Positions 1-64,000 of a stretch of 64,000 nucleotides of DNA are shown piece after piece. Where the stretch lies: the NCBI RefSeq assembly GCF_001679785.1, contig NZ_CP016286.1:4412501-4476500 (forward strand). The letters are read 5' to 3'. Position 1 is the first letter of the stretch. The number at the start of each line of letters is the position of its first letter. The translations under genes were made by a program, and so were the position numbers. The notes under the pieces were generated by a model. It was not told where the DNA came from. It ran no database searches and saw nothing but the letters and a program-made list of their open reading frames with translations. The DNA comes from Rhizobium leguminosarum. Lineage in GTDB: Bacteria > Pseudomonadota > Alphaproteobacteria > Rhizobiales > Rhizobiaceae.

Positions 1-382
1 GAACGGCGAAGTGACCTTCCAATAGCGCTTCGAGCGTATGAAACTCCAGTCCGTGTTCAGACGCTCCTGCCGCCTCGACGCCATTTGCCGGCGGATGTGG
101 TCGGCTGCGCCAGCCAATAGGCTCCCCAAGATAGTCAGCCGGCGCAACTTTGGAAAATTCATCGACCAGTCGCCGTGCACAATTGCCGAAGTCGTCTCGG
201 CCCAGGAAGATGTGGACGCGTGGCCCCCAGTTGTGGTCCTTGGAAACGTCATCGTCAAAACCGAGTAGCTCCGAGCCATAGCCGATCAGTGCTGCGGAAT
301 AGCGGAGCTCTGGCGCAACCTCATTCAGCCAGGGCCGAACGATATCGGTATAGAAACCTCGTGATAACTGGATCCCCTGCAT
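1..382 (-). CDS. DUF4037 domain protein, 3' part missing (window edge)
   Basis: The frame opens at an ATG at 382 and stays open for 127 codons to the window edge, so only the N-terminal part is visible. The protein begins MQGIQLSRGFY and contains the stretches ALIGYGSELLGFDDD (about residues 31-45) and DHNWGPRVHIFLG (about 49-61). These match the start of DUF4037 proteins, which resemble nucleotidyltransferases. The Gly-Ser of GYGSELLGFDDD recalls the GS...DxD motif of that fold. Substrate and function are unknown. The call rests on family resemblance recalled by eye; the truncation is caused by the window, not by a visible mutation. Confidence 0.72.
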   Translation of the reverse strand, partial: MQGIQLSRGFYTDIVRPWLNEVAPELRYSAALIGYGSELLGFDDDVSKDHNWGPRVHIFLGRDDFGNCARRLVDEFSKVAPADYLGEPIGWRSRPHPPANGVEAAGASEHGLEFHTLEALLEGHFAV

Positions 383-689
383 AACGTCTCACCGTAGTCT
401 TGATGCCATCACGATTGGAACACAGCCGCCGCCTCAGAGGGCCAACCGAAAATGGCCGTCGTCGAAGGCGCCTCGACAGTTTATCGGCAGCCACGTTCTC
501 TACTCTTCGTCATCCTCGGCCTTGTGCCGAGGATCTGCTACATATCAACCGGCTGCAGATGCTCGGGACAAGCCCGAGCATGACGAAAGAGGAGCTGGGC
601 CGACTCCATCAGCAGTTTGAGGTGGGCACCGAAGCGCCCCGATATTCTGCGAACATGAATGACTGGGGAAGCCCCGGCCAAAGCCAACC
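383..689. other. Intergenic region holding a palindromic mosaic element
   Basis: About 300 bases separate the DUF4037 gene start and the cysK stop. I see no credible gene; the short open frames have no ribosome binding site and no family resemblance. The stretch from about 503 to 588 is the hairpin repeat described separately. The rest shows nothing recognisable. Confidence 0.7.
503..588. repeat. RIME-like intergenic palindromic element
   Basis: Two hairpins face each other as a large inverted repeat. The first has stem ATCCTCGGC, loop CTTGT and closing arm 526-534. The second has stem ATGCTCGGG, loop ACAAG and closing arm 573-581. The flanks also mirror each other (CTCTTCGTC against GACGAAAGAG). 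Stem bases differ between the two hairpins but stay paired, so structure rather than sequence is conserved. The same architecture and CTTGT loop recur at 37641-37774. It resembles the Rhizobium-specific intergenic mosaic elements known from rhizobia; assignment to that family is inference. Confidence 0.7.
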
Positions 690-1652
690 TTAGCTCCCCA
701 GCCCCTCAAACAACGCCGTCGAAAGATAACGCTCGGCGAAGGAGGGAATGATGATGACGATGTTCTTGCCGGCGTTCTCGGGACGGATGCCAACCTTGAT
801 TGCGGCCGTCAGCGCAGCACCCGAGGAGATGCCGACCGGCACGCCTTCGAGCCGGGCGACCAGGCGCGCCTGTTCGAAGGCCTCGTCATTGGTCACGGTG
901 ACGACCTCGTCATAGATGCCGGTATCGAGGATCTTCGGCGCGAAGCCGGCGCCGATGCCCTGGATTTTGTGCGGGCCGGGATTGCCGCCGGAGAGGATCG
1001 GCGAATCGGCCGGCTCGACGGCGATGATCTTGATCTCGGGCTTGCGGCTTTTCAGCACCTGGCCGACGCCGGTGATCGTGCCGCCGGTGCCGATGCCGGA
1101 GACGACGATGTCGACCGTGCCGTCGGTATCGTTCCAGATTTCCTCGGCCGTCGTCTTGCGGTGGATCTCGGGATTATCAGGGTTTTCGAACTGCTGCGGA
1201 ATGACGGCATCGGGAAGGGAGGACGCCAGTTCCTCGGCCTTGGCGATGGCGCCCTTCATGCCCTTGGGACCCTCGGTCAGCACCAGCTCGGCGCCGAGCA
1301 GCGCGAGCATCTTGCGGCGCTCGACCGACATCGTCTCCGGCATGGTGAGGATCAGCCGATAACCCTTGGCTGCGGCGGCAAAGGCGAGCGCGATGCCGGT
1401 GTTGCCGGAGGTCGGCTCGATCAGCACCGTCTTGCCGGGAGTGATCTTGCCCTGGGCTTCGAGGCCTTCGATCATCGCGACACCGATGCGGTCCTTCACG
1501 GATGCGATCGGGTTGAAGAATTCGAGCTTGCCGATCAGGTTCGCGACGACGCCCTTTTCCCGCGCCAGCTTGTCGAAGCGCACGAGCGGCGTGTCGCCGA
1601 TGGTCTCGGTGATCGAGGAATAGATGCGGCCGCGGCCGGGCTTGTGCGACAT
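690..1652 (-). CDS. cysK: Cysteine synthase A (O-acetylserine sulfhydrylase)
   Basis: PLP enzyme that makes cysteine from O-acetylserine and sulfide in the cytoplasm. The 320-residue product has the expected family length. Visible motifs are ASVKDR with the PLP lysine at about residue 53, the substrate loop TSGNTG at about 82, and the phosphate-binding SGIGTGGT at about 185. The start was set at the ATG at 1652 because AAAGGGAGG lies just upstream; the longer frame to 1706 adds a non-conserved 18-residue tail. It stands alone; the LysE-type exporter downstream of its promoter side is transcribed the same way but separated by about 145 bases. Confidence 0.95.
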
Positions 1653-1796
1653 GGGTGCCTCCCTTTGAAATCCTGTCTCTGAAATCGAGGAGGAGAATAG
1701 GGTCAAAGGCCGGTCTAGGCCAGCCCGTGTTCATCCCGGGGAGGCGGTCCTCGGAGAAAATAACCTTTGAAAACCGGTCCTTGCCGAATGTTTATT

Positions 1797-2414
1797 TCAG
1801 GCGGCCCGCGTGGCGATGAAGGCGGCCGTGCCGGCGAGGATGCCGGCGGCAACCCGGTTCAGCGCCTGCAAGGCCCGCGGCTCTCTCAGCATCGTGCGGG
1901 CCCGCGAGGCAAGCAGCATATAGGGCACGAGCACGACGATCAGTACCACGAAGGTGGTGGTCAGCAGGAGCGCATAGTCTCGCAGGCCGATATTGCCGAT
2001 ATCGATCAGCGTCGGCACCAGGGCAACATAGAAGAGCATCGTCTTCGGATTGCCGAGCGTCACCAGCAGGCCGGAGAGGAAGGACATGCCGACATTGGTG
2101 GATTTGCGCGCCGCGATATCCTGCGGCAGCAATCCTGCCGTCCAGAGTTTCCAGGCGATGTAACCGAGATAGAGGACGCCGGCGATCTTGATTGATATGA
2201 ACACCTCGGTGAAGGTTTGCGCCACGAAGGCAAGGCCGAGAATGACCGCTGTCAGATAGGCCATGTCGCCGAGCACCAGGCCGAGACCCATGAAGAAGGT
2301 CTCGCGGAAGTTCGAGCCGAGCGCGCGTGCGACGATCGCGGTGATCCCCGGTCCCGGAATGGCCGCGGCGATGAACAGCGCTCCGGCATAGGTCAGCAAG
2401 GCGGCAAGGCTCAT
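1797..2414 (-). CDS. LysE/RhtB family amino-acid exporter
   Basis: Inner-membrane exporter of about 205 residues, the usual size for this family. The N-terminal helix carries AAAIPGPGITAIVARAL (about residues 13-29), the PGP signature of LysE/RhtB proteins, followed by LGLVLGDMAYL in the second helix. Five to six hydrophobic segments are visible. The start at 2414 was preferred over an upstream in-frame start because GAAGGGAG precedes it and the conserved MSLAALLTYAG begins there. The substrate is unknown; amino acids or homoserine lactones are exported by relatives. Confidence 0.88.
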   Translation of the reverse strand: MSLAALLTYAGALFIAAAIPGPGITAIVARALGSNFRETFFMGLGLVLGDMAYLTAVILGLAFVAQTFTEVFISIKIAGVLYLGYIAWKLWTAGLLPQDIAARKSTNVGMSFLSGLLVTLGNPKTMLFYVALVPTLIDIGNIGLRDYALLLTTTFVVLIVVLVPYMLLASRARTMLREPRALQALNRVAAGILAGTAAFIATRAA

Positions 2415-2567
2415 GATGCGCTCCCTTCTTTTCCCCGCTGTTTTATATCCGGTGCCTGCAACCTTCAATCCGCTGGCGTTGATGGATGCATCACCGGCAG
2501 GAATGCTTGGCCCTGCCGGAAAGAATGCCTGCATCTCCCAGGCGTGCTTGCCACGCCCGCCCGGTTC

Positions 2568-3482
2568 TCAGCTCTCGAGCGCCCGCGGCCGCAGCCACCG
2601 CGGCGTCCAGCCGAGATTCATGCCGGCGGCGGCAAGGAGAATGATCGCCGCACCTAATATCTGCATCGGCTGCAGCGCGTGGCCGAAGGCGAGCCGATCG
2701 ACGAGGATCGCCGCGATCGGATAGATGAAGGACAGGGCGCCGGTGAGATGCGTCGGCAGCCTCTGGATCGCGCCGTAGAGCAGCACATACATCAGCCCGG
2801 TATGGACGACGCCGACGGTGACGAGGATCGCCCAGGCGCCGACATCCCCCGGCGGATGGGAAAAGTCGGTCATCGGCGCCAGCATCAGCATGCCGGTTGC
2901 GACCTGGATGAGCGCGATCAGATGTGGCGGCGTGCCCTTCAGCCATTTCGCGGCAAGCGCTGCGAGCGCATAGAAGAAGGCAGCACCGAGCGCCATCAGG
3001 ATGCCGAGGCCGTAGCCGTCGAACGCAGCGCCGCCCGCACCGGGTTTTGCCTGGACGATCGCCACCATGCCGGCGAAGGCGAGCGCCAGCCAGAACAGCT
3101 TGGTGGCGGTGATCTTCTCGCCGAGAAAAAGTGCGCCGAGCACCAGCAGCATGAAGGGCTGGGTGTTATAGACGGTCGTCGCGATCGAGATCGTCGCATG
3201 CGAATAGGAGGCAAACAGCAGCAGCCAGTTCAAGACGATGGCGACGCCGCCGAAAATGGCGATGCCGAAGGCGCGCAGCGTGATGATGCCGGGCCGCAGC
3301 AGCCCGAGAGCGCCGCAGATGACAAGCAAGGTGAGCGCGCCGAACAGGCAGCGCCAGAAGACCACACCGCTGACAGGCTGGCCCGACATGACGACGAACC
3401 AGCCGATCGTCCCCGAGATCAGCATCGCTGCCGTCATTTCCGCCGTGCCTCGTCTGATGTCGCTGCCCATAATCGCCTCCAT
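2568..3482 (-). CDS. EamA/DMT family transporter
   Basis: Drug/metabolite transporter-type permease of about 304 residues with ten predicted hydrophobic helices arranged as two EamA repeats. The second repeat includes GALSFIYPIAAILVDRL near residue 257. The start at 3482 or an in-frame ATG four codons later are both possible. It is divergent from the Lrp-type regulator at 3582, with about 100 bases between them, an arrangement common for exporters controlled by a neighbouring Lrp protein. The substrate cannot be read from the sequence. Confidence 0.88.
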   Translation of the reverse strand: MEAIMGSDIRRGTAEMTAAMLISGTIGWFVVMSGQPVSGVVFWRCLFGALTLLVICGALGLLRPGIITLRAFGIAIFGGVAIVLNWLLLFASYSHATISIATTVYNTQPFMLLVLGALFLGEKITATKLFWLALAFAGMVAIVQAKPGAGGAAFDGYGLGILMALGAAFFYALAALAAKWLKGTPPHLIALIQVATGMLMLAPMTDFSHPPGDVGAWAILVTVGVVHTGLMYVLLYGAIQRLPTHLTGALSFIYPIAAILVDRLAFGHALQPMQILGAAIILLAAAGMNLGWTPRWLRPRALES

Positions 3483-3581
3483 TTCGGTGGCATAAGAATA
3501 TTGCGGTCGAAGGTGATTTTATATAAAGATAAGAAGGAAAATTATCGGTATCGCCTAATCATGTGAGGGGAATGTCTCGCC

Positions 3582-4046
3582 GTGGCTAATGATGTGCAAT
3601 CGCTCGACGAAATCGATCAGGCCATTCTGGAGGCGTTGGCCGGCAATGCGCGGATCTCGCTGAAGGAGTTGGCGCAGCAGGTCGGCCTGTCCTCGCCGAG
3701 TGCCGCCGAGCGTCTGCGCCGGCTGGAGGAGCGCGGCGTCATCAAGGCCTTCACCATCGACCTCGATCCCGCCGCCGTCGGTTATCCCCTGCAGGCGATT
3801 GTGCGGGTGCGTCCGCTGCCGGGACAGCTGCACGTCGTCGAGCGGATCATTCAGGAGATTCCCGAAATCATCGAATGCGACAAGGTGACGGGTGATGATT
3901 GTTTTATCGCCCGCTTGGTCATCCGCTCGATGGCGGATCTCGACGGCATCCTGGATAGGGTCGCCGAAAAGGCGGAGACCAACACCGCGATGATCAAGGC
4001 CTCGCCCGTCAAGCGTCGCCTGCCGCCGCTTTCACGAAAAAGGTAG
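3582..4046 (+). CDS. Lrp/AsnC family transcriptional regulator
   Basis: DNA-binding regulator of 154 residues. Residues about 7-55 form the Lrp-type winged HTH (LDEIDQAILEAL, then LKELAQQVGLSSPSAAERLRRLE). The rest is the RAM ligand-binding domain, with CDKVTGDDCFIARL at about 105. The start is a GTG; the nearby ATG at 3572 is out of frame. It faces the EamA exporter gene and probably controls it in response to an amino acid or related effector. That role is inferred from the divergent arrangement only. Confidence 0.9.
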   Translation: MANDVQSLDEIDQAILEALAGNARISLKELAQQVGLSSPSAAERLRRLEERGVIKAFTIDLDPAAVGYPLQAIVRVRPLPGQLHVVERIIQEIPEIIECDKVTGDDCFIARLVIRSMADLDGILDRVAEKAETNTAMIKASPVKRRLPPLSRKR

Positions 4047-4066
4047 GTATTGGCTGAGCAGGAGCC

Positions 4067-4120
4067 CTAGAAATTCGCCATCGACGGCGCGCTCGAGGCG
4101 GTATCGGCCAATCCGCGGTC
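4067..4120 (-). pseudogene. Remnant tail of a GNAT gene (duplicate of the 4941 gene's 3' end)
   Basis: Read on the minus strand, these 54 bases encode DRGLADTASSAPSMANF and a TAG stop. The intact GNAT gene ends RGLGDATPDFPAMLSPMAEF and TAG, so the remnant is a diverged copy of that C-terminus (RGL-D, then PSMA-F against SPMAEF). It has no start or upstream coding part: one base separates it from the stop codon of the exported-protein gene. This suggests that the 4122-4940 segment was inserted or swapped next to the GNAT gene and left the older tail behind. Similarity was judged by eye. Confidence 0.55.
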
Positions 4121-4121
4121 G

Positions 4122-4892
4122 TTAGTTCCCTTCCTTGAGAACTCGTCTCAGGCATTTCTCAAGCTGATCTTTTTTATCGACGACAGATCGGCATTCGCGA
4201 ATGGCATATGCTGCCGCCATTTCAACGTTGATCCTGAAGCCGGGAATTCTCCCGGGACTGAAAGTCGCGGCGGCTCGGCCAAAAGCATCGGTAAGTCCGA
4301 TTGATTGCAGCAGAACCCCATAAACGCAGCCTACCGGATTGATGTCGCGGTCGACGATAACATTGATAACCGGGTTCCCTACTTGGCTCTCGTGATAGCA
4401 TGTCGAGGTGTCTGGCTTGCTTCGAAGCGTGTTTATGTCGTGGACCGCTATTTGGCCCAACTTTGCCAATTTAAGCGCATCACGATCGATGAACACGTTG
4501 AGAGTCTGGGTGTTTGGCGGCTGGTTCTGATCGTCGAAAGGTGCATACGGCGTTGCAGGCGAGTGGTCGATGGATCGACTAGCATCGAAATTGATACCGA
4601 TTTCCGCGTAAGCCCCAATCGCAGAAAACACGCGCAAAAGCTCAATCTGTAAGGATTGAACATCGCTCCTCTCCATACCCTTCACATTGAGGACGATGTT
4701 CATTTCGATTGTTTTGTCGATATCGAGAATGGGCGCTGTCGATTTCGAAACCGCAAACGCAACTATTTCTTCCAAAGACAAAGATGAGCGAATCGACTGA
4801 AGCTTTGCTGATTCGATCGCAAGCGTCGGTGTCGCGATCAACGCTGTGGCTAGTACCGCAATCAAGCGCCATGGCGCTTTCCTAAATGACAT
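4122..4892 (-). CDS. Exported protein of unknown function (DUF2927-like)
   Basis: A 256-residue protein that opens with a signal peptide (MSFRKAPWRLIAVLATALIA, cleaved near TPTLA). The mature part shows no catalytic motif I can name. CVYGVLLQSIGLTDAFGRA at about residue 190 resembles the C-x-x-x-x-x-Q-x-x-G-L pattern of DUF2927-type exported proteins, but this is weak. The start at 4892 follows GGAGGCGCTT; a TTG five codons upstream is less likely. Its base use is visibly more AT-rich than its neighbours, and a duplicated GNAT tail lies on its 3' side, so it may be a recent arrival. Confidence 0.65.
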   Translation of the reverse strand: MSFRKAPWRLIAVLATALIATPTLAIESAKLQSIRSSLSLEEIVAFAVSKSTAPILDIDKTIEMNIVLNVKGMERSDVQSLQIELLRVFSAIGAYAEIGINFDASRSIDHSPATPYAPFDDQNQPPNTQTLNVFIDRDALKLAKLGQIAVHDINTLRSKPDTSTCYHESQVGNPVINVIVDRDINPVGCVYGVLLQSIGLTDAFGRAAATFSPGRIPGFRINVEMAAAYAIRECRSVVDKKDQLEKCLRRVLKEGN

Positions 4893-4940
4893 AAGCGCCT
4901 CCAACAAACACCGCTCCCGCCGTTCATCAACCGAACTGCT

Positions 4941-5840
4941 CTAGAATTCCGCCATCGGCGACAGCATCGCCGGAAAATCCGGGGTGGCATCGCCGAGCCC
5001 GCGCAGCATCAGCCTCGTGCCGCCTCCCAACGGTTGTGGAGCGCCCTCCCAGCCGAGCTTGTCGGGACGGAAAAGCACCTCGACGGAGGCGGGGGCGATC
5101 TGCAGTCCGGCGAGGATCGCTGCAAGCGGCGGGATATCAGCCGCCACGATATCGAGAAGGCTGAAGCGGCCCGCCTCATCGATCTTCCAGGCGATCACCG
5201 CCTGTTTGTCTTCCAGGAAGCTGATCCGGACATCGGGATCGAGCTGGGTGTTGATCAGAAACATCGCCGCATTCACCGTGACCGCCAGCGAGGTCGAAAC
5301 CGGGCTTCGTCTTTTCAGCAGCGCTTGCAGCAGGGCAAGATCATCCGCGTTTGTCGGCAAAAGCGGCCGGGCGGGTGCGGCGGAAGACGACGGGGCGGGT
5401 GGCGCTCCCTCGTATCGATGCAGCGGTATCGCGTGGAAACCATAGGGTTCGTAAAGCGACGGCTTGTCGGTATAGAGGATGACGGCTTCAAAGCCCTGCT
5501 TCTCGCACCAGTCGAGCGCTTTCACAGTGACGTCGCGATAGAGCCCGCGGCCACTCCATGGCGGCCGCACCGCGCCGGATTGCAGCCCGGCGGCGTGGAC
5601 GATCCTGCCATTGAGGACGAAGGGCAGCGCAAAGGCTGAAATATTGGCCGCAAGCTCGCCTTCGGCATCAAACCAGCCGAACGGCATGCTGGTGGGATCG
5701 GGGCCGCCAAGCTGTTGCAGCGGCCCGATATCGATGCCGAAAATATCCCTAAGCAGGCAGACCAGGGCCGCCCAGCCGGCAGGGTCGCCGAAATAGTCCT
5801 GCCGGAAGGTCAGGCCAGCGCTGTCGAGGCGCTCTGCCAT
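4941..5840 (-). CDS. GNAT family N-acetyltransferase
   Basis: A 299-residue acetyltransferase-like protein. The GNAT core is in the first half, with HAAGLQSGAVRPPWSGRGLYRDV (shown only in part) near residue 82, which contains the acetyl-CoA-binding R-G-x-G-L-type loop, and a YTDKPSLYEPYGFHAIPLH segment near 122. The C-terminal half looks like the sterol-carrier-like domain found in Eis-type enzymes. The start overlaps the dut stop by one base (TGATG), so it is probably translated with dut. The acceptor substrate is unknown. A diverged copy of its last 18 codons lies at 4067-4120. Confidence 0.85.
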   Translation of the reverse strand: MAERLDSAGLTFRQDYFGDPAGWAALVCLLRDIFGIDIGPLQQLGGPDPTSMPFGWFDAEGELAANISAFALPFVLNGRIVHAAGLQSGAVRPPWSGRGLYRDVTVKALDWCEKQGFEAVILYTDKPSLYEPYGFHAIPLHRYEGAPPAPSSSAAPARPLLPTNADDLALLQALLKRRSPVSTSLAVTVNAAMFLINTQLDPDVRISFLEDKQAVIAWKIDEAGRFSLLDIVAADIPPLAAILAGLQIAPASVEVLFRPDKLGWEGAPQPLGGGTRLMLRGLGDATPDFPAMLSPMAEF

Positions 5841-6310
5841 CAGACGCCGGTGGAGCCGAAGCCGCCTGCGCCGCGCACCGTCTCGCTGGCCGCGGTGATC
5901 TCGGCCACCCGTGCCTGGGTCACCGGCGCGATCACCATCTGGGCGATACGCATGCCGCGCGAGATGACGAAGGGCTCCTCGCCGAGATTGACGAGCAGCA
6001 CTTTCACTTCGCCGCGATAGTCGCTGTCGACAGTGCCTGGCGAATTCAGGCAGGTGATGCCGTTTTTGAAGGCCAGGCCGGAGCGCGGCCGCACCTGCCC
6101 CTCGAAACCTTCGGGGATCTCGAAAATGAAGCCGGTCGGCACCAGCGCCCGCTTGCCGGGCAGAAGCGTCAGTGGTGCTGCCTCGTCGACGGCGGCACGC
6201 AGGTCCAAACCGGCCGCTCCCTTGCTTTCATAGGCGGGCAGATCGAGGCCTTCGCCATTGGCTAAGCGGATCAGGTTCAGCGTCGGGCGCGTATCGTGAT
6301 GAATGGTCAT
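5840..6310 (-). CDS. dut: dUTP diphosphatase
   Basis: Hydrolyses dUTP to dUMP and pyrophosphate, which keeps uracil out of DNA and feeds thymidylate synthesis. The 156-residue product has all five trimeric dUTPase motifs in order: [39 protein letters not shown] and the C-terminal [11 protein letters not shown]. It lies in a minus-strand pair with the GNAT gene and, in many Rhizobiales, close to coaBC, which here is elsewhere in the window. Confidence 0.96.
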
Positions 6311-6401
6311 GGCCCATTACTTTGCGCCGGAAGGCCCGAGGTCAATTGCATTGCCGGGCTTTAATCGCTAGATACGCGGCAATTCCACAGGATTCACAAG
6401 C

Positions 6402-7985
6402 ATGGCCGAAAGTCTCGCCGAGGCGGTCTCCCGCCGCCGTACATTCGCTATTATCGCCCACCCGGACGCGGGTAAGACGACGCTCACCGAAAAGCTGCTG
6501 CTGTTCGGCGGCGCCATTCAGCTTGCCGGCGAAGTCAAGGCGAAGAAGGATCGCATGCAGACGCGCTCCGACTGGATGAAGATCGAGCGCGAACGCGGCA
6601 TCTCCGTCGTCACCTCGGTGATGACCTTCGAATATAACGATAATGTCTTCAACATCCTCGACACGCCGGGTCACGAGGATTTCGCCGACGACACCTATCG
6701 CACGCTGACGGCCGTCGACGCCGCCGTCATGGTCATCGATGCCGCCAAGGGCATCGAGCCGCGCACGCTGAAGCTCTTCGAAGTCTGCCGCATGCGCGAT
6801 ATCCCGATCATCACCTTCATCAACAAGATGGACCGCGAAAGCCGCGATCCCTTCGAGATCCTCGACGAGGTGGAAGAGAAGCTGGCGCTGGATACGGCGC
6901 CGATCACCTGGCCGATCGGCCGCTCGAAGACCTTTTGCGGCTCGTATAATATCGCCGCCAACACGGTGCGCGGTTCGGATACCGAAATCGAGGGAACGCC
7001 GGTCAACGGCCCGCAAAGCGTGGCGGGCAGGCTGCCGGAAAACGAGCGCCAGGTGTTCGTCGAGGAGACCGAGCTGGCGATCGAGGCCTGCCGTCCGTTC
7101 GACCGTCAGGCCTTCCTGGAAGGCCATATGACACCTGTCTTTTTCGGCTCGGCGCTGCGCAATTACGGCGTTCGCGACCTCATCAACGCTCTCGGCGATT
7201 TTGCGCCGCCGCCGCGTGACCAGATCGCCGATACCAGGACCGTGCATGCGACCGACGACAAGATGACGGCCTTCGTCTTCAAGATCCAGGCCAACATGGA
7301 TCCCAACCACCGCGACCGCATCGCCTTTGCCCGCATCTGCTCCGGCAAGCTCGAGCGCGGCATGAAGGCACGACTTGCCCGCACCGGCAAACAGCTCGGC
7401 CTGACGGCGCCGCAATTCTTCTTCGCCTCGCAGCGCCAACTCGCCGACACCGCCTATGCCGGCGACGTCGTCGGCATTCCCAACCACGGCACGCTCCGGA
7501 TCGGCGATACGCTGACCGAAGGTGAATCGCTGGTCTTCCAGGGCGTGCCGAACTTCTCGCCGGAGATCCTGCGCCGCGTGCGTCTGGAAGACGCCATGAA
7601 GGCGAAGAAGCTCAAGGAAGCCCTGCAGCAGATGGCCGAAGAAGGCGTCGTCCAGCTGTTTTCGCCGGAAGACGGCTCGCCGGCGATCGTCGGCGTCGTC
7701 GGCGCCCTGCAGCTCGACGTCTTGAAGGAGCGGCTGATGGCCGAATACGGCCTGCCGGTCTCCTTCGAAATGTCGCGTTTCTCGGTCTGCCGCTGGATCT
7801 CGGCCGATCAGCCGGCCGATCTCGAAAAATTCCTCACCGTCAAACGCGGCGATATCGCCCGCGATCTCGACGGCGATCCGGTCTTCCTCGCCCAGGACGG
7901 CTTCTCGCTGCGTTACGAGTCCGAGCGTCATCCGGCAGTCAAGATGGTCGCCATCAAGGAATATCACGCCGCCAAGGCGGCGTGA
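6402..7985 (+). CDS. prfC: Peptide chain release factor 3
   Basis: Translational GTPase that recycles RF1/RF2 after peptide release. The 527-residue length is normal. G1 (AHPDAGKTTLTEKLL) is at about 19-33, G3 (DTPGHEDF) at about 87, and G4 (NKMDR) at about 141; elongation-factor-like domains II and III follow. It is intact and runs into the type I secretion locus on the opposite strand. A degraded copy of codons about 421-464 lies 7.7 kb downstream at 15380-15500 in the same orientation. Confidence 0.97.
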   Translation: MAESLAEAVSRRRTFAIIAHPDAGKTTLTEKLLLFGGAIQLAGEVKAKKDRMQTRSDWMKIERERGISVVTSVMTFEYNDNVFNILDTPGHEDFADDTYRTLTAVDAAVMVIDAAKGIEPRTLKLFEVCRMRDIPIITFINKMDRESRDPFEILDEVEEKLALDTAPITWPIGRSKTFCGSYNIAANTVRGSDTEIEGTPVNGPQSVAGRLPENERQVFVEETELAIEACRPFDRQAFLEGHMTPVFFGSALRNYGVRDLINALGDFAPPPRDQIADTRTVHATDDKMTAFVFKIQANMDPNHRDRIAFARICSGKLERGMKARLARTGKQLGLTAPQFFFASQRQLADTAYAGDVVGIPNHGTLRIGDTLTEGESLVFQGVPNFSPEILRRVRLEDAMKAKKLKEALQQMAEEGVVQLFSPEDGSPAIVGVVGALQLDVLKERLMAEYGLPVSFEMSRFSVCRWISADQPADLEKFLTVKRGDIARDLDGDPVFLAQDGFSLRYESERHPAVKMVAIKEYHAAKAA

Positions 7986-8073
7986 TACTTAAGCCCCGAA
8001 TGCTGTGGTGAGGCTCGCTGGTAAGCGGTCGCGGCATTGACATTTGCACGTCATCGAGCCCAGTCAGACAACG

Positions 8074-8105
8074 AAAAAGCCGTTGGGCCGCCTACGGCTA
8101 TTTTT
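8074..8105 (+). terminator. Rho-independent terminator between convergent prfC and the HlyD gene
   Basis: Hairpin AAAAAGCCGT against ACGGCTATTTTT with a GC-rich loop, followed by a T-run on the plus strand and preceded by an A-run that serves the minus strand. It overlaps the stop codon of the HlyD-type gene and can terminate both convergent units. Confidence 0.65.
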
Positions 8106-9432
8106 CCCGCATCGCTCGGCGGAAGTTCTGGGCGATCGGCTCAGCCAGATATGAAAGCACGGTGCGAGCACCCGTCCGGATCATCGTTTCGCTCGACATG
8201 CCGGGCATCAGCTTGCGGCCCTCCAGCTTGGCGAGTTCGCTCTTGTCGATCACGACGGTCGCGGCGAAATAAGGTGCACCGCTGCGCTCCTCCACCATCC
8301 GGTCAGCCGACACGACCTCCACGACGCCGTCGAGCGGCGGGAGGCTGTAGCGGGCGAAGGCCGGGAAACTGACGCGCGCGAGTTGTCCAGGGGCGATCGT
8401 CTCGACGTCCTCCGGCCTGACCATGGCCTCGACCACGAGTTGCTGTCCGAGCGGCACGACGGTCATCAGTGTCTCGCCGGGTTTTACGACGCCGCCCGCC
8501 GTGTGGACCTTCAGGTCCATGACGATGCCGTCAACGGGGGCGACGACATTGGTACGGGCAAGCACGTCCTTGGCGGAACGCTCCTCCTGTCTGAGGTCGA
8601 ACAACTCCGCCTCGACCTTGCTCAACTCCTCGACGGCCTCGTTGAGCCGCACCGTGCCGAGGTTCAAGATTTGCATGTCGATCTCGGCCATGGCACTTTT
8701 GGCGCGAGCGATGGCCGCGACGTTGGTGGCGCGCTCCCCCTCGATCTCCCGCTGTTGTCGTCTGAGCATCAGGTTCCGCTCGCGCGTGACCAGCCCACGC
8801 TTGATCAGGCTTTCAAGGTCTTTGGTTTCGCCCTCGAGTGCTTCGATCTGCTTGTCCTCGGTGACGATAAGCCCCTCCAGTCCCGTTATCTCTTCCTCGG
8901 TCTGGTGACGGCGCTGGCTAAGAATTTCCCGCTCGTCCTTCAAATTGTCGTGCTTCGCGGCGAACACGTCACGCTGTGAGGCCACCGCGTCCTTTGCGGC
9001 TTTGTCGGGGTTTGCGAGCAATGCCGGATCAAACGCGATCTCGGCCTTGCCGTCACGCTCAGCCCTGAGACGAGCGGCAAGCGACTCACGCGTTGCTATC
9101 CGGTTCTGGATCAGGTCAAGCCTCGCCTTTGCCGGTGTGTTGTCGAGCTGGATGAGGACCTTGCCGGCCTTGACGATATCACCGTTGGCGGCGTGCAGCT
9201 CTGCGATGATCCCGCCCTCGAGGTGCTGGATGAGCTTGCGGTCGCCGGCAACCTTGATCACGCCCGGTGCCACGGCGGCGCTATCCAATGGTGCAAGCGT
9301 CGCCCAGCCCCCCGCCATGCCGAAGAACAGGAACATGATCGCGAAGCCGGTGAACGTCACGCCGGTGAGACGCAGGGGGACCGGTGCGGCGGGTGGCGAA
9401 ACGGGTAGGGGAACGACCTTCATATCCTGCAT
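8098..9432 (-). CDS. Type I secretion periplasmic adaptor (HlyD family)
   Basis: A 444-residue membrane-fusion protein that links an inner-membrane ABC exporter to an outer-membrane channel. It has one N-terminal transmembrane helix (GFAIMFLFFGMAGGWATL, about residues 29-46), a lipoyl half-motif, a long alpha-helical hairpin (about 110-300) and a second lipoyl/beta-barrel segment with VVAPVDGIVMDLKVHT near 312. It starts 20 bases after the ABC exporter stop, so the two form an operon. No TolC-type gene is present here. PrsE of rhizobia is a close family analogue, but identity with it is not claimed. Confidence 0.93.
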   Translation of the reverse strand: MQDMKVVPLPVSPPAAPVPLRLTGVTFTGFAIMFLFFGMAGGWATLAPLDSAAVAPGVIKVAGDRKLIQHLEGGIIAELHAANGDIVKAGKVLIQLDNTPAKARLDLIQNRIATRESLAARLRAERDGKAEIAFDPALLANPDKAAKDAVASQRDVFAAKHDNLKDEREILSQRRHQTEEEITGLEGLIVTEDKQIEALEGETKDLESLIKRGLVTRERNLMLRRQQREIEGERATNVAAIARAKSAMAEIDMQILNLGTVRLNEAVEELSKVEAELFDLRQEERSAKDVLARTNVVAPVDGIVMDLKVHTAGGVVKPGETLMTVVPLGQQLVVEAMVRPEDVETIAPGQLARVSFPAFARYSLPPLDGVVEVVSADRMVEERSGAPYFAATVVIDKSELAKLEGRKLMPGMSSETMIRTGARTVLSYLAEPIAQNFRRAMREK

Positions 9433-9452
9433 GTCTGTTTTCTTTTCCTGAC

Positions 9453-11177
9453 TTATTTCGCCACTATGGTCGGCATCTGGCTAACCTTGCGGGCGCGCGC
9501 GGCGAGCTCATTGAAGACATAGTCGCGTGGACCGAAGAGGTCCTGTTGGCCCCGGTTGAGGATCAATATCTTGTCAACCGTCTCCATGATGTTCGGTCGG
9601 TGCGCGATCAGGATGACAGTCGTGCCTGTCGCCTTGACCGTGCTGAGGGCGGCGATCAATGCCTCCTCACCCTCGCGGTCGAGGTTGGAATTGGGCTCGT
9701 CCAGGATAATGAGGGCCGGGTCGCCGTAGAGTGCTCGCGCCAACCCGATGCGTTGGCGCTGTCCGCCTGATAGGACCGCGCCGGATTCGCCGATCTCTGT
9801 GAGGTAACCCCTCGGCAATCCTTTGATCAGTTCGTGAACTCCCGCCAGCTGTGCGGCCTTGACCACCTTGTCGAAGACCACGGGGCTGAGCTTTGCGAAG
9901 CGGCAGATGTTTTCGGAGACGGTACCGGCGAAGAGCTCGATGTCCTGCGGCAGGTAACCGACATAATGACCACGGTCCTCCGCCGCCCATTGGGCAACGT
10001 CCATGCCATCAAGCAACGCGCGCCCTCCCGATGGACGCCAGGCACCGGCCAGTATTCGCGCCAGGCTGGTCTTGCCGGCCGCGCTAGGGCCGATCAGCGC
10101 CATTGCTTCACCCGGCTCGAGGTGGAAGTTGATCCCTTTCAGGATAGGCTCGCCGCCCTGTCGGGCAAGCACAAGGTTGTCGGCCTCAAACTTACCTTTC
10201 GGTCGTGGGAGTGGCAGAACCGATATGGCCTCCGGGTGCTGGCCGGCGACTGCGGCGAGACGCCGGTAAGCGGCACGCGCTCCGACCGTCGCCTTCCATG
10301 TGCCGATCGCTTGCTCGACCGGGGACAAGGCGCGACCCATCAGGATCGAGGCGGAGATCATGATCCCGGGGGAAGCTTCGTTGCGAAGGACGAGATAAGC
10401 TCCAAGGCCCAGTATGGCCATTTGCAGGGCCAGCCGGTGACAACGCGCCATGGCAGCAATGACGCCGCCACGGTTGGCAGCAAGAACTTGTCCTCTGTTT
10501 GCCTCGTCCTGCTGCACCTTCCAGCCCACCAGCAATGGCTTCAACATGCCCATCGCCTGGACAACCTCGGCGTTGCGGATCGCCGCCTCAGCCTGCACAT
10601 ATGCCCGCGACTGTGCGCTTGCTGCCTCGGTCAATGGCTTGCGTGTGAGGTATTCATTGAGCAACGCCAACGCAAACAGCACGATCCCGCCGCAAAGCGC
10701 CAACCAACCTAGCCAAGGGTGCATGAAGAATATGGAACCGAAAAACAGCGGAGCCCAAGGCGCGTCAAGGATCGGGAAGATGCTCGGGCTGGTGAAGAAA
10801 TTCCGGACTTGATCAAGGTCGCGCAGCGGACGGGCGCTGGCCTGGCCGGGCGCTGAGGCGGCATATTCAACTGATGCGGTTAGGAGCACGGGCGCCAACC
10901 GCGCGTTCATCCACGATCCGACGGTTGCCAGAAGACGCCCGCGCACCACCTCGAGCGCCGCCATCGTCGCGAGTGCCGCTGCCGCCATCAGCGACAGCAT
11001 CACCAACGTCTCCAAGCTGTGACTGGACAATACGCGGTGGTAGACTTGGAGCATATAAAACGCCCCGGTCAGCATCAGCACATTGATGCCACCGCTGAAC
11101 CAGATCATCGGCCGGATGGCCCGTCTGGCCTCTTTCATCACCACCTGTAGGGCAGGGGACTGTTGGTTTGTTTGCAT
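9453..11177 (-). CDS. Type I secretion ABC exporter (permease/ATPase fusion)
   Basis: A 574-residue half-transporter with an N-terminal membrane domain (about 1-310) and a C-terminal ATPase. Walker A GPSAAGKTS is at about 362, the signature LSGGQRQRIGLARAL at about 474 and Walker B ALIILDEPNSNLD at about 487. There is no N-terminal C39 peptidase domain, as is usual for exporters of proteins with uncleaved C-terminal signals. The start was placed at MQTNQQ (11177), where homology begins. It lies 81 bases downstream of the substrate gene and just upstream of the adaptor gene. Confidence 0.93.
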   Translation of the reverse strand: MQTNQQSPALQVVMKEARRAIRPMIWFSGGINVLMLTGAFYMLQVYHRVLSSHSLETLVMLSLMAAAALATMAALEVVRGRLLATVGSWMNARLAPVLLTASVEYAASAPGQASARPLRDLDQVRNFFTSPSIFPILDAPWAPLFFGSIFFMHPWLGWLALCGGIVLFALALLNEYLTRKPLTEAASAQSRAYVQAEAAIRNAEVVQAMGMLKPLLVGWKVQQDEANRGQVLAANRGGVIAAMARCHRLALQMAILGLGAYLVLRNEASPGIMISASILMGRALSPVEQAIGTWKATVGARAAYRRLAAVAGQHPEAISVLPLPRPKGKFEADNLVLARQGGEPILKGINFHLEPGEAMALIGPSAAGKTSLARILAGAWRPSGGRALLDGMDVAQWAAEDRGHYVGYLPQDIELFAGTVSENICRFAKLSPVVFDKVVKAAQLAGVHELIKGLPRGYLTEIGESGAVLSGGQRQRIGLARALYGDPALIILDEPNSNLDREGEEALIAALSTVKATGTTVILIAHRPNIMETVDKILILNRGQQDLFGPRDYVFNELAARARKVSQMPTIVAK

Positions 11178-11258
11178 TAATATGTCTCTGTTGTACGAGA
11201 TAACAAAGCATGCAAAGACAGTCCGGGGGCAGCCTTGGCTGCCCCCGTTGGTCAACTG

Positions 11259-14200
11259 TCAGGCGACGTCGACAAGGATGTGCTGCATCGCTGTCTGATC
11301 GCCATCGGCGTCCGCCACCTGGAAGGCGAAGTCGAGGTTGGCGTTCGGCGTCTCTGTCACGGTCGACGTGAAGCCGATGTCGGTGATCTTCAGCACGTCG
11401 TTATCGGTCGCGTCGAAGTTCACCAGACCGCCGGTCGCATTGCTGCCGCCATTGGCGCCGGTTTCCCTCACCAGGTCGATCGCCGTATTGTTGCCGGTGA
11501 TCCCGTTGCCGGACTGCATGATCTGCGCACCCTGCAGTACGTAGTCTTCGCCGGCGGCGTTGTAGTCGTTCTGCTCGACGATCACGAGGCCGTCATTTTG
11601 GTCGAGCGTGAACTCGCTGTTGTAGGCGGCCGGCACCTGACCTGTCTTGTAGATGTCGGCATTCGACACATACATGGCCCGGGTGATCGTCGCGTTGTCG
11701 TCTGCGGTGCCTGCGATGTTGTCGGCGCCGTTCTTGTCGATCAGGTTGAGGATCAGCATCAGGTCCTCGCTGTTGCCGATGCCGTCGAACTTGATGGCCA
11801 TCGAGCCGGCGGTCGCCGTCGGGGTTGTGGCCTCGCTGGCGATGCCGACATTGCTGTTGAAGAACCGCAGCGTCAGCAGTTCGTCTTTCTGGATCGTGTC
11901 GCCGGCAACACCGTTGGTGTTCTGCGTCGCAGACACCCAGGTTTCATTGTTGTTGCTGACCATCTCGTGACCGCCCAAGGTAAACGTGGAGTCAGCGGAT
12001 GACCCCTCGCCATCGTTCGTCAGGCGGAACGGGTTGGATCGGTTGATCGCGTTGCCCGTGAATTGCACGTAGAAGTCTTCATCGTCAGGCGTGTTCGCGT
12101 CATCCGCCTGCAAGCGTTCCACCACGATCTGCGGATGGCCGGTATTGCCCGTTGGCTCCTTGGACAGGAGCTGACTGGTGTGGAGAACGTCGAAGCTGAA
12201 GCCTTCGAGCGGGTCGGTCAGGTTGACGGCATAGGTGTCGCCGGCCTTGTCGATGACGAGGGTGCCGCCGGCCGTGCCCGCCTGGACGCCGGCTGCCGGA
12301 TCCTTGTCATAGGTGAAGGTGAAGTTGAACGTCGCGGAGGTGAGGCTCTCCGACGCCAGCGTCACATTCGAGGTGACGAGATTGCCGCCGCCGCCACCGG
12401 TGATCGTGCCGGTCAGTCCGATCTGGACGCCGGTCGTCCCGCCATCTTGGTCGACAAAGTCAGAACCGCCACCGGTGTAGAAAGCCGCCGGGTGGACATC
12501 CGCCCCAATATTGTAGCCGAAGGCGCCGCTGGCCGAGGCGTTGAGCACGTTGCCCAGGGTTTCGTGCTGGATGCCTGCGAGAGCCGGGTTGCCGTCAAAC
12601 GGCACTGTAATCGTCGGCCCGTCATCCTTGAAGTAGAGGCTCTGGCCGATATAGCGGGTGGAGGTTGCCTGATCGCCGTCGCCATCGGTGATTGTTGCGG
12701 TCAGGGTGATGTCGGAGGCCGCCAGGGTGGTGATGTCGTCCGGGTCGTTGGCATCGGCATGGACGACCGCCCTTGCCTGGTCGAGGGTGATGACGCCGGC
12801 AGCGCTGACGCTGACGGTGAAGACGACCGGACCGCCAGCTCCGGCGCGGCCGACCACGCTGCCGCCTTCCAGGAAGAGCAGGACGGATTGGCCGGTTTCG
12901 GTATCGGTAAGACCGCTGACATTGTTGTTCGGGTTGATGCCGAGCGCATGGGTGATTCCGTTGCCAATGCCATCGGCCCCCGGGAAGGCGACGAAGTAGG
13001 CGCCGAAGTCGGCGCTGACGTTGGTCGTCAGATCGGTATCGTCGACCGTCAGTGGAAACGGGCCGCCTTTTACCCCGATTATCGGCTTGTCATCCTCGAA
13101 GTTGAGGTTCTGGCCGATATTGTGGGTGGCTGCGGCGTGATCGCCGTCGCCGTCGGTGATGGTCGCGGTCAGGCTGATCAGGTCGGCGGCGGCCAGAGTG
13201 ATGCTATCATTCGGGTCGCTGGCATCGGCATGGACCACGGCCCGTGCCTGGTCGAGGCTGACGAGGCCGGCAGCGGTGACGCTGACGGTGAAGACGACCG
13301 GGCCTCCGGCTCCGGCGCGGCCAACGACATTGCCGCCTTCGACGAAGAGCAGCACGGACTGGCCGGTTGCGGTGTCGGTGAGGCCGCTGACATTGGTGAT
13401 CTGGCTGATGCCGAGCGCATAGGTGATGGCGCCGCCGTCGGCCCCCGCATTCGAGGTGAAGAAGGTCGCGAAGTTGCCGCTGGCATTGGTGGTCAGGTTG
13501 GTCTCGTCGACCGTCAGTTGCGGCGGGCTGCCGGTTGCCGTGATCGCCGGGCCGTCGTCGTCAAAGTTGATGAAGGAGCCAACCTCTTCGGTGTAAGCGT
13601 TGCTTACCTCACCCCCATAATGCACCTCTTTGACATCGAAAAAGTCTTTCTCGGTGTCGATATTCCTGATGGTGAAGCGATCGAATGTTCCGCCAGCTCC
13701 GCCTGCGGTCGTGAAGTCGATCGTCACGCCCTCGCCGACATCCTCGAGGATCAGTCCAGTGCCGGCCAGATTGACCGTGATGCCGAGCTCAGCGGCTGTT
13801 TTTGTCACACCGTTCAGCTTGAACGTCACGCCGGTGATGTTGATCTCGGCATCGTTGTCGTCAGTGGGGAAGGCAGCGCCTTCTACGTTGTCATCATTGT
13901 TATAGGCGTGGATCTCGATGTCGGCGACGGTGCTGGTCGGCGTCGACTGCGAGATCGAGAAGCCGGCGGTGGAGACGTTCTCGAGGTGGGTGCCGTAGTC
14001 GGGCGCAGTTGGCGTGTTGGTAAAGTTCTTGCCCGCGCTCTGGGTGCCGCCGGTGATCAGGTCGATCTGGAGCTCACGGCCGAAGCGTACGTCTTGCGAT
14101 GCGACACCCAGGCCTTGCGTGCTGACGTTGACTTCCGCCTGGACGCCATTGTCGTGAGCCGTGACCAGGATCTTCTGGGGGCTGGCTGCGTCGGCGTCGA

Positions 14201-14804
14201 GAATATACCAGTTGTTATGTCCGGACGGGGCGTCGCCAAGCTGGCTGAAATTGACCACCGAGGTTCCGCTGACCGAGGCGAACACCTTGTTCGTCAGATC
14301 GATGCGGTCGTCCACATTGGTCGCATCCGGATGGAACAACGGCACGTACTGGACCGTGTACAGGTCCGCAGCGGCGCCACTGCCGATCACCGCTAGCGAG
14401 AAGGCGAGCGGCCCGGTTTCAACGGGCTCGGTGAGTGGGTTAGAGGTACCGATGACGCCGATCACCACATTTGGACGTGTCGGGTCCTGGAACAGCCAGA
14501 CATAATTGCCGTCAACCGTGCGAACGCCGCTGTTGACGCCGACCGTGGTGGAGAACGGGGTCCCGGAGGCGCTCTGGGTGAGAACGACCGAGGTGATGGT
14601 TTCACCGGCGCTCGCCGAGGCCACGACGAAATTGCTCTGGTAGGCGACTTCCGGTGAGGTCAGCCCGCCGGCAACGTCAAGACCTAACAAATATTGCAGC
14701 GTGGTATTGGCGTTGTGCGGCGGTGTGGCAGGGTTGATATCGTCGTCAGTCAGACCGGTGGTCTCGTCGATAATGATGTCCTGGGTCGTGATGTCGAGTG
14801 CCAT
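11259..14804 (-). CDS. Large DUF5801-repeat protein, probable type I secretion substrate
   Basis: An acidic, Asp/Thr/Gly-rich 1181-residue protein with almost no cysteine. Two near-identical modules of about 153 residues (about 415-567 and 568-722) and a diverged third contain LTVD(E/D)TxLTTN, GLTDTxTGQSVLLFxEGG, VVGRAGAGGPVVFTVSV and ITDGDGD, the pattern of DUF5801 / T1SS-143 repeats in secreted adhesin- and toxin-like proteins. I find no RTX nonapeptide (GGxGxDxxx). The C-terminus ends AMQHILVDVA, plausible for an uncleaved secretion signal. AAGGGAGA precedes the start. Adjacent exporter and adaptor genes support secretion; a role in adhesion or biofilm is inference. Confidence 0.85.
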   Translation of the reverse strand: MALDITTQDIIIDETTGLTDDDINPATPPHNANTTLQYLLGLDVAGGLTSPEVAYQSNFVVASASAGETITSVVLTQSASGTPFSTTVGVNSGVRTVDGNYVWLFQDPTRPNVVIGVIGTSNPLTEPVETGPLAFSLAVIGSGAAADLYTVQYVPLFHPDATNVDDRIDLTNKVFASVSGTSVVNFSQLGDAPSGHNNWYILDADAASPQKILVTAHDNGVQAEVNVSTQGLGVASQDVRFGRELQIDLITGGTQSAGKNFTNTPTAPDYGTHLENVSTAGFSISQSTPTSTVADIEIHAYNNDDNVEGAAFPTDDNDAEINITGVTFKLNGVTKTAAELGITVNLAGTGLILEDVGEGVTIDFTTAGGAGGTFDRFTIRNIDTEKDFFDVKEVHYGGEVSNAYTEEVGSFINFDDDGPAITATGSPPQLTVDETNLTTNASGNFATFFTSNAGADGGAITYALGISQITNVSGLTDTATGQSVLLFVEGGNVVGRAGAGGPVVFTVSVTAAGLVSLDQARAVVHADASDPNDSITLAAADLISLTATITDGDGDHAAATHNIGQNLNFEDDKPIIGVKGGPFPLTVDDTDLTTNVSADFGAYFVAFPGADGIGNGITHALGINPNNNVSGLTDTETGQSVLLFLEGGSVVGRAGAGGPVVFTVSVSAAGVITLDQARAVVHADANDPDDITTLAASDITLTATITDGDGDQATSTRYIGQSLYFKDDGPTITVPFDGNPALAGIQHETLGNVLNASASGAFGYNIGADVHPAAFYTGGGSDFVDQDGGTTGVQIGLTGTITGGGGGNLVTSNVTLASESLTSATFNFTFTYDKDPAAGVQAGTAGGTLVIDKAGDTYAVNLTDPLEGFSFDVLHTSQLLSKEPTGNTGHPQIVVERLQADDANTPDDEDFYVQFTGNAINRSNPFRLTNDGEGSSADSTFTLGGHEMVSNNNETWVSATQNTNGVAGDTIQKDELLTLRFFNSNVGIASEATTPTATAGSMAIKFDGIGNSEDLMLILNLIDKNGADNIAGTADDNATITRAMYVSNADIYKTGQVPAAYNSEFTLDQNDGLVIVEQNDYNAAGEDYVLQGAQIMQSGNGITGNNTAIDLVRETGANGGSNATGGLVNFDATDNDVLKITDIGFTSTVTETPNANLDFAFQVADADGDQTAMQHILVDVA
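12660..13440 (-). repeat. Long direct repeat inside the DUF5801-repeat gene
   Basis: Two tandem units of about 460 bases, one roughly 12660-12990 onward and the other roughly 13110-13440 onward, are nearly the same at DNA level over their central 200 bases. The shared stretch covers codons for RAGAGGPVVFTVSV. Such recent internal duplication allows repeat number to change by recombination. Confidence 0.75.
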
Positions 14805-15379
14805 GGAGATTCTCCCTTGGTTTCAATCGCGTTGAGAGGAGGGATCCAAGTCCGGATGCCGAATGCACCCGCCTGGTCCACCTCCTTGCGCATTGATTTT
14901 AAGGCGCTCAATGACGACTATTGATTCGTCGATCGAGAGCGCTGGTCCATTCTCAGTTGGAAGGTATTGGGACTAAAGTCCGTAAATACGTTAAGACTAA
15001 AGTCCGTACGTATGGCTGAATAATAGCAACTCTGAAGATAAATTCATACAATGTGCAAGACAGAGTTGATAAACTCAGAAAAGGCCGTTTGAAGACTATG
15101 TCGACCTATCGCATTCGTGACGCGAATTGCTCCTCAACTCTACCTATACTGCAAATCTGGCTGGCATGCACTTAGCCAGTTCGAGCTACAGAGCGGAGCT
15201 ATATTGAACTAGATTTGACCTGTTCTATTTGATGGCGGACGAATACATCGCATTTCACACTTTACTGAGTACTGGCGGGGACCTAGGGCGTCGCAGATAG
15301 TCACCGAAACGAGGCGGTGGTTGTGATTAGAAAAGGCTAAAGCCGGGCCGGAAGCACGAGCGATCGACGACTTGCAGTC
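14805..15379. other. AT-rich non-coding region upstream of the secreted-protein gene
   Basis: No credible gene is visible over about 575 bases. The region is clearly richer in A and T than the surroundings. It holds the spaced direct repeat at 14971-15008 and presumably the promoter for the minus-strand secretion operon. It ends at the prfC fragment. Confidence 0.65.
14971..15008. promoter_or_regulatory. Direct repeat GACTAAAGTCCGTA, candidate regulator site
   Basis: The 14-base sequence GACTAAAGTCCGTA occurs at 14971-14984 and again at 14995-15008, start to start 24 bases apart, slightly over two helical turns. Each copy holds the small palindrome GACT-AA-AGTC. It lies about 165 bases upstream of the start of the DUF5801-repeat gene, where an activator would bind. 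The regulator is unknown. Confidence 0.5.
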
Positions 15380-15500
15380 TCGCCGGAAGACGCCTCGCCG
15401 GCGATCGTCGGTGCCCTGCAGCTCGACGTGCTGAAGGAGCGGCTGATGGCCGAATACGGCCTGTCTCCTTCGAAATGTCGCATTTCTCCGTCTGCTGCGT
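15380..15500 (+). pseudogene. Degraded internal fragment of prfC
   Basis: This stretch matches the prfC coding sequence from about 7662 to 7793 (codons about 421-464) in the same orientation. I count about 8 mismatches over about 118 aligned bases, plus a 9-base and a 4-base deletion; the second breaks the reading frame. Neither the start nor the end of prfC is present. It lies on the far side of the type I secretion locus from the intact gene, so the locus is bracketed by prfC sequence. Confidence 0.85.
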
Positions 15501-15512
15501 ATGGGCGGAGCG

Positions 15513-16403
15513 TTAGCCGGCAAGCCGTTCGGCCAGGAAGTCGACGACGGCGCGCACTGCCGGTAGCTGGCCGCGCCGGTGCGGCATCAGGATCGTCGTC
15601 TCGATGCTGCCGGCCGTCCATTCCGGCAGCACCCGCACCAGCCGCCCGTCGGCCAGCGCCTTGCGGCAGACGGATGTCGGCAGGCAGGTAATGCCGAGCC
15701 CCGACATGGCCATTTCCATCAAGACATAGGGCTCATCCGCCGCCATGACGGACTGCAGCGTGACGAGGACCTCGTCGCTGCCCGAATTGAGCCGCCATTG
15801 GTCCTCCGTCAGGCTGGTCATGATCGTCGCATGCTGTGCCAGCTCCTCCGGCCGGCGCGGTTCGCCGTGGGCATTCACATAATCCGGCGAGGCGAGAATG
15901 TAGAAGGGATGGCTGGCGAGCTTCCGCTGCACCAGCGCCGAATCCGGCAGCGGCGTCCGGTGGCTGCGCAGCGCGATGTCGAACCCTTCCTGGACGATAT
16001 CGACGAAACGGTCCGTCACATGCACGGAGAGCCGGAGCTTCGGATAGCGCACAGCCAGCGCTGGCAGATGCTCCGTCAAGGTAAATTGCGCCGTCGGCAC
16101 CGAGGCGGTCAGGCGAACGCTGCCGGCGGGTTCGGCCAGATGCCGCCGCACGATGCCCTCGGCCATCTCCGCCTCGATGATCGAGGCCTGGGCATGCTGA
16201 AAGAATTCCCGGCCGAGCTCGGTCAGCGCGAAGCTTCGCGACGTGCGCTGGATCAGCCGCACGCCAAGCCGTGCCTCCAGTTCTGCAACCCGCTTGCTCA
16301 CCGTCGATTTCGGAATGCCGAGATGTCTTGCGGCGGCGGTAAAGCTGCCGCTGTCGACGGCCTGCACGAAAAGATGGAGGTCATTGAGGTTGAAAAGCGC
16401 CAT
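15513..16403 (-). CDS. LysR family transcriptional regulator
   Basis: A 296-residue regulator. The N-terminal winged HTH includes FTAAARHLGIPKSTVSKRVAELE (quoted in part) at about residues 18-40; a periplasmic-binding-protein-like effector domain follows. The start at MALFNLNDL (16403) fits the family N-terminus and has a GGAAG upstream; the frame upstream to 16499 is unlikely. It is divergent from the glutathione S-transferase gene 114 bases away, which it probably regulates. Its stop is 12 bases from the prfC fragment. Confidence 0.9.
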   Translation of the reverse strand: MALFNLNDLHLFVQAVDSGSFTAAARHLGIPKSTVSKRVAELEARLGVRLIQRTSRSFALTELGREFFQHAQASIIEAEMAEGIVRRHLAEPAGSVRLTASVPTAQFTLTEHLPALAVRYPKLRLSVHVTDRFVDIVQEGFDIALRSHRTPLPDSALVQRKLASHPFYILASPDYVNAHGEPRRPEELAQHATIMTSLTEDQWRLNSGSDEVLVTLQSVMAADEPYVLMEMAMSGLGITCLPTSVCRKALADGRLVRVLPEWTAGSIETTILMPHRRGQLPAVRAVVDFLAERLAG

Positions 16404-16517
16404 CGTCAGCTTCCAGATATGTGGACATTGCGATGCATTTATAGCCTCTACCGCAAGATCGTCCACATCCTCACATTGATCGTGTCCAAACGGGTTCAAT
16501 TCTGAAAGGAACGATTG

Positions 16518-17225
16518 ATGTCACCCATATTGTTTTACGGCGTACCGGAGGGCTGCTCCTTCGGCTCGATCGTCGCGCTGGAATGGTCCGGCCTGCCTTA
16601 TCGGCTCTGCCGCGTCGAGATGCCGGAAATAGTCTCCAGCGAAGAATACAAGCGGATCAACATGGTCGGCGAAACGCCGTCGTTGCTGCTCGAAGATGGC
16701 AGGGCGATCAGCGAAAGCATGGCGATCTTGCACCATATCGGCGCCCGCGCGATCGGCAGCGGTCTGGGCTTTGCGCAGGGCTCGGCGGATTTCGATCGGC
16801 TGAACCAGATGCTCGCCTTTCTCAACACCACCTTCTTCCAGGCCTTCGGCCCGCTCTGGTATGCGATCGAGCATCCGCTGGAGCCGGAAGAGAAGCAGCT
16901 CCTCACGGCCTATGGCATCGCCGCGGTCGAAAAGGCGCATCATAGGCTGGAAAATCTGCTTGATGGCCGCGAATGGCTTCTCGGCAACGGCCCGAGCCTG
17001 GCGGACGCCTATTTCGTCGGCATCGCCCGCTGGAACGATTTTCACAAGGTCGTCGACCGCCGGCAGTTTCCCGGCCTGCATCGCCTTTATGATCGCATGC
17101 AGCAGGAGCCGGCCGTGCGTTTTGCCCATGCCATCGAGCATCGGCAGGAGGCGAAAAGCAGCGGCGGTTTCCGCGGTGAGGTCGATCTGGCCGAGGCGCT
17201 CGGCCTGTTGAAACAGGCGGCCTGA
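16518..17225 (+). CDS. Glutathione S-transferase family protein
   Basis: A 235-residue protein with the two-domain GST layout. The thioredoxin-like N-terminal domain begins SPILFYGVPEGCSFGS and has the conserved GETPSLLLEDG and ISESMAILHHI (glutathione-binding Pro and Glu-Ser) at about residues 51-75. A helical C-terminal domain contains LADAYFVGIARWN near 162. The ATG at 16518 follows AAAGGAAC; a TTG just before it is less likely. It probably conjugates or reduces small electrophiles. The substrate is unknown. It is divergent from the LysR gene. Confidence 0.87.
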   Translation: MSPILFYGVPEGCSFGSIVALEWSGLPYRLCRVEMPEIVSSEEYKRINMVGETPSLLLEDGRAISESMAILHHIGARAIGSGLGFAQGSADFDRLNQMLAFLNTTFFQAFGPLWYAIEHPLEPEEKQLLTAYGIAAVEKAHHRLENLLDGREWLLGNGPSLADAYFVGIARWNDFHKVVDRRQFPGLHRLYDRMQQEPAVRFAHAIEHRQEAKSSGGFRGEVDLAEALGLLKQAA

Positions 17226-17270
17226 TCGCCCCAGCCGTCGCGCCCCTGCGGTGCGGCGGTCGATCTGCCG

Positions 17271-17657
17271 TCAGCCGGCGGCGATGATCTCGATCTCGAC
17301 CAGCCAGTCGTCGCGCAGCGTTTCGACGATGATCGCCGTGGTCGGCACGGCGCGGCCGCCAAGCGCCCGAAGACGGGCATTCTGGTTCGCTTCCATAAAG
17401 GCGCCGTCGCTGAGATAGCTCGTCAGCCGCACGATATTGTCCACCGTCATATCAGCGGACGTGAGGATGGCGCGCAGATTGGACCAGATGAGCTCCAGCT
17501 GTCCGTCCAGATCGGCCGCGGCCATTCCCTGTTGATCGAGACCCATCGTACCGCTGACGAAGAGCAGCCGGGATGGATGCCTGACCTCCAGCGCATGGAC
17601 GTAATCAGGGCTCGCTGCATAGATCCCGTCTGCTGGATTGTGCGCGATCATCTCCAT
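17271..17657 (-). CDS. RidA/YjgF family protein
   Basis: A 128-residue protein of the RidA family, whose members hydrolyse reactive enamine/imine intermediates made by PLP enzymes. Family features are RLLFVSGTMGLDQQG at about residues 30-44, DMTVDNIVRLTSYL near 69-82 and the C-terminal VPTTAIIVETL...WLVEIEIIAAG. It is divergent from an Lrp-type gene, with a candidate operator between them. The exact reaction is unknown, because this subfamily is diverse. Confidence 0.85.
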   Translation of the reverse strand: MEMIAHNPADGIYAASPDYVHALEVRHPSRLLFVSGTMGLDQQGMAAADLDGQLELIWSNLRAILTSADMTVDNIVRLTSYLSDGAFMEANQNARLRALGGRAVPTTAIIVETLRDDWLVEIEIIAAG

Positions 17658-17685
17658 GAGTTTCCCATCCTCCGAATATCCTATT

Positions 17686-17715
17686 GAAGAATGCCAGTAT
17701 CGGCGATTATTCTTC
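17686..17715. promoter_or_regulatory. Inverted repeat between ridA-like and lrp-like genes
   Basis: GAAGAAT at 17686-17692 and ATTCTTC at 17709-17715 form a perfect 7-base inverted repeat with 16 bases between. It sits in the 80-base divergent intergenic region, where an Lrp-type protein would be expected to bind. The regulator assignment is inference. Confidence 0.4.
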
Positions 17716-17737
17716 GGCAGAAAGCGGAGTTTGCGGA

Positions 17738-18265
17738 ATGGCGAAAAATACAGAGGATCTTCGGCAGGGACGCAGGCAGCAGCCTGTCATCGATGCGTTC
17801 GACCGAAGAATATTAGGCGCGCTCGCCGCCGACAGCAGCCAGAGCTATGCCAGGCTTGGCGAAGTGGTCGGTCTGTCGGCGCCGGCCGTGCATGAGCGGG
17901 TGCGCCGCCTGAGACAATCCGGTGCCATCAAGGGCGTGCATGCCGCGCTGGATGGCGCAGCCCTCGGCAAGCCGCTGCTTGCCTTCGTGCATGTGGAGGC
18001 GGCCGGCTGGGGCAAGAGCGAGCGGCTGATGCAGGTCCTGCAGTTTCCCGAGGTCGAGGAGATGCATTCGGTCGCGGGCGACGCCAGCGTTCTCTTCAAG
18101 GTCCGCACCGCCAGCCCGCAGGCCTTGGAAGCTTTTCTCGCCCAGATCCACGCCGTTCCCGGCGTCACCGGCACCCGCAGCTATATTGCGCTTTCCACCT
18201 ATCTGGAGCGTCCGGTCCAGGCCGGCGTCACCGATAGCTGGCCGGATATGCCTCTGCCGGAATAG
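17738..18265 (+). CDS. Lrp/AsnC family transcriptional regulator
   Basis: A 175-residue regulator with an N-terminal Lrp HTH (FDRRILGALAADSSQSYARL, about residues 20-39, then GLSAPAVHERVRRL) and a C-terminal RAM domain with EEMHSVAGDASVLFKVRT near 105. The start at 17738 follows AAAGCGGAG; an upstream in-frame start at 17684 would overlap the operator-like repeat and is less likely. It probably controls the divergent RidA-family gene and itself. The effector is not known. Confidence 0.87.
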   Translation: MAKNTEDLRQGRRQQPVIDAFDRRILGALAADSSQSYARLGEVVGLSAPAVHERVRRLRQSGAIKGVHAALDGAALGKPLLAFVHVEAAGWGKSERLMQVLQFPEVEEMHSVAGDASVLFKVRTASPQALEAFLAQIHAVPGVTGTRSYIALSTYLERPVQAGVTDSWPDMPLPE

Positions 18266-18287
18266 AGGCGGGATGTTAAGTCGGCGC

Positions 18288-18560
18288 TAGAGCCTTTCCG
18301 GGTTAGATTGAAGCATTCTGTTGGCTCAAATGGAGTCGGATGGTCGGCCGGCCGGCGCGCGTCGTAGCCAAGCTCTACGGCCAAGCCGGCCGGTCGATCA
18401 GCCGGCCCGTTTCAGCCAACCCGAAGGGCCGGGCATCTTTCCGCCAGGATCAAAGGCGATCGGCTCGGACGTACCTTGGGGTATGCCCGTCGCCAATCGC
18501 CTTTGCCCTGACGAAAACCTGCTCCGGCAGAATGCTGCAATCTAACCCGGAAAGGCTCTA
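18288..18560. repeat. Composite palindromic intergenic element (273 bp)
   Basis: The outer arms, 18288-18320 and 18528-18560, are a 33-base inverted repeat with one mismatch (TAGAGCCTTTCCGGGTTAGA... at the left). Inside lies a second inverted pair (CAAAGGCGATCGGC against GCCAATCGCCTTTG) and GC-rich GGCCGGCC hairpins. No gene is credible here. It fills the space between a plus-strand regulator and the minus-strand GFA gene and may act as a bidirectional terminator. It resembles rhizobial mosaic repeats. Confidence 0.75.
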
Positions 18561-18562
18561 GC

Positions 18563-18964
18563 CTAATCCTCGCCCTCGAAGCGCGGAAGCGTTTCGATAT
18601 TCTCCACCCCGGGCAAGGCTGAGCGGCACCATATCTGTTTCTTCGGCACCAGTTCCTGCCGCTGGTCGATGGTGCCGACGCGGATGCCGAAACCGCCGCC
18701 GTCGCCGTCCGTGCGGTAGAGCGGCGATCCGCAATTCGGGCAAAAGAATTGACGGCTGAGACCACCGCTGTCGCCATATTTTGCGTAGCCTCTCGGCTCG
18801 CCTGAAGTGAGCGTGAAACTTCCTGGCCGTGCCGGCGCGGTGATGCGATAGGCCGAGCCCGTCAACCGCTGGCAATCGGTGCAATGGCAGATCGAGACCC
18901 GCTCCGGGTCGATCTCCGCCTGATAGCGGATCGCGCCGCAGTGGCATCCTCCGGTAATATGCAT
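18563..18964 (-). CDS. GFA family (CENP-V/glutathione-dependent formaldehyde-activating-like) protein
   Basis: A 133-residue zinc-binding protein. GGCHCGAIRYQ at about residues 5-15 and CHCTDCQRLTGSAY at about 27-40 supply the CxC and CxxC ligands, and FFCPNCGSPLY near 74 supplies the second site; this is the full GFA pattern. Family members are annotated as glutathione-dependent formaldehyde-activating, but most have no proven activity. The ATG at 18964 has GGGGA seven bases upstream; the TTG two codons earlier lies too close to it. Confidence 0.88.
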   Translation of the reverse strand: MHITGGCHCGAIRYQAEIDPERVSICHCTDCQRLTGSAYRITAPARPGSFTLTSGEPRGYAKYGDSGGLSRQFFCPNCGSPLYRTDGDGGGFGIRVGTIDQRQELVPKKQIWCRSALPGVENIETLPRFEGED

Positions 18965-19031
18965 CGGCAAGTCCCCAAAGCATGTCGCGCAAAACTGTAC
19001 AGCGGTTTAGCGACAAAGCCATCGCGACGCT

Positions 19032-20564
19032 TCAGTCCGCCGGCTGACCGGCCAAATGTGTGGCGTAGAAGGCCTTTGCATCCGCCGTGAAGGCGGCCCG
19101 CTGTTCAGCTCTTGTATAGAACATATGGCCGCCGCGATAAAGCTTCAGTCCGACACGGCCGCCGGCGAGCGAGGGCGGCAGATGGTCGACCACGTAGCGG
19201 CTGACGCCGTAAGGCGTCACCACATCGCTGTAGCCATGCGCAATCAGCAGATGGAATGCCGGGTTTGAGGCGAGCAGCTGCCTGACGTCGTCGGTGGCGC
19301 TGGCCTGGAAGCGCGATCCGCCGCCGCGCCCGCCGCCCCATTCCCAGCGCCGGCTGATATCGCGGTCGAGCAGCGAATAGGTCATCTCGGTCCTGAAACC
19401 GAGTTCGTTGCGGGCGTAGTCGGCGAAAGCCCCGCCATAGGCGCGGGTGAAGCCGTCAAGGATGGCGTCGTCGCCGCGGTCGTAATCCGATTCCGGATAG
19501 GGATCAGGCGCTGCAAAGGAGGCGTCGTACGAGCTCATCACCTCGCCGCTGCCTCCATCTGAATGTTTGACGAAGGAACTGCCGAGGAAGCCGCGGTTGC
19601 GGGTGACGATATCCTCGGGAATGCCCGTCAGGCGAGCGATCCTGCCATAGAAGGCGGCGGCATCGGCACCCGTCGGCGGCGGCCCGGCGAGCGTCGTCAG
19701 ATAGTCGCCGAGCGCGAAGGTCTCTGCCTCCTTCTGCTTCTCTGCGTCAAAGGTCTTGTGCCGGTCGAGTTCGGCCGCCGCCAGCGATGGCAGCTCCAGC
19801 GCTGCACCGAGCGCGAACTGATCGGCATTGAACATCAGTTGACCCTCGAGCAAGGGGGAAAGCATCACCGCGCCGGCGACGATAATGCCCTGGCTTTCCT
19901 GCAGCGCCGAGGCGACCTTGGCGGCGCGAAAGCCGCCATAACTTTCGCCGAGAAGATATTTCGGTGAGTTGGAACGGTTGTTGTGCGCGACATAGAGCGC
20001 GATCGCCTTGGCGATGCTCTCAGCATCGGCACTGACGTTGTAATAATTGGAGGCGTCGTCCGCCTTTGCCGTTCGGCTCCAGCCGGTGCCGATCGGATCG
20101 ATCAGCACGAGGTCGGTGAAATCGAGCCAGCTTTGCGAGTTGTCGACGAGTTTCGCATTGGCGCCGTCGCGTCCGTCCGGCCCGAAGTCGAGCACCTTCG
20201 GCCCGACCAGCCCGAGATGCAGGAAGGCGGAAGCCGCACCCGGCCCGCCGTTGAAGGCAAAGGTCAGAGGCCGGTTCGCCCCGCCATTCCCTGCGACATA
20301 AGCGGTGTAGAAGATCGCGCCGGTCTGCGCCCCGTCCTGGCCGAAGAGATCCAGCGTGCCGGCAGTGGCGGTATAGGCAATCTTCCGGCCACCGATCGTC
20401 AACGCGTGCTCGGTGACGGAATCGGCCGGCAGCAGTTTCAATACGCCGTCGCGCGCGCCGCTCTGGACATTCGCCCTCGGTGGATCGCTTTCCTGCGCAT
20501 GGGAAAGGGCAGGCGCCAGCGACGCCATAAATGCGGTGAGCAGAAACAGGGTTCGTATGCGCAA
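19032..20564 (-). CDS. Exported serine carboxypeptidase, peptidase family S10
   Basis: A secreted alpha/beta-hydrolase peptidase of about 510 residues. A signal peptide (RIRTLFLLTAFMASLAPALS) is followed by the S10 domain. The catalytic triad is visible as Ser in GESYGG (about 207), Asp in GYSDVVTP (about 446) and His in GGHMFYT (about 479); FNGGPGAASAFLHLG near 114 is the S10 oxyanion segment. I chose the TTG at 20564 because GGAGGAAAC lies directly upstream; an ATG at 20603 would add 13 residues. The much longer open frame to 21182 is antisense overlap with the MFS gene and is not used. Confidence 0.88.
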   Translation of the reverse strand: MRIRTLFLLTAFMASLAPALSHAQESDPPRANVQSGARDGVLKLLPADSVTEHALTIGGRKIAYTATAGTLDLFGQDGAQTGAIFYTAYVAGNGGANRPLTFAFNGGPGAASAFLHLGLVGPKVLDFGPDGRDGANAKLVDNSQSWLDFTDLVLIDPIGTGWSRTAKADDASNYYNVSADAESIAKAIALYVAHNNRSNSPKYLLGESYGGFRAAKVASALQESQGIIVAGAVMLSPLLEGQLMFNADQFALGAALELPSLAAAELDRHKTFDAEKQKEAETFALGDYLTTLAGPPPTGADAAAFYGRIARLTGIPEDIVTRNRGFLGSSFVKHSDGGSGEVMSSYDASFAAPDPYPESDYDRGDDAILDGFTRAYGGAFADYARNELGFRTEMTYSLLDRDISRRWEWGGGRGGGSRFQASATDDVRQLLASNPAFHLLIAHGYSDVVTPYGVSRYVVDHLPPSLAGGRVGLKLYRGGHMFYTRAEQRAAFTADAKAFYATHLAGQPAD

Positions 20565-20656
20565 GATGTTTCCTCCGGCGGTCAGGCTGAGATAGCGTAG
20601 CATCCGCGGCCGACGACCGGCATCAAGAGATGGTGATGGACAGGTGAGCGAGCGGC

Positions 20657-21949
20657 TCAGCCGTTCTTTTCGACCGCATGGACATTGATCTCGACCGCCC
20701 GGCCGGCCTTCCAGCCATTGATTGCCGCGCCCAGTCCAAGTGCGACGAACAAGGCGGCGCACCAGGAAAAGCTGCCGGTCCAGCCGCGGATGAGGCCGAC
20801 GATAAGGGGGCCGATGGCGGCGAGCAGGTAACCGACGCATTGCGCCATGCCGGAAAGATGGGCGGCGACATCGGGATCGCGCGAGCGCAGCACGATCGTC
20901 GTCATCGCCGCTGCGATCAGCCCGCCCTGGCCGATGCCCTGCAGCACCGCCCACAGCCAGACCGTCGAAAGCGGCGCGAAGAGCAGGCCGAGCAGGGCAA
21001 TGACGGCAACGCCGCAGAGGCTCGCATTGATCAGCCTCTGGTCGCGGCCGCGCACGGCGATATGCGGCACGATCAGGCAGGATGCCGCCTGCACCATCAC
21101 CGACAGGGAAACGATCGCCCCGGCGGTGACGCCGTCGAGCCCGCGTTCGCGTAGGATCGGAACCAGCCAGCCGAAGACGCAATAGGCAAGCGCCGATTGC
21201 AGCCCCATGAACAGCGTCACCTGCCAGGCGAGCCGGTCGCGCCAGAGGCCTTCGACGCGAAAGCCATTTCGTCTTGCCTGTCTGCCGCTGCGAAGGACCT
21301 CAGGCAGCCAGAGCAGGCTGACGGCGAGTGCCGGTAGCGCCCAGACGGCGAGCGCGCCCTCGAGAGAGCCGCCGAGTGCATGCTCGATCGGCAGCGTCAG
21401 CCCGGCGGCACTTGCCGCCCCGGCGCAGAGCGCCATCGTATAGAAGCCGGTCATCAGCGCCGCACGCCCGGCGAAGTCCCGCTTCACCAGCCCCGGCAGC
21501 AGCACGTTGCCGACGGCAATGCAGGCGCCTGCAAGGGCAGTGCCGATGAAGAGCAGCGGCACGGAAGAAAGCCCGCGCAATGCGGTGCCCAGCGCCAGAA
21601 GCAGGAGAACGCCGAGCAGCGTGCGTTCCGTGCCGAGGCGCTGGGCAAGACGAGGCGCAAGCGGCGAGAAGGCTCCAAGGCAGACGACCGGAAGCGTCGT
21701 CAGCAGGCTGGCGCCAGGGGCGCTCAGGCCGAATTCCCCACGGATTTCCGGCAGCAGCGCCGAGGCGCTGGAGAAAACCGGGCGCAGGTTGAAGGCGATC
21801 AGCACCAGGCTCGCGCCGAGCAGAAAACGACCCGCAGCTCCCCGGACCGGCGTTGCCTGCGGCGGCGGAAGGCTACCGGCCTCGGCGTCGATCAGCAGTT
21901 CGTCGGCGGGGTCGAGCGCGCTGGCGGCATCGTTGGCAGGCGTGTTCAT
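20657..21949 (-). CDS. MFS transporter, CynX/NimT type
   Basis: A 430-residue permease with about 12 hydrophobic helices. LIAFNLRPVFSSASALLPEIR near residue 52 (quoted in full at 21 would exceed limits, so note the NLRP..SS..PLLP-type signature) matches the cyanate/nitroimidazole transporter subgroup. The stop-start overlap with the upstream FadR-type regulator gene is ATGA (21946-21949), so the two are cotranscribed and translationally coupled. The substrate is unknown. Confidence 0.87.
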   Translation of the reverse strand: MNTPANDAASALDPADELLIDAEAGSLPPPQATPVRGAAGRFLLGASLVLIAFNLRPVFSSASALLPEIRGEFGLSAPGASLLTTLPVVCLGAFSPLAPRLAQRLGTERTLLGVLLLLALGTALRGLSSVPLLFIGTALAGACIAVGNVLLPGLVKRDFAGRAALMTGFYTMALCAGAASAAGLTLPIEHALGGSLEGALAVWALPALAVSLLWLPEVLRSGRQARRNGFRVEGLWRDRLAWQVTLFMGLQSALAYCVFGWLVPILRERGLDGVTAGAIVSLSVMVQAASCLIVPHIAVRGRDQRLINASLCGVAVIALLGLLFAPLSTVWLWAVLQGIGQGGLIAAAMTTIVLRSRDPDVAAHLSGMAQCVGYLLAAIGPLIVGLIRGWTGSFSWCAALFVALGLGAAINGWKAGRAVEINVHAVEKNG

Positions 21950-22635
21950 GACAGGATCATCCGCTCGAGCGCGGCAAGAACCGGTGCCATGAAGCGGCGC
22001 ACCGCCGCATCCGCCTTGTCGGGATCGCCGGTTTCGATGGCATCGACGATATCGGCATGCGCCTGCATGTCCGGCTCAGGAATGTCCTTGCCGAGCGTCG
22101 CCGCGATGGTGTCGGCGATCGAGGCCGAGAAGAAATCGTAGATCTCGATCATCGCCCGGTTCCCCGAAGCGGCGATGATGGCCTTGTGAAAGGCGAGGTC
22201 GCGTTCGATGAAGGCGGCCTGATTGCCGCCGTCGTAATTGCCGCGTTCGGCAAGCAGCCGGCGAAGCCCGGCAACCGTCTCCGGCGTCTTGCGGATCGCC
22301 GTCAGCCGGGCGGCCTCGACGTCGAGCGCCAAGCGCGCCTCGAACTGATCACGCAGGCTGGCACGCCGCGCCATCGTCAGTGGCCGGCCGGCATCCGTCG
22401 TCGAGCGGACATAGGTGCCCGAACCCTGCCTTGTTTCGAGATAGCCCTGGGAGACGAGAACCCGCACCGCCTCGCGCACCGTGCCGCGGCTGACGGAAAG
22501 CATGGCCGACAGCGAGGCTTCATTCGGCAATTTCTCGCCGACCGCCCAGCGTTTGCCGAGAATGTCGCCGCGGATTGCCTCGATCGCCTCATCGGCGAGA
22601 TTGGTCTTGCTGAGCGCTCGCATCTCACTACTCAT
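21946..22635 (-). CDS. FadR/GntR family (FCD domain) transcriptional regulator
   Basis: A 229-residue regulator: GntR winged HTH at about residues 10-80 (AEAIRGDILGKRW-type start, LPNEASLSAMLSVSRGTVREA near 36, GSGTYV near 72) and an all-helical FCD effector domain with the His/Asp/Arg residues of metal-binding members (for example FHKAIIAASGNR near 148). It is the first gene of an operon with a CynX-type MFS transporter. Its first codons lie inside a 47-base perfect palindrome, which is probably its own operator. The effector is unknown. An in-frame ATG at 22623 is an alternative start. Confidence 0.9.
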   Translation of the reverse strand: MSSEMRALSKTNLADEAIEAIRGDILGKRWAVGEKLPNEASLSAMLSVSRGTVREAVRVLVSQGYLETRQGSGTYVRSTTDAGRPLTMARRASLRDQFEARLALDVEAARLTAIRKTPETVAGLRRLLAERGNYDGGNQAAFIERDLAFHKAIIAASGNRAMIEIYDFFSASIADTIAATLGKDIPEPDMQAHADIVDAIETGDPDKADAAVRRFMAPVLAALERMILS

Positions 22636-22668
22636 AAAGTCATCTGATGACTTTATGAGTAGTGAGAT
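22622..22668. promoter_or_regulatory. 47-bp perfect palindrome over the regulator start, probable operator
   Basis: Arms 22622-22644 and 22646-22668 are perfectly complementary over 23 bases with one central base. The core AGTCATCTGATGACTT is GntR-like. The palindrome includes the start codon and first codons of the FadR-type gene; because it is symmetric, the same start (Met-Ser-Ser-Glu) is mirrored on the plus strand. The length far exceeds a usual operator, so two overlapping sites or an inverted duplication are possible. Confidence 0.75.
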
Positions 22669-22703
22669 TTCGATCTTTCGTCAACGCCTGGCATCACGAC
22701 AAT

Positions 22704-22730
22704 AAAAAAGGGCCGCCTCAGCGACCCTTT
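22704..22730 (-). terminator. Rho-independent terminator of a very small transcript
   Basis: On the minus strand AAAGGGTCGC pairs with GCGGCCCTTT around the loop TGAG (one G-T wobble) and is followed by six T. The only candidate gene upstream on that strand is the 23-codon frame at 22788-22859. Confidence 0.75.
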
Positions 22731-22787
22731 CCATGAGTTTGGCCTCAAACTGGCCTGGACTGTCTATGCAGCCCCAGGAAGGCGGGA

Positions 22788-22859
22788 TTAGAGCGAGGGC
22801 TGCCTCGCCTTCGTCACCTCTTCCATGCCCGTTACGAGGTCCGAAATCTCATTAGACAT
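22788..22859 (-). CDS. Putative 23-residue small protein
   Basis: A short frame encodes MSNEISDLVTGMEEVTKARQ followed by PSL and TAA. AAGGAAGGTGA lies five bases before the ATG, a strong ribosome binding site, and a clear terminator follows 57 bases after the stop, so the region looks like a complete small transcription unit. The stretch between stop and terminator can fold (AGTTTG with CAAACT). I recognise no family. It could be a real microprotein, or the transcript could be a small RNA with an incidental frame. Confidence 0.5.
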   Translation of the reverse strand: MSNEISDLVTGMEEVTKARQPSL

Positions 22860-22963
22860 TGGATCACCTTCCTTTCGTTCTGTTGCTGATGGCTTAAAGT
22901 TAGGCTGATTCTTTCGAGATGCAAGCAAAAATGCACGCATGCCCTGCTTTGGGAAACACGGGT

Positions 22964-22981
22964 GTTCACGAGAGAACACAG
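22964..22981. promoter_or_regulatory. Inverted repeat GTGTTC-N6-GAACAC
   Basis: A perfect 6-base inverted repeat (22964-22969 and 22976-22981) lies between the minus-strand small transcript and the plus-strand amidotransferase gene, about 105 bases from the former's ATG and 150 from the latter's. It does not have the direct-repeat form GTTC-N7-GTTC of alphaproteobacterial LexA sites. The binding protein is unknown. Confidence 0.35.
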
Positions 22982-23128
22982 TGTTTTGCCGAATTTGAAG
23001 AGGCTATACGTCAAGAAACCGTCATGTTTGGCTTGCAAACCGGCCGCGCGTTAAGCTGTTGTTAGCTGCGTCGTTCGACAATTTCAGCATTCCCGCCGAT
23101 GCGGCGGCGGGTTCCGGAGCAAAGAGCC

Positions 23129-23941
23129 ATGTGTCGCTGGGCAGCCTATCGCGGAGACCCTCTCTATCTGGAGGAACTGGTATCTTCGCCCGCCCATTCC
23201 CTGATCGAGCAGTCGCATTGCGCCACCCGCGCCAAGACGGCGACCAATGGCGATGGCTTCGGCATCGCCTGGTATGGTGACAGGCCCGAACCCGGCCGCT
23301 ACCGCGATATCCTGCCGGCATGGTCGGATTGCAATCTGAAGAGCCTGGCACGGCAGATCCGTTCGCCGCTCTTCCTCGCCCATGTCCGCGCTGCCACAGG
23401 CGGCGGCACGCGCCGCGACAACTGCCATCCCTTCACCCATGGCACCTGGTCCTTCATGCATAATGGCCAGATCGCAGGCTTCGAGCGCCTGCGCCGGCCG
23501 ATGGAGGCGATGCTCGACGACGAGCTGTTCAATGCCCGCGGCGGCACGACCGATTCCGAGCTGATGTTCCTGCTGGCGCTGCAGTTCGGCCTGCGCGAGG
23601 CGCCGGTCGCCGCGATGGCGGAAATGGTCGGCTTCGTCGAGGACCTGGCCGAAAGCGTCATCGGTTCGATCCTGCTGCGTTTTACCGCCGCCTTCTCCGA
23701 CGGCAACACGCTCTATGCAATCCGTTATGCCACAGATCGCAAGGCGCCGACGCTCTACGCCTCTCCCGTCGGCGCCGGCTATTGCCTTGTGTCGGAACCG
23801 TTGAACGACGATGTCGATGCCTGGGCCGAAATTCCGGATGGCAGCGCCGTCACCGTCGGCAAAGACGGCATCGACGTCGCCGACTTCCGGCCGGAGAAGC
23901 GGAGTGCCGCCAAACCGCAACGGGTGGCTATTCCTGCCTAA
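23129..23941 (+). CDS. Class II glutamine amidotransferase (YafJ/EgtC-like)
   Basis: A 270-residue N-terminal-nucleophile hydrolase. Cys2 becomes the nucleophile after Met removal (MCRWAAYRG), so the start must be the ATG at 23129, which has GGAG upstream. Family motifs are GDGFGIAWYG near residue 42, AHVRAATGG near 85 and FMHNGQIAGF near 109. Proteins of this type hydrolyse glutamine or gamma-glutamyl compounds; EgtC, which removes glutamate in ergothioneine synthesis, belongs here, but no other egt gene is adjacent. The function is therefore left open. Confidence 0.85.
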   Translation: MCRWAAYRGDPLYLEELVSSPAHSLIEQSHCATRAKTATNGDGFGIAWYGDRPEPGRYRDILPAWSDCNLKSLARQIRSPLFLAHVRAATGGGTRRDNCHPFTHGTWSFMHNGQIAGFERLRRPMEAMLDDELFNARGGTTDSELMFLLALQFGLREAPVAAMAEMVGFVEDLAESVIGSILLRFTAAFSDGNTLYAIRYATDRKAPTLYASPVGAGYCLVSEPLNDDVDAWAEIPDGSAVTVGKDGIDVADFRPEKRSAAKPQRVAIPA

Positions 23942-23970
23942 ACGCTCGGCGTCAGCCGAGCCGATAGCGA

Positions 23971-25176
23971 TCAGCGGAGCTGCTTGGCGATCAGTGCCGC
24001 GAGCCTTTCGGCAACCTCTTCCTTCGTCAGGTCAGGCCATTGCTCGACGCCGTCGCGGCGAATGAGTTTGACCCTGTTGCGGCTGCCGCCCATGATGCCG
24101 GTCGCAGGAGAGACGTCATTGGCGACGATCATGTCGGCGCCCTTTCTCTCGAGTTTCGCCTTCGCATTGCTTTCGACGTCCTGCGTCTCGGCGGCAAAGC
24201 CGATCACCAGCTTCGGCCGCATCGTGTGATGGCCAACAGTTTTCAGGATGTCCGGATTCTCGGTCAACGCCAGCGTCGGAATGGATTCGCCCGGATGTTT
24301 CTTCAGCTTCTGGTCGGCCGCCGAGGCGACGCGCCAGTCCGCCACCGCCGCGACCATCACCGCGATGTCTGCCGGCAGCGCCGCAAGCACGGCGTCGCGC
24401 ATTTCCTCGGCCCGCTCGACATGCACGACATTGACGCCGACGGGATCGGTGATCGTCACCGGCCCCGACACGAGGGTCACCTCCGCCCCGAGCTTTGCCA
24501 GGGCCGCGGCGATCGCATGCCCCTGCCGGCCGGAGGAGCGGTTGGCGATATAGCGCACAGGATCGATCGGTTCGTGCGTCGGTCCTGAGGTGACGATCGC
24601 CTTGCGTCCCTTGAGCGGCTTTTCTCCATCGTCGAGCATGGTTTCGGCCGCAGCGACGATCTCCAGCGGCTCCGCCATCCGGCCGAGCCCGGCCTCCCGG
24701 CTTTCCGCCATCTCGCCGGCCATCGGCCCGACGAAGCGGATGCCGTCGGCTCTGAGCATCGCGGCATTCCGACGCGTCGCCGGATGCGCCCACATGGCGG
24801 GGTTCATCGCCGGTGCGGCCAGCACCGGCCTGTTCGTCGCCAGAAGCACGGTCGAGGCGAGATCGTCGGCAAGCCCGTTCGCCATCTTCGCCATCAGATC
24901 GGCGGTTGCAGGGGCGATCAGCACAAGGTCGCAGTCGCGCGCCAGCCGGATATGGCCGACATCCTGTTCGTCCTGGCGCGAAAACAGATCGAGGAACACA
25001 TGGTCCGCCGCCAGCGCACCGACGGCAAGCGGCGTGACGAATTCCTGCGCACCCTTGGTCATGACGGGGCGCACGCTCGCGCCGCGCTCGCGCAGCCGGC
25101 GGATCAGATCCAGGCTTTTATAGGCCGCGATGCCGCCCGAGATGATGAGGAGGATGCGTTTGCCGCTGAGAGCCAT
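23971..25176 (-). CDS. coaBC: Bifunctional phosphopantothenoylcysteine decarboxylase/synthetase
   Basis: Catalyses two steps of coenzyme A synthesis: ligation of cysteine to 4'-phosphopantothenate (CoaB) and decarboxylation (CoaC). The 401-residue product has the FMN-binding CoaC half (SGGIAAYKSLDLIRRL near residue 11, PAMNPAMWAHPATRRN near 120) and the CoaB half (TSGPTHEPIDPVRYIANRSS near 198). The ATG at 25176 follows GGGAAGAA and is the conserved start; the upstream extension to 25287 is not. It is convergent with the amidotransferase gene. Confidence 0.95.
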   Translation of the reverse strand: MALSGKRILLIISGGIAAYKSLDLIRRLRERGASVRPVMTKGAQEFVTPLAVGALAADHVFLDLFSRQDEQDVGHIRLARDCDLVLIAPATADLMAKMANGLADDLASTVLLATNRPVLAAPAMNPAMWAHPATRRNAAMLRADGIRFVGPMAGEMAESREAGLGRMAEPLEIVAAAETMLDDGEKPLKGRKAIVTSGPTHEPIDPVRYIANRSSGRQGHAIAAALAKLGAEVTLVSGPVTITDPVGVNVVHVERAEEMRDAVLAALPADIAVMVAAVADWRVASAADQKLKKHPGESIPTLALTENPDILKTVGHHTMRPKLVIGFAAETQDVESNAKAKLERKGADMIVANDVSPATGIMGGSRNRVKLIRRDGVEQWPDLTKEEVAERLAALIAKQLR

Positions 25177-25316
25177 GGCCTTCTTCCCGTTGCCTTTTCT
25201 GACCGCCCTCGACCCTAAGCCTTTGGCGAAGAACATGCAATCGCGCGGATCTGCGCGACGTTCCCACGGGTCGGGGAAGGCCCCCAACCCGCAGCGAATA
25301 ATCGTGCCGCGCCGTC

Positions 25317-25450
25317 TCAGGTGCGGGTGATCGAAGCGCCGCCATCGACCAGCGATGCCGTGCCGGTGACGAAGCTCGCATCGTCGGAGGCGAGATAGAG
25401 AACCAATCGGGCGAGTTCTTCGGGTGTCGCGACACGCTTCAGCGATCCGC
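25317..25450 (-). pseudogene. C-terminal remnant of a short-chain dehydrogenase/reductase
   Basis: On the minus strand the sequence reads [20 protein letters not shown], then [20 protein letters not shown] and RT with a TGA stop. That is the classic SDR C-terminus (P-E-E-x-A-x-x-V-x-F/Y-L-A-S-D...ITG-x-x-x-x-V-D-G-G). Nothing upstream continues the gene: after about 44 codons the frame meets an unrelated junction and then the stop of the LysR gene at 25475. The Rossmann N-terminus is absent from the window. It is a broken gene, probably truncated when the LysR/MFS segment arrived. Confidence 0.85.
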
Positions 25451-25474
25451 CCTATTGGGATCCGGTGGGTTAAT

Positions 25475-26353
25475 TCATGAGTTCAGCAAGCTGATCAGGT
25501 TCTCGGTGACCGGTGAGCGATGTGTTTTCAGCATTGCCAGCGCCAGGCGCGCCACGGCCGGCGGCCCTTCGATCGGCCGGTAGGCCACACCTTCGAGCTT
25601 GATCTGCGAAATCGAGGCCGGCACGATCGAGACGCCGAGATCGGCCGCCACCAGATTGACGACCGAGGAAATCTGCGGCGCCTCCTGCGCCACGGTCAGC
25701 TCGAATCCCGCCTTGCGGCAGGCGAGCACGACATCGTCGTAGAGGCTCAGGCCCACGAGCCGCGGAAAGAGGATGAAGGGTTCGTCCGCCAGCGCCGCAA
25801 GCGGTAGCTTGTTGCGCCGTGCCAGGGGATGGCTGGCGGGCAGGGCGATCACCATCGGCTCATCCGGCAACCGCCGCAGCCGGATACCGGCGGGATCGTC
25901 AAGGCTGGGGCGCATGAAGGTGGCGTCGAGCTCTCCGCGTTCGAGCTTCTGCATCAGCGCCAGCGTATTCATTTCCGTCAGCGACAGCTGCACCTCCGGC
26001 CAGCGTGCGCGAAAGCGGCGGATCGTCGTGCTGACGACGGGATTGAAGGCGGAGGAAGCGGTGAAACCGAGCGACAGCCGGCCCGTCTCGCCGCGATTGG
26101 CGCTTTGCGCCGCAAGCTTCGCCTTTTCCGCTGCCGCCAGCGACGCCTTTGCCTCGCCGAGGAAGGCCGCGCCCGCTGCCGTCAATTCGGCCCCATGCGG
26201 CACGCGGTGAAACAGCGCAGCACCCACTTCCCTTTCCAGGTCGCGGATCTGCTGGCTGAGCGGCGGCTGCCCTATGCCGAGCTTGCCGGCGGCACGGGTG
26301 AAATTGCCTTCCTCCGCCACTGCCAGGAAATATCTCAGGTGCCGCAACTCCAT
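25475..26353 (-). CDS. LysR family transcriptional regulator (CatR/BenM-like)
   Basis: A 292-residue regulator that begins MELRHLRYFLAVAEEGNFTR, the typical opening of the CatR/BenM subgroup, with HTH residues LGIGQPPLSQQIRDLE at about 28-43 and an effector domain. I placed the start at 26353; ATG 26359 and TTG 26365 are alternatives. It is divergent from an MFS transporter gene about 90 bases away and probably controls it. The effector is unknown. Confidence 0.9.
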   Translation of the reverse strand: MELRHLRYFLAVAEEGNFTRAAGKLGIGQPPLSQQIRDLEREVGAALFHRVPHGAELTAAGAAFLGEAKASLAAAEKAKLAAQSANRGETGRLSLGFTASSAFNPVVSTTIRRFRARWPEVQLSLTEMNTLALMQKLERGELDATFMRPSLDDPAGIRLRRLPDEPMVIALPASHPLARRNKLPLAALADEPFILFPRLVGLSLYDDVVLACRKAGFELTVAQEAPQISSVVNLVAADLGVSIVPASISQIKLEGVAYRPIEGPPAVARLALAMLKTHRSPVTENLISLLNS

Positions 26354-26443
26354 CGTCATCTTCAAAACCTATCGAAATCGCCAGTTTCATATATTGGACA
26401 AATGGAGTGGCGTTGACTAGATCGGAGGCTGGAAGGATGAGAT

Positions 26444-28077
<1,634 letters not shown>

Positions 28078-28099
28078 GGTGGCGAAGCCAAAGTGTGGC

Positions 28100-28187
28100 G
28101 CATCGAATTGGATCTAAGCCGCGCGCTTATCTTTTATTTGATGCCTGTCGCGGTCCCAAAACCGCTGCGCATTTTTGGATGTCTGGA
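28100..28187. repeat. Possible dispersed rhizobial repeat after the VOC gene
   Basis: The minus-strand reading of this gap contains AATGCGCAGCGGTTTTGGGA followed by CCGCGACAGGCAT and AAATAAAAG. I recall similar short sequences in many rhizobial intergenic regions, but this cannot be checked here. No toxin gene is encoded here, although this is where the partner of the neighbouring antitoxin would be expected. Confidence 0.3.
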
Positions 28188-28406
28188 TCACTCCTGCCCA
28201 GCAGGCTGTTCTTCCACCGCTGTTGCAAAATCGGGATCGACCGGACCGGCCACGTCGGCAAGCCAGTCCCAATCATCGGAAATCGGCTCGAGAATGATCG
28301 TACGCCCCTGCCGTCGAATGGCGACGCTGTGGCCGTCGAAACAGAATTCCTTGGGCAGCAGGACGGCTTGAGAGCGCCCCGACCAGAAGATCTTTGCTGT
28401 TTCCAT
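28188..28406 (-). CDS. VapB-like antitoxin, apparently orphan
   Basis: A 72-residue protein with an AbrB/SpoVT-type beta-barrel N-terminus (TAKIFWSGRSQAVLLPKEF, about residues 3-21, then VAIRRQGRTIILEPI), the pattern of VapB antitoxins. The C-terminal part, which would neutralise the toxin, is acidic. In vapBC pairs the VapC toxin follows the antitoxin directly; here the next 110 bases hold no PIN-domain gene. The start at 28406 was chosen over 28457 because similarity begins there. It is 48 bases downstream of the urocanase-like gene. Confidence 0.8.
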   Translation of the reverse strand: METAKIFWSGRSQAVLLPKEFCFDGHSVAIRRQGRTIILEPISDDWDWLADVAGPVDPDFATAVEEQPAGQE

Positions 28407-28453
28407 GTCATGGCTCCCGATGAGATGTGACAACGATATACAGCAATTTTTGA

Positions 28454-30115
28454 TCAACCAAGCCGGATATAGGGCACGTCCTTCTTCGCCACCTCGTCCA
28501 GCGCCTCCTCGTAACCGGCATCGGCGTAACGCATGACGCCGAGCGCCGTATCGTTGGTCAGCGCATGGTCGAGCCGTTCGTCGGCGCCATCCGTGCCGTC
28601 CGCGATGACGGTGACGCCGCAGCTCGTCATGTAGCCGGCATAGCCGCCGCCGCCGGAATGGACGGCGACGAGATCAGCCATCGACGAGCAGAGCATCATC
28701 GCATCGATCAGCGGCCAGTCGGCGATCGCATCCGAGCCGTCCTTCATCCCCTCGGTCATGATATTCGGATGCGCCATGGCGCCGGCATCGAGATGGTCGC
28801 GCGAGAAGGCGACCGGGCCCTTGAGTTCGCCGCTTGCAACCAGCGCATTGACGCGGCGGGCGAGTGCCGTGCGTTCGCCATGGCCGAGCCAGGCGATGCG
28901 GGCCGGCAGCCCCTCAAATGGCACATGCTCGCGCGCCAGCCGGATCCAGTTGGTGATGATCTTGTTGTCGGGGAACATCTCGAGCAGCAGGTCGTCAATG
29001 CGAGCGATATCGCTCTCTTCGCCCGATAGCGCCATCCAGCGGAATGGGCCGATTGCCCGGGCAAACAGCGGCCTGAGATAGGCTTCGGTGAAAATCGGAA
29101 TGTCGAAGGCATTGGCGACGCCGCCCTCTTTGGCCTGCGTTCGGATCAGGTTGCCGTTGTCGAAGACTTCCGAGCCACGCTTCTGGAATTCCAGCATCGC
29201 CGTCACATGCTCGACGATCGAGGCCCGGCTTGCCGCCATCAATTGCCCTTGGCCATCGTCACGCAGGCCCTTGACCTGCTCGAGGCTCATGCCCTTCGGC
29301 ACGTAGCCATAGACGAGGTCATGCGCCGAGGTCTGGTCGGTGACGATATCAGGCACGATGCCGCGCCGGGCAATTTCCGGATAGACCTCCGCCGCATTGC
29401 CGACGAGGCCGACAGAAAGCGCCCGCTTGTCCTTCACCGCCGCATCGATCATCTGAAGGGCGGTGTCGAGATCGGGCGCGATTTCCTGGAGATAACCGAT
29501 CTGCTGGCGCTTGCGGGCCCGCTCCGGATCAATGTCGACGCAGAGGATCGCAGCGCCTGCCATGCGGCCGGCAAGCGGCTGCGCTCCGCCCATGCCGCCG
29601 AGGCCGGCCGTCAGCACGAACCGGCCGAGAAGGTCGCCGCCGAAGCGCCGCTCGGCGATGCGCATGAATATCTCATACGTGCCCTGGATGACGCCCTGGC
29701 TGCCGATATATTGCCAGGCGCCGGCCGTCAGCCCGCCCCAGCAGATCAGTCCCTTGCGCTGCAGCTCGTAGAACACTTCGGCCTTTGCCCATTGCCCGAC
29801 GATATTGCAGTTCGCCATGATGACCAGCGGCGCCTTGGCATGCGTTCGAACGAGACCGATCGGCTTGCCGGACTGGATGAGCAGCGTCTGGTCCTCTTCC
29901 ATCTCGGTCAGCGCCTTGACGATGCCCCTGTGCGCCGCCCAGTTGCGGGCCGCCTTGCCGAGCGCGGCATAGACGATCAGGTTGTCAGGATCCTCGCCGA
30001 CGGAGAGCACGTTTTCGAGCAGCCGGAGCAGCGCCTCCTGCCGCCAGCCTTTGGCGCGCAGTTCCGGTCCGCCGGGAATCGGAAATTTCGGATGACGTGG
30101 ATTGGCCTTCGGCAT
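28454..30115 (-). CDS. Urocanase-family hydratase, probable thiourocanate/S-methyl-thiourocanate hydratase
   Basis: A 553-residue NAD-dependent hydratase of the urocanase family. The NAD-binding loop GLGGMGGAQPLAG is near residue 170. The urocanase signature is present as FEGLPARIAWLG near 400-411, but the active-site cysteine of the FQGLPxRICW signature is alanine here (about residue 407). The region normally reading HHGGGVGMG is HSGGGGYAG. These changes argue against true urocanate hydratase (HutU). In context (HAL-like lyase, DUF917, cyclic amidohydrolase, carbamoylase) it would hydrate a thiourocanate or S-methyl-thiourocanate to a thiohydantoin. The family is certain; the substrate is inference. 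Confidence 0.8.
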   Translation of the reverse strand: MPKANPRHPKFPIPGGPELRAKGWRQEALLRLLENVLSVGEDPDNLIVYAALGKAARNWAAHRGIVKALTEMEEDQTLLIQSGKPIGLVRTHAKAPLVIMANCNIVGQWAKAEVFYELQRKGLICWGGLTAGAWQYIGSQGVIQGTYEIFMRIAERRFGGDLLGRFVLTAGLGGMGGAQPLAGRMAGAAILCVDIDPERARKRQQIGYLQEIAPDLDTALQMIDAAVKDKRALSVGLVGNAAEVYPEIARRGIVPDIVTDQTSAHDLVYGYVPKGMSLEQVKGLRDDGQGQLMAASRASIVEHVTAMLEFQKRGSEVFDNGNLIRTQAKEGGVANAFDIPIFTEAYLRPLFARAIGPFRWMALSGEESDIARIDDLLLEMFPDNKIITNWIRLAREHVPFEGLPARIAWLGHGERTALARRVNALVASGELKGPVAFSRDHLDAGAMAHPNIMTEGMKDGSDAIADWPLIDAMMLCSSMADLVAVHSGGGGYAGYMTSCGVTVIADGTDGADERLDHALTNDTALGVMRYADAGYEEALDEVAKKDVPYIRLG

Positions 30116-30147
30116 CGTGGGTTCCTCGTTTTGCTCTGCCTCGTTCG

Positions 30148-30477
30148 TTATTTGCTGGGCAGCGATTCCACATAGGCAAGTGCCGCATCGATCAAGCGCC
30201 GTCTCAGGGAATCGTCGCCATAAACCTCGGCACCGCCTCGCACCCAGCCATGCATGACACGTTCGCCCGACAGCATCTGGATCACGCCCGGCAGCGCCAG
30301 CGCCCAGCCGTCATTGCCCTTGCCGAGGCGGATCAGCATGCCGTCATGGCGCGCGCAGCAGAGAAGATTGCCGTTCAGCATGAAGGCTCGGCCGCCGAAC
30401 ATGGGTTTTTCGGCAAGGCCCGGCCGATCGCCGAGTTCCTCGCGCATCAGTTCTTCGAGGCCGGGATCTCGCGCCAT
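30148..30477 (-). CDS. TfoX/Sxy N-terminal domain protein
   Basis: A 109-residue protein with the TfoX N-domain pattern: EKPMFGGRAFMLNGNLLCCA at about residues 23-42 and a second conserved stretch GMLIRLGKGN. In gammaproteobacteria the two-domain TfoX regulates competence; single-domain relatives in rhizobia have no known role. It lies three bases from the DUF917 gene and 32 bases from the urocanase-like gene, clearly inside the operon, so it may have a part in this catabolism, but nothing in the sequence says what. Confidence 0.83.
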   Translation of the reverse strand: MARDPGLEELMREELGDRPGLAEKPMFGGRAFMLNGNLLCCARHDGMLIRLGKGNDGWALALPGVIQMLSGERVMHGWVRGGAEVYGDDSLRRRLIDAALAYVESLPSK

Positions 30478-30480
30478 GGC

Positions 30481-31578
30481 TCAGGCTTTCGTCGCCAGTG
30501 CATAGCGTGCGATCTCGATCCCCATCGCCTTTTCGACGACGGGATAGACGGTCGGATCGAGCACGCTTGCCGACAGCGGAATGATCTCCATCGGCACATG
30601 CAGGATGAAGACATGCATACCCTCCTTGAGCTGGCCGACGCTGAGCGGCTCGCCCTCCGGTGAAAGCGTGGTGATCACGGCGGGGAAGGTCGCAAGCCTT
30701 TTGCCATCCGCACCGTCCACCGCCATATATTCGTTCATCACATGCAGCGTCACCGATTTTTCGCCCGCGCCGACGGTGATCGTGCCGATGTCGAAGGCTT
30801 CCTTGGTGTAGACGACGTCCTTGCGGGTGATGACGCCTTCGGCAAGGATATGCCCGCCCGTTGTCTTGCAGATAGCGTCGATGACGGCAGATCCGCCGCG
30901 CTTCTCCGCCGCGATGATCGCCTCGCCGAGCGCAAGCGCCATCGAGATGCCGCCGAGCGCCGCATGGGTGCGGACATAGGAGGCCCGGAGCGGATTGCGG
31001 CAGCTGGCGATGAAGCCGCCGGATTGGTCGGCGGCGGCGCGCAGCACCGGCGAGATCTTCGCCGTCGCCCCCTTCACCACCAGCTCGATGTAACGGTTCT
31101 CGGCGCGATTGCCGCCGACGGCGGTCTGGATCATCTGCTCGGGCGAACCGGCCATGCCGATCGAGCCCATGTCGCCCGTCGGGTGCGCGCGAATATCGCC
31201 GACCGCGTCGACCACCTTGGTGCCGAGGATTGCTGACGGCAGCCAGCCGTTCAGCGTCGAGGATTTGCCGTTCTGGCCGATGATCAGCCCGGAAAGTTTT
31301 TCGCCGAGCGCCTCCTGCAGCAATTGCACCGCCTTCACATAGTCGATGCCTTGCATTTCCCAGGGGGTCGTGGAGGCCGGTGCGCCGATCGCGGCTGCGG
31401 TGGCGATCCACTCTCCGTCCCGCAATTCGTCGATCGAGACCAGCTCGGGCTTGCCGACATTGACGGCGGCAAGCCCAAGCATCCGCCCGTGATCGGCCCA
31501 GCCGCCGCCGCCGGCGGCATAGACGGAGCCGCCCTTGACCGCAGCTTCCACGTCCTTCTCAACGAGTATGCGTCCCAT
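30481..31578 (-). CDS. DUF917 protein, probable S-methyl-thiohydantoin desulfurase
   Basis: A 365-residue DUF917 protein. Typical features are VYAAGGGGWADHGRML near residue 20, a GDMGSIGMAGSPEQM segment near 134 and the C-terminal domain beginning near 255. DUF917 members have been linked to desulfurisation of S-methyl-thiohydantoin in S-methyl-ergothioneine breakdown, in which methanethiol is released to give the hydantoin; others were annotated as hydantoinase-like. The start overlaps the carbamoylase stop by 20 bases. The function is assigned from family and operon context and is not proven by motifs here. Confidence 0.8.
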   Translation of the reverse strand: MGRILVEKDVEAAVKGGSVYAAGGGGWADHGRMLGLAAVNVGKPELVSIDELRDGEWIATAAAIGAPASTTPWEMQGIDYVKAVQLLQEALGEKLSGLIIGQNGKSSTLNGWLPSAILGTKVVDAVGDIRAHPTGDMGSIGMAGSPEQMIQTAVGGNRAENRYIELVVKGATAKISPVLRAAADQSGGFIASCRNPLRASYVRTHAALGGISMALALGEAIIAAEKRGGSAVIDAICKTTGGHILAEGVITRKDVVYTKEAFDIGTITVGAGEKSVTLHVMNEYMAVDGADGKRLATFPAVITTLSPEGEPLSVGQLKEGMHVFILHVPMEIIPLSASVLDPTVYPVVEKAMGIEIARYALATKA

Positions 31579-32839
31579 TCGCCTTCTCCTGATTCAAGCT
31601 TTTGTCCATCTCGCGCACCGCCTCGAAAAGCACGGCCGCTCCGAGCGCGATATCGTCGTTTTCAGCCCATTCGTCAGCCGAATGGCTGCGGCCGTCCCGG
31701 CAGGGCACAAAGATCATCGCCGCCGGCGCCACCTTGGCGATCCAGGCCGTATCGTGTCCCGCGCCGGAGGCCATGCGCCGATGCTTCGCGCCGACACGTT
31801 CGCAGGCAGCCTCCAAGATCGAAAGCAGCCCAGGATCGCCAGGCGTCGGCTGATTGTCGGAAACCCGGTTCGGCATTTTGATCGTCACGCCATAGGCCCC
31901 CGCCAGCTTTTCGACATGGCCGTCGAGCCAGCGGCAGAACGCCTCCATGTCGGCGCGGATTTCGGCACGGCCATCGATCAGCAGCACCACCTTTGACGGC
32001 ACGACATTGGCCGCATTCGGCTCGATCCTGAATTCCCCGACCGTCGCCGCGAAATGCCCTGGCGTTTTGGCAAGTTCGGCCGCGGCATTGCGGATATCGA
32101 GCACCAGCTGTGACGCCGCCACCAGCGCATCTGCCCGCCGGTCCATCGGCGTCGTGCCGGCATGGTCGGCCCGCCCATCGACGGTGATCTCGATCCGGGT
32201 GATGCCCGAGATCGCGGTGACGATGCCGATATCCTCTTTTTCAGCTTCGAGCACCGGGCCTTGTTCGATATGAAGCTCCAGAAAGCCCGCTATATCGGGC
32301 CTGTTCTGCTGCATCAGCACATCGGGTCTGCCGCCGACCTGGGCGATGCCTTCGGCCAGGTCGCGCCCGTCGCTGACGCGCGAAAGCCAGGCCTCCGGCA
32401 GTTGGCCGGTCATGCCGCGGCTGCCAATGCAGGACACGCCGAAGATGCTGACCTCCTCGGCGAGGAAATCGACGATTTCGAGATCGTGATCGAGCTCGAT
32501 ATTCTGGTCAACAAGCGCCCGCGCCACCTCCAGCGCCGAGATGACGCCGGCAATACCGTCGAAGCGGCCGCCATCCGGCACCGTGTCGGAATGCGAGCCG
32601 ACCATGATCGTGCCGAGCCACGGTTTCCGGCCTGTCCGCCGGCCGATCAGATTGCCGGCGGCATCGATCCGCGTTTCCAGCCCCGCCGCCTTCATCCGCG
32701 CTTCGATATAGGCTCGGCCGTCGAGAAAGAGCGGCGAGAAAGCCCGCCGCGTCCAGGGATGCCCCGGCTCGGTGATCCCGGCCAGCGTATCGATATCGTC
32801 AGCGATCCGGCTGGCATTGACGGGAAGATTGCGGCTCAT
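31559..32839 (-). CDS. M20-family N-carbamoyl-L-amino-acid hydrolase
   Basis: A 426-residue zinc amidohydrolase of the carbamoylase/allantoate amidohydrolase group. Metal ligands lie in GSHSDTVPDGGRFDG (His and Asp, about residues 82-96), EEVSIFG (Glu, about 128) and HIEQGPVLE (His, about 194); the dimerisation domain has GRADHAGTTPMDRR near 227. In this operon it would hydrolyse N-carbamoyl-glutamate to glutamate, CO2 and ammonia. Its start overlaps the amidohydrolase stop by four bases. N-carbamoyl-beta-alanine or allantoate as substrate is possible if the operon assignment is wrong. Confidence 0.85.
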   Translation of the reverse strand: MSRNLPVNASRIADDIDTLAGITEPGHPWTRRAFSPLFLDGRAYIEARMKAAGLETRIDAAGNLIGRRTGRKPWLGTIMVGSHSDTVPDGGRFDGIAGVISALEVARALVDQNIELDHDLEIVDFLAEEVSIFGVSCIGSRGMTGQLPEAWLSRVSDGRDLAEGIAQVGGRPDVLMQQNRPDIAGFLELHIEQGPVLEAEKEDIGIVTAISGITRIEITVDGRADHAGTTPMDRRADALVAASQLVLDIRNAAAELAKTPGHFAATVGEFRIEPNAANVVPSKVVLLIDGRAEIRADMEAFCRWLDGHVEKLAGAYGVTIKMPNRVSDNQPTPGDPGLLSILEAACERVGAKHRRMASGAGHDTAWIAKVAPAAMIFVPCRDGRSHSADEWAENDDIALGAAVLFEAVREMDKSLNQEKANGTHTR

Positions 32840-34215
32840 GCTTCAGCCCCCGCAATGACTTGGCGCGGCAGCGGCCGCACGAAGTGGCCGGTGCCGGGTT
32901 TGGCCAGCACCTTGGCGCCCTCGGCGATCTTTTCGCCCCTGAGGTAGGTGGCGGAAACGGTCCAGGGCAGGCGGATGCCGTTATAGGGGCTCCAGCCGAC
33001 GACGTTGTTGCCGCTCGCGGCGGCGTCATAGACACTGTCGCGCGGCTCGAGCACGACGATATCGGCATCCTTGCCCGGGGTCAGCGCGCCCTTGATATGG
33101 TCGAGCCGGAAATGCTTCGCCGGGTTCTCCGCCATCAGCCTGGCTGCCCATGTCAGCGGAATGCCGCGTTCGACGGCACCTTTGACGAAAAGCGGCACCA
33201 TCACCTCGAGACCGGGAACGCCGGAGGCATTGGCGAGCATGTCGGGATTGGTCTTGCGGTTTTCCGACCAGCTGACGTGATCGGTCGAGACCAGCCAGAC
33301 ATCGCCGTCGGCCACCTTCCGCCAGAGCGTCTCCACCTCGGCGCGCGACCGCACGGGTGGATTGATCTTCGCCTTGCCGCCGAGGCGCTTCACGTCGTTT
33401 TCCTCGTCGAGCGTCAGGTAGTGGATGCAGCATTCCACAGTCGCCGCAAAGCCGTCGCGGCGATAGGCGCGCGCGATATCGTAGCCGCGCCCGAGCGAGC
33501 AGTGCACCACATGCGCCGGGCAACCGGTATGAGCGCCGGTCTCGAAGATCGTGTGCATCGCCAGCAGTTCGGTGATCGGCGGCCGCGACAGGCCGTGCGC
33601 CCGCCAGTCGGCGATGCCGCTCGCCTTCACCTGCTCCATGTAAGTGCGCACCGCCTCGTCGTCTTCATTGTGCACGCCCGCCGTCAGTCCCGTCGGCGCG
33701 ATCGCCGCAAAGCAGGCGTCGAGCAGGGCCGGCGGAATGCGCGGAAAACGCTTGGGGTCGGTGCCGAAGGTCGAGAATTTGAAGGCCGCGACGCCTGCCT
33801 CCACCATTTCGCGGATCCGCGCCGGGCCTTCTTCGGGATCGACGGTGCCGTAAAGCGCGAAATCGACCCGCGCCTGCGGACCGGCATGGTCGATCTTCCG
33901 CCTCACCGCCGCTGCCGAGCAGACGAGATTGCCTTCGTCATAGGGCATGTCGACAATGACAGTCACGCCGCCGGCCGCTGCCGATCGTGTCGACCAGAGG
34001 AAATCCTCCTGGTCTTTTTGGGAAAGCGAATGTACCTGCGCGTCGATCGCACCGGGCAGGATCAGCGCTTTTCCGAGCAGATGCCGTTCGCGGCCCGCAG
34101 GCGGTACGCCGACGCCGACTTCGGCGATTTTTCCGTCGCGCACGGCGACATAGCCCTCGTCGAGAATGCGGTCCGGCAGCACCACCGTGCCCTGCAAAAC
34201 GAGATCGAAGTCCAT
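32836..34215 (-). CDS. Cyclic amidohydrolase (dihydroorotase/hydantoinase family)
   Basis: A 459-residue TIM-barrel amidohydrolase. The first metal motif reads DAQVHS (Gln60-Val-His62) where most hydantoinases have HxH; some class I dihydroorotases also have Gln here. The bridging carbamylated lysine is probably Lys146 (AAFKFST), later ligands are His in GVHNEDD and HVVHCSLGRG, and the catalytic Asp is in STDHVSW. In this operon it would open the hydantoin ring of hydantoin-5-propionate to N-carbamoyl-glutamate. The substrate is inferred from neighbours. Confidence 0.82.
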   Translation of the reverse strand: MDFDLVLQGTVVLPDRILDEGYVAVRDGKIAEVGVGVPPAGRERHLLGKALILPGAIDAQVHSLSQKDQEDFLWSTRSAAAGGVTVIVDMPYDEGNLVCSAAAVRRKIDHAGPQARVDFALYGTVDPEEGPARIREMVEAGVAAFKFSTFGTDPKRFPRIPPALLDACFAAIAPTGLTAGVHNEDDEAVRTYMEQVKASGIADWRAHGLSRPPITELLAMHTIFETGAHTGCPAHVVHCSLGRGYDIARAYRRDGFAATVECCIHYLTLDEENDVKRLGGKAKINPPVRSRAEVETLWRKVADGDVWLVSTDHVSWSENRKTNPDMLANASGVPGLEVMVPLFVKGAVERGIPLTWAARLMAENPAKHFRLDHIKGALTPGKDADIVVLEPRDSVYDAAASGNNVVGWSPYNGIRLPWTVSATYLRGEKIAEGAKVLAKPGTGHFVRPLPRQVIAGAEA

Positions 34216-34237
34216 GCCGCTTCCTCCCTAAACCAGA

Positions 34238-35824
34238 TCAGACCGTTGCCGGTTCCTGCCCTGTCAGCCGCTCCTCGATACGCACCAGCGAGCCGAGGGC
34301 GAAGAAATCGTCGAAGGAGGCGATCGGAACCTGCTCGGTCAGCTTCGAGACGAAGTCGTCCGAACCGAGCTCCTCCTCGATTGCCTCCACTTCCGCCGAA
34401 AGCGGTCGGTCGACCGTATAGAAATCCGCATGTTTGCGCACGACCTCGTAGAGCATGGCGGCGACGCCCTTCGGTTCATCGCCGAGAATATCGATCGCCT
34501 GTGCCGACAGCAGCGCCTCGAGGGCTGCGAGGCGCTTCAGCGCCCGCATCTGCCGGTCGAAACGCTCGATGACGAGCGGCAGGAACGCTGCCTCGTCCTC
34601 CAGCCCGGCTGCGACGACCAGCGACTGCGCCGACACGGGATTGGACATCGACAGCACGCGCGAGAAGATCTCGCCGGCAAGTTTGATGATCGGCCCGAAA
34701 CCGGTCGCAATCCGCCCCGGCGGCACCAGATTGACCGGCAGGTCGCGGCGCTGGCCGTTGCCGAGAATGACGCAGCGGTTGAAGGCGTTGCGCGCCGCAT
34801 GCGCCATGCAAAGCGCTGCCGATTCGAGCAGGATCGTCACATCGAGCGGCAGAGAGCCGCCTGACGTCATCACCCGGCCTTCGACCACGACGGGATTGTC
34901 GTCCGAGCGCCCGGTGGCGGCAAGGATCTTGTGGCCGGTCGATAAGAGGTTCTCGATCACCGCGCCGAACACCTGCGCGATCATCCGCAGGCTGAGCGGA
35001 TCCTGCACATGCGTTGCCACAGGCCAGTTCCATTCGTCGGAGGCATTGCAGAGCCAGGCGCCGATCAGCGCCTCGCGCGCCGTTCCGACATGCCGGACCG
35101 CCTTCCAGGGATCGCGGGAAGCGCCAAGCGCGCCGGCCGCCATCATCGCCGTTGCCAGCAGGACGCGGATCGAGGCCGCGGCATTGCGCGTCGTTTCCGC
35201 CGCCGAGGCAAAGCTCACCGCATTGACGCTGAGCGAGGCGAGGCTGTCGCGCGGCGCCATCCGCATCGGTTCCAGCCCGGCCGCCCGGAAAGCCTCGGCC
35301 GCCTGCATCCGGTTGCCGCGATAGATCGCTTCGCCGACGCCGGTCAGCACCGCGCCGATCTGTCCCATCAACCCGATATCCGCACAGCCGATCGAGCCGG
35401 TGCGGCGCACGACCGGGATGAGATCGGCCTCGAGCATCCTGATATAGGCCTGGATCAGCTCCGGCGTGCAGCCGACCTGGCCGGTCAGTGCCGTGTTGAT
35501 ACGGATCGCCATGGCATTGCGCACGATATTGCAGGAAAAGGGGGTGCCGGTGCCGAAATGATGGGCGCGCACCAGGCCGAGATTGAAGGTGTCGAGTTCG
35601 TCGGCCGACCACTCCACATCCTTCATGGCGCCGACGCCTGTCGTCGAGCCGTAGACGGGCACGCCGGAGGCAATGGCATCCTCGACGACCTCGCGGGCGA
35701 TCGCGATGCGGGCCATGCCTGTCGCCGAAGCCGAAACAGCAGCCTTGCCCGCCCCGATCGTCACCATCTCGGCAAAACCGAGCGGTCGTCCGGAAAGTTC
35801 GATGCCAGGGCGTTCGTGCTTCAT
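34238..35824 (-). CDS. HAL/PAL-family lyase without MIO triad, probable (S-methyl-)ergothionase
   Basis: A 528-residue protein of the aromatic amino acid ammonia-lyase family, with VYGSTTGVGAM (the YGxxTGFG loop) near residue 58 and the conserved NPV segment SDDNPVV near 316. The loop that forms the MIO cofactor, GSxGASGDLAPL in histidine ammonia-lyase, reads GSIGCADIGLMG here (about 142-153), so Ala-Ser-Gly is Cys-Ala-Asp and no MIO can form. Ergothionases belong to this family and eliminate trimethylamine, a better leaving group, without MIO. The start at 35824 replaces a longer non-conserved frame. First gene of the operon. Confidence 0.82.
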   Translation of the reverse strand: MKHERPGIELSGRPLGFAEMVTIGAGKAAVSASATGMARIAIAREVVEDAIASGVPVYGSTTGVGAMKDVEWSADELDTFNLGLVRAHHFGTGTPFSCNIVRNAMAIRINTALTGQVGCTPELIQAYIRMLEADLIPVVRRTGSIGCADIGLMGQIGAVLTGVGEAIYRGNRMQAAEAFRAAGLEPMRMAPRDSLASLSVNAVSFASAAETTRNAAASIRVLLATAMMAAGALGASRDPWKAVRHVGTAREALIGAWLCNASDEWNWPVATHVQDPLSLRMIAQVFGAVIENLLSTGHKILAATGRSDDNPVVVEGRVMTSGGSLPLDVTILLESAALCMAHAARNAFNRCVILGNGQRRDLPVNLVPPGRIATGFGPIIKLAGEIFSRVLSMSNPVSAQSLVVAAGLEDEAAFLPLVIERFDRQMRALKRLAALEALLSAQAIDILGDEPKGVAAMLYEVVRKHADFYTVDRPLSAEVEAIEEELGSDDFVSKLTEQVPIASFDDFFALGSLVRIEERLTGQEPATV

Positions 35825-35838
35825 GTGCTGTGTCTCCC

Positions 35839-35951
35839 TAGAACAGGATGATTTTAGGCCGGATCGGCCCAAAATCTGAATCCTGTTCTAAATTAAAGCG
35901 CCTGAGCATGATGTCGCCCGAAAACCGCTCACACTTTTCGGCACCATGCTC
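35839..35951. repeat. Two adjacent palindromic elements upstream of the catabolic operon
   Basis: The first (35839-35890) has arms TAGAACAGGAT and ATCCTGTTCTA with an inner GATTTTAGGCC/GGCCCAAAATC pair. The second (35904-35951) has arms GAGCATGATG...CCGAAAA and TTTTCGG...CCATGCTC around CCGCTCACAC. The second looks like a repeat widely scattered in rhizobial genomes. Both lie between the operon start at 35824 and the ubiB stop at 36028, so they form the leader or promoter region of the operon. Confidence 0.65.
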
Positions 35952-36027
35952 GGAACGTGAGACTAAGCGAGCGCTCCGTCACATGGGATATCCCAAATGC
36001 CGAACACCGCATGTTTTTGGCAGGCGG

Positions 36028-37602
36028 TCAGCTCAGCATCCAGGCAATATAGACAAGCGTCAATGCGATGATCCACAGCGCAATCTTGGCCGAACGGTTA
36101 TGCCGCGCTTCGGCCTTGCCGATCGCCTCCGCCGTCTCAGCGTCGAAACGTAAGCCGTGCTCGCTCATATGCAGCAGCTGATGGTGGAATTTTTCGGTCT
36201 TCGCTGCGATTTCCGGCACGGCTTCGGCGAGCTTGACCGCCGCCTTCAGCCCGTCCTTGAGATCGGTGGCGATCCGCTTCGGACCGAGATTGGTGCGGAT
36301 CCAGTCGCCGACGACAGGCTCGGAGGCCTTCCACATGTTGAAGCGTGGATTGAGCATGCGCGACACGCCTTCGACCACGACCATGGTCTTCTGCAGCATC
36401 ACCAGCTCCGGCCGTGTCGCCATGTCGAAGAGTTCGGTCACTTCGAACAGCAGCGTCAGCAGCTTGCCCATCGAGATCGTCTCGGCCGGCTGTCCATGGA
36501 TCGGCTCGCCGATCGCCCGGATCGCCTGGGCGAAGCTTTCGACATTGTGGTGGCCGGGCACATAGCCGGCCTCGAAATGCACCTCGGCGACGCGGATATA
36601 GTCGCGGGTGATGAAGCCATAGAGGATTTCGGCGAGGAACCGCCGTTCCTTCTTGCCCAGCCGCCCGACGATGCCCATGTCGACGGCGACGATCATGCCG
36701 CCCGCATCGACGAAGAGATTGCCCGGATGCATGTCGGCATGGAAGAAGCCGTCGCGCAGCGTGTGGCGCAGGAACGACTGGATCAGCGTATCGGCAAGCA
36801 GGTTGAGATCGTGGCCCGCCGCGCGCAGACCCTCGACATCGGACATCCTCGTGCCGTCGATCCACTCCATGGTGATGACGTCGCGCCCGGTGCGTTCCCA
36901 ATCGACCTTCGGCACGCGGAAACCCGGGTCCTTTTCGGTGTTCTCGGCGATCTCGGAAAGAGCCGCCGCCTCCAGGCGAAGATCCATCTCCACCTTGGTC
37001 GTCTGCTCCAGTGTCTTCGTCACCTCGACCGGCCGCAGCCGCCGGCTGGACGGCACGAAACGCTCCTGCATATGGGCAACGAGATACATCGCCTCGATGT
37101 CATGGGCAAAGCGCTGGCGCACGCCGGGGCGCACGATCTTGACGGCGACCTTCTTCCGGCCCTCGGCCGTCTCGACCTCGGCCGGATGCACCTGCGCGAT
37201 CGAGGCGGCGGCGATCGGATCGCCGAAGCTCGCATAGAGTTCGCTGATCGGCCGCCCGAGCGAGCCTTCGATATTGGCCTTGGCCGCAACCGAGGGAAAG
37301 AAGGCCATCCGGTCCTGAAGCTGCGACAGGTCGTTGGCAAATTCAACGCCGACGACATCCGGCCGCGTTGCCAGGAACTGGCCGATCTTCACATAGGAAG
37401 GACCGAGCCGCTCGACGGCCTGGGCCAACCGATCGCTGCGCTTCTGATGCCGCGCCTTGCTTCGCTCGAAAATCGTGACGAAGGATTTGGCGAGCGCGAC
37501 CGGCGGCGGCAGCCCTTCGGAAGGAAGGGCGGACACAACACCCTCACGCACGAGCACCCAGCCGACCCGCCAAAGGCGGAAATATGCGCCGAAAGTACTC
37601 AT
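36028..37602 (-). CDS. ubiB: Ubiquinone biosynthesis regulatory kinase-like protein UbiB
   Basis: A 524-residue atypical (ABC1/ADCK-type) kinase fold needed for ubiquinone synthesis. The family KxGQ motif is YVKIGQFLATRP near residue 69, the nucleotide-binding lysine is in VAVKIVRPG near 153, the catalytic region is FFHADMHPGNLF near 285 and the metal-binding DMG is in VAVDMGIVGRLG. Two hydrophobic helices close the protein (IALWIIALTLVYIAWML). The start at 37602 is the conserved MSTFGAYFRL. It lies downstream of ubiE on the same strand. Confidence 0.95.
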   Translation of the reverse strand: MSTFGAYFRLWRVGWVLVREGVVSALPSEGLPPPVALAKSFVTIFERSKARHQKRSDRLAQAVERLGPSYVKIGQFLATRPDVVGVEFANDLSQLQDRMAFFPSVAAKANIEGSLGRPISELYASFGDPIAAASIAQVHPAEVETAEGRKKVAVKIVRPGVRQRFAHDIEAMYLVAHMQERFVPSSRRLRPVEVTKTLEQTTKVEMDLRLEAAALSEIAENTEKDPGFRVPKVDWERTGRDVITMEWIDGTRMSDVEGLRAAGHDLNLLADTLIQSFLRHTLRDGFFHADMHPGNLFVDAGGMIVAVDMGIVGRLGKKERRFLAEILYGFITRDYIRVAEVHFEAGYVPGHHNVESFAQAIRAIGEPIHGQPAETISMGKLLTLLFEVTELFDMATRPELVMLQKTMVVVEGVSRMLNPRFNMWKASEPVVGDWIRTNLGPKRIATDLKDGLKAAVKLAEAVPEIAAKTEKFHHQLLHMSEHGLRFDAETAEAIGKAEARHNRSAKIALWIIALTLVYIAWMLS

Positions 37603-37640
37603 GCTGCAGTGCCCCGCTGACGGAGATTCGTGTTCTCTCC

Positions 37641-37774
37641 CCTCATTCCTGTGCTTGTCACAGGAATCCAACCACCGCGCGTCGGCGCGGTGAATGAAGC
37701 AGGAGACATAACGGAGTATTCCGCACCCAAGGACTTGGGCGCGCTGGATTCCTGTGACAAGCACAGGAATGAGG
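37641..37774. repeat. RIME-like inverted element between ubiE and ubiB
   Basis: A perfect 30-base inverted repeat, 37641-37670 and 37745-37774. Each arm is itself a hairpin: stem ATTCCTGTG, loop CTTGT, stem CACAGGAAT. About 74 bases lie between. The loop CTTGT and the doubled-hairpin plan are the same as in the element at 503-588, although stem sequences differ. It fills the ubiE-ubiB space without an open reading frame of its own. Confidence 0.8.
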
Positions 37775-37802
37775 GAGGAAAGGCCTTACTTCCCATATTC
37801 CC

Positions 37803-38579
37803 TCAGAGCTTCCAGCCGGAATGGAGTGCGGCGATGCCGCCGGTATAATTGGTGAAGGTGACGCGCGAAAAGCCGGCCTGGCGGATCATTGCCGCGAAAT
37901 TCTCCTGGTTCGGGAACTTGCGGATCGATTCCACCAGATATTGGTAGGGTTCGGCATCGCCGGTGATCGCCTTGCCGAATTGCGGAATGGCGTTGAACGA
38001 CCAGGCGTCGTAGATCTTGTCGAGAAGCGGCATATCGACTTCGGAAAATTCCAGCACCAGCAGCCGCCCGCCACGCTTCAAGACGCGATAGGCTTCAGAC
38101 AGTGCCGCATCGATCCTCGGCACGTTGCGGATGCCGAAGGCGATCGTATAGGCGTCGAAGCTGCCTGCCTCGAAAGGCAGTTCCTCGGCATTCGCCTCGA
38201 CGAAGGCGAGATTGCCCGAAAGCTTCTTCTTTTCCGCCCGCTCGGCGCCGACGCCGAGCATCGAACCGTTGATGTCGAGCACCGTGGCATGCGCCTGTCT
38301 GCCCGAGGCTTCGACGATGCGGAAGGCTATGTCGCCCGTGCCGCCGGCAACGTCGAGCACCTTGTAGCCAGGCTCTTTGCGTGGGTTCAGCGCCGAAATC
38401 ATCGCATCCTTCCAGGCGCGGTGCATGCCCATCGACATGACGTCGTTCATGATGTCGTAGCGCTTGGCGACCTTGTGGAACACCTGGTTGACCAGGCCCT
38501 GCTTCTGGCCGTCAGGCACCTCGCGGAAGCCGTAGGAGGTCTCCATGCCGCCATCGGCGGAAGTGCGGCTTTCTGACAT
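37803..38579 (-). CDS. ubiE: Ubiquinone/menaquinone biosynthesis C-methyltransferase
   Basis: SAM-dependent methyltransferase of ubiquinone synthesis, 258 residues. [18 protein letters not shown] at about 41-58 is the first UbiE signature, [14 protein letters not shown] near 74 is the SAM-binding loop, and [18 protein letters not shown] near 168 is the second signature. The start at 38579 begins [11 protein letters not shown]. It is divergent from mutM, 149 bases away, and upstream of ubiB, as in many Rhizobiales. Confidence 0.95.
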
Positions 38580-38728
38580 CAGACTGCTCCGTTCCTGACG
38601 ATTCGGGCGCGACGGCCATAGCGAAAGACCGCGCGCGACGTTATCTATGGGCCGCGTTTTCCGCGGCACACTGGCGCTATAGCGCACATCGTCGTCGGTT
38701 GAAACACGTTAGAGATAGATGGGTTAAG

Positions 38729-39649
38729 ATGCCGGAATTGCCAGAAGTCGAAACGGTGAAACGCGGTCTGACGCCGGCGATGGAGGGCACGCGCGTCACC
38801 AGGCTGGAGCTGCGCCGCGGCGATCTGCGCTTCCCCTTTCCCGACGCTTTCGCAGACAGGGTTTCCGGCCGCACCATCGTCAGCCTTGGCCGCCGCGCCA
38901 AATATCTGCTGGTCGATCTCGACGACGGAAACACGCTGATTTCGCATCTCGGCATGTCCGGTTCTTTCCGCATCGAGGAGGGCCGCATTGAGGAGGGCCG
39001 CATCGAGGAGGGTGCCGCCTCCGGCGTGCCGGGCGAATTCCACAATGCCCGCTCGAAGGACGAGAAGCACGATCATGTCGTCTTCCATCTGCAAGGTGCA
39101 AGCGGCCCGCGCCGCGTCGTCTATAACGATCCGCGCCGTTTCGGCTTCATGGATATGGTGGGACGTGCCGATCTCGCCGCCCATCCCTTCTTCCGCGATC
39201 TCGGCCCGGAGCCGACGGGAAACGAGCTCAGCGCCGCCTATCTGGCCGAACGCTTTCGTGACAAGGCGCAGCCGCTGAAGAGTGCGCTACTTGACCAGAA
39301 GAACATTGCCGGTCTCGGCAATATATATGTGTGCGAGGCGCTGTGGCGCGCGCATCTTTCGCCGATCCGCGCCGCCGGTACGCTGGTGACGGCAACTGGC
39401 CGGCCGAAGGCGCAGCTCGACCTGCTCGTCGCCTCGGTCCGCGACGTCATCGCCGATGCGATCGCCGCCGGCGGATCGTCGCTGCGCGACCATATCCAGA
39501 CCGACGGATCGCTCGGCTATTTCCAGCATTCCTTCTCCGTCTATGATCGCGAAAGTCAGGCTTGCCGCACGCCCGGCTGCGGCGGTACGGTCGCCCGCAT
39601 CGTCCAGGCGGGTCGCTCCACCTTCTATTGCGCCACCTGCCAGAAGTAA
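38729..39649 (+). CDS. mutM: Formamidopyrimidine-DNA glycosylase
   Basis: Excises oxidised purines such as 8-oxoguanine and nicks the site. It must start MPELPEVE, with Pro1 the catalytic nucleophile after Met removal and Glu2 a catalytic acid, which fixes the ATG at 38729. The C-terminal zinc finger CRTPGCGG...YCATCQK is intact. The 306-residue product is slightly long because of a loop near residue 81, where RIEEG is repeated three times; this is the 15-base tandem repeat noted separately. Confidence 0.96.
38969..39013 (+). repeat. Three tandem 15-bp units within mutM
   Basis: CGCATCGAGGAGGGC, CGCATTGAGGAGGGC and CGCATCGAGGAGGGT follow each other in frame and encode RIEEG three times. The insertion lies in a surface loop of the N-terminal domain. 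Slippage could change the copy number without shifting the frame. Confidence 0.9.
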
Positions 39650-39687
39650 GCCCGCCAGAAGCGAGAGTGAGAAACCGGGAGAACAGC

Positions 39688-40461
39688 ATGGCCTATGAGA
39701 CCCTGATCGTCGAAACCCGAGGCAATGTCGGCCTCGTCACGCTGAACCGCCCGCAGGCGCTGAACGCGCTGAATTCCACTGTCCTGAAGGAGCTGAAGGA
39801 GGCCTATGCCGCCTTACACGCCGACGAGACGATCGGCGCGATCGTGCTCACCGGTTCCGAGCGCGCCTTTGCTGCCGGCGCCGATATCAAGGAGATGCAG
39901 CGGCTTGAGTTCGCCGATGTCTATAAGAGTGATTTCATCAGCGGCTGGGATGAGGTCGCCAAGGCACGCAAGCCGGTGATCGCCGCCGTCAGCGGTTTTG
40001 CGCTCGGCGGCGGCTGCGAGCTCGCCATGATGTGCGATTTCATCATCGCCTCGGAGACGGCGAAGTTCGGCCAGCCGGAAATCACCCTCGGCGTCATTCC
40101 CGGCATGGGCGGCTCGCAGCGGTTGACGCGCGCCGTCGGCAAGGCGAAGGCAATGGATCTCATCCTGACCGGCCGCATGATGGATGCGGCCGAGGCAGAA
40201 CGATCGGGACTCGTTTCGCGTGTGGTCGCGCCCGAGCGTCTGCTCGACGAGGCGCTGGCGGCCGCCGAAAAGATCGCTTCACTGTCGCGCCCCTCGGTGA
40301 TGATGGCCAAGGAGGCGGTCAACCGCGCATTCGAGACGACGCTGGAGGAGGGATTGCGTTTCGAGCGCCGCCTGTTCCACAGCCTCTTTGCCACGGACGA
40401 CCAGAAAGAAGGCATGGCGGCCTTCGTCGAGAAGCGCAAACCGGCTTTTACGCACCGTTGA
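39688..40461 (+). CDS. Enoyl-CoA hydratase
   Basis: A 257-residue crotonase-family enzyme that hydrates trans-2-enoyl-CoA in beta-oxidation. [11 protein letters not shown] near residue 60 and [20 protein letters not shown] near 103 (the oxyanion loop) are intact, with the two catalytic glutamates in GGCELA and the [18 protein letters not shown] segment near 129. The ATG at 39688 follows CGGGAGAA. It sits between mutM and rpsT, a conserved place in Rhizobiales. Confidence 0.93.
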
Positions 40462-40504
40462 ATGCTTTTAGGCTCCTGCCGGTGGTAAAGCTTGAAAATC
40501 CGCG

Positions 40505-40532
40505 TTGACGTGGGCCGGCTTTAGAGTTATAT
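40505..40532 (+). promoter_or_regulatory. Probable housekeeping promoter of rpsT
   Basis: TTGACG at 40505-40510 and TTATAT at 40527-40532 are separated by 16 bases, a good sigma-70-type match. It would give an untranslated leader of about 115 bases before the rpsT ATG at 40654. Confidence 0.55.
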
Positions 40533-40653
40533 GCCCGCCCACGGTTCGGAAAGCCGGTTTGGTTTTCCGCGATTGCTCCCGCATTGCTGGATTTTGTGGC
40601 CGCAGGGCCCGCGGTAATGGCGGAGTTTGTTCGAATTCTTGAGAGAGGCATCC

Positions 40654-40932
40654 ATGGCCAATACAACTTCGGCGAAAAAAGCGACCCGCAAGATCGCCCG
40701 CCGTACCGACGTCAATAAGGCTCGTCGCTCGCGCGTTCGTACTTTCGTTCGCCAGGTCGAAGAGGCCATCGCATCCGGTGACGCCGCCAAGGCGAAGGAA
40801 GCTTTCCTGGCTGCTCAGCCCGAGCTTGCCCGCGCCGCCAGCAAGGGTGTGCTGCATTCCAACACGGCATCGCGCAAGGTCTCGCGCCTGGCCGCTCGTG
40901 TGAAGGCTCTTTCGGTCACCACGACCGCGTAA
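40654..40932 (+). CDS. rpsT: 30S ribosomal protein S20
   Basis: A 92-residue, Lys/Arg/Ala-rich ribosomal protein that binds 16S rRNA. It begins [20 protein letters not shown] and has [19 protein letters not shown] at the C-terminal end, both typical of S20. The start at 40654 follows GAGAGAGGCA; nine extra upstream codons are not conserved. A strong terminator follows, so it forms a separate unit from dnaA. Confidence 0.97.
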
Positions 40933-40962
40933 TCTTCCGTTAAGGACTTCTTCTTTATGATT

Positions 40963-40988
40963 AGCCCGGTAATTTTACCGGGCTTTTT
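40963..40988 (+). terminator. Rho-independent terminator of rpsT
   Basis: AGCCCGGTAA and TTACCGGGCT pair perfectly around a two-base centre (a four-base loop in practice), followed by a T-run. Confidence 0.88.
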
Positions 40989-41791
40989 CGATTCAACCGA
41001 TCAGCCCCTGCATGGTTAATCTCACGACTGTTTCGTGTCAACGCCATGACAGGAAAAAGTGTTTAAAAACAAAGGCTTGCGCAAGGATGCTTTTGCACTG
41101 CGCGACTCTGCCCCAAGCTTCCCGGACCACAGGGGAGTCAAGAGGATTTTATTTTTTTTCTTTCAATGCGTGTCAAAATAGCCCGAACGGGGGAATCTCT
41201 TTGATTCAACTGCGATTCTTTTTTGACGCTGGTGTGACGCCCGAAAAGGGCAGGCGGAGTCAATGGCCGCTTGTTAATTTTGCGTAAAATTCATCGTTGA
41301 TATTGCCGTTTGATCCTGCCTAAATGGCTTCCAACAGAGGGCGCGGACATCACCTGCAGAGGCTCGGTTTTAACTGCCACGTCGGCAGGGCGATGAGTTT
41401 GTGCCTTTTGTTACGGAGCCCTGCGCTTCCGTCTTTTCAAGCACTCGACGGATTTGAACCGTAACGTGGCTGTTACGGAGCGGGGATGTTTTGTGCCTTC
41501 AGTGGCCACACGTTTAAGGCGAGGCCACCGGAGAAGGTAAAGTAATATTGCGTTCGGGCTGGTCGGCCGAAAACGAGGTTCGACCGCCAGCCTGACACGG
41601 AGAGCCGATGAAGGTTGCCGCATGAATGCGGCCCCTGCAACGGAGTTCTGCGTCGGTCCCGTTGAGGGGCCAGTGTTTTTGAGTGAACCGGCAGGCGAGC
41701 GGCTCATGAGGATCCGTCAGCCCGCCAAAGCGGGGAATGATCGGGCGGCTGTTTTAGCGGATGCCGCCCGGTGGAATTGAAAGGCGGCATT
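40989..41791. other. Non-coding upstream region of dnaA
   Basis: About 800 bases separate the rpsT terminator from the dnaA start, and no gene is credible. The first 270 bases hold seven GANTC sites. A perfect hairpin CCGTAAC-N6-GTTACGG lies at 41459-41478, with an extra copy of GTTACGGAGC at about 41410. TTAA-N7-TAAA at 41274-41288 is close to a CtrA half-pair. I do not find a cluster of DnaA boxes, so this is a long regulated promoter region rather than an evident origin. Confidence 0.6.
40990..41261. promoter_or_regulatory. Cluster of seven GANTC (CcrM methylation) sites
   Basis: GANTC occurs at 40990, 41104, 41135, 41193, 41203, 41214 and 41257, seven in 272 bases where about one is expected by chance. 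CcrM methylates this sequence late in the alphaproteobacterial cell cycle, and dnaA transcription is affected by GANTC methylation in Caulobacter. A comparable role here is inference from position. Confidence 0.6.
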
Positions 41792-43342
41792 ATGCAGATG
41801 AATACGATGACGACGGGCGGGCTCGACAATGGGGATGCGGCACCGCAGACGTTCGGATCCATTCGCCTCGAAGTGGGCGAAGCAAAGGCGGAAATGAAGC
41901 AGAACGTATTGTTCGAGCGCGTCAGCGCGCGCTTGAAGGCCCAGGTCGGTCCTGACGTCTATGCCAGCTGGTTTGCCAGGCTGAAGCTGCATTCGGTATC
42001 GAAGAGCGTCGTTCGCCTTTCGGTCCCCACGACCTTCCTGAAGTCGTGGATCAACAATCGTTATCTCGATCTCATCACCGGTCTGTTCCAGGCCGAAGAT
42101 CCGGAAATTCTGAAAATTGAAGTCCTGGTGCGCACGGCAACGCGCCACGGCACGAAGGCGCTCGATGAGGCGGTCGCGCCGGAACCAGCCGCCCCCACGC
42201 AGATGCGCCGCCCGACAAGCGCGCAGCCGGCCGGTCAGGCCGTCCAGCAGGCGGTTTCGGCTGTTGCCGCCGCAAGGCCAGCAAGCTTTGGCTCGCCGCT
42301 CTTCGGTTCGCCGCTCGATAGCCGCTTCACCTTCGACACCTTCGTCGAAGGCAGCTCGAACCGGGTCGCACTTGCGGCTGCAAAGACGATTGCGGAAGCT
42401 GGTCAGGGCGCCGTGCGCTTCAACCCGCTCTTCATTCATTCGACCGTCGGCCTCGGCAAGACCCACCTGCTGCAGGCAGTCGCCAATGCGGCAGTACAGA
42501 ACCCGCGGGCTCTGCGCGTCGTCTATCTGACGGCCGAATACTTCATGTGGCGATTCGCCACCGCGATCCGCGACAATGATGCGCTGACGCTGAAGGATTC
42601 GCTGCGCAACATCGATCTCCTGATCATCGACGACATGCAGTTCCTGCAGGGCAAGATGATCCAGCATGAATTCTGCCATCTCCTGAACATGCTGCTCGAC
42701 AGCGCCAAGCAGGTCGTCGTTGCTGCCGACCGTGCGCCCTGGGAGCTGGAGTCGCTCGACCCCCGCGTTCGCTCGCGCCTGCAGGGCGGTGTCGCGATCG
42801 AATTCGACGCGCCGGATTACGAGATGCGTCTCGAAATCCTCAAGCGTCGCCTGGCTGTCGCCCGGCTCGAAGATCCGTCGCTCGATATACCGGCCGAACT
42901 GCTCCAGCATGTCGCCCGCAACGTCACGGCCAGCGGCCGCGAACTCGAAGGCGCCTTCAACCAGCTGGTCTTCCGCCGCTCCTTCGAGCCGAACCTGTCG
43001 ATCGAACGCGTCGACGAGCTGCTCGCCCATCTGGTTGGCTCCGGCGAGCCCCGCCGTGTGCGCATCGAGGATATCCAGCGCATCGTCGCAAGGCACTACA
43101 ACGTCTCGCGCCAGGAACTGGTGTCCAACCGCCGCACCCGCGTCATCGTCAAGCCGCGCCAGATCGCGATGTATCTGTCGAAGACGCTGACGCCGCGCTC
43201 CTTCCCGGAGATCGGCCGCCGGTTCGGCGGGCGCGATCACACGACCGTTCTGCATGCCGTGCGCAAGATCGAGGAGCTGATTTCGGGAGACACCAAGCTT
43301 TCGCACGAAGTCGAGCTTCTGAAGCGGCTGATCAACGAATAA
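41792..43342 (+). CDS. dnaA: Chromosomal replication initiator protein DnaA
   Basis: AAA+ initiator of 516 residues. Domain I (about 25-100) is followed by a Pro/Ala/Gln-rich linker, then the ATPase with Walker A region [15 protein letters not shown] near 216, in which the first glycine of GxxxxGKT is Ser, and Walker [11 protein letters not shown] near 272. Domain IV contains the DnaA signature [20 protein letters not shown] near the C-terminus. The ATG at 41792 follows AAAGGCGG; a GTG seven codons upstream is the alternative. A long, GANTC-rich control region precedes it. Confidence 0.96.
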
Positions 43343-43364
43343 TCGATAGTTTTTGCGAAAAATC

Positions 43365-43393
43365 AACGGCCGGAAGCGATTCCGGCCGTTTTC
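43365..43393 (+). terminator. Rho-independent terminator of dnaA
   Basis: AACGGCCGGAA and TTCCGGCCGTT form an 11-base stem around the loop GCGA, followed by TT and a pyrimidine-rich tail. Confidence 0.85.
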
Positions 43394-43478
43394 CTTTATA
43401 AGTTTTTTATTCTATACCTCCCGCGCATTGCGTGCATGTCAAAGACTGAAGCGCCAGAATGGCGCGTGGGAGGAATGA

Positions 43479-44591
43479 ATGAGTTTCGAAAAGATCGCCG
43501 TTCTCGGCCTGGGCAAGGTCGGACGGCTGGCGGCGACGCTGTTGCATGAAGGCGGCTTCGAGGTCGTCGGGGTCGACGCGCAATTGCCGCTGAGTGACGT
43601 CGCCTTCAAGTGCCGCACCAGCGATATCTCCGATCCGCAAGTGATCGGCGAACTGCTCTCGAATGTCGAGGCGGTGCTCTCTTGCCTGCCCTATCATTTG
43701 AACATCGAGCTGGCGCGCGCCGCCCATCTTGCCGGCATCCATTATTTCGATCTGACCGAAGACGTTCCCACCACCAATTTCATCATCGAGCTGTCGAAGA
43801 CCGCCCGCGGCCTGATGGCGCCGCAATGCGGCCTGGCGCCGGGTTTCGTCGGCATCGTCGGCGCAAGCCTGGCCGACGGCTTCGATCGCTGCCGGTCGAT
43901 CCGCATGCGCGTCGGCGCACTGCCGCAGCATCCGACCGGGCTGCTCGGCTATGCCTTCAACTGGTCGCCGGAGGGCGTCGTCAACGAATATCTGAATGAC
44001 TGCGAGGTCATCGAGGGCGGTGTGCGCAAGCTCGTCTCGCCGATGGAATGGCACGAGACCGTCTATGTCGGCGGCGTCAAGCTCGAAGCCTTCACGACGT
44101 CGGGCGGCCTTGGCACCATGTGCGACACCATGCTCGGCAAGATCGACAATCTCGATTACAAGACCATGCGTTATCCCGGCCATATGGAGCTGATGAACTT
44201 CTTCTTCCACGAGCTTTTGATGCGCGACAAGCGCAAGCTCGCCGGCGAGATCCTGACCAATGCCAAGCCGCCGGTTGAAGACGATGTCGTCTATGTCCAT
44301 GTCGCCGCCGAGGGGACCGAGAATGGCAGCCTGCGACGCAAGGAGTTCGTGCGCGCCTATTACCCGATCGAGATTGCCGGGGCGCGCCGCACGGCGATCG
44401 CCTGGACGACGTCAGCCTCCGTCGTCGCCGTCATCGAGATGGTCCGCGACGGTCTGCTGCCGGCGACCGGTTTCCTGCACCAGGAGCATATTCCGTTGGA
44501 GATGTTCCTGAAGACGCCGACCGGCAGCCTCTTCAAGACGGGTGCCACTACAGCGCCGCGCGTCTATTCAGACGCGCAAAGGACGCTGTAG
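43479..44591 (+). CDS. Saccharopine dehydrogenase family protein (lysine-dehydrogenase-like)
   Basis: A 370-residue oxidoreductase with an N-terminal Rossmann fold (IAVLGLGKVGRLAATLL near residue 6). Conserved stretches are LSCLPYHLNIELARAA and YFDLTED near 68-95, APGFVGIVGASLADGF near 119 and TTSGGLGTM near 208, as in lysine 6-dehydrogenase-like proteins. The reaction, NAD(P)-dependent oxidation of lysine, saccharopine or a related amino acid, is not certain. Its last ten codons (RVYSDAQRTL) lie within a palindromic repeat element, so the natural C-terminus may have been replaced. Confidence 0.85.
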   Translation: MSFEKIAVLGLGKVGRLAATLLHEGGFEVVGVDAQLPLSDVAFKCRTSDISDPQVIGELLSNVEAVLSCLPYHLNIELARAAHLAGIHYFDLTEDVPTTNFIIELSKTARGLMAPQCGLAPGFVGIVGASLADGFDRCRSIRMRVGALPQHPTGLLGYAFNWSPEGVVNEYLNDCEVIEGGVRKLVSPMEWHETVYVGGVKLEAFTTSGGLGTMCDTMLGKIDNLDYKTMRYPGHMELMNFFFHELLMRDKRKLAGEILTNAKPPVEDDVVYVHVAAEGTENGSLRRKEFVRAYYPIEIAGARRTAIAWTTSASVVAVIEMVRDGLLPATGFLHQEHIPLEMFLKTPTGSLFKTGATTAPRVYSDAQRTL

Positions 44592-44652
44592 CACTTTGAA
44601 TGCTGCATAATTTTATCCTTAAATCGATTTCGATTTAAGGAATTATGCAGCA
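44559..44652. repeat. Palindromic repeat overlapping the 3' end of the saccharopine-dehydrogenase-like gene
   Basis: A hairpin CGCGTCT-ATTC-AGACGCG (44559-44576) is followed by a larger inverted repeat from about 44601 to 44652, with arms GCTGCATAATT...CCTTAAATCG and CGATTTAAGGAATTATGCAGC (quoted in part). The left arm has four extra bases. I recall this combination as a common dispersed repeat in R. leguminosarum and R. etli; that needs a search. The gene's stop codon lies inside it. Confidence 0.7.
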
Positions 44653-44730
44653 GCCACGGCTGAGACATGCCCTCAGGTGCGGCGGCAATATCAATGCCGC
44701 CGCGCTGCAAATCCACGCATGGTATGGGTG

Positions 44731-45933
44731 TCAGCAGGCGAGATCGGCAACGACGGAATCGAGGATCAGCATGCCTGATGGCGTGCAGCGCAGGCGTGAA
44801 TTGCCGATCCGCTCGATGAATTTGTGTTCGAGCAGGAATTCCTCGCGTTTCGGGTCGAGGTCACGGCCCGATAGCTGCTGCCAGCGGGCGAGATCGACGC
44901 CTTCTCTCAGCCGCAGCCCCATAAGCAGCAGTTCGTCGGATTGTTCCTCGAAGCCGAGCCGCTCCTCGTCGAGAATGCCGTGCCCATCACGCTCGACCAT
45001 GTCGAGCCAGGTTTCCGGCTTGCGTTCGGTCGCCGTCGCGATCTTCTCGGGGCCACGCGTCAGCCGGCCGTGGGCGCCTGGGCCGATGCCGGCATAATCG
45101 CCGTAGCGCCAGTAGGTCAGGTTATGCCGGCTTTCGGCCCCCGGCCGGGCATGATTGGAAACCTCATAGGCCGGCATGCCCTCGCGCGCGGTGATCTCCT
45201 GCGTCGCCTCGTAGAGCACTGCCGATTGCTCGCCGTCCGGTACGATCAGCTTGCCGGCCTTGTGCAGGCCGTAGAAGGGCGTGCCCTCCTCGATGGTCAG
45301 CTGATAGAGCGAAAGATGGTCGACCGCATAGGAGATCGCCTCCTTCAGCTCCTTTTCCCATTCCTCGACCGTCTGCTCCGGCCGGGCATAGATCAGGTCG
45401 AAGGACATGCGCGGAAAGATGTCGCGCGCCAGCCTTATCGCCTTCAGAGCGTCGGCGACATCATGCAGCCGGCCGAGGAATTTCAGATCCCGGTCGTTCA
45501 GCGCCTGCACGCCGAGCGAGACGCGATTGACGCCGGCCGCCCGGTAGCCGCGGAAGCGTTCGGCCTCGACGCTCGAAGGGTTGGCCTCCATGGTGATCTC
45601 GATGCCATCTGGCACATGCCAGTGCCGCGCAATGCCGTCGAGAATGGCGGAAACCGTTTCCGGCTTCATCAGCGAGGGCGTGCCGCCCCCCAGGAAAATG
45701 CTCGTCACCGTCTTCGGGCCGCTGATCGCCCGGACTGCCGCCATCTCCGTCAGGAAGGCTGCTGTAAAGCGCTCTTGATCCACCGGCTGGTGGCGCACAT
45801 GGCTGTTGAAGTCGCAATAGGGACACTTCGCCGCGCAGAAGGGCCAATGCACATAGACGCCGAAGCCCGGCTCGCCGGTATCAGGCAGCAGAGCCGAGTC
45901 GCGCGAGGTGCTTGGCGTGTCGAAATTGACCAC
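44731..45933 (-). CDS. hemW: Radical SAM protein HemW (CPO-like)
   Basis: A 400-residue radical SAM protein long annotated as oxygen-independent coproporphyrinogen III oxidase; HemW is now thought to handle haem. The cluster motif is YVHWPFCAAKCPYCDFNSH near residue 27 (CxxxCxxC), followed by GGGTPSLM near 82 and the HemW C-terminal domain. It is the last gene of the rph-VOC-rdgB-hemW minus-strand group, nine bases after rdgB. Confidence 0.93.
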   Translation of the reverse strand: MVNFDTPSTSRDSALLPDTGEPGFGVYVHWPFCAAKCPYCDFNSHVRHQPVDQERFTAAFLTEMAAVRAISGPKTVTSIFLGGGTPSLMKPETVSAILDGIARHWHVPDGIEITMEANPSSVEAERFRGYRAAGVNRVSLGVQALNDRDLKFLGRLHDVADALKAIRLARDIFPRMSFDLIYARPEQTVEEWEKELKEAISYAVDHLSLYQLTIEEGTPFYGLHKAGKLIVPDGEQSAVLYEATQEITAREGMPAYEVSNHARPGAESRHNLTYWRYGDYAGIGPGAHGRLTRGPEKIATATERKPETWLDMVERDGHGILDEERLGFEEQSDELLLMGLRLREGVDLARWQQLSGRDLDPKREEFLLEHKFIERIGNSRLRCTPSGMLILDSVVADLAC

Positions 45934-45942
45934 GGACCGACC

Positions 45943-46587
45943 TTATGCCTCCAGGCAGGTTTCAACAAAGAGTTTGAAGGCGCGGGCCCGGTGCGACAGC
46001 GCTTGCGGCTTGCCGACGTTCCAGCCGTGTTTTTCCTCGCCGCTCATTTCGCCGAAGGTGATGTCGTAGCCCTCGGGCTGGAAGACCGGATCGTAGCCGA
46101 AGCCCTGGGTGCCGCGCGGCGGCCAGACGACGCTGCCTTCCACCTCGCCGCGAAACAGCTCCGTATGCCCGTCCGGCCAGGCGAGGCAGAGCACGCTGAT
46201 GAAACGCGCCGTGCGTTGTTCCGGCTTTGTCGCGCCTGCATCCTGCAGCGCCTTTTCCACCTTGGCCATCGCCATGTCGAAATCGCGCGTGCCGTCGGCC
46301 TTCTCCGCCCAATTGGCGGTGTAAACACCGGGATCGCCGAAGAGTGCATCGACCACCAGCCCGGAATCGTCCGATAGCGCCGGCATGCCTGAGGCATTGG
46401 CCGAGGCGACCGCCTTGATCGTCGCATTCTCCTCGAAGCTCGTGCCGGTCTCATCGGGTTCGACGAAGTTCAGCTCGGCGGCCGATTTGGCGGCGAAGCC
46501 GAGCGGCCCGATCAATTCCTGGATCTCGCGGATCTTGCCGGCATTGTGGCTGGCGACGACGATGGTCTTCGTTTCAAGCTTGCGCAT
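45943..46587 (-). CDS. rdgB: dITP/XTP (non-canonical purine NTP) pyrophosphatase
   Basis: Removes dITP and XTP from the nucleotide pool. The 214-residue product opens with [17 protein letters not shown] (about residues 10-26), the substrate-binding motif, and has [20 protein letters not shown] near 79 and [10 protein letters not shown] near 157. It lies between the VOC gene, whose stop is adjacent to its start, and hemW. Confidence 0.95.
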
Positions 46588-47013
46588 TCAGATTTCCTGT
46601 TCGATGCCCCAGATTTTAGCCTCCGCGCATTCCAGGCTGTTGCCATCCGGATCGCGGAAATAGATCGAGCGGCCGCCGTTCGGCCAGCGCACTTCGGATT
46701 CGATCGCCACGCCCGCCGCCGTCAGCCGTTCGGCCATGGCATCGATATTGCGGCCGGATACCCGGAAACAGGCATGGCCCTGGCCGGTCGTACCGTGCGG
46801 CGGCACCTGCAGTGCTTCAGGCGCCGGCGGCTTCACCGTTTCCTTAGGGTTGAAGATCAGGAGAACGCCCGGCCCGCAGCGGAAGAAGACATGCCGGTTG
46901 GCGGCGCGGGCGATCTTTTCAAGCCCGAGAACGTCTTCGTAGAACGTCTCGGCCTTATCGAGATCCCGCGCATAGAGCGCCGTTTCCAACATGCCTTCCA
47001 GCATGGGGTTCAT
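46588..47013 (-). CDS. VOC (glyoxalase/bleomycin-resistance fold) family protein
   Basis: A 141-residue VOC protein. The modules open with [20 protein letters not shown] near residue 9 and [15 protein letters not shown] near 79, and the terminal ligand region is [20 protein letters not shown] near 115. It overlaps the rph stop by four bases and abuts rdgB, so it is part of that operon. No specific substrate can be inferred. Confidence 0.88.
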
Positions 47014-47729
47014 CCTTCGACGGCTTGCTTCTGCAGCGCCACGAGTTCGCCGATGCCGTTTCTGGCAAGCTGCATCAGCGAGGTGAATTCGCCTTCGCTA
47101 AACGGCGTGCCTTCGGCCGTGCCCTGGATCTCGACGATCCCGCCGGTGCCCGTCATGACGAAGTTCGCATCGGTCTCTGCCGAGGAATCCTCGATGTAAT
47201 CGAGATCGATCACCGGCTGGCTGGCGAAGATACCGCAGGAAATGGCGGCGACATGATCTTTCAGGACCCGGTCGACCTTGATCATGTTGCGGCTTTCCAT
47301 CCATTTCAGGCAGTCGTAAAGCGCGATCCAGCCGCCGGTGATCGAGGCTGTCCGTGTGCCGCCATCGGCCTGGATGACATCGCAATCGAGCGTGATCTGC
47401 CGTTCGCCGAGCGCCTGCAGGTCGACGACGGCGCGCAGCGACCGGCCGATCAGCCGCTGGATTTCCTGGGTGCGGCCGCCCTGCTTGCCGGCGGCGGCTT
47501 CGCGCTTCATGCGTTCGCCGGTCGCTCGCGGCAGCATGCCGTATTCGGCCGTGACCCAGCCCTTGCCGGTATTGCGCAGCCATGGCGGCGTCTTTTCTTC
47601 GAGGCTCGCCGTGCAGAGCACATGCGTATCGCCGAACTTCACCAGGCAGGAGCCTTCCGCATGCTTGGAAAAATTGCGCTCGAACGAGACCTTGCGCATC
47701 TGGTCGATTTTTCTGCCTGAAGGCCGCAT
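47010..47729 (-). CDS. rph: Ribonuclease PH
   Basis: Phosphorolytic 3' exoribonuclease that trims tRNA precursors, 239 residues. It begins [20 protein letters not shown], and family motifs are [15 protein letters not shown] near residue 34, [20 protein letters not shown] near 78 and [19 protein letters not shown] near 115. It is the first gene of a minus-strand operon and divergent from hrcA, the usual layout in alphaproteobacteria. Confidence 0.96.
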
Positions 47730-47857
47730 TCTTATCTCCTGGGGTTTATTTGACCGCTTCTACGATTGGCGGCGCTCATTTGCAAATTCCCTTTTGCCAC
47801 GGGTGTTAGTTTGACTTACTTTTCGGGAAGTATCATCAGCACGGGTTCGAAAGCTTC

Positions 47858-48946
47858 ATGGGCATCAGGTCGACGTCGGTTTCGGATGCCGTAGCTGCGC
47901 TGGACGAGCGCTCCAGGGAAATTTTTCGTCGCATCGTCGAAGGTTATCTGGAGAGCGGCGAGCCGCTGGGTTCGCGCAACCTGTCCCGTATCCTGCCGAT
48001 GTCGCTGTCGCCGGCCTCGGTGCGCAACGTCATGAGCGATCTCGAAGAGCTCGGCCTGATCTATTCGCCGCATGTCAGCGCCGGCCGGTTGCCGACTCAG
48101 ATCGGCCTGCGGTTCTTTGTCGATGCCTTCATGCAGGTCGGCGACCTCTCGGCCGAGGAGCGCGCCAGCATCGACCGCCAGGTGCGGGCCGAAAGCGGCG
48201 GCAATCCCGTCGAATCGATGATGAACGAGGCAAGCCGCATGTTATCCGGCATTTCGCGCGGCGCCGGCCTCGTTATCACCTCGAAAAGCGATCCGGTGCT
48301 GAAACATGTCGAGTTCATCCGGCTCGAACCGACAAAGGCGCTGGCCGTGCTCGTCGGCGATCACGATCAGGTGGAAAACCGCATCATCGAGCTGCCGGCA
48401 GGCGTCACGTCCTCGCAGCTGACGGAAGCGGCGAATTTTCTCAATGCCCATATGTCCGGCCAGACCCTGCCGGAGCTCCGCAAACAATTAAGCCGGCTGA
48501 AAGACGACGTCCGTCACGAGCTTGATGCCCTGTCGCGCGATCTGGTCGAGCGCGGCATCGCTGTCTGGGCGGGCAGCCCGGACGAGGGAAAGCCGACGCA
48601 GCTGATCATCCGCGGTCGCGCCAACCTGCTCGAAGGGCTCGCTGGCGCCGAGGATCTCGACCGGCTGCGCCTGCTGTTCGACGATCTCGAGAAGAAGGAC
48701 AGCCTGATCGAGATCCTCAATCTCGCCGAAAGCGGTTCGGGCGTGCGCATCTTCATCGGTTCGGAAAACAAGCTCTTCTCGCTGTCCGGCTCGTCGCTCA
48801 TCGTCGCGCCCTATCGGGACGACGACGATCGCATTGTCGGCGCCGTCGGCGTCATCGGCCCGACGCGGCTCAATTATTCCCGCATCGTGCCGATGGTGGA
48901 CTATACAGCCCAGCTCGTCTCCCGCCTTTCGCGCAATCAGCTTTGA
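47858..48946 (+). CDS. hrcA: Heat-inducible transcription repressor HrcA
   Basis: Represses groESL-type heat-shock genes by binding CIRCE. The 362-residue product has the HrcA N-terminal HTH ([20 protein letters not shown] near residue 13, [19 protein letters not shown] near 48) and the GAF-like domain ending in [20 protein letters not shown] find no CIRCE element in front of this gene or grpE, so in this window it is not visibly autoregulated. It is followed by grpE. Confidence 0.95.
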
Positions 48947-48993
48947 TGCGCAGCAATCAGTCACGCGGAATTTTCGCTTCTTTGTCACGCAGA

Positions 48994-49021
48994 CTTGATT
49001 TTTTTCGGTCAAACCTCGATA
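48994..49021 (+). promoter_or_regulatory. Possible RpoH (sigma-32) promoter of grpE
   Basis: CTTGAT at 48994-48999 and CCTCGATA from 49014 with 14 bases between are a fair match to heat-shock promoters. It lies in the hrcA-grpE gap, about 40 bases before the grpE ATG. The minus-10 part is weak. Confidence 0.35.
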
Positions 49022-49056
49022 TCGGGCGCATCTGAAGACACCAACCGGAGACCGTC

Positions 49057-49689
49057 ATGACCGATGACACGACGAAAAACGGACCTGACGCAACTGCGGC
49101 CGACGCCGCAGCCGACGCTGCCGCCTACGTCGAGAACGAAACTGCGCAGCAAGAGCCCGCCCAGCCGGACCCGATCGAGCTTCTGAAAGCCGAAAACGGC
49201 GAACTGCGCGACCGCTATTTGCGCCTTGCTGCCGAGATGGACAATCTGCGCCGGCGCACCGAGCGCGAGGTAAAGGATGCCAAGTCCTATTCCGTGGCGG
49301 GTTTTGCCCGCGATATGCTCGCCGTGTCCGACAATCTGCGCCGCGCCCTTGATGCCATCCCTCCGGAGACCAGGGCTGCAGCAGACGCCGGCCTGAGCAC
49401 GCTGATCGAGGGTGTCGAGATGACCGAGCGTGCCATGCTGTCGGCTCTGGAACGCCACGGCGTTCGCAAACTAGAGCCGGTTGGCCAGAAGTTCGATCCG
49501 AATTTCCATCAGGCGATGTTCGAGGTGCCGAACCCGGACGTGCCGAACAACACGGTCGTGCAGGTCGTGCAGGCCGGTTTCACCATCGGCGAGCGCGTGC
49601 TGCGCCCGGCCATGGTCGGCGTCGCCAAGGGCGGTCCGAAGCCGGCCGAAGCCGAGACCAACTCTGTCTTCGACGAGAAGGACGCTTGA
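49057..49689 (+). CDS. grpE: Nucleotide exchange factor GrpE
   Basis: Co-chaperone that releases ADP from DnaK. The 210-residue product has an acidic, disordered N-terminus (to about 40), a coiled coil ([20 protein letters not shown] near 47) and the beta domain with the GrpE signature region [20 protein letters not shown] near 147 and [21 protein letters not shown] precedes the ATG. dnaK is not in the window. Confidence 0.95.
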
Positions 49690-49693
49690 GATC

Positions 49694-49722
49694 GTTTCCT
49701 TCCTCCTCGCGAGGAAGGAAAC
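49694..49722. terminator. Strong hairpin between convergent grpE and nucleoside hydrolase genes
   Basis: GTTTCCTTCCTC and GAGGAAGGAAAC form a perfect 12-base stem around CTCGC. No clear T-run follows on either strand, so termination efficiency is uncertain. Its position between two convergent stops supports a terminator role. Confidence 0.5.
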
Positions 49723-49729
49723 CGAAGCT

Positions 49730-50674
49730 TTAGATGCGGGCGAAGCGTTCGATCAGCAGATTGAAGAAGCCGTCCGCATCGACATGGCGCATGACCCTGG
49801 CATTGCGCTTGCGCTCGGTCACATGCCACCAGTCGACGACGGTCATGCCGACCGTGAGTTCGGACTGGACCTCGATCTCGACATTGCACTCCCGGCCTTT
49901 GAAAAGCTCCGGCTTCAGCAGGTAGGCGACGACGGTCGGGTCGTGCAGCGGCCCGCCGTCGGAACCGTATTTCTCGATGTCGAAGCGTTCGAAGAATTCC
50001 AGCATCTCGACCATGGCCTTTGCCGGCGCCGTGCCGATCTCGGCCATGCGCTTCACCCGGTCCTTGCGGGTCAGCAATTGATGCGTCACGTCTAGCGGCA
50101 TCATCACGATCGGAACGCCCGAGCGGAAGACGATATCGGCTGCCTCCGGGTCGACATAGATGTTGAACTCGGCCGCCGGCGTGATGTTGCCGCCCTCGAA
50201 AAAGCCGCCGCCCATCATCACCAGTTCGCGGATGCGGGGGACGATGTCGGGCGCCTTCTGGAAGGCCATGCCGATATTGGTGAGCGGCCCGAGCGTACAC
50301 AGCGTCACCGTGCCTTCCGGCTCGCGGCGCAGCGTCTCGATGATGAAGTCGACGGCATGGCCGGGCTGCAGCGCCATCGTCGGTTCGTCGAGATCCGGAC
50401 CGTCGAGGCCAGTTTTGCCATGCACATGTTCGGCGGTCACCAGCTTGCGAGCGATCGGCGCGTCGGCGCCGGCGAAAACCTTCGTCTCCGCCCGGCCGCA
50501 GAGCTCGCAGACGATGCGCGCATTGCGGCTGGTGAGCGAAAGCGGCACGTTGCCGGCCACTGTCGTGATCCCCAGCACCTCCAGCTCATCAGGGCTGCCG
50601 AAGGCAAGCATGATGGCGGCCGCGTCGTCCTGGCCGGGATCCGTGTCGATGATGATCTTTCTTGCGCTTGCCAT
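49730..50674 (-). CDS. Nucleoside hydrolase (inosine-uridine preferring type)
   Basis: Cleaves ribonucleosides to base and ribose; 314 residues. The N-terminal DTDPGQDDAAAIMLAF (about residues 8-23) is the calcium-binding DxDxxxDD motif, VMMGGGFFEGGNITPAAEFN near 152 is the second conserved region, and GPLHDPTVVAYL near 232 supplies the catalytic His-Asp. The start at 50674 fits the family N-terminus. It is a single gene, divergent from the hsp20 gene. Confidence 0.92.
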   Translation of the reverse strand: MASARKIIIDTDPGQDDAAAIMLAFGSPDELEVLGITTVAGNVPLSLTSRNARIVCELCGRAETKVFAGADAPIARKLVTAEHVHGKTGLDGPDLDEPTMALQPGHAVDFIIETLRREPEGTVTLCTLGPLTNIGMAFQKAPDIVPRIRELVMMGGGFFEGGNITPAAEFNIYVDPEAADIVFRSGVPIVMMPLDVTHQLLTRKDRVKRMAEIGTAPAKAMVEMLEFFERFDIEKYGSDGGPLHDPTVVAYLLKPELFKGRECNVEIEVQSELTVGMTVVDWWHVTERKRNARVMRHVDADGFFNLLIERFARI

Positions 50675-50858
50675 TCCGATCGTTCCATCCTCGCACTGCA
50701 TGTTATCGGCATGTACCGATTTCTTCACGTCCCGTCTCAAATCAGCACATTCCGCGCGGGCATGTTTTGATGCGAGGCAGCTGACGCTTTGTCAAGGAAA
50801 GAGCCTGACGCCACCTGCTTAAAATCGAGAGGTGACGCCGGCACCTCGCGGCCGATGC

Positions 50859-50887
50859 CTTGCGGCGCCGGTATTCTGTCCCCATAT
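50859..50887 (+). promoter_or_regulatory. RpoH (sigma-32) promoter of hsp20
   Basis: CTTGCG at 50859-50864 and CCCCATAT at 50880-50887, 15 bases apart, match the heat-shock consensus CTTGxx-CCCCATxT closely. The leader to the hsp20 ATG at 50953 would be about 60 bases. Confidence 0.65.
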
Positions 50888-50912
50888 TAGCGGCATCCGG
50901 ATGCTGCACTTG

Positions 50913-50944
50913 AGGTCCGGGATGGTCGCTTGCATCAAGGACTT
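50913..50944 (+). promoter_or_regulatory. Possible RNA thermometer hairpin masking the hsp20 ribosome binding site
   Basis: In the hsp20 leader AGGTCC (50913-50918) can pair with GGACTT (50939-50944), and CTTG (50929-50932) with CAAG (50936-50939). Both foldings cover the AAGGA at 50937-50941 that would serve as ribosome binding site. Rhizobial small heat-shock genes often carry such ROSE-type elements. The helices are short, so this is tentative. Confidence 0.4.
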
Positions 50945-50952
50945 GAAAAAAG

Positions 50953-51378
50953 ATGAGCCGCATTACCCCTTTCGCCAGCCCGCTGCTTCTGGGCTTCGAT
51001 GCCATGGAAAAGACGCTGGAGCGCATTTCCAAGGCGAGTGACGGATATCCGCCTTATAATATCGAACGCATCGCCGCCGATACCGGCGCGCCGGAACGTC
51101 TGCGCATCACCCTTGCCGTGGCCGGCTTCAGCGAGGAGGAACTCGATGTCTCCATTGAGGAGAACCAGCTGCTGATCCGCGGCCGCCAGGTCGAACAGGG
51201 TGAGCGGGACTATCTTTATCGCGGTATCGCCGCCCGTCAGTTCCAGCGTACTTTCGTTCTTGCCGACGGGATGCAGGTGTTGGGTGCGGCCCTGAAGAAC
51301 GGTCTGCTCTCCGTCGATCTAATTCGTCCGGAACCCGCGCGCATGGTCAAGAAAATTAACATTTCGGTCTCAGAGTAG
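50953..51378 (+). CDS. Small heat-shock protein, Hsp20 family
   Basis: A 141-residue alpha-crystallin-type holdase. The domain runs from about residue 35 to 130, with RLRITLAVAGFSEEELDVSI near 49 and the ARQFQRTFVLADGMQVLGA region near 93; NGLLSVDLIRP near 116 replaces the usual G-x-L strand. It resembles IbpA-type proteins of rhizobia. It is preceded by an RpoH promoter and followed 46 bases later by a DUF1150 gene, the usual partner. Confidence 0.93.
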   Translation: MSRITPFASPLLLGFDAMEKTLERISKASDGYPPYNIERIAADTGAPERLRITLAVAGFSEEELDVSIEENQLLIRGRQVEQGERDYLYRGIAARQFQRTFVLADGMQVLGAALKNGLLSVDLIRPEPARMVKKINISVSE

Positions 51379-51424
51379 CACAACGGTTGTTGAACCGTTG
51401 GTCCCTTCTCCCGGAGGAACAGGA

Positions 51425-51682
51425 ATGTTGATGAAAGAAGCCACGTCTCACTTGACCAAATCCGAGCTTGCCCACATCGGCAACGGCGAGGTCGCCTATA
51501 TCAGAAAAATGCGGACCGATGAGGTCGCCAAGTGCTTTCCCGAGGCGCCGGATATCGATCCGAACGTCGATCTCTGGGCACTCTTCGGCGCCGACGGCAC
51601 GCCGATCCTTTTGACGGACAACCGCTCCAGCACCTTTTTCAAGGCTGCCGAGGACGAATTGAAGACGGTCAGCCTGCACTGA
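51425..51682 (+). CDS. DUF1150 family protein
   Basis: An 85-residue protein of DUF1150, which in rhizobia usually follows a small heat-shock gene. The conserved parts are GEVAYIRKMRTDEV near residue 21 and LWALFGADGTPILLTDNRSS near 49. The start at 51425 lies just after GGAGGAACAGGA. No function is known; the fixed position suggests a role in the heat response. A hairpin overlaps its stop codon. Confidence 0.9.
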   Translation: MLMKEATSHLTKSELAHIGNGEVAYIRKMRTDEVAKCFPEAPDIDPNVDLWALFGADGTPILLTDNRSSTFFKAAEDELKTVSLH

Positions 51683-51687
51683 CCGTC
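51664..51687 (+). terminator. Hairpin at the end of the hsp20-DUF1150 unit
   Basis: GACGGTCAG and CTGACCGTC pair perfectly around CCTGCA. The stop codon of the DUF1150 gene lies in the closing arm. There is no T-run, so this may be a transcript-stabilising 3' structure rather than an intrinsic terminator. Confidence 0.4.
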
Positions 51688-51896
51688 AAGGCCGTCTGTT
51701 ACGTTCACCGCTTTCGGTGCGCAGTCGCTCTATTCGATTTCACTGCGATCGGGACGGATGTCGCGACATATGCGCGGAGCTCTTTCGACGCCTTATGTGC
51801 GAATGACGTTGAAGTTCCAGGATTCGGCAGCAACTGCGCCAGCCTTATAGAGCGATGACAACGATGCGGACTTTGCTGTCGTTGCATCCATTCTGC

Positions 51897-52385
51897 TTAC
51901 CGCGTCGCCAGCATTGGTAAGATCAAACCCCATCCGGTTTCTTGGGGTGGTCCAGACGGTTCGAACCCCAACTTCTTGTAGACGGCTATCGCCCGTTCAT
52001 TGTCTGGATGCGGATCGGTCGCGATCACAGGTGCGCCCTCATCGAAAAGAGCCTGCATTCTCATTCCGATAAACGCTGAACCATGTCCAACGCCGACCAT
52101 TTCGGGGTCTCCGATATATTGATCAATTCCCCGCGACCCTTTAGGAAGGCCGGCAAAATGGTGATCTTCCCATCCGTGGACCGTGTAGTCCTGCAAGAAC
52201 GCAAATGGCCGTTCGTTAATTGAAATGATCCAGCGAGCCACCCGAGGATCAACCAGTTCTGCTTCACCATACGGCTCACCAGAACCCCACCATTCCAGGA
52301 CATGCGGGTTCGACCGCCACCCCTTCAGTAAAGCGAGATCATCCAGGGTTGCTCTGCGAAACTCGTACGGATTGGTCGCGAACAT
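51897..52385 (-). CDS. GNAT acetyltransferase, AAC(6')-like
   Basis: A 162-residue acetyltransferase. YEFRRATLDDLALLKGWRSN near residue 7 and HVLEWWGSGEP near 28 resemble the RimJ/AAC(6') group, GIDQYIGDPEMVGVGHGSAFI near 86 (quoted in part) holds the acetyl-CoA loop region, and DPHPDNERAIAVYKKLGFEP near 124 is the classic motif B. Relatives acetylate aminoglycosides, but many chromosomal members do not; resistance is not claimed. It stands alone. Confidence 0.83.
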   Translation of the reverse strand: MFATNPYEFRRATLDDLALLKGWRSNPHVLEWWGSGEPYGEAELVDPRVARWIISINERPFAFLQDYTVHGWEDHHFAGLPKGSRGIDQYIGDPEMVGVGHGSAFIGMRMQALFDEGAPVIATDPHPDNERAIAVYKKLGFEPSGPPQETGWGLILPMLATR

Positions 52386-52486
52386 TAGATTGCTGTAGCA
52401 GATTGTGCGACGGTGAGTATGGGCAGAACGCCGTCAGGTAGGCCACTCGAGGCTTGATTGAGATCTCCTGCGCGTGACGGGCTCTC

Positions 52487-52753
52487 TTACGCGAACCGGA
52501 CCGCCGTTCTCGCGCGCGCTTTTGCCGCTACCTCTTCGCGATCACGAGGAGGTTGAGACGTTTCCAGCGAATCGAGCAGCTCGCGGGCACATGCCGCGAT
52601 GGAATTGACCGCGTGCTCAAATGCGACCTCATTGCGCTTCGACGGTTTGGTCGTTCCGCTCACCTTGCGCACGAACTGGAGTGCGGCATCGTGGACCTCG
52701 TCGTCCGTCGCCGGCGGATCGAAATTGAACAGGGGTTTTATATTTCGGCACAT
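52487..52753 (-). CDS. DUF2277 family protein
   Basis: An 88-residue protein that starts MCRNIKPLFNFDPPATDDEV, the distinctive DUF2277 opening (CRNI-LFN-PPAT), and has ALQFVRKVSG near residue 29. The start at 52753 follows GGGAGCAAG; the frame extends upstream but that part has no similarity. The function is unknown. Confidence 0.9.
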   Translation of the reverse strand: MCRNIKPLFNFDPPATDDEVHDAALQFVRKVSGTTKPSKRNEVAFEHAVNSIAACARELLDSLETSQPPRDREEVAAKARARTAVRFA

Positions 52754-52986
52754 GACTTGCTCCCGGTCATTGTCTCTCCTCCATTTGAGAGGAGGGTGGC
52801 CAGCACAGAAAATAGTCGCGTGAGCGCTAATGGCAACCGGTCCACGGCGGAACTCTACGCGTCGCAAGCCAGGGCGCAACTCCTTCAGTTCGGTTTTTTG
52901 TTGCGTCGGGAACCATCGGGCCAGCGTCCCAGGCGATTGCTCACGCGAAGAACATCACAGGCACGTTCGCCGACTTGCCGGCTGCC

Positions 52987-53684
52987 TCAGATTTTCCTGA
53001 ACGTCAGATAGGCCGAAGACCGGCCCTCGCGCCGCGCCTTGGCCTCGTAACGTGTGCTCGGCCAGCCCTCATAGGGCGTCAACCAATCGGCTGCATTGTC
53101 GGCTATCCAGTCGAAACCGCCATGGTCGCGGCATTTGATCAGCGTCCAGTTCACATAGGTGTCGATGTCGGAGGCGAAGCAGAACAGGCCGCCGGGCTTC
53201 AGCGCGCGATGAAAGCGGTCGAGATTGGTTTTCGAGACGAAACGCCGCTTCCAGTGCTTCCGCTTCGGCCAGGGATCGGGATAGAGCAGATCGATCTGAT
53301 CGAGTGAGCCGTCCGGCAGCCAGTCGAGCAGCTGCGTCGCGTCGTCATTATAGACGCGGATATTGGAGGCACCCGTCTCGCCGATGCGCGACAACAGCTT
53401 CTGCATGGAATTGACGAAGGGTTCGACACCGATGAAGCCGGTCGAAGGCGTCTCCAGGGCGCGGTGGATCAGATGCTCGCCGCCGCCGAAACCGATTTCC
53501 AGCCGCAATCTTTCGACCGGAAGCGGGAAGAGGGAAGTCAACGGCTCCGGGGGAGCCGCCGACAGATCGATCAGGAATGCCGGCAGCAGACTGTTCAGCG
53601 TTTCGGCCTGCTGTTCGCGCAGAGCCTTGCCCTTGCGGCGACCGAAGAAGGCTTCGGTCGCCCGCCCCCGGCGTTCCATATCCG

Positions 53685-53688
<4 letters not shown>
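52987..53688 (-). CDS. trmB: tRNA (guanine-N7-)-methyltransferase
   Basis: Methylates G46 in the tRNA variable loop. The 233-residue product has the SAM-binding [18 protein letters not shown] near residue 59, [11 protein letters not shown] near 85 and the TrmB signature [18 protein letters not shown] near 134-151. It overlaps the metK stop by four bases and is cotranscribed with it, as in many Rhizobiales. Confidence 0.95.
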
Positions 53689-54938
<1,250 letters not shown>

Positions 54939-55012
54939 TTCGGGATTCCCCTCAAAGAATAAAAGCCAGCTAGTAGGTACTCAGTTCGCGGGCCGATGAC
55001 AAGCGCAGAAGG

Positions 55013-55033
55013 ACATAAATATATCTTTATATC
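55013..55033. promoter_or_regulatory. AT-rich palindrome upstream of metK, SahR-like operator candidate
   Basis: ATAAATATATCTTTAT at 55015-55030 is an inverted repeat with one mismatch per half, about 77 bases before the metK start. It resembles the ATAAAGATATCTTTAT-type site I associate with SahR regulation of methionine-cycle genes in alphaproteobacteria. The attribution is from memory and tentative. Confidence 0.45.
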
Positions 55034-55065
55034 TGCGACAAAGTGACAAATTTTGCCCCAAAAAC

Positions 55066-55094
55066 GCAAAAAAGGCGGCCTTTCGACCGCCTTT
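55066..55094 (-). terminator. Rho-independent terminator of the XRE regulator gene
   Basis: Read on the minus strand, AAAGGCGG and CCGCCTTT form an 8-base stem around TCGAAAGG and are followed by a T-run. It ends the praR-like gene transcript before metK. Confidence 0.8.
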
Positions 55095-55116
55095 CGAATT
55101 CTGCGCTGGTCTTGGT

Positions 55117-55533
55117 TCAGTCGGCGTCGGCTTCAGCGGCCAGGGCTTTCACCAGCTCCACGACCTTGCGGCGAACCTTGGGATCGGAAATCTTGACGAA
55201 GGCGCGATTGAGCTGCAGTCCTTCCGAGGACGACAGGAAATCGACGACGTAGTTCGAGCTCGAGGCTTCCATGCCGCCGCTGGCACTGGAATGTTCGCCG
55301 GGCGCGTCCTCGAAGAAAAACGACACCGGAACATTGAGGATGTTCGAGATGTTCTGCAGGCGGCTTGCGCCGACGCGGTTGGTGCCCTTTTCGTATTTCT
55401 GGATCTGCTGGAAGGTGATGCCAAGGCTTTCGCCAAGCTTCTCCTGGCTCATGCCCAGCATCGTACGGCGGAGGCGAATACGGCTGCCAACATGGATGTC
55501 GATCGGATTCGGCTTCTTCTTGTTTTCAATCAT
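55117..55533 (-). CDS. praR: XRE family transcriptional regulator, PraR/PhrR-like
   Basis: A 138-residue regulator with one XRE HTH domain (GSRIRLRRTMLGMSQEKLGE near residue 16, ITFQQIQKYEKGTNRVGASR near 39) and an acidic C-terminal region. Sequence and position next to lnt match PraR of R. leguminosarum and PhrR of S. meliloti, repressors linked to quorum sensing, biofilm formation and acid response; in S. meliloti phrR is adjacent to the lnt homologue actA. The orthology is from context and recalled similarity. Confidence 0.85.
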   Translation of the reverse strand: MIENKKKPNPIDIHVGSRIRLRRTMLGMSQEKLGESLGITFQQIQKYEKGTNRVGASRLQNISNILNVPVSFFFEDAPGEHSSASGGMEASSSNYVVDFLSSSEGLQLNRAFVKISDPKVRRKVVELVKALAAEADAD

Positions 55534-55685
55534 GGTCGTGCCCTAGCTAAGAATTTCAACCTGTTTCTAACCGGCATGCCCCTGATCCATCCCAAAACGC
55601 CACGTTGCAAGCGGTGAGGAACCCACCTTCAAACATACGTTAAGAACGCCGATTGACATCACTATGCAATTTTAGGGGTTTTTGG

Positions 55686-57290
55686 TCAATTCAACCCGGA
55701 AATAAAACCTCTGCGAGAAATTAGCGCAATCAAAATCAGCAGCGCCTCGATCAACCAGAAGTATGTTTGCCGGGGGGATGCCGTTCCGACTCCATCGCCG
55801 ATGCTATCGAGCGTTGCATCGACGAAGCCGGTTTCTCCAAGATCGAGGCCCGCAATAATTTCCCCATGCGCATTCACCAGCGCTGAAATGCCGCTATTGG
55901 CGTCGCGAATCAGCGGCAGGCCGGTTTCGACAGCCCGTACCCGCGCCTGCTGGAAATGCTGGTAGGGGCCGGGCGTCACGCCAAACCAGGCATCATTGGT
56001 GATATTGAGGATCGCGCTGGCGTCTTTTATGTCACCGGTCATTTCGCCGGGAAAAATGATCTCGTAGCAGATCAGCGGATAGAGATTGAGCCCGCCGGGC
56101 AGCGCCAGCAGGTGCCGGCTTGCGGCGGCCGAGAAGCCGCCCGGTATCTCGACGACGTTCTGGATGCCGAATTCGGTGAGCACGTCCTCGAAGGGCAGAT
56201 ATTCGCCGAAGGGCACCAGATGCACCTTGTCGGAGGCGGCGATGATCTGGCCGCGGCCGTCGATCACGTAGATGGAATTATAGTAGCGCGGCGGCGTGCC
56301 TGGTCCCATCTCCTCGGCGCGAACGGCGCCGGCGATCAGGATCTGATTGTCGTCGAGCGTATCGGCAATCCGCGTCAGCGCATCCTGATTGTCGGTCAGG
56401 ATGAAGGGGATCGACGTTTCCGGCCAGACGATGATATCGGGCTTGCGCCCGCCATTCTCAGGCGCTTCGGCCGACAGCTTCAGATGTGTCTCGAAGATCG
56501 CGGCGCGGTCGACGTCGTTATCCATTTTCGCTGTCTGGTCGATCGCCGGCTGCACCAGCCGCACCACCGGCCGCTTGTCCTCAGGCAATGTGTCCGGCCG
56601 CGGCGCGAGATGGAGAGCATAGGCGCCATAACCGAGATGGGCGGCAAAGAAGAGGGCGGCGAGTGCGATGCCCGTCCGTGCCCCTTGCCGCGTCCCGGCA
56701 AGGGCAGGCGCAGAAAAGACGAAGACGGCAAGGGCCGTTACGCCCATCGCCCCGATCACATGCGCCGACTGCATCATCAGCGGAACCGGCATGATGCCGT
56801 AGCCGATGGCGTTCCAGGGAAAGCCGGTGAGGACGAAGCTTCGAAGCCATTCCATCAGCCCGAAGCCTGCCGCAAGCGCGGCGATCCGCCCCATGCCATC
56901 AGACCAGACGATGCGCGCAAGGGCGGCCGCCAGGCCGTAGAAGATCGCAAGACAGGCCGGCAGCCCGAGGATTGCCAGCGGCAGCGCCCAGGCGAATTCT
57001 TCCTGATCGATCAGCAGCGCATGGCCGAGCCACCAGAGGCCGGCGACGAAATAGCCGAAGCCGAACAGCCAGCCGGTGGCAAACGCCGGCCACAGCCTGC
57101 CGATCAGGCCGCTTTCAGGCGAAGCCGCCGCCCCGTCGATCAGCCAGACGAGCAGCGTGAAGGAAACGAACATCGCCGCGAAAAAGCCGATGGGCGGCAG
57201 CGCCAGAACCGCGAATGCCCCGGCGGCGATTGCCAGCAGCGACCGTTTGAAACCCCAGACGAGGATAACCCTGTCCGCAAGCCGCTCCAT
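55686..57290 (-). CDS. lnt: Apolipoprotein N-acyltransferase
   Basis: Adds the third acyl chain to lipoproteins at the inner membrane. The 534-residue product has an N-terminal membrane part (about six helices, to about 210) and a nitrilase-like periplasmic domain. The catalytic triad is visible as Glu in WPETSIPF (near 283), Lys in SDKVHLVPFGEYLPF (near 349) and Cys in ICYEIIFPG (near 402). The start at 57290 has GGGAG five bases upstream. The S. meliloti homologue is actA, needed for acid tolerance. Confidence 0.95.
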   Translation of the reverse strand: MERLADRVILVWGFKRSLLAIAAGAFAVLALPPIGFFAAMFVSFTLLVWLIDGAAASPESGLIGRLWPAFATGWLFGFGYFVAGLWWLGHALLIDQEEFAWALPLAILGLPACLAIFYGLAAALARIVWSDGMGRIAALAAGFGLMEWLRSFVLTGFPWNAIGYGIMPVPLMMQSAHVIGAMGVTALAVFVFSAPALAGTRQGARTGIALAALFFAAHLGYGAYALHLAPRPDTLPEDKRPVVRLVQPAIDQTAKMDNDVDRAAIFETHLKLSAEAPENGGRKPDIIVWPETSIPFILTDNQDALTRIADTLDDNQILIAGAVRAEEMGPGTPPRYYNSIYVIDGRGQIIAASDKVHLVPFGEYLPFEDVLTEFGIQNVVEIPGGFSAAASRHLLALPGGLNLYPLICYEIIFPGEMTGDIKDASAILNITNDAWFGVTPGPYQHFQQARVRAVETGLPLIRDANSGISALVNAHGEIIAGLDLGETGFVDATLDSIGDGVGTASPRQTYFWLIEALLILIALISRRGFISGLN

Positions 57291-57370
57291 GCGCACTCCC
57301 ATCAAACCCCGAATCAACCCATTCGCAGTCTTTCAAAAAAGCGGCTCTTTGTCCCGTCAGTTGGGTCCTG

Positions 57371-58504
57371 TCAGTTGGCGGTCGATTCCGCCGGCCGGTC
57401 GTCGCCGGCCTCTGAGCCGCCATCCGCCTTGGCGCGGCGGCGGATCGCGTGGCGCTTGCGGGTGATGCGCAGCCGCTTGATGCGGCGCGGATCGGCGTCG
57501 AGGATGTGGAATTCGAAGCCCGGCAGCGCCTGGACGACCTCGCCGCGCACCGGGATGCGGCCGAGTGCCGAGAAAATCAGGCCGCCCAGCGTATCGACCT
57601 CGTCGACCTGCTCGCTAATGTCGAAATCCGGCCCGATCGCTTGGGCGATCTCTTCCAGCTCGACGCGGGCGTCGGCGATGAACATGTCCTCGGCGACGCG
57701 CTTGAACATCACTTCTTCGTCGTCATGTTCGTCGTCGATGTCGCCGACCACCATTTCTACGATGTCTTCATGCGAGGCAAGCCCGTCGGTGCCGCCATAT
57801 TCGTCGATGACGAGCGCCATCTGCGTGCGGTTCGCCTGCATCCGGCGCAACAGGTCGGACGCCAGCATCGACGGCGGCACGAACAGGATCTTGCGGATGA
57901 TACCGGCCTCGGCCAGCGTCTTTTGCAGGTCGACGCGGGCGAGGTCGAAATTCGGCTTGGCCGAACGCGTGGTCTTCTGGATGTTTTCGGGCGCGACCTC
58001 GATCGCCGGCACGGCAACGACCGGCTTCGCCGGGGCGCGGCGCTTGTTGCGCGCCTGCTTGGCGACATAGGAGAGCAGGTCGCGGATATGCACCATGCCG
58101 CGCGGATCGTCGAGCGTATCGGCATAGACAGGCATGCGCGAGCGGCCGGATTCCTCGAAGAGGATCATCAGCTCGCCGATGGGGATGTTCTGGTCGACCG
58201 CCTCGATATCGGCGCGCGGCACCATCACGTCGGCGACGCGCACCTCGCGAAAGCGCAGGATGTTATTGAGCATCGCCCGTTCGTCGGGCGAAAAGGCGTC
58301 GTCGCCGGCTGCATCTGTCATCAGCGCGTCGGCGAGATCCTCGCGCAATCGCGAGCCCTGCTGCGGGCGAAGGATGCGCGCGGCGCGCGACCAGAAGGAT
58401 TGCGATCGGCCGGATGGCCGACTACTACTGCCTGCCTCGTCCGAAGAGGAGGATGGCTCGGAGTCCTTGGCGTCTGCCGCCGGCTTCGTCGTAAAGTCGC
58501 TCAT
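57371..58504 (-). CDS. CorC/HlyC-type CBS-domain protein
   Basis: A 377-residue cytoplasmic protein with a variable, Ser-rich N-terminus, two CBS domains ([15 protein letters not shown] near residue 92 and the second near 210) and a C-terminal CorC_HlyC domain ([18 protein letters not shown] near 310). Such proteins follow ybeY and precede lnt in many bacteria and are linked to magnesium or cobalt efflux, but the role is not proven. It overlaps ybeY by four bases. Confidence 0.92.
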
Positions 58505-59016
58505 GGTTCCATTTTAAGGTCTTGACCCTCGTAGGGATCAGATAGGCCTAGCTGCGCCAAAATGCGAGTCTCCAACCCCTCCATAATTTCGGCTTCGGCA
58601 CTATTCATATGGTCGTAGCCGAGAAGATGCAAGAAACCGTGCACCAGAAGATGGGTCAGGTGGTCGTCGAAACTCTTTTCAAGCTCGGCCGCTTCCCGCT
58701 CCAGCGTCTCCCGGGCGATGATGATGTCGCCGAGCATAGGGCCGGGCATCTTGCCGGGCTGAACCGGAAAGGCCGGAAAGGAGAGCACGTTGGTCGCCTT
58801 GTCCTTGCCGCGCCATTCGGCATTGATGTCCTGGATCGAGGCATCGTCGGTGAAAACAAGCGAAACCTCGGGCGGCATCGTCGGGAAGGGCTGCTTCTCG
58901 CTGTCGCGTAGATAGATCGTGGCGGCGCCGAGCACACGTTCGCAAAACGACAGCAGCGTCTCCTCGCCGGGCCAGCCGATGTCCTCGACGCTGATCTGGA
59001 TGTCGAGTTCGGCCAT
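58501..59016 (-). CDS. ybeY: Endoribonuclease YbeY
   Basis: Single-strand endoribonuclease for 16S rRNA 3' maturation and ribosome quality control. The 171-residue product has the zinc motif [15 protein letters not shown] (H3xH5xH) near residue 123. It overlaps phoH by one base and the CorC-type gene by four, so the three are cotranscribed. In S. meliloti YbeY also affects small-RNA regulation. Confidence 0.95.
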
Positions 59017-60065
59017 TAGCCCTGCCGGCTGACGTCTTCGGCGACGGCAGAGGTGGAATCATAGGCCCTGACGATGCGCCCGACCAGCGGGTGGCGGACG
59101 ACGTCGGTATCCGTGAAGCGCACGATCGAGATGCCCTCGACGCCGTTCAGAAGCTGCAGGGCCTCGACGAGGCCGGATTTAACGCCGCGCGGCAGATCGA
59201 TCTGGCTCGGGTCGCCGGTGACGATCATGCGCGCATTTTCGCCGAGACGCGTCAGGAACATCTTCATCTGCATCGACGTGGTGTTCTGCGCTTCGTCGAG
59301 GATGATGGCGGCGTTGGCGAGCGTACGGCCGCGCATGAAGGCGAGCGGCGCGATTTCGATGACGCCGGCGGTGATCGCCCGGTCGACCTTGTCGGCAGGG
59401 ATCATGTCGTAGAGCGCATCATAGAGCGGGCGAAGATAGGGATCGACCTTTTCCTTCATGTCCCCGGGCAGGAAGCCGAGGCGCTCGCCGGCCTCGACGG
59501 CCGGGCGCGACAGGATGATCTTTTCGACCGCGCCGCGCTCCAGCAGCTGGGCGGCATGGGCGACGGCGAGATAGGTCTTGCCGGTGCCGGCCGGGCCGAC
59601 GCCGAAGACAAGCTCGGCGCGTTCCAGCGCCCTGATATAGGCGTCCTGGGTTGGCGTGCGGGCGATGATCGTCTTCTTGCGGGTGGAAACCTGCGCCATC
59701 GTCAGCTTGGCCTTGCGCTCCATGGTCGGCAGGCTGAGCTGATCGTCGGCGGCGACCGCCATGCGGATTGCACCCTCGACGTCGGATCGTTCCACGCTGC
59801 CGCCTTTCTGAAGTTTTTCATAGAGATAGTCGAGCGTGCGCCGCGCCTGATTGGTGGTCACGATATCGCCGGTGATGACGACCGAATTGCCGCGTGCCCG
59901 CGCATCGATGTTCAGCCGTTGCTCGAGCAGCTTGAGGTTTTGGTCGAATTGACCAAAGAGCTCGCTGGCGAACCGGTTGTTCTCGAACGTCAGGACGAAG
60001 TGATTGGTATCGCTCGGCGTGCGGGGGTGGCGCGGTGAAGAAGAAACCAATTCTTGTCCGTTCAA
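59016..60065 (-). CDS. PhoH family ATPase (YbeZ)
   Basis: A 349-residue PhoH-like NTPase, a partner of YbeY. Walker A is [18 protein letters not shown] near residue 155, followed by the conserved [21 protein letters not shown] (quoted in part) near 198 and Walker [13 protein letters not shown] near 258; [13 protein letters not shown] near 288 completes the PhoH pattern. An RNA-binding KH-like segment precedes the ATPase. It lies between miaB and ybeY in the operon. Confidence 0.94.
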
Positions 60066-60083
60066 GCGGTCGGGCTCCTTGGG

Positions 60084-61505
60084 TTAGACCGCAGCCTCTG
60101 CGCGTTCGGCAAACAGGCTGTTTGTTCCGGTCCCTGTGATTCGCACTTTAATAATGTCACCGATTTGCGATGCTTTTGCATCAACATTCACTGATTGAAG
60201 CCAGGGAGAACGTCCGATTAGTTGTTCCGGCATGCGACCGGGCTTTTCGAGCAACAGGTCGATCTCTTTGCCGATGCAGGATTCGGCAAATTCCTGCTGC
60301 TGCTTCAGGAGAAGCATCTGCAGGCGTTCCAGCCGTTCTGCCTTGATCTCTTCCGGCACCTGGTCCTTCAGCTCCGCGCCGGGCGTGCCCGGCCGTGTCG
60401 AGTATTTGAACGAGAAGGCCTGTGCATAACGGACCTCCTCCACAAGTCTCAATGTATCCTTAAAATCCTCATCTGTCTCCCCCGGAAAGCCGGTGATGAA
60501 ATCGCCCGACAGCGCGATATCGGGCCGCACCGTGCGGATCCGCTCGATCAGCGCCAGATATTCGGCCGCCGTGTGGCGCCGGTTCATCGCTTTCAGGATG
60601 CGGTCCGAGCCCGATTGCACCGGCAGGTGCAGATAGGGCATCAGCGCGCGTAGGTCGCGATGGGCATTGATCAGCCGGTCGTCCATATCGCGTGGGTGGC
60701 TTGTGGTATAGCGCAGCCGCGCAAGGCCGGGGATCTCGGCCAGCCGGTACAGCAGGTCGCCGAGGCTCCATGCCTCGCCATGGCTCCCGGCGCCGTGCCA
60801 GGCGTTGACGTTCTGCCCGAGCAGGGTTATCTCGCGCACCCCGCTGTCGGCGAGCTTTTCGGCTTCCTCGACGATCTGGGAAACCGGCCGCGACACTTCC
60901 GAGCCGCGTGTATAGGGCACGACGCAGAAGGTGCAGAATTTGTCGCAGCCCTCCTGCACCGTCAGGAAGGCGGTAACGCCGCGGGCGCGGATCCTTCGGC
61001 TCTCGGCGATCGGCAGATGCTCGAACTTGTCCTCGATCGCATATTCGGTGTCGACGACGCGCTGGCCTTGTTTGGCCAAGCGTAGCGCTTCCGGCAGGCG
61101 ATGATAGGTCTGCGGGCCGATGACGACGTCGACGGCGGGTGCGCGGCGCAGGATCTCTTCGCCTTCGGCCTGGGCGACGCAGCCGGCAACGCCGATCATC
61201 ATCTCCCGCCCGTCCGCCGCCTTCTTCTTTTTCATATCGCGCAGCCGTCCGAGCGCCGAATAGACCTTCTCGGCCGCCTTTTCGCGGATATGGCAGGTAT
61301 TGAGGAGAACGAGGTCCGCCTCTTCCATATCTTCCGTCGGCTCATAGCCGTCGCGGGCGAGCGCATCGCTCATGCGCATGGAATCGTAGACGTTCATCTG
61401 GCAGCCATAGGTCTTGATGAAGACCTTGCGGCTGTTGCTGCCGTCGCGGAGGCTCTCGCTGGGAATTGCCTCGGGGGCCTGGAGAAGGGCGCTGTCCTGT
61501 GTCAT
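60084..61505 (-). CDS. miaB: tRNA-2-methylthio-N6-dimethylallyladenosine synthase
   Basis: Radical SAM methylthiotransferase that adds the 2-methylthio group to i6A37. The 473-residue product has the MTTase domain with three cysteines ([25 protein letters not shown], about residues 32-110), the radical SAM motif [19 protein letters not shown] near 185 and a C-terminal TRAM domain. It lies between plsC and phoH. Confidence 0.96.
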
Positions 61506-61554
61506 GGCGCGCTATTTAGTGGTTTTTGCCGCCGGAGAAAATCGAAATCTTGCT

Positions 61555-62352
61555 TCAGGAGATTTCCCGCCCGCGCAGGCGGCTGTTCAGGAGGTTGCGG
61601 ATGCGCAAGGCGATCGTCGCGCTCACCTCCTTGCGGCTGGTCTCGGCGCGGTAATCCACCGCCTCGCCGAAGGAAACTTCGGCGTCGATGGCGCCACAGC
61701 GCACGATGTCGATGAGATGCGGCAAGAGGTCGAGATCCCCCGGCCAGGCCGCGAGCCGCCGGTGATAACGCCCCATGGCGATGCCGTGCACCCTGGTATA
61801 GGCAACAGCCACCGGCTGCACCACGACCGTTCCCGTCGGCGAATAAGGCACGGCCATCGCTGCAGCGCCGAACAGCGAGGACTTGACCTCCAGCAGCCGG
61901 TTCCCATCCGAGGTCGTGCCTTCGGGAAAGAGCACGACGATCTCACCGTCGGCCATGCGCCCGGCGATCTCGTTTGCCTGATGGCCGGTCTTGCGCCGCT
62001 CCTCGCGCACGACGAACACGCTCTTCTGCAGCTTGGCGAGCGTGCCGAAGATCGGCCAGTCGCTCACCTCGATCTTGGCGATGAAGGCGACGTCGGCAAC
62101 GGCCGACAGCACCATGATATCAAGCCAGGAGGAATGGTTGGAGCAGAGCATCAGCGGCCGGCGGTCTTCCAGCCTGCCCGTGACGTGGACGCGGATGCCG
62201 AGACAATAGCAGACGATGCGGTGCCAGACGCGCGGCAGCCGGCGGCGCAGCCGCCAGTCGAAGCGTAGCGCCAGCAGTTGCAGCGGCATGAGCACGATGC
62301 TGACCGCAAGGATGACGACCGCGGCGAAGGCGATGCGCAGCCAGGCGATCAA
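61555..62352 (-). CDS. plsC: 1-acylglycerol-3-phosphate acyltransferase
   Basis: Makes phosphatidic acid from lysophosphatidic acid at the membrane. The 265-residue product begins with a hydrophobic helix (IAFAAVVILAVSIVLMPLQL) and has the catalytic NHSSWLD (HX4D) near residue 76 and FPEGTTSDGNRLLEVKSSLF near 142. It is in a row with fur and miaB on the minus strand. Confidence 0.92.
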   Translation of the reverse strand: MIAWLRIAFAAVVILAVSIVLMPLQLLALRFDWRLRRRLPRVWHRIVCYCLGIRVHVTGRLEDRRPLMLCSNHSSWLDIMVLSAVADVAFIAKIEVSDWPIFGTLAKLQKSVFVVREERRKTGHQANEIAGRMADGEIVVLFPEGTTSDGNRLLEVKSSLFGAAAMAVPYSPTGTVVVQPVAVAYTRVHGIAMGRYHRRLAAWPGDLDLLPHLIDIVRCGAIDAEVSFGEAVDYRAETSRKEVSATIALRIRNLLNSRLRGREIS

Positions 62353-62379
62353 ATGCTGGTCTCCCGGGCGGCCATTGCT

Positions 62380-62808
62380 TCAGAGGTCTTCCTTCTTCAG
62401 CGGGACGCCGTAGAGCTCCAGCCGATGGTCAACCAGCCGGAAGCCGTGCTCGCGGGCGATGCGCTCCTGCAGCGCCTCGATCTCCGGCGAGCGGAATTCG
62501 ATGACCGTGCCGGTCTTCAGGTCGATGAGATGGTCGTGGTGTTCTTCCGGCACCGTTTCGTAGCGCGAGCGCCCGTCGCGGAAGTCGTGGCGGGCGATGA
62601 TGCCGGCATCTTCGAACAGCTTTACGGTGCGGTAGACGGTCGAGATCGAGATCTTCGCGTCGACCTTCACCGAGCGGCGGTAGAGTTCTTCGACGTCGGG
62701 ATGGTCTTCCGAGTCTTCCAGGATGCGCGCGATCACGCGGCGCTGCTCGGTCATGCGCATGCCGCGTTCGGTGCAAAGCTCCTCAAGGGTCTTGGCTACA
62801 TCAGTCAT
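62380..62808 (-). CDS. fur: Fur family metalloregulator (Mur in rhizobia)
   Basis: A 142-residue Fur-family repressor. The HTH region is RMTEQRRVIARILEDS near residue 18 and ISISTVYRTVKLFEDAGI near 54; the metal-binding EEHHDHLIDLKTG near 88 has the HHDH motif. In rhizobia the protein at this position is Mur, which responds to manganese and represses Mn uptake, while iron control is by RirA and Irr; that role is from family knowledge. Confidence 0.93.
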   Translation of the reverse strand: MTDVAKTLEELCTERGMRMTEQRRVIARILEDSEDHPDVEELYRRSVKVDAKISISTVYRTVKLFEDAGIIARHDFRDGRSRYETVPEEHHDHLIDLKTGTVIEFRSPEIEALQERIAREHGFRLVDHRLELYGVPLKKEDL

Positions 62809-62890
62809 CGCCGGCCTATAGAGAATTCGTGTTTCGACAACGCCGCTGGGGCATTTGCGCCAGCCTGCATGTTGTCTCGCTGCCAGGGAA

Positions 62891-63391
62891 CTACCGAAGA
62901 ACGCGCTTCATGACAAGCGCCGTGGAGAGGGCGCCGTTTTCTTGTCTGTAGTAACCCTGACGTTCGCCGACCTTTTCGAAGCCGAGCTTGCGGTAAAGGC
63001 CAAGCGCTGCCGTATTGCCGTTGTCGACCTCGAGAAACATGCTCTCGCCGCCGCGCGACCGCGCTTCCCGCATCGCCGCCTGCATCAGTCGCCAGCCAAG
63101 TCCGGCACGGGCGACCTTCGCCTGCACGGCAATCGTCAGGATCTCCGCCTCGCCGGCGACATGGCGGGCGAGAATGAACCCCGGAAGCGGCTTTTTCAGG
63201 AAGGCATTGGTCTGGCGCGCGACGAAGCCGAAGACGGTATCCTGCATCAGCAGCCCGTGAAATTCACCGTCGCCCCAGGGCCGGGCGAACCGCTCGCCAT
63301 GCAGGGCGGCAACATCGCGGCAATCCTCGCGCTCCATGGCGATGATCTCGAATTCCGGTTTCAGCGTCAGATAGCTTTCCAGCATCGTCAT
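62891..63391 (-). CDS. rimI: Ribosomal-protein-alanine N-acetyltransferase RimI
   Basis: A 166-residue GNAT enzyme that acetylates the N-terminus of ribosomal protein S18. Motif A is ILTIAVQAKVARAGLGWRLM near residue 85, with R-x-x-G-x-G/A-type acetyl-CoA binding, and motif B is NTAALGLYRKLGFEKVGERQ near 126. It overlaps the tsaB stop by four bases; the tsaB-rimI pair is conserved. Confidence 0.93.
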   Translation of the reverse strand: MTMLESYLTLKPEFEIIAMEREDCRDVAALHGERFARPWGDGEFHGLLMQDTVFGFVARQTNAFLKKPLPGFILARHVAGEAEILTIAVQAKVARAGLGWRLMQAAMREARSRGGESMFLEVDNGNTAALGLYRKLGFEKVGERQGYYRQENGALSTALVMKRVLR

Positions 63392-64000
63392 ACTCGTCGC
63401 GCAATCGCGTACCCGGCCTGCGGCTTGGCATCGGGTCCGCGCAGATAAAGGGGCTTCGGCTTTCCGGCATCGGGGGAGGCGGCAGCGCCCAGGCGCGCCA
63501 CGACGGAGATTGGATACCTGTTGGTGTGATCGCCGAAGGCGTCGGCCCTGAGGAGCGGCGTCGCCGAACCGGTAATCTCGCCGTCGAAACCGGCGGCAAA
63601 AACCTGCGCTTCCGCAACACTGACTGCCCGTGGCGCGTCGAGGGGCGAACCGTCGGCCGCGAAGGACTGGAGGTAGATTTCGTCCCGCTTAGCATCCATC
63701 GCCGCCAGCACGTCGCGATGAGGCGTCTCGTTACGCTGGGCTGATGCCATGACTTGGAGCGTGGTGACGCCGACGGCCGGCACATTGAGGGAAAGCGCAA
63801 AACCGCGGGCTGCGGCAACGCCGACGCGGATACCGGTAAAGGAGCCGGGACCGATGGTGACGGCAAGGCGGTCGACATCCGAAAGGGCCAGTCCCGCCTG
63901 ATCGAGTGCGCGATCGACGATACCAATCAGATGTTCAGCATGCCCCTTGCCGATCATGTCCGATGCCTCCCCCAGCACCGTATCCCTGCCGCTGTCATAG
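63388..64000 (-). CDS. tsaB: tRNA threonylcarbamoyladenosine biosynthesis protein TsaB, start outside window
   Basis: Scaffold partner of TsaD in t6A37 formation. The frame is open to the window end, where it reads YDSGRDTVLGEASD, so the first 15 or so codons are missing. Visible features are LAVTIGPGSFTGIRVGVAAA near the middle of the N-terminal half and MDAKRDEIYLQSF. The ATG within the visible part is internal and is not the start. It is the first gene seen of the tsaB-rimI-fur-plsC-miaB series. Confidence 0.93.
   Translation of the reverse strand, partial: YDSGRDTVLGEASDMIGKGHAEHLIGIVDRALDQAGLALSDVDRLAVTIGPGSFTGIRVGVAAARGFALSLNVPAVGVTTLQVMASAQRNETPHRDVLAAMDAKRDEIYLQSFAADGSPLDAPRAVSVAEAQVFAAGFDGEITGSATPLLRADAFGDHTNRYPISVVARLGAAASPDAGKPKPLYLRGPDAKPQAGYAIARRV

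Follow-up and report, generated by a model that had tools for sequence, protein, structure and literature searches.

The window analyzed here, a 64,000-nucleotide stretch of the Rhizobium leguminosarum genome, carries on its minus strand a run of six ORFs (28454-35824) that, judging from sequence, very probably forms an operon for the catabolism of ergothioneine to nitrogen, sulfide and glutamate. Ergothioneine is a fungal antioxidant. In order of transcription, the six ORFs are the following:

34238-35824, minus strand: ertA-like, MIO-less HAL-family lyase, proposed ergothioneine trimethylamine-lyase (ergothionase); 528 aa, PF00221
32836-34215, minus strand: predicted ertD, hydantoin-5-propionate amidohydrolase; 459 aa, NF058538
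31559-32839, minus strand: predicted ertE, N-carbamyl-L-glutamate amidohydrolase (M20); 426 aa, NF058540
30481-31578, minus strand: predicted thiohydantoin desulfurase (DUF917 / S-Me-THD family); 365 aa, NF058529
30148-30477, minus strand: TfoX_N-like protein in the operon, with no assigned role; 109 aa, PF04993
28454-30115, minus strand: predicted thiourocanate hydratase (urocanase family, Cys to Ala); 553 aa, NF058530

The initial annotation had described six minus-strand genes separated by no more than 32 bases, and the ORF coordinates agree: from lyase to hydratase the spacing is 22, -4, -20, 3 and 32 bases, so that the genes either overlap slightly or nearly abut. The start of the lyase is an ATG; a longer alternative begins with TTG at 35872. 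Families were assigned to the six ORFs from Pfam and NCBIfam profile scores, and the families originally claimed were all recovered in this way. The locus was then compared with 90 related loci, 80 of which are the best 80 of 405 by similarity of the desulfurase and among which no fewer than four contigs enter the count twice. The five enzymes (leaving the TfoX-like protein aside) occur together in 89 of the 90, the last locus ending at a contig edge, which argues that the gene grouping is not due to chance. Median dN/dS per gene was between 0.05 and 0.18 (71 to 79 of 79 loci). Stops in ErtE in 10 of 79 alignments proved to be natural gene ends at residues 416-419 of 426. Searches for sigma-70-type promoters (one found, shuffle mean 1.1) and for terminators (four found, shuffle mean 4.5) were uninformative.

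In the proposed pathway, the MIO-less lyase would convert ergothioneine to thiourocanate and trimethylamine, and the urocanase homolog would add water to thiourocanate, giving thiohydantoin propionate. The DUF917 protein would then swap sulfur for oxygen, yielding hydantoin-5-propionate and sulfide; ErtD would open the hydantoin-5-propionate ring to form N-carbamyl-L-glutamate, and ErtE would convert this to L-glutamate, releasing CO2 and ammonia. The chemistry of these reactions is well established for the enzyme families concerned. A step-by-step match to this route had been claimed at the outset, and curated equivalog models now back four of the six proteins; it is on membership in these equivalog families that the predicted steps 2 to 5 rest.

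The hydratase scores 1060 bits against the thiourocanate hydratase model NF058530 (cut-off 930), on which the true HutU of the same genome reaches 687 bits. The anticipated separation from HutU was thus found with this model, but the hydratase also passes the broad hutU model TIGR01228 (695 bits, cut-off 375). The latter cannot tell the two enzymes apart, since the thiourocanate hydratase of Burkholderia arboris passes it too, with 706 bits. As initially noted, the urocanase signature cysteine is replaced by alanine (GLPARIAW, against GLPARICW in the aligned 1x87, 7jfz and 1w1u). The top PDB match is 7ned at 820 bits, all others scoring 621 or less. The DUF917 protein passes the thiohydantoin desulfurase model NF058529 (600 bits, cut-off 440) and is the sole match in the genome at an E value of 0.001. 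The amidohydrolase passes the ErtD model NF058538 (777 bits, cut-off 600) and falls below the cut-off of the alternative NF058539 (369 of 650). The M20 protein passes the ErtE model NF058540 (636 bits, cut-off 520) and scores higher on the generic Zn-hydrolase model NF009531 (850 bits, cut-off 486).

The lyase falls far short of the NCBIfam HutH models (207 and 224 bits; cut-offs 539 and 524), and neither it nor the Burkholderia-locus lyase described below matches any NCBIfam ergothionase model. Its top PDB match is the Treponema denticola ergothionase 6s7j (167 bits), and it is equally near this enzyme (130 identities over 480 positions) and the P. putida HAL (130 over 473). The window lyase and the T. 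denticola enzyme are both HAL-family proteins that have lost the MIO; in the window lyase the motif reads GSIGCA-DIG, one residue shorter than GSVGASGDLA and without the Ala-Ser-Gly triad, as the initial annotation had stated. Aligned to 6s7j, the lyase has S199, L277 and K381 as in ergothionase. In HAL numbering, both enzymes carry Ser in place of Asn195, Leu in place of Tyr280 and Lys in place of Val386, and Tyr53, His83, Arg283 and Glu414 are kept in both. The window lyase combines absence of the MIO with Lys for Val386 and Leu for Tyr280, positions that we ourselves chose from this alignment as ergothionase markers. The two enzymes differ in sequence (27% identity), in the Ser instead of Phe found in the window lyase at HAL position 329, and in clade. 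In our tree, built without the characterized Burkholderia (BAM63550) and A. radiobacter lyases and carrying a program warning that joins among other long rows may be false, the window lyase belongs to a separate deep clade that comprises 12 rows with long branches and has 100/100 support, away from HutH and from both the ergothionase of Treponema and the lyase of the Burkholderia locus. True HutH is thus distant by both models and tree, in line with the original reading. Signature positions vary within the clade, with Gly for Ser in P0113 and His for Gln277 in three members. Because the lyase lies in a separate deep clade despite sharing the ergothionase substitutions, we can only infer its role as the ergothioneine trimethylamine-lyase of step 1 from those active-site substitutions and from its position in the operon.

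A broader view may be entertained, though we regard it as tentative: rhizobia could possess a range of MIO-less HAL-type lyases that act on betaines of aromatic amino acids. The window clade would then be a separate trimethylamine-lyase branch, distinct in specificity and newly partnered with the TfoX-like protein, and a paralog on plasmid pRL12 of R. johnstonii 3841 would handle another plant or fungal betaine via CoA chemistry. This paralog carries the annotation hutH. A search of the open-licence literature found nothing on pRL120 hutH.

It is unlikely that the natural substrate is instead ergothioneine sulfonate, the oxidized form. A reconstituted bacterial ergothioneine sulfonate pathway is, by its title, the subject of reference 43 of the 2026 paper PMC13405746, where it is cited for an enzyme of Agrobacterium radiobacter. 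Agrobacterium likewise belongs to the Rhizobiaceae, and this nearness, like the dissimilarity of the window lyase clade to the Treponema and Burkholderia-locus lyases, would favor the sulfonate. However, the citing sentence has the A. radiobacter enzyme split ergothioneine (PMC13405746), and neither a thiohydantoin desulfurase nor a thiourocanate hydratase would be expected in a sulfonate pathway; both proteins pass the thione models. Still less probable is an operon for S-methyl-ergothioneine breakdown with release of methanethiol. The same families serve that route and Pfam takes its name for the DUF917 protein's family from the S-methyl enzyme, but the hydratase and the DUF917 protein lie below the cut-offs of the S-methyl equivalog models (NF058531, 741 of 880 bits; NF058532, 279 of 450) and pass those for the thiones. 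The initial annotation had proposed either ergothioneine or S-methyl-ergothioneine; with four equivalog cut-offs passed, it is the former that stands. A hut operon in modified form, serving histidine or hercynine breakdown, would account for the HAL and urocanase families and the hutU match, but is the least credible of all, given that the MIO, the urocanase cysteine, HutI and HutF are absent from the run, that hut genes lie on contig 4 and that the desulfurase would have no substrate; a plain hut operon was rejected on the model scores, the lyase tree and those separate hut genes.

EgtD was not found in the genome by a search that hit only one of 14 control genomes and exceeded the cut-off in none, so ergothioneine would be external, subject to the doubtful sensitivity of this search.

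The TfoX-like protein has no place in the proposed pathway. It matches PF04993 with 32.8 bits (gathering threshold 30.1), and two other TfoX_N copies in the genome score higher (101 and 89 bits). The gene, with a dN/dS of 0.18, is present in 80 of the 90 related loci and absent from 10; outside the Rhizobium set it occurs in three of 14 loci and is missing from 11. Among 121 family genomes, all four matches at 1e-20 lie inside the operon. Sinorhizobium proteins reach 77-78% identity, and in the genus of genome G110 a match was found in seven of 99 genomes, at 41-43%. The protein is a small, accessory operon member conserved in Rhizobium; its inclusion by chance is not favored, despite the loci that lack it.

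Four further elements flank the run:

25475-26365, minus strand: LysR, downstream neighbor of the operon
26444-28077, plus strand: MFS transporter and VOC protein, convergent downstream neighbors of the operon
28188-28457, minus strand: VapB-like antitoxin ORF, overlapping the 3' end of the last gene; NF040493, 69 bits, cut-off 60
35838-35951, no strand: dispersed intergenic palindromic repeat just upstream of the lyase

The absence of an adjacent transporter or regulator, asserted earlier, holds for the six-gene run itself, but the LysR gene and the MFS-VOC pair lie just downstream. MFS was found in 83, VOC in 64 and LysR in 69 of the 90 related loci, the last figure including four weak matches at 37-44%. 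Since MFS and VOC are absent from loci L026, L114 and L117, the three genes are counted as Rhizobium synteny only, and a role in the pathway is doubtful. Of the 14 related loci outside the Rhizobium set, 11 have a two-HTH LysR regulator next to the operon; two encode an OsmF-type betaine ABC transporter, inside the operon in L026 and adjoining it in L117. Similar LysR and OsmF-type transporter genes lie about 150 kb from the operon in the window's genome, the transporter at about 4.60 Mb on contig 1, and uptake probably relies on an ABC transporter of the betaine type whose genes lie elsewhere in the genome. The VapB-like ORF, beside which no VapC partner was noted in the ORF list, occurs in 21 of the 90 loci and is probably a passenger. 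The palindrome was rejected as an operator; it is a dispersed genomic repeat, RIME-like, with at least 39 other long copies at 84-92% identity (40 of 119 candidates scored).

Of 120 Rhizobium genomes, 107 have a desulfurase above cut-off, and desulfurase and hydratase were concordant in all 37 genomes of the genus compared (33 with both over cut-off, four with neither). In public records the first enzyme goes under histidine ammonia-lyase or under aromatic amino acid lyase, the last under urocanate hydratase. Among the titles and abstract starts listed from the open-licence literature, none described such an ergothioneine breakdown operon in rhizobia. If our reading is correct, most Rhizobium genomes would be able to degrade ergothioneine, an ability masked by histidine-breakdown labels. 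Use of fungal or actinobacterial ergothioneine by root-nodule bacteria for nitrogen and sulfur would then be testable, and the compound could be a source of trimethylamine and sulfide in soil.

The first and last enzymes are homologs of HutH and HutU, but their catalytic signatures are lost, and hydantoin-opening and desulfurizing enzymes replace the HutI and HutF of a hut operon. The genome has a hut set of its own on contig 4, with HutC, HutF, HutI and HutU identified by model and HutH by its triad. The gene cluster of the Burkholderia sp. HME13 ergothionase is reportedly of the Burkholderia type. That ergothionase is cited in PMC13405746. In the plasmid locus L159 of B. arboris, the desulfurase and hydratase are 70% and 71% identical to those of the window, the same four models (NF058530, NF058529, NF058538 and NF058540) are passed, and both S-methyl models are likewise below cut-off. 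ErtD and ErtE are 43-44% identical there and lie on the other strand; the L159 lyase is about 30% identical to the window lyase and 37% to that of Treponema, and there is no TfoX match. With respect to the NCBIfam ergothioneine utilization set, the hydratase, desulfurase, ErtD and ErtE of the window all pass their cut-offs, and the operon differs in its extra TfoX-like gene and in a lyase without an ergothionase model match. The pathway itself is known from other bacteria; what is new is how broadly it occurs across Rhizobium, together with the divergent lyase and the TfoX-like partner.

To judge from the proteins it is predicted to encode, the operon very likely degrades ergothioneine. Its six ORFs appear in the ORF list at the positions reported in the initial annotation, within a genome of 8.57 Mb in 8 contigs. 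The operon and two elements beside it are as follows.

28454-35824, minus strand: operon of six genes, in transcription order lyase, ErtD, ErtE, desulfurase (DUF917), TfoX-like protein and hydratase
28188-28457: VapB-like antitoxin ORF
35838-35951: dispersed palindromic intergenic repeat

Intergenic distances along the operon are 22, -4, -20, 3 and 32 bases. The products belong, in order, to the Pfam families aromatic amino acid lyase, amidohydrolase, M20, S-Me-THD (the DUF917 family), TfoX_N (32.8 bits versus a gathering score of 30.1) and urocanase. Median dN/dS relative to the window, taken over 71-79 of 79 loci, was 0.09 for the lyase, 0.08 for ErtD, 0.13 for ErtE, 0.09 for the desulfurase, 0.18 for the TfoX-like protein and 0.05 for the hydratase; these low values indicate purifying selection on all six genes. 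The VapB-like ORF overlaps the last gene of the operon and is present in 21 of the 90 loci compared below; no VapC was noted adjoining it in the window. Directly before the lyase gene of Rhizobium sp. SL42 lies an AbrB/MazE-VapC pair. The palindromic repeat has 39 other long copies in the genome (84-92% identity), among 40 candidates scored.

NCBIfam release 20 includes models for steps 2-5 of the proposed route, assigned to the hydratase, desulfurase, ErtD and ErtE after the lyase. The initial annotation had allowed for either ergothioneine or S-methyl-ergothioneine. The models favor the former: the hydratase passed the thiourocanate hydratase model (1060 bits against a curated cut-off of 930) and the DUF917 protein the thiohydantoin desulfurase model (600/440), but the corresponding S-methyl models failed (741/880 and 279/450, respectively). 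The amidohydrolase passed the ErtD model (777/600) and the M20 enzyme the ErtE model (636/520), the latter being outscored by a generic Zn-hydrolase model (850/486). Among the matches listed, the nearest named relatives of the desulfurase were in R. laguerreae, R. leguminosarum and R. sophorae (98% identity), which places the genome within the R. leguminosarum complex or near it. The urocanase signature cysteine is indeed missing from the hydratase, with Ala at that position. The protein likewise passed the hutU model (695/375), and so fits the public label of urocanate hydratase found in Paracoccus, Thalassospira and Rhizobium sp. SL42 records.

Of all the steps in the route, that of the lyase is the least secure. 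As first noticed, it lacks the MIO triad (Ala-Ser-Gly): its motif is GSIGCA-DIG, one residue short of the GSVGASGDLA found both in P. putida HAL and in the HutH of the same genome, and HutH models gave 207 and 224 bits versus cut-offs of 539 and 524. The best PDB match was T. denticola ergothionase 6s7j (167 bits; next chain, 138), to which identity is 27%, equal to that with P. putida HAL. In HAL numbering, Tyr53, His83, Gln277, Arg283 and Glu414 are kept, and Asn195, Tyr280 and Val386 are replaced in the window's lyase by Ser, Leu and Lys, as they are in ergothionase; at Phe329 it has Ser, unlike both ergothionase and HAL. By this residue signature, the predicted enzyme is ergothionase-like. 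Clustering with true HutH had been named as the contrary outcome. In a 22-row tree with several long branches the lyase was apart from the HALs, but it was apart from T. denticola ergothionase too; together with 11 relatives it formed one clade (support 100/100). In the same tree, on whose joins the program warns, this clade is also apart from the Burkholderia-locus lyase and a second lyase type. Within the clade the signature varies, with Gly for the Ser in one protein (P0113) and His for Gln277 in three rows. Source annotations of the relatives read aromatic amino acid lyase or histidine ammonia-lyase. On plasmids of Paracoccus denitrificans (L163) and Burkholderia arboris (L159), a lyase gene of another type (29-30% identity to the window's) lies 1.5-1.7 kb beyond the hydratase gene. 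A common set of downstream enzymes appears to have been combined with lyases of different types.

Four HAL-family proteins were found in the genome, only one with the triad. This is HutH of the contig 4 hut genes, among which HutC, HutF, HutI and HutU pass their own models. A second MIO-less lyase, annotated hutH, is encoded within a locus on contig 2 (L028:3783-14467, ~622-632 kb) that also occurs on R. johnstonii 3841 pRL12 (L161). Its best PDB match is ergothionase (265 bits; HAL next, 241); it keeps the Leu and Lys, with Arg for His83 and Val for Asn195, and possibly acts on another aromatic betaine. Its run holds genes for a CoA-transferase, SDR, MaoC, HutC, a glycine-betaine-type binding protein, a cyclodeaminase-family protein and ABC proteins; 10 of 61 relatives have a match to this lyase at 73% or more, and two of these matches contain an internal stop. 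The third (L027:5584-7071, contig 4) has the triad deleted (GSAG---YLV) and belongs to a run that also encodes HutC and a histidine-type ABC transporter. EgtD was not found in the genome by a search that matched only 1 of 14 control genomes, below cut-off.

Thiourocanate hydratase scored over cut-off in 33 of 37 genus genomes (this one and 36 others) and 1 of 24 others of the order (34/61 overall), and in 6 of 398 phylum genomes sampled, including this one and three others of the genus. The desulfurase did so in 107 of 120 genus genomes, and the two agree in all 37 genomes common to both surveys (33 with both, 4 with neither). We compared 90 loci (L026 and L029-L117), 80 of them the best 80 of 405 by desulfurase similarity; they are not independent, at least four contigs, to go by their lengths, being counted twice (L031/L100, L033/L050, L036/L101 and L037/L060). 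ErtD, ErtE, desulfurase and hydratase each occur in 90/90, the lyase in 89/90 and the TfoX-like gene in 80/90; the only lyase-less locus (L075) is ended by a contig edge. Flanking genes are ubiB (85/90) and coaBC (70/90). An operon for ergothioneine degradation, as predicted from these matches, is widespread in Rhizobium, hidden by histidine-type labels. Partial sets were seen at L130, L156, L157 and L158, among them the lyase-less Paracoccus and Thalassospira plasmid loci described below. L130 has no lyase or M20 match; at the partial-set locus of a Microvirga nodule isolate, desulfurase, amidohydrolase and Zn-hydrolase genes adjoin an amino-acid ABC transporter, and no hydratase match was found.

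The six-gene run itself contains no transporter or regulator. For comparison, 14 loci were taken from beyond the main Rhizobium set (L026, L114, L117, L130, L131, L147, L148, L156-L160, L162 and L163). Near the genes in 11 of these is a match to the regulator of L117 (Brucella rhizosphaerae), itself included, at 31-48% identity over at least 95% of its length; at L130 it is ~3 kb from the first gene. None was found in L158, L159 or L026, the last cut off on its far side. A domain scan of eight of these 11 showed a pair of HTH_1 stretches and a LysR substrate domain in every one (at E 1). Matches to the regulator among the Rhizobium loci L029-L113, L115 and L116 were limited to five weak ones (54-57 bits). 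An OsmF-type betaine ABC transporter is present in 2 of the 14, between lyase and ErtD in L026 and behind the regulator, divergent from the operon, in L117, where the binding protein passes the OsmF model (498/400). The R. leguminosarum genome has such a transporter at ~4.60 Mb, ~150 kb from the operon on the same contig; its binding protein is 65% identical to that of L026 (OsmF model, 488/400), and it adjoins a two-HTH LysR gene whose product is 29-35% identical to the eight scanned regulators. This distant pair may serve the operon. At the plasmid loci of Paracoccus aminophilus and Thalassospira marina, TRAP transporter genes lie downstream and no lyase match was found, an arrangement that would suit imported thiourocanate.

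The TfoX-like protein is 21% and 16% identical, over matched parts, to the genome's two other TfoX_N proteins. Matches at 1e-20 occurred in 4 of 121 family genomes (this one included), all between desulfurase and hydratase, as also on a Shinella plasmid. The gene is missing from 10 of the 90 loci and 11 of the 14 outside loci, so the route does not require it. A single AlphaFold2 model had a mean pLDDT of 94, and among solved structures only VP1028 (2od0) was a significant sequence match. Our guess is a binding or regulatory accessory.

Muramatsu, and Seebeck and colleagues, have reportedly published on the hydratase, desulfurase and S-methyl enzymes. Among the titles and abstract openings listed by literature searches, none described an ergothioneine-breakdown operon in rhizobia. 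Ergothionase, which lacks MIO, converts ergothioneine to trimethylamine and thiourocanic acid; its definitive identification is limited to few microorganisms, and in Burkholderia it was expressed with ergothioneine as sole nitrogen source (PMC13405746). Since ergothionase and the downstream enzymes have been published, the pathway is already known. The B. arboris plasmid locus passes the same four models, with 70% (desulfurase) and 71% (hydratase) identity to the window's proteins; what is distinctive in the operon is its divergent first enzyme and the small TfoX-like protein.
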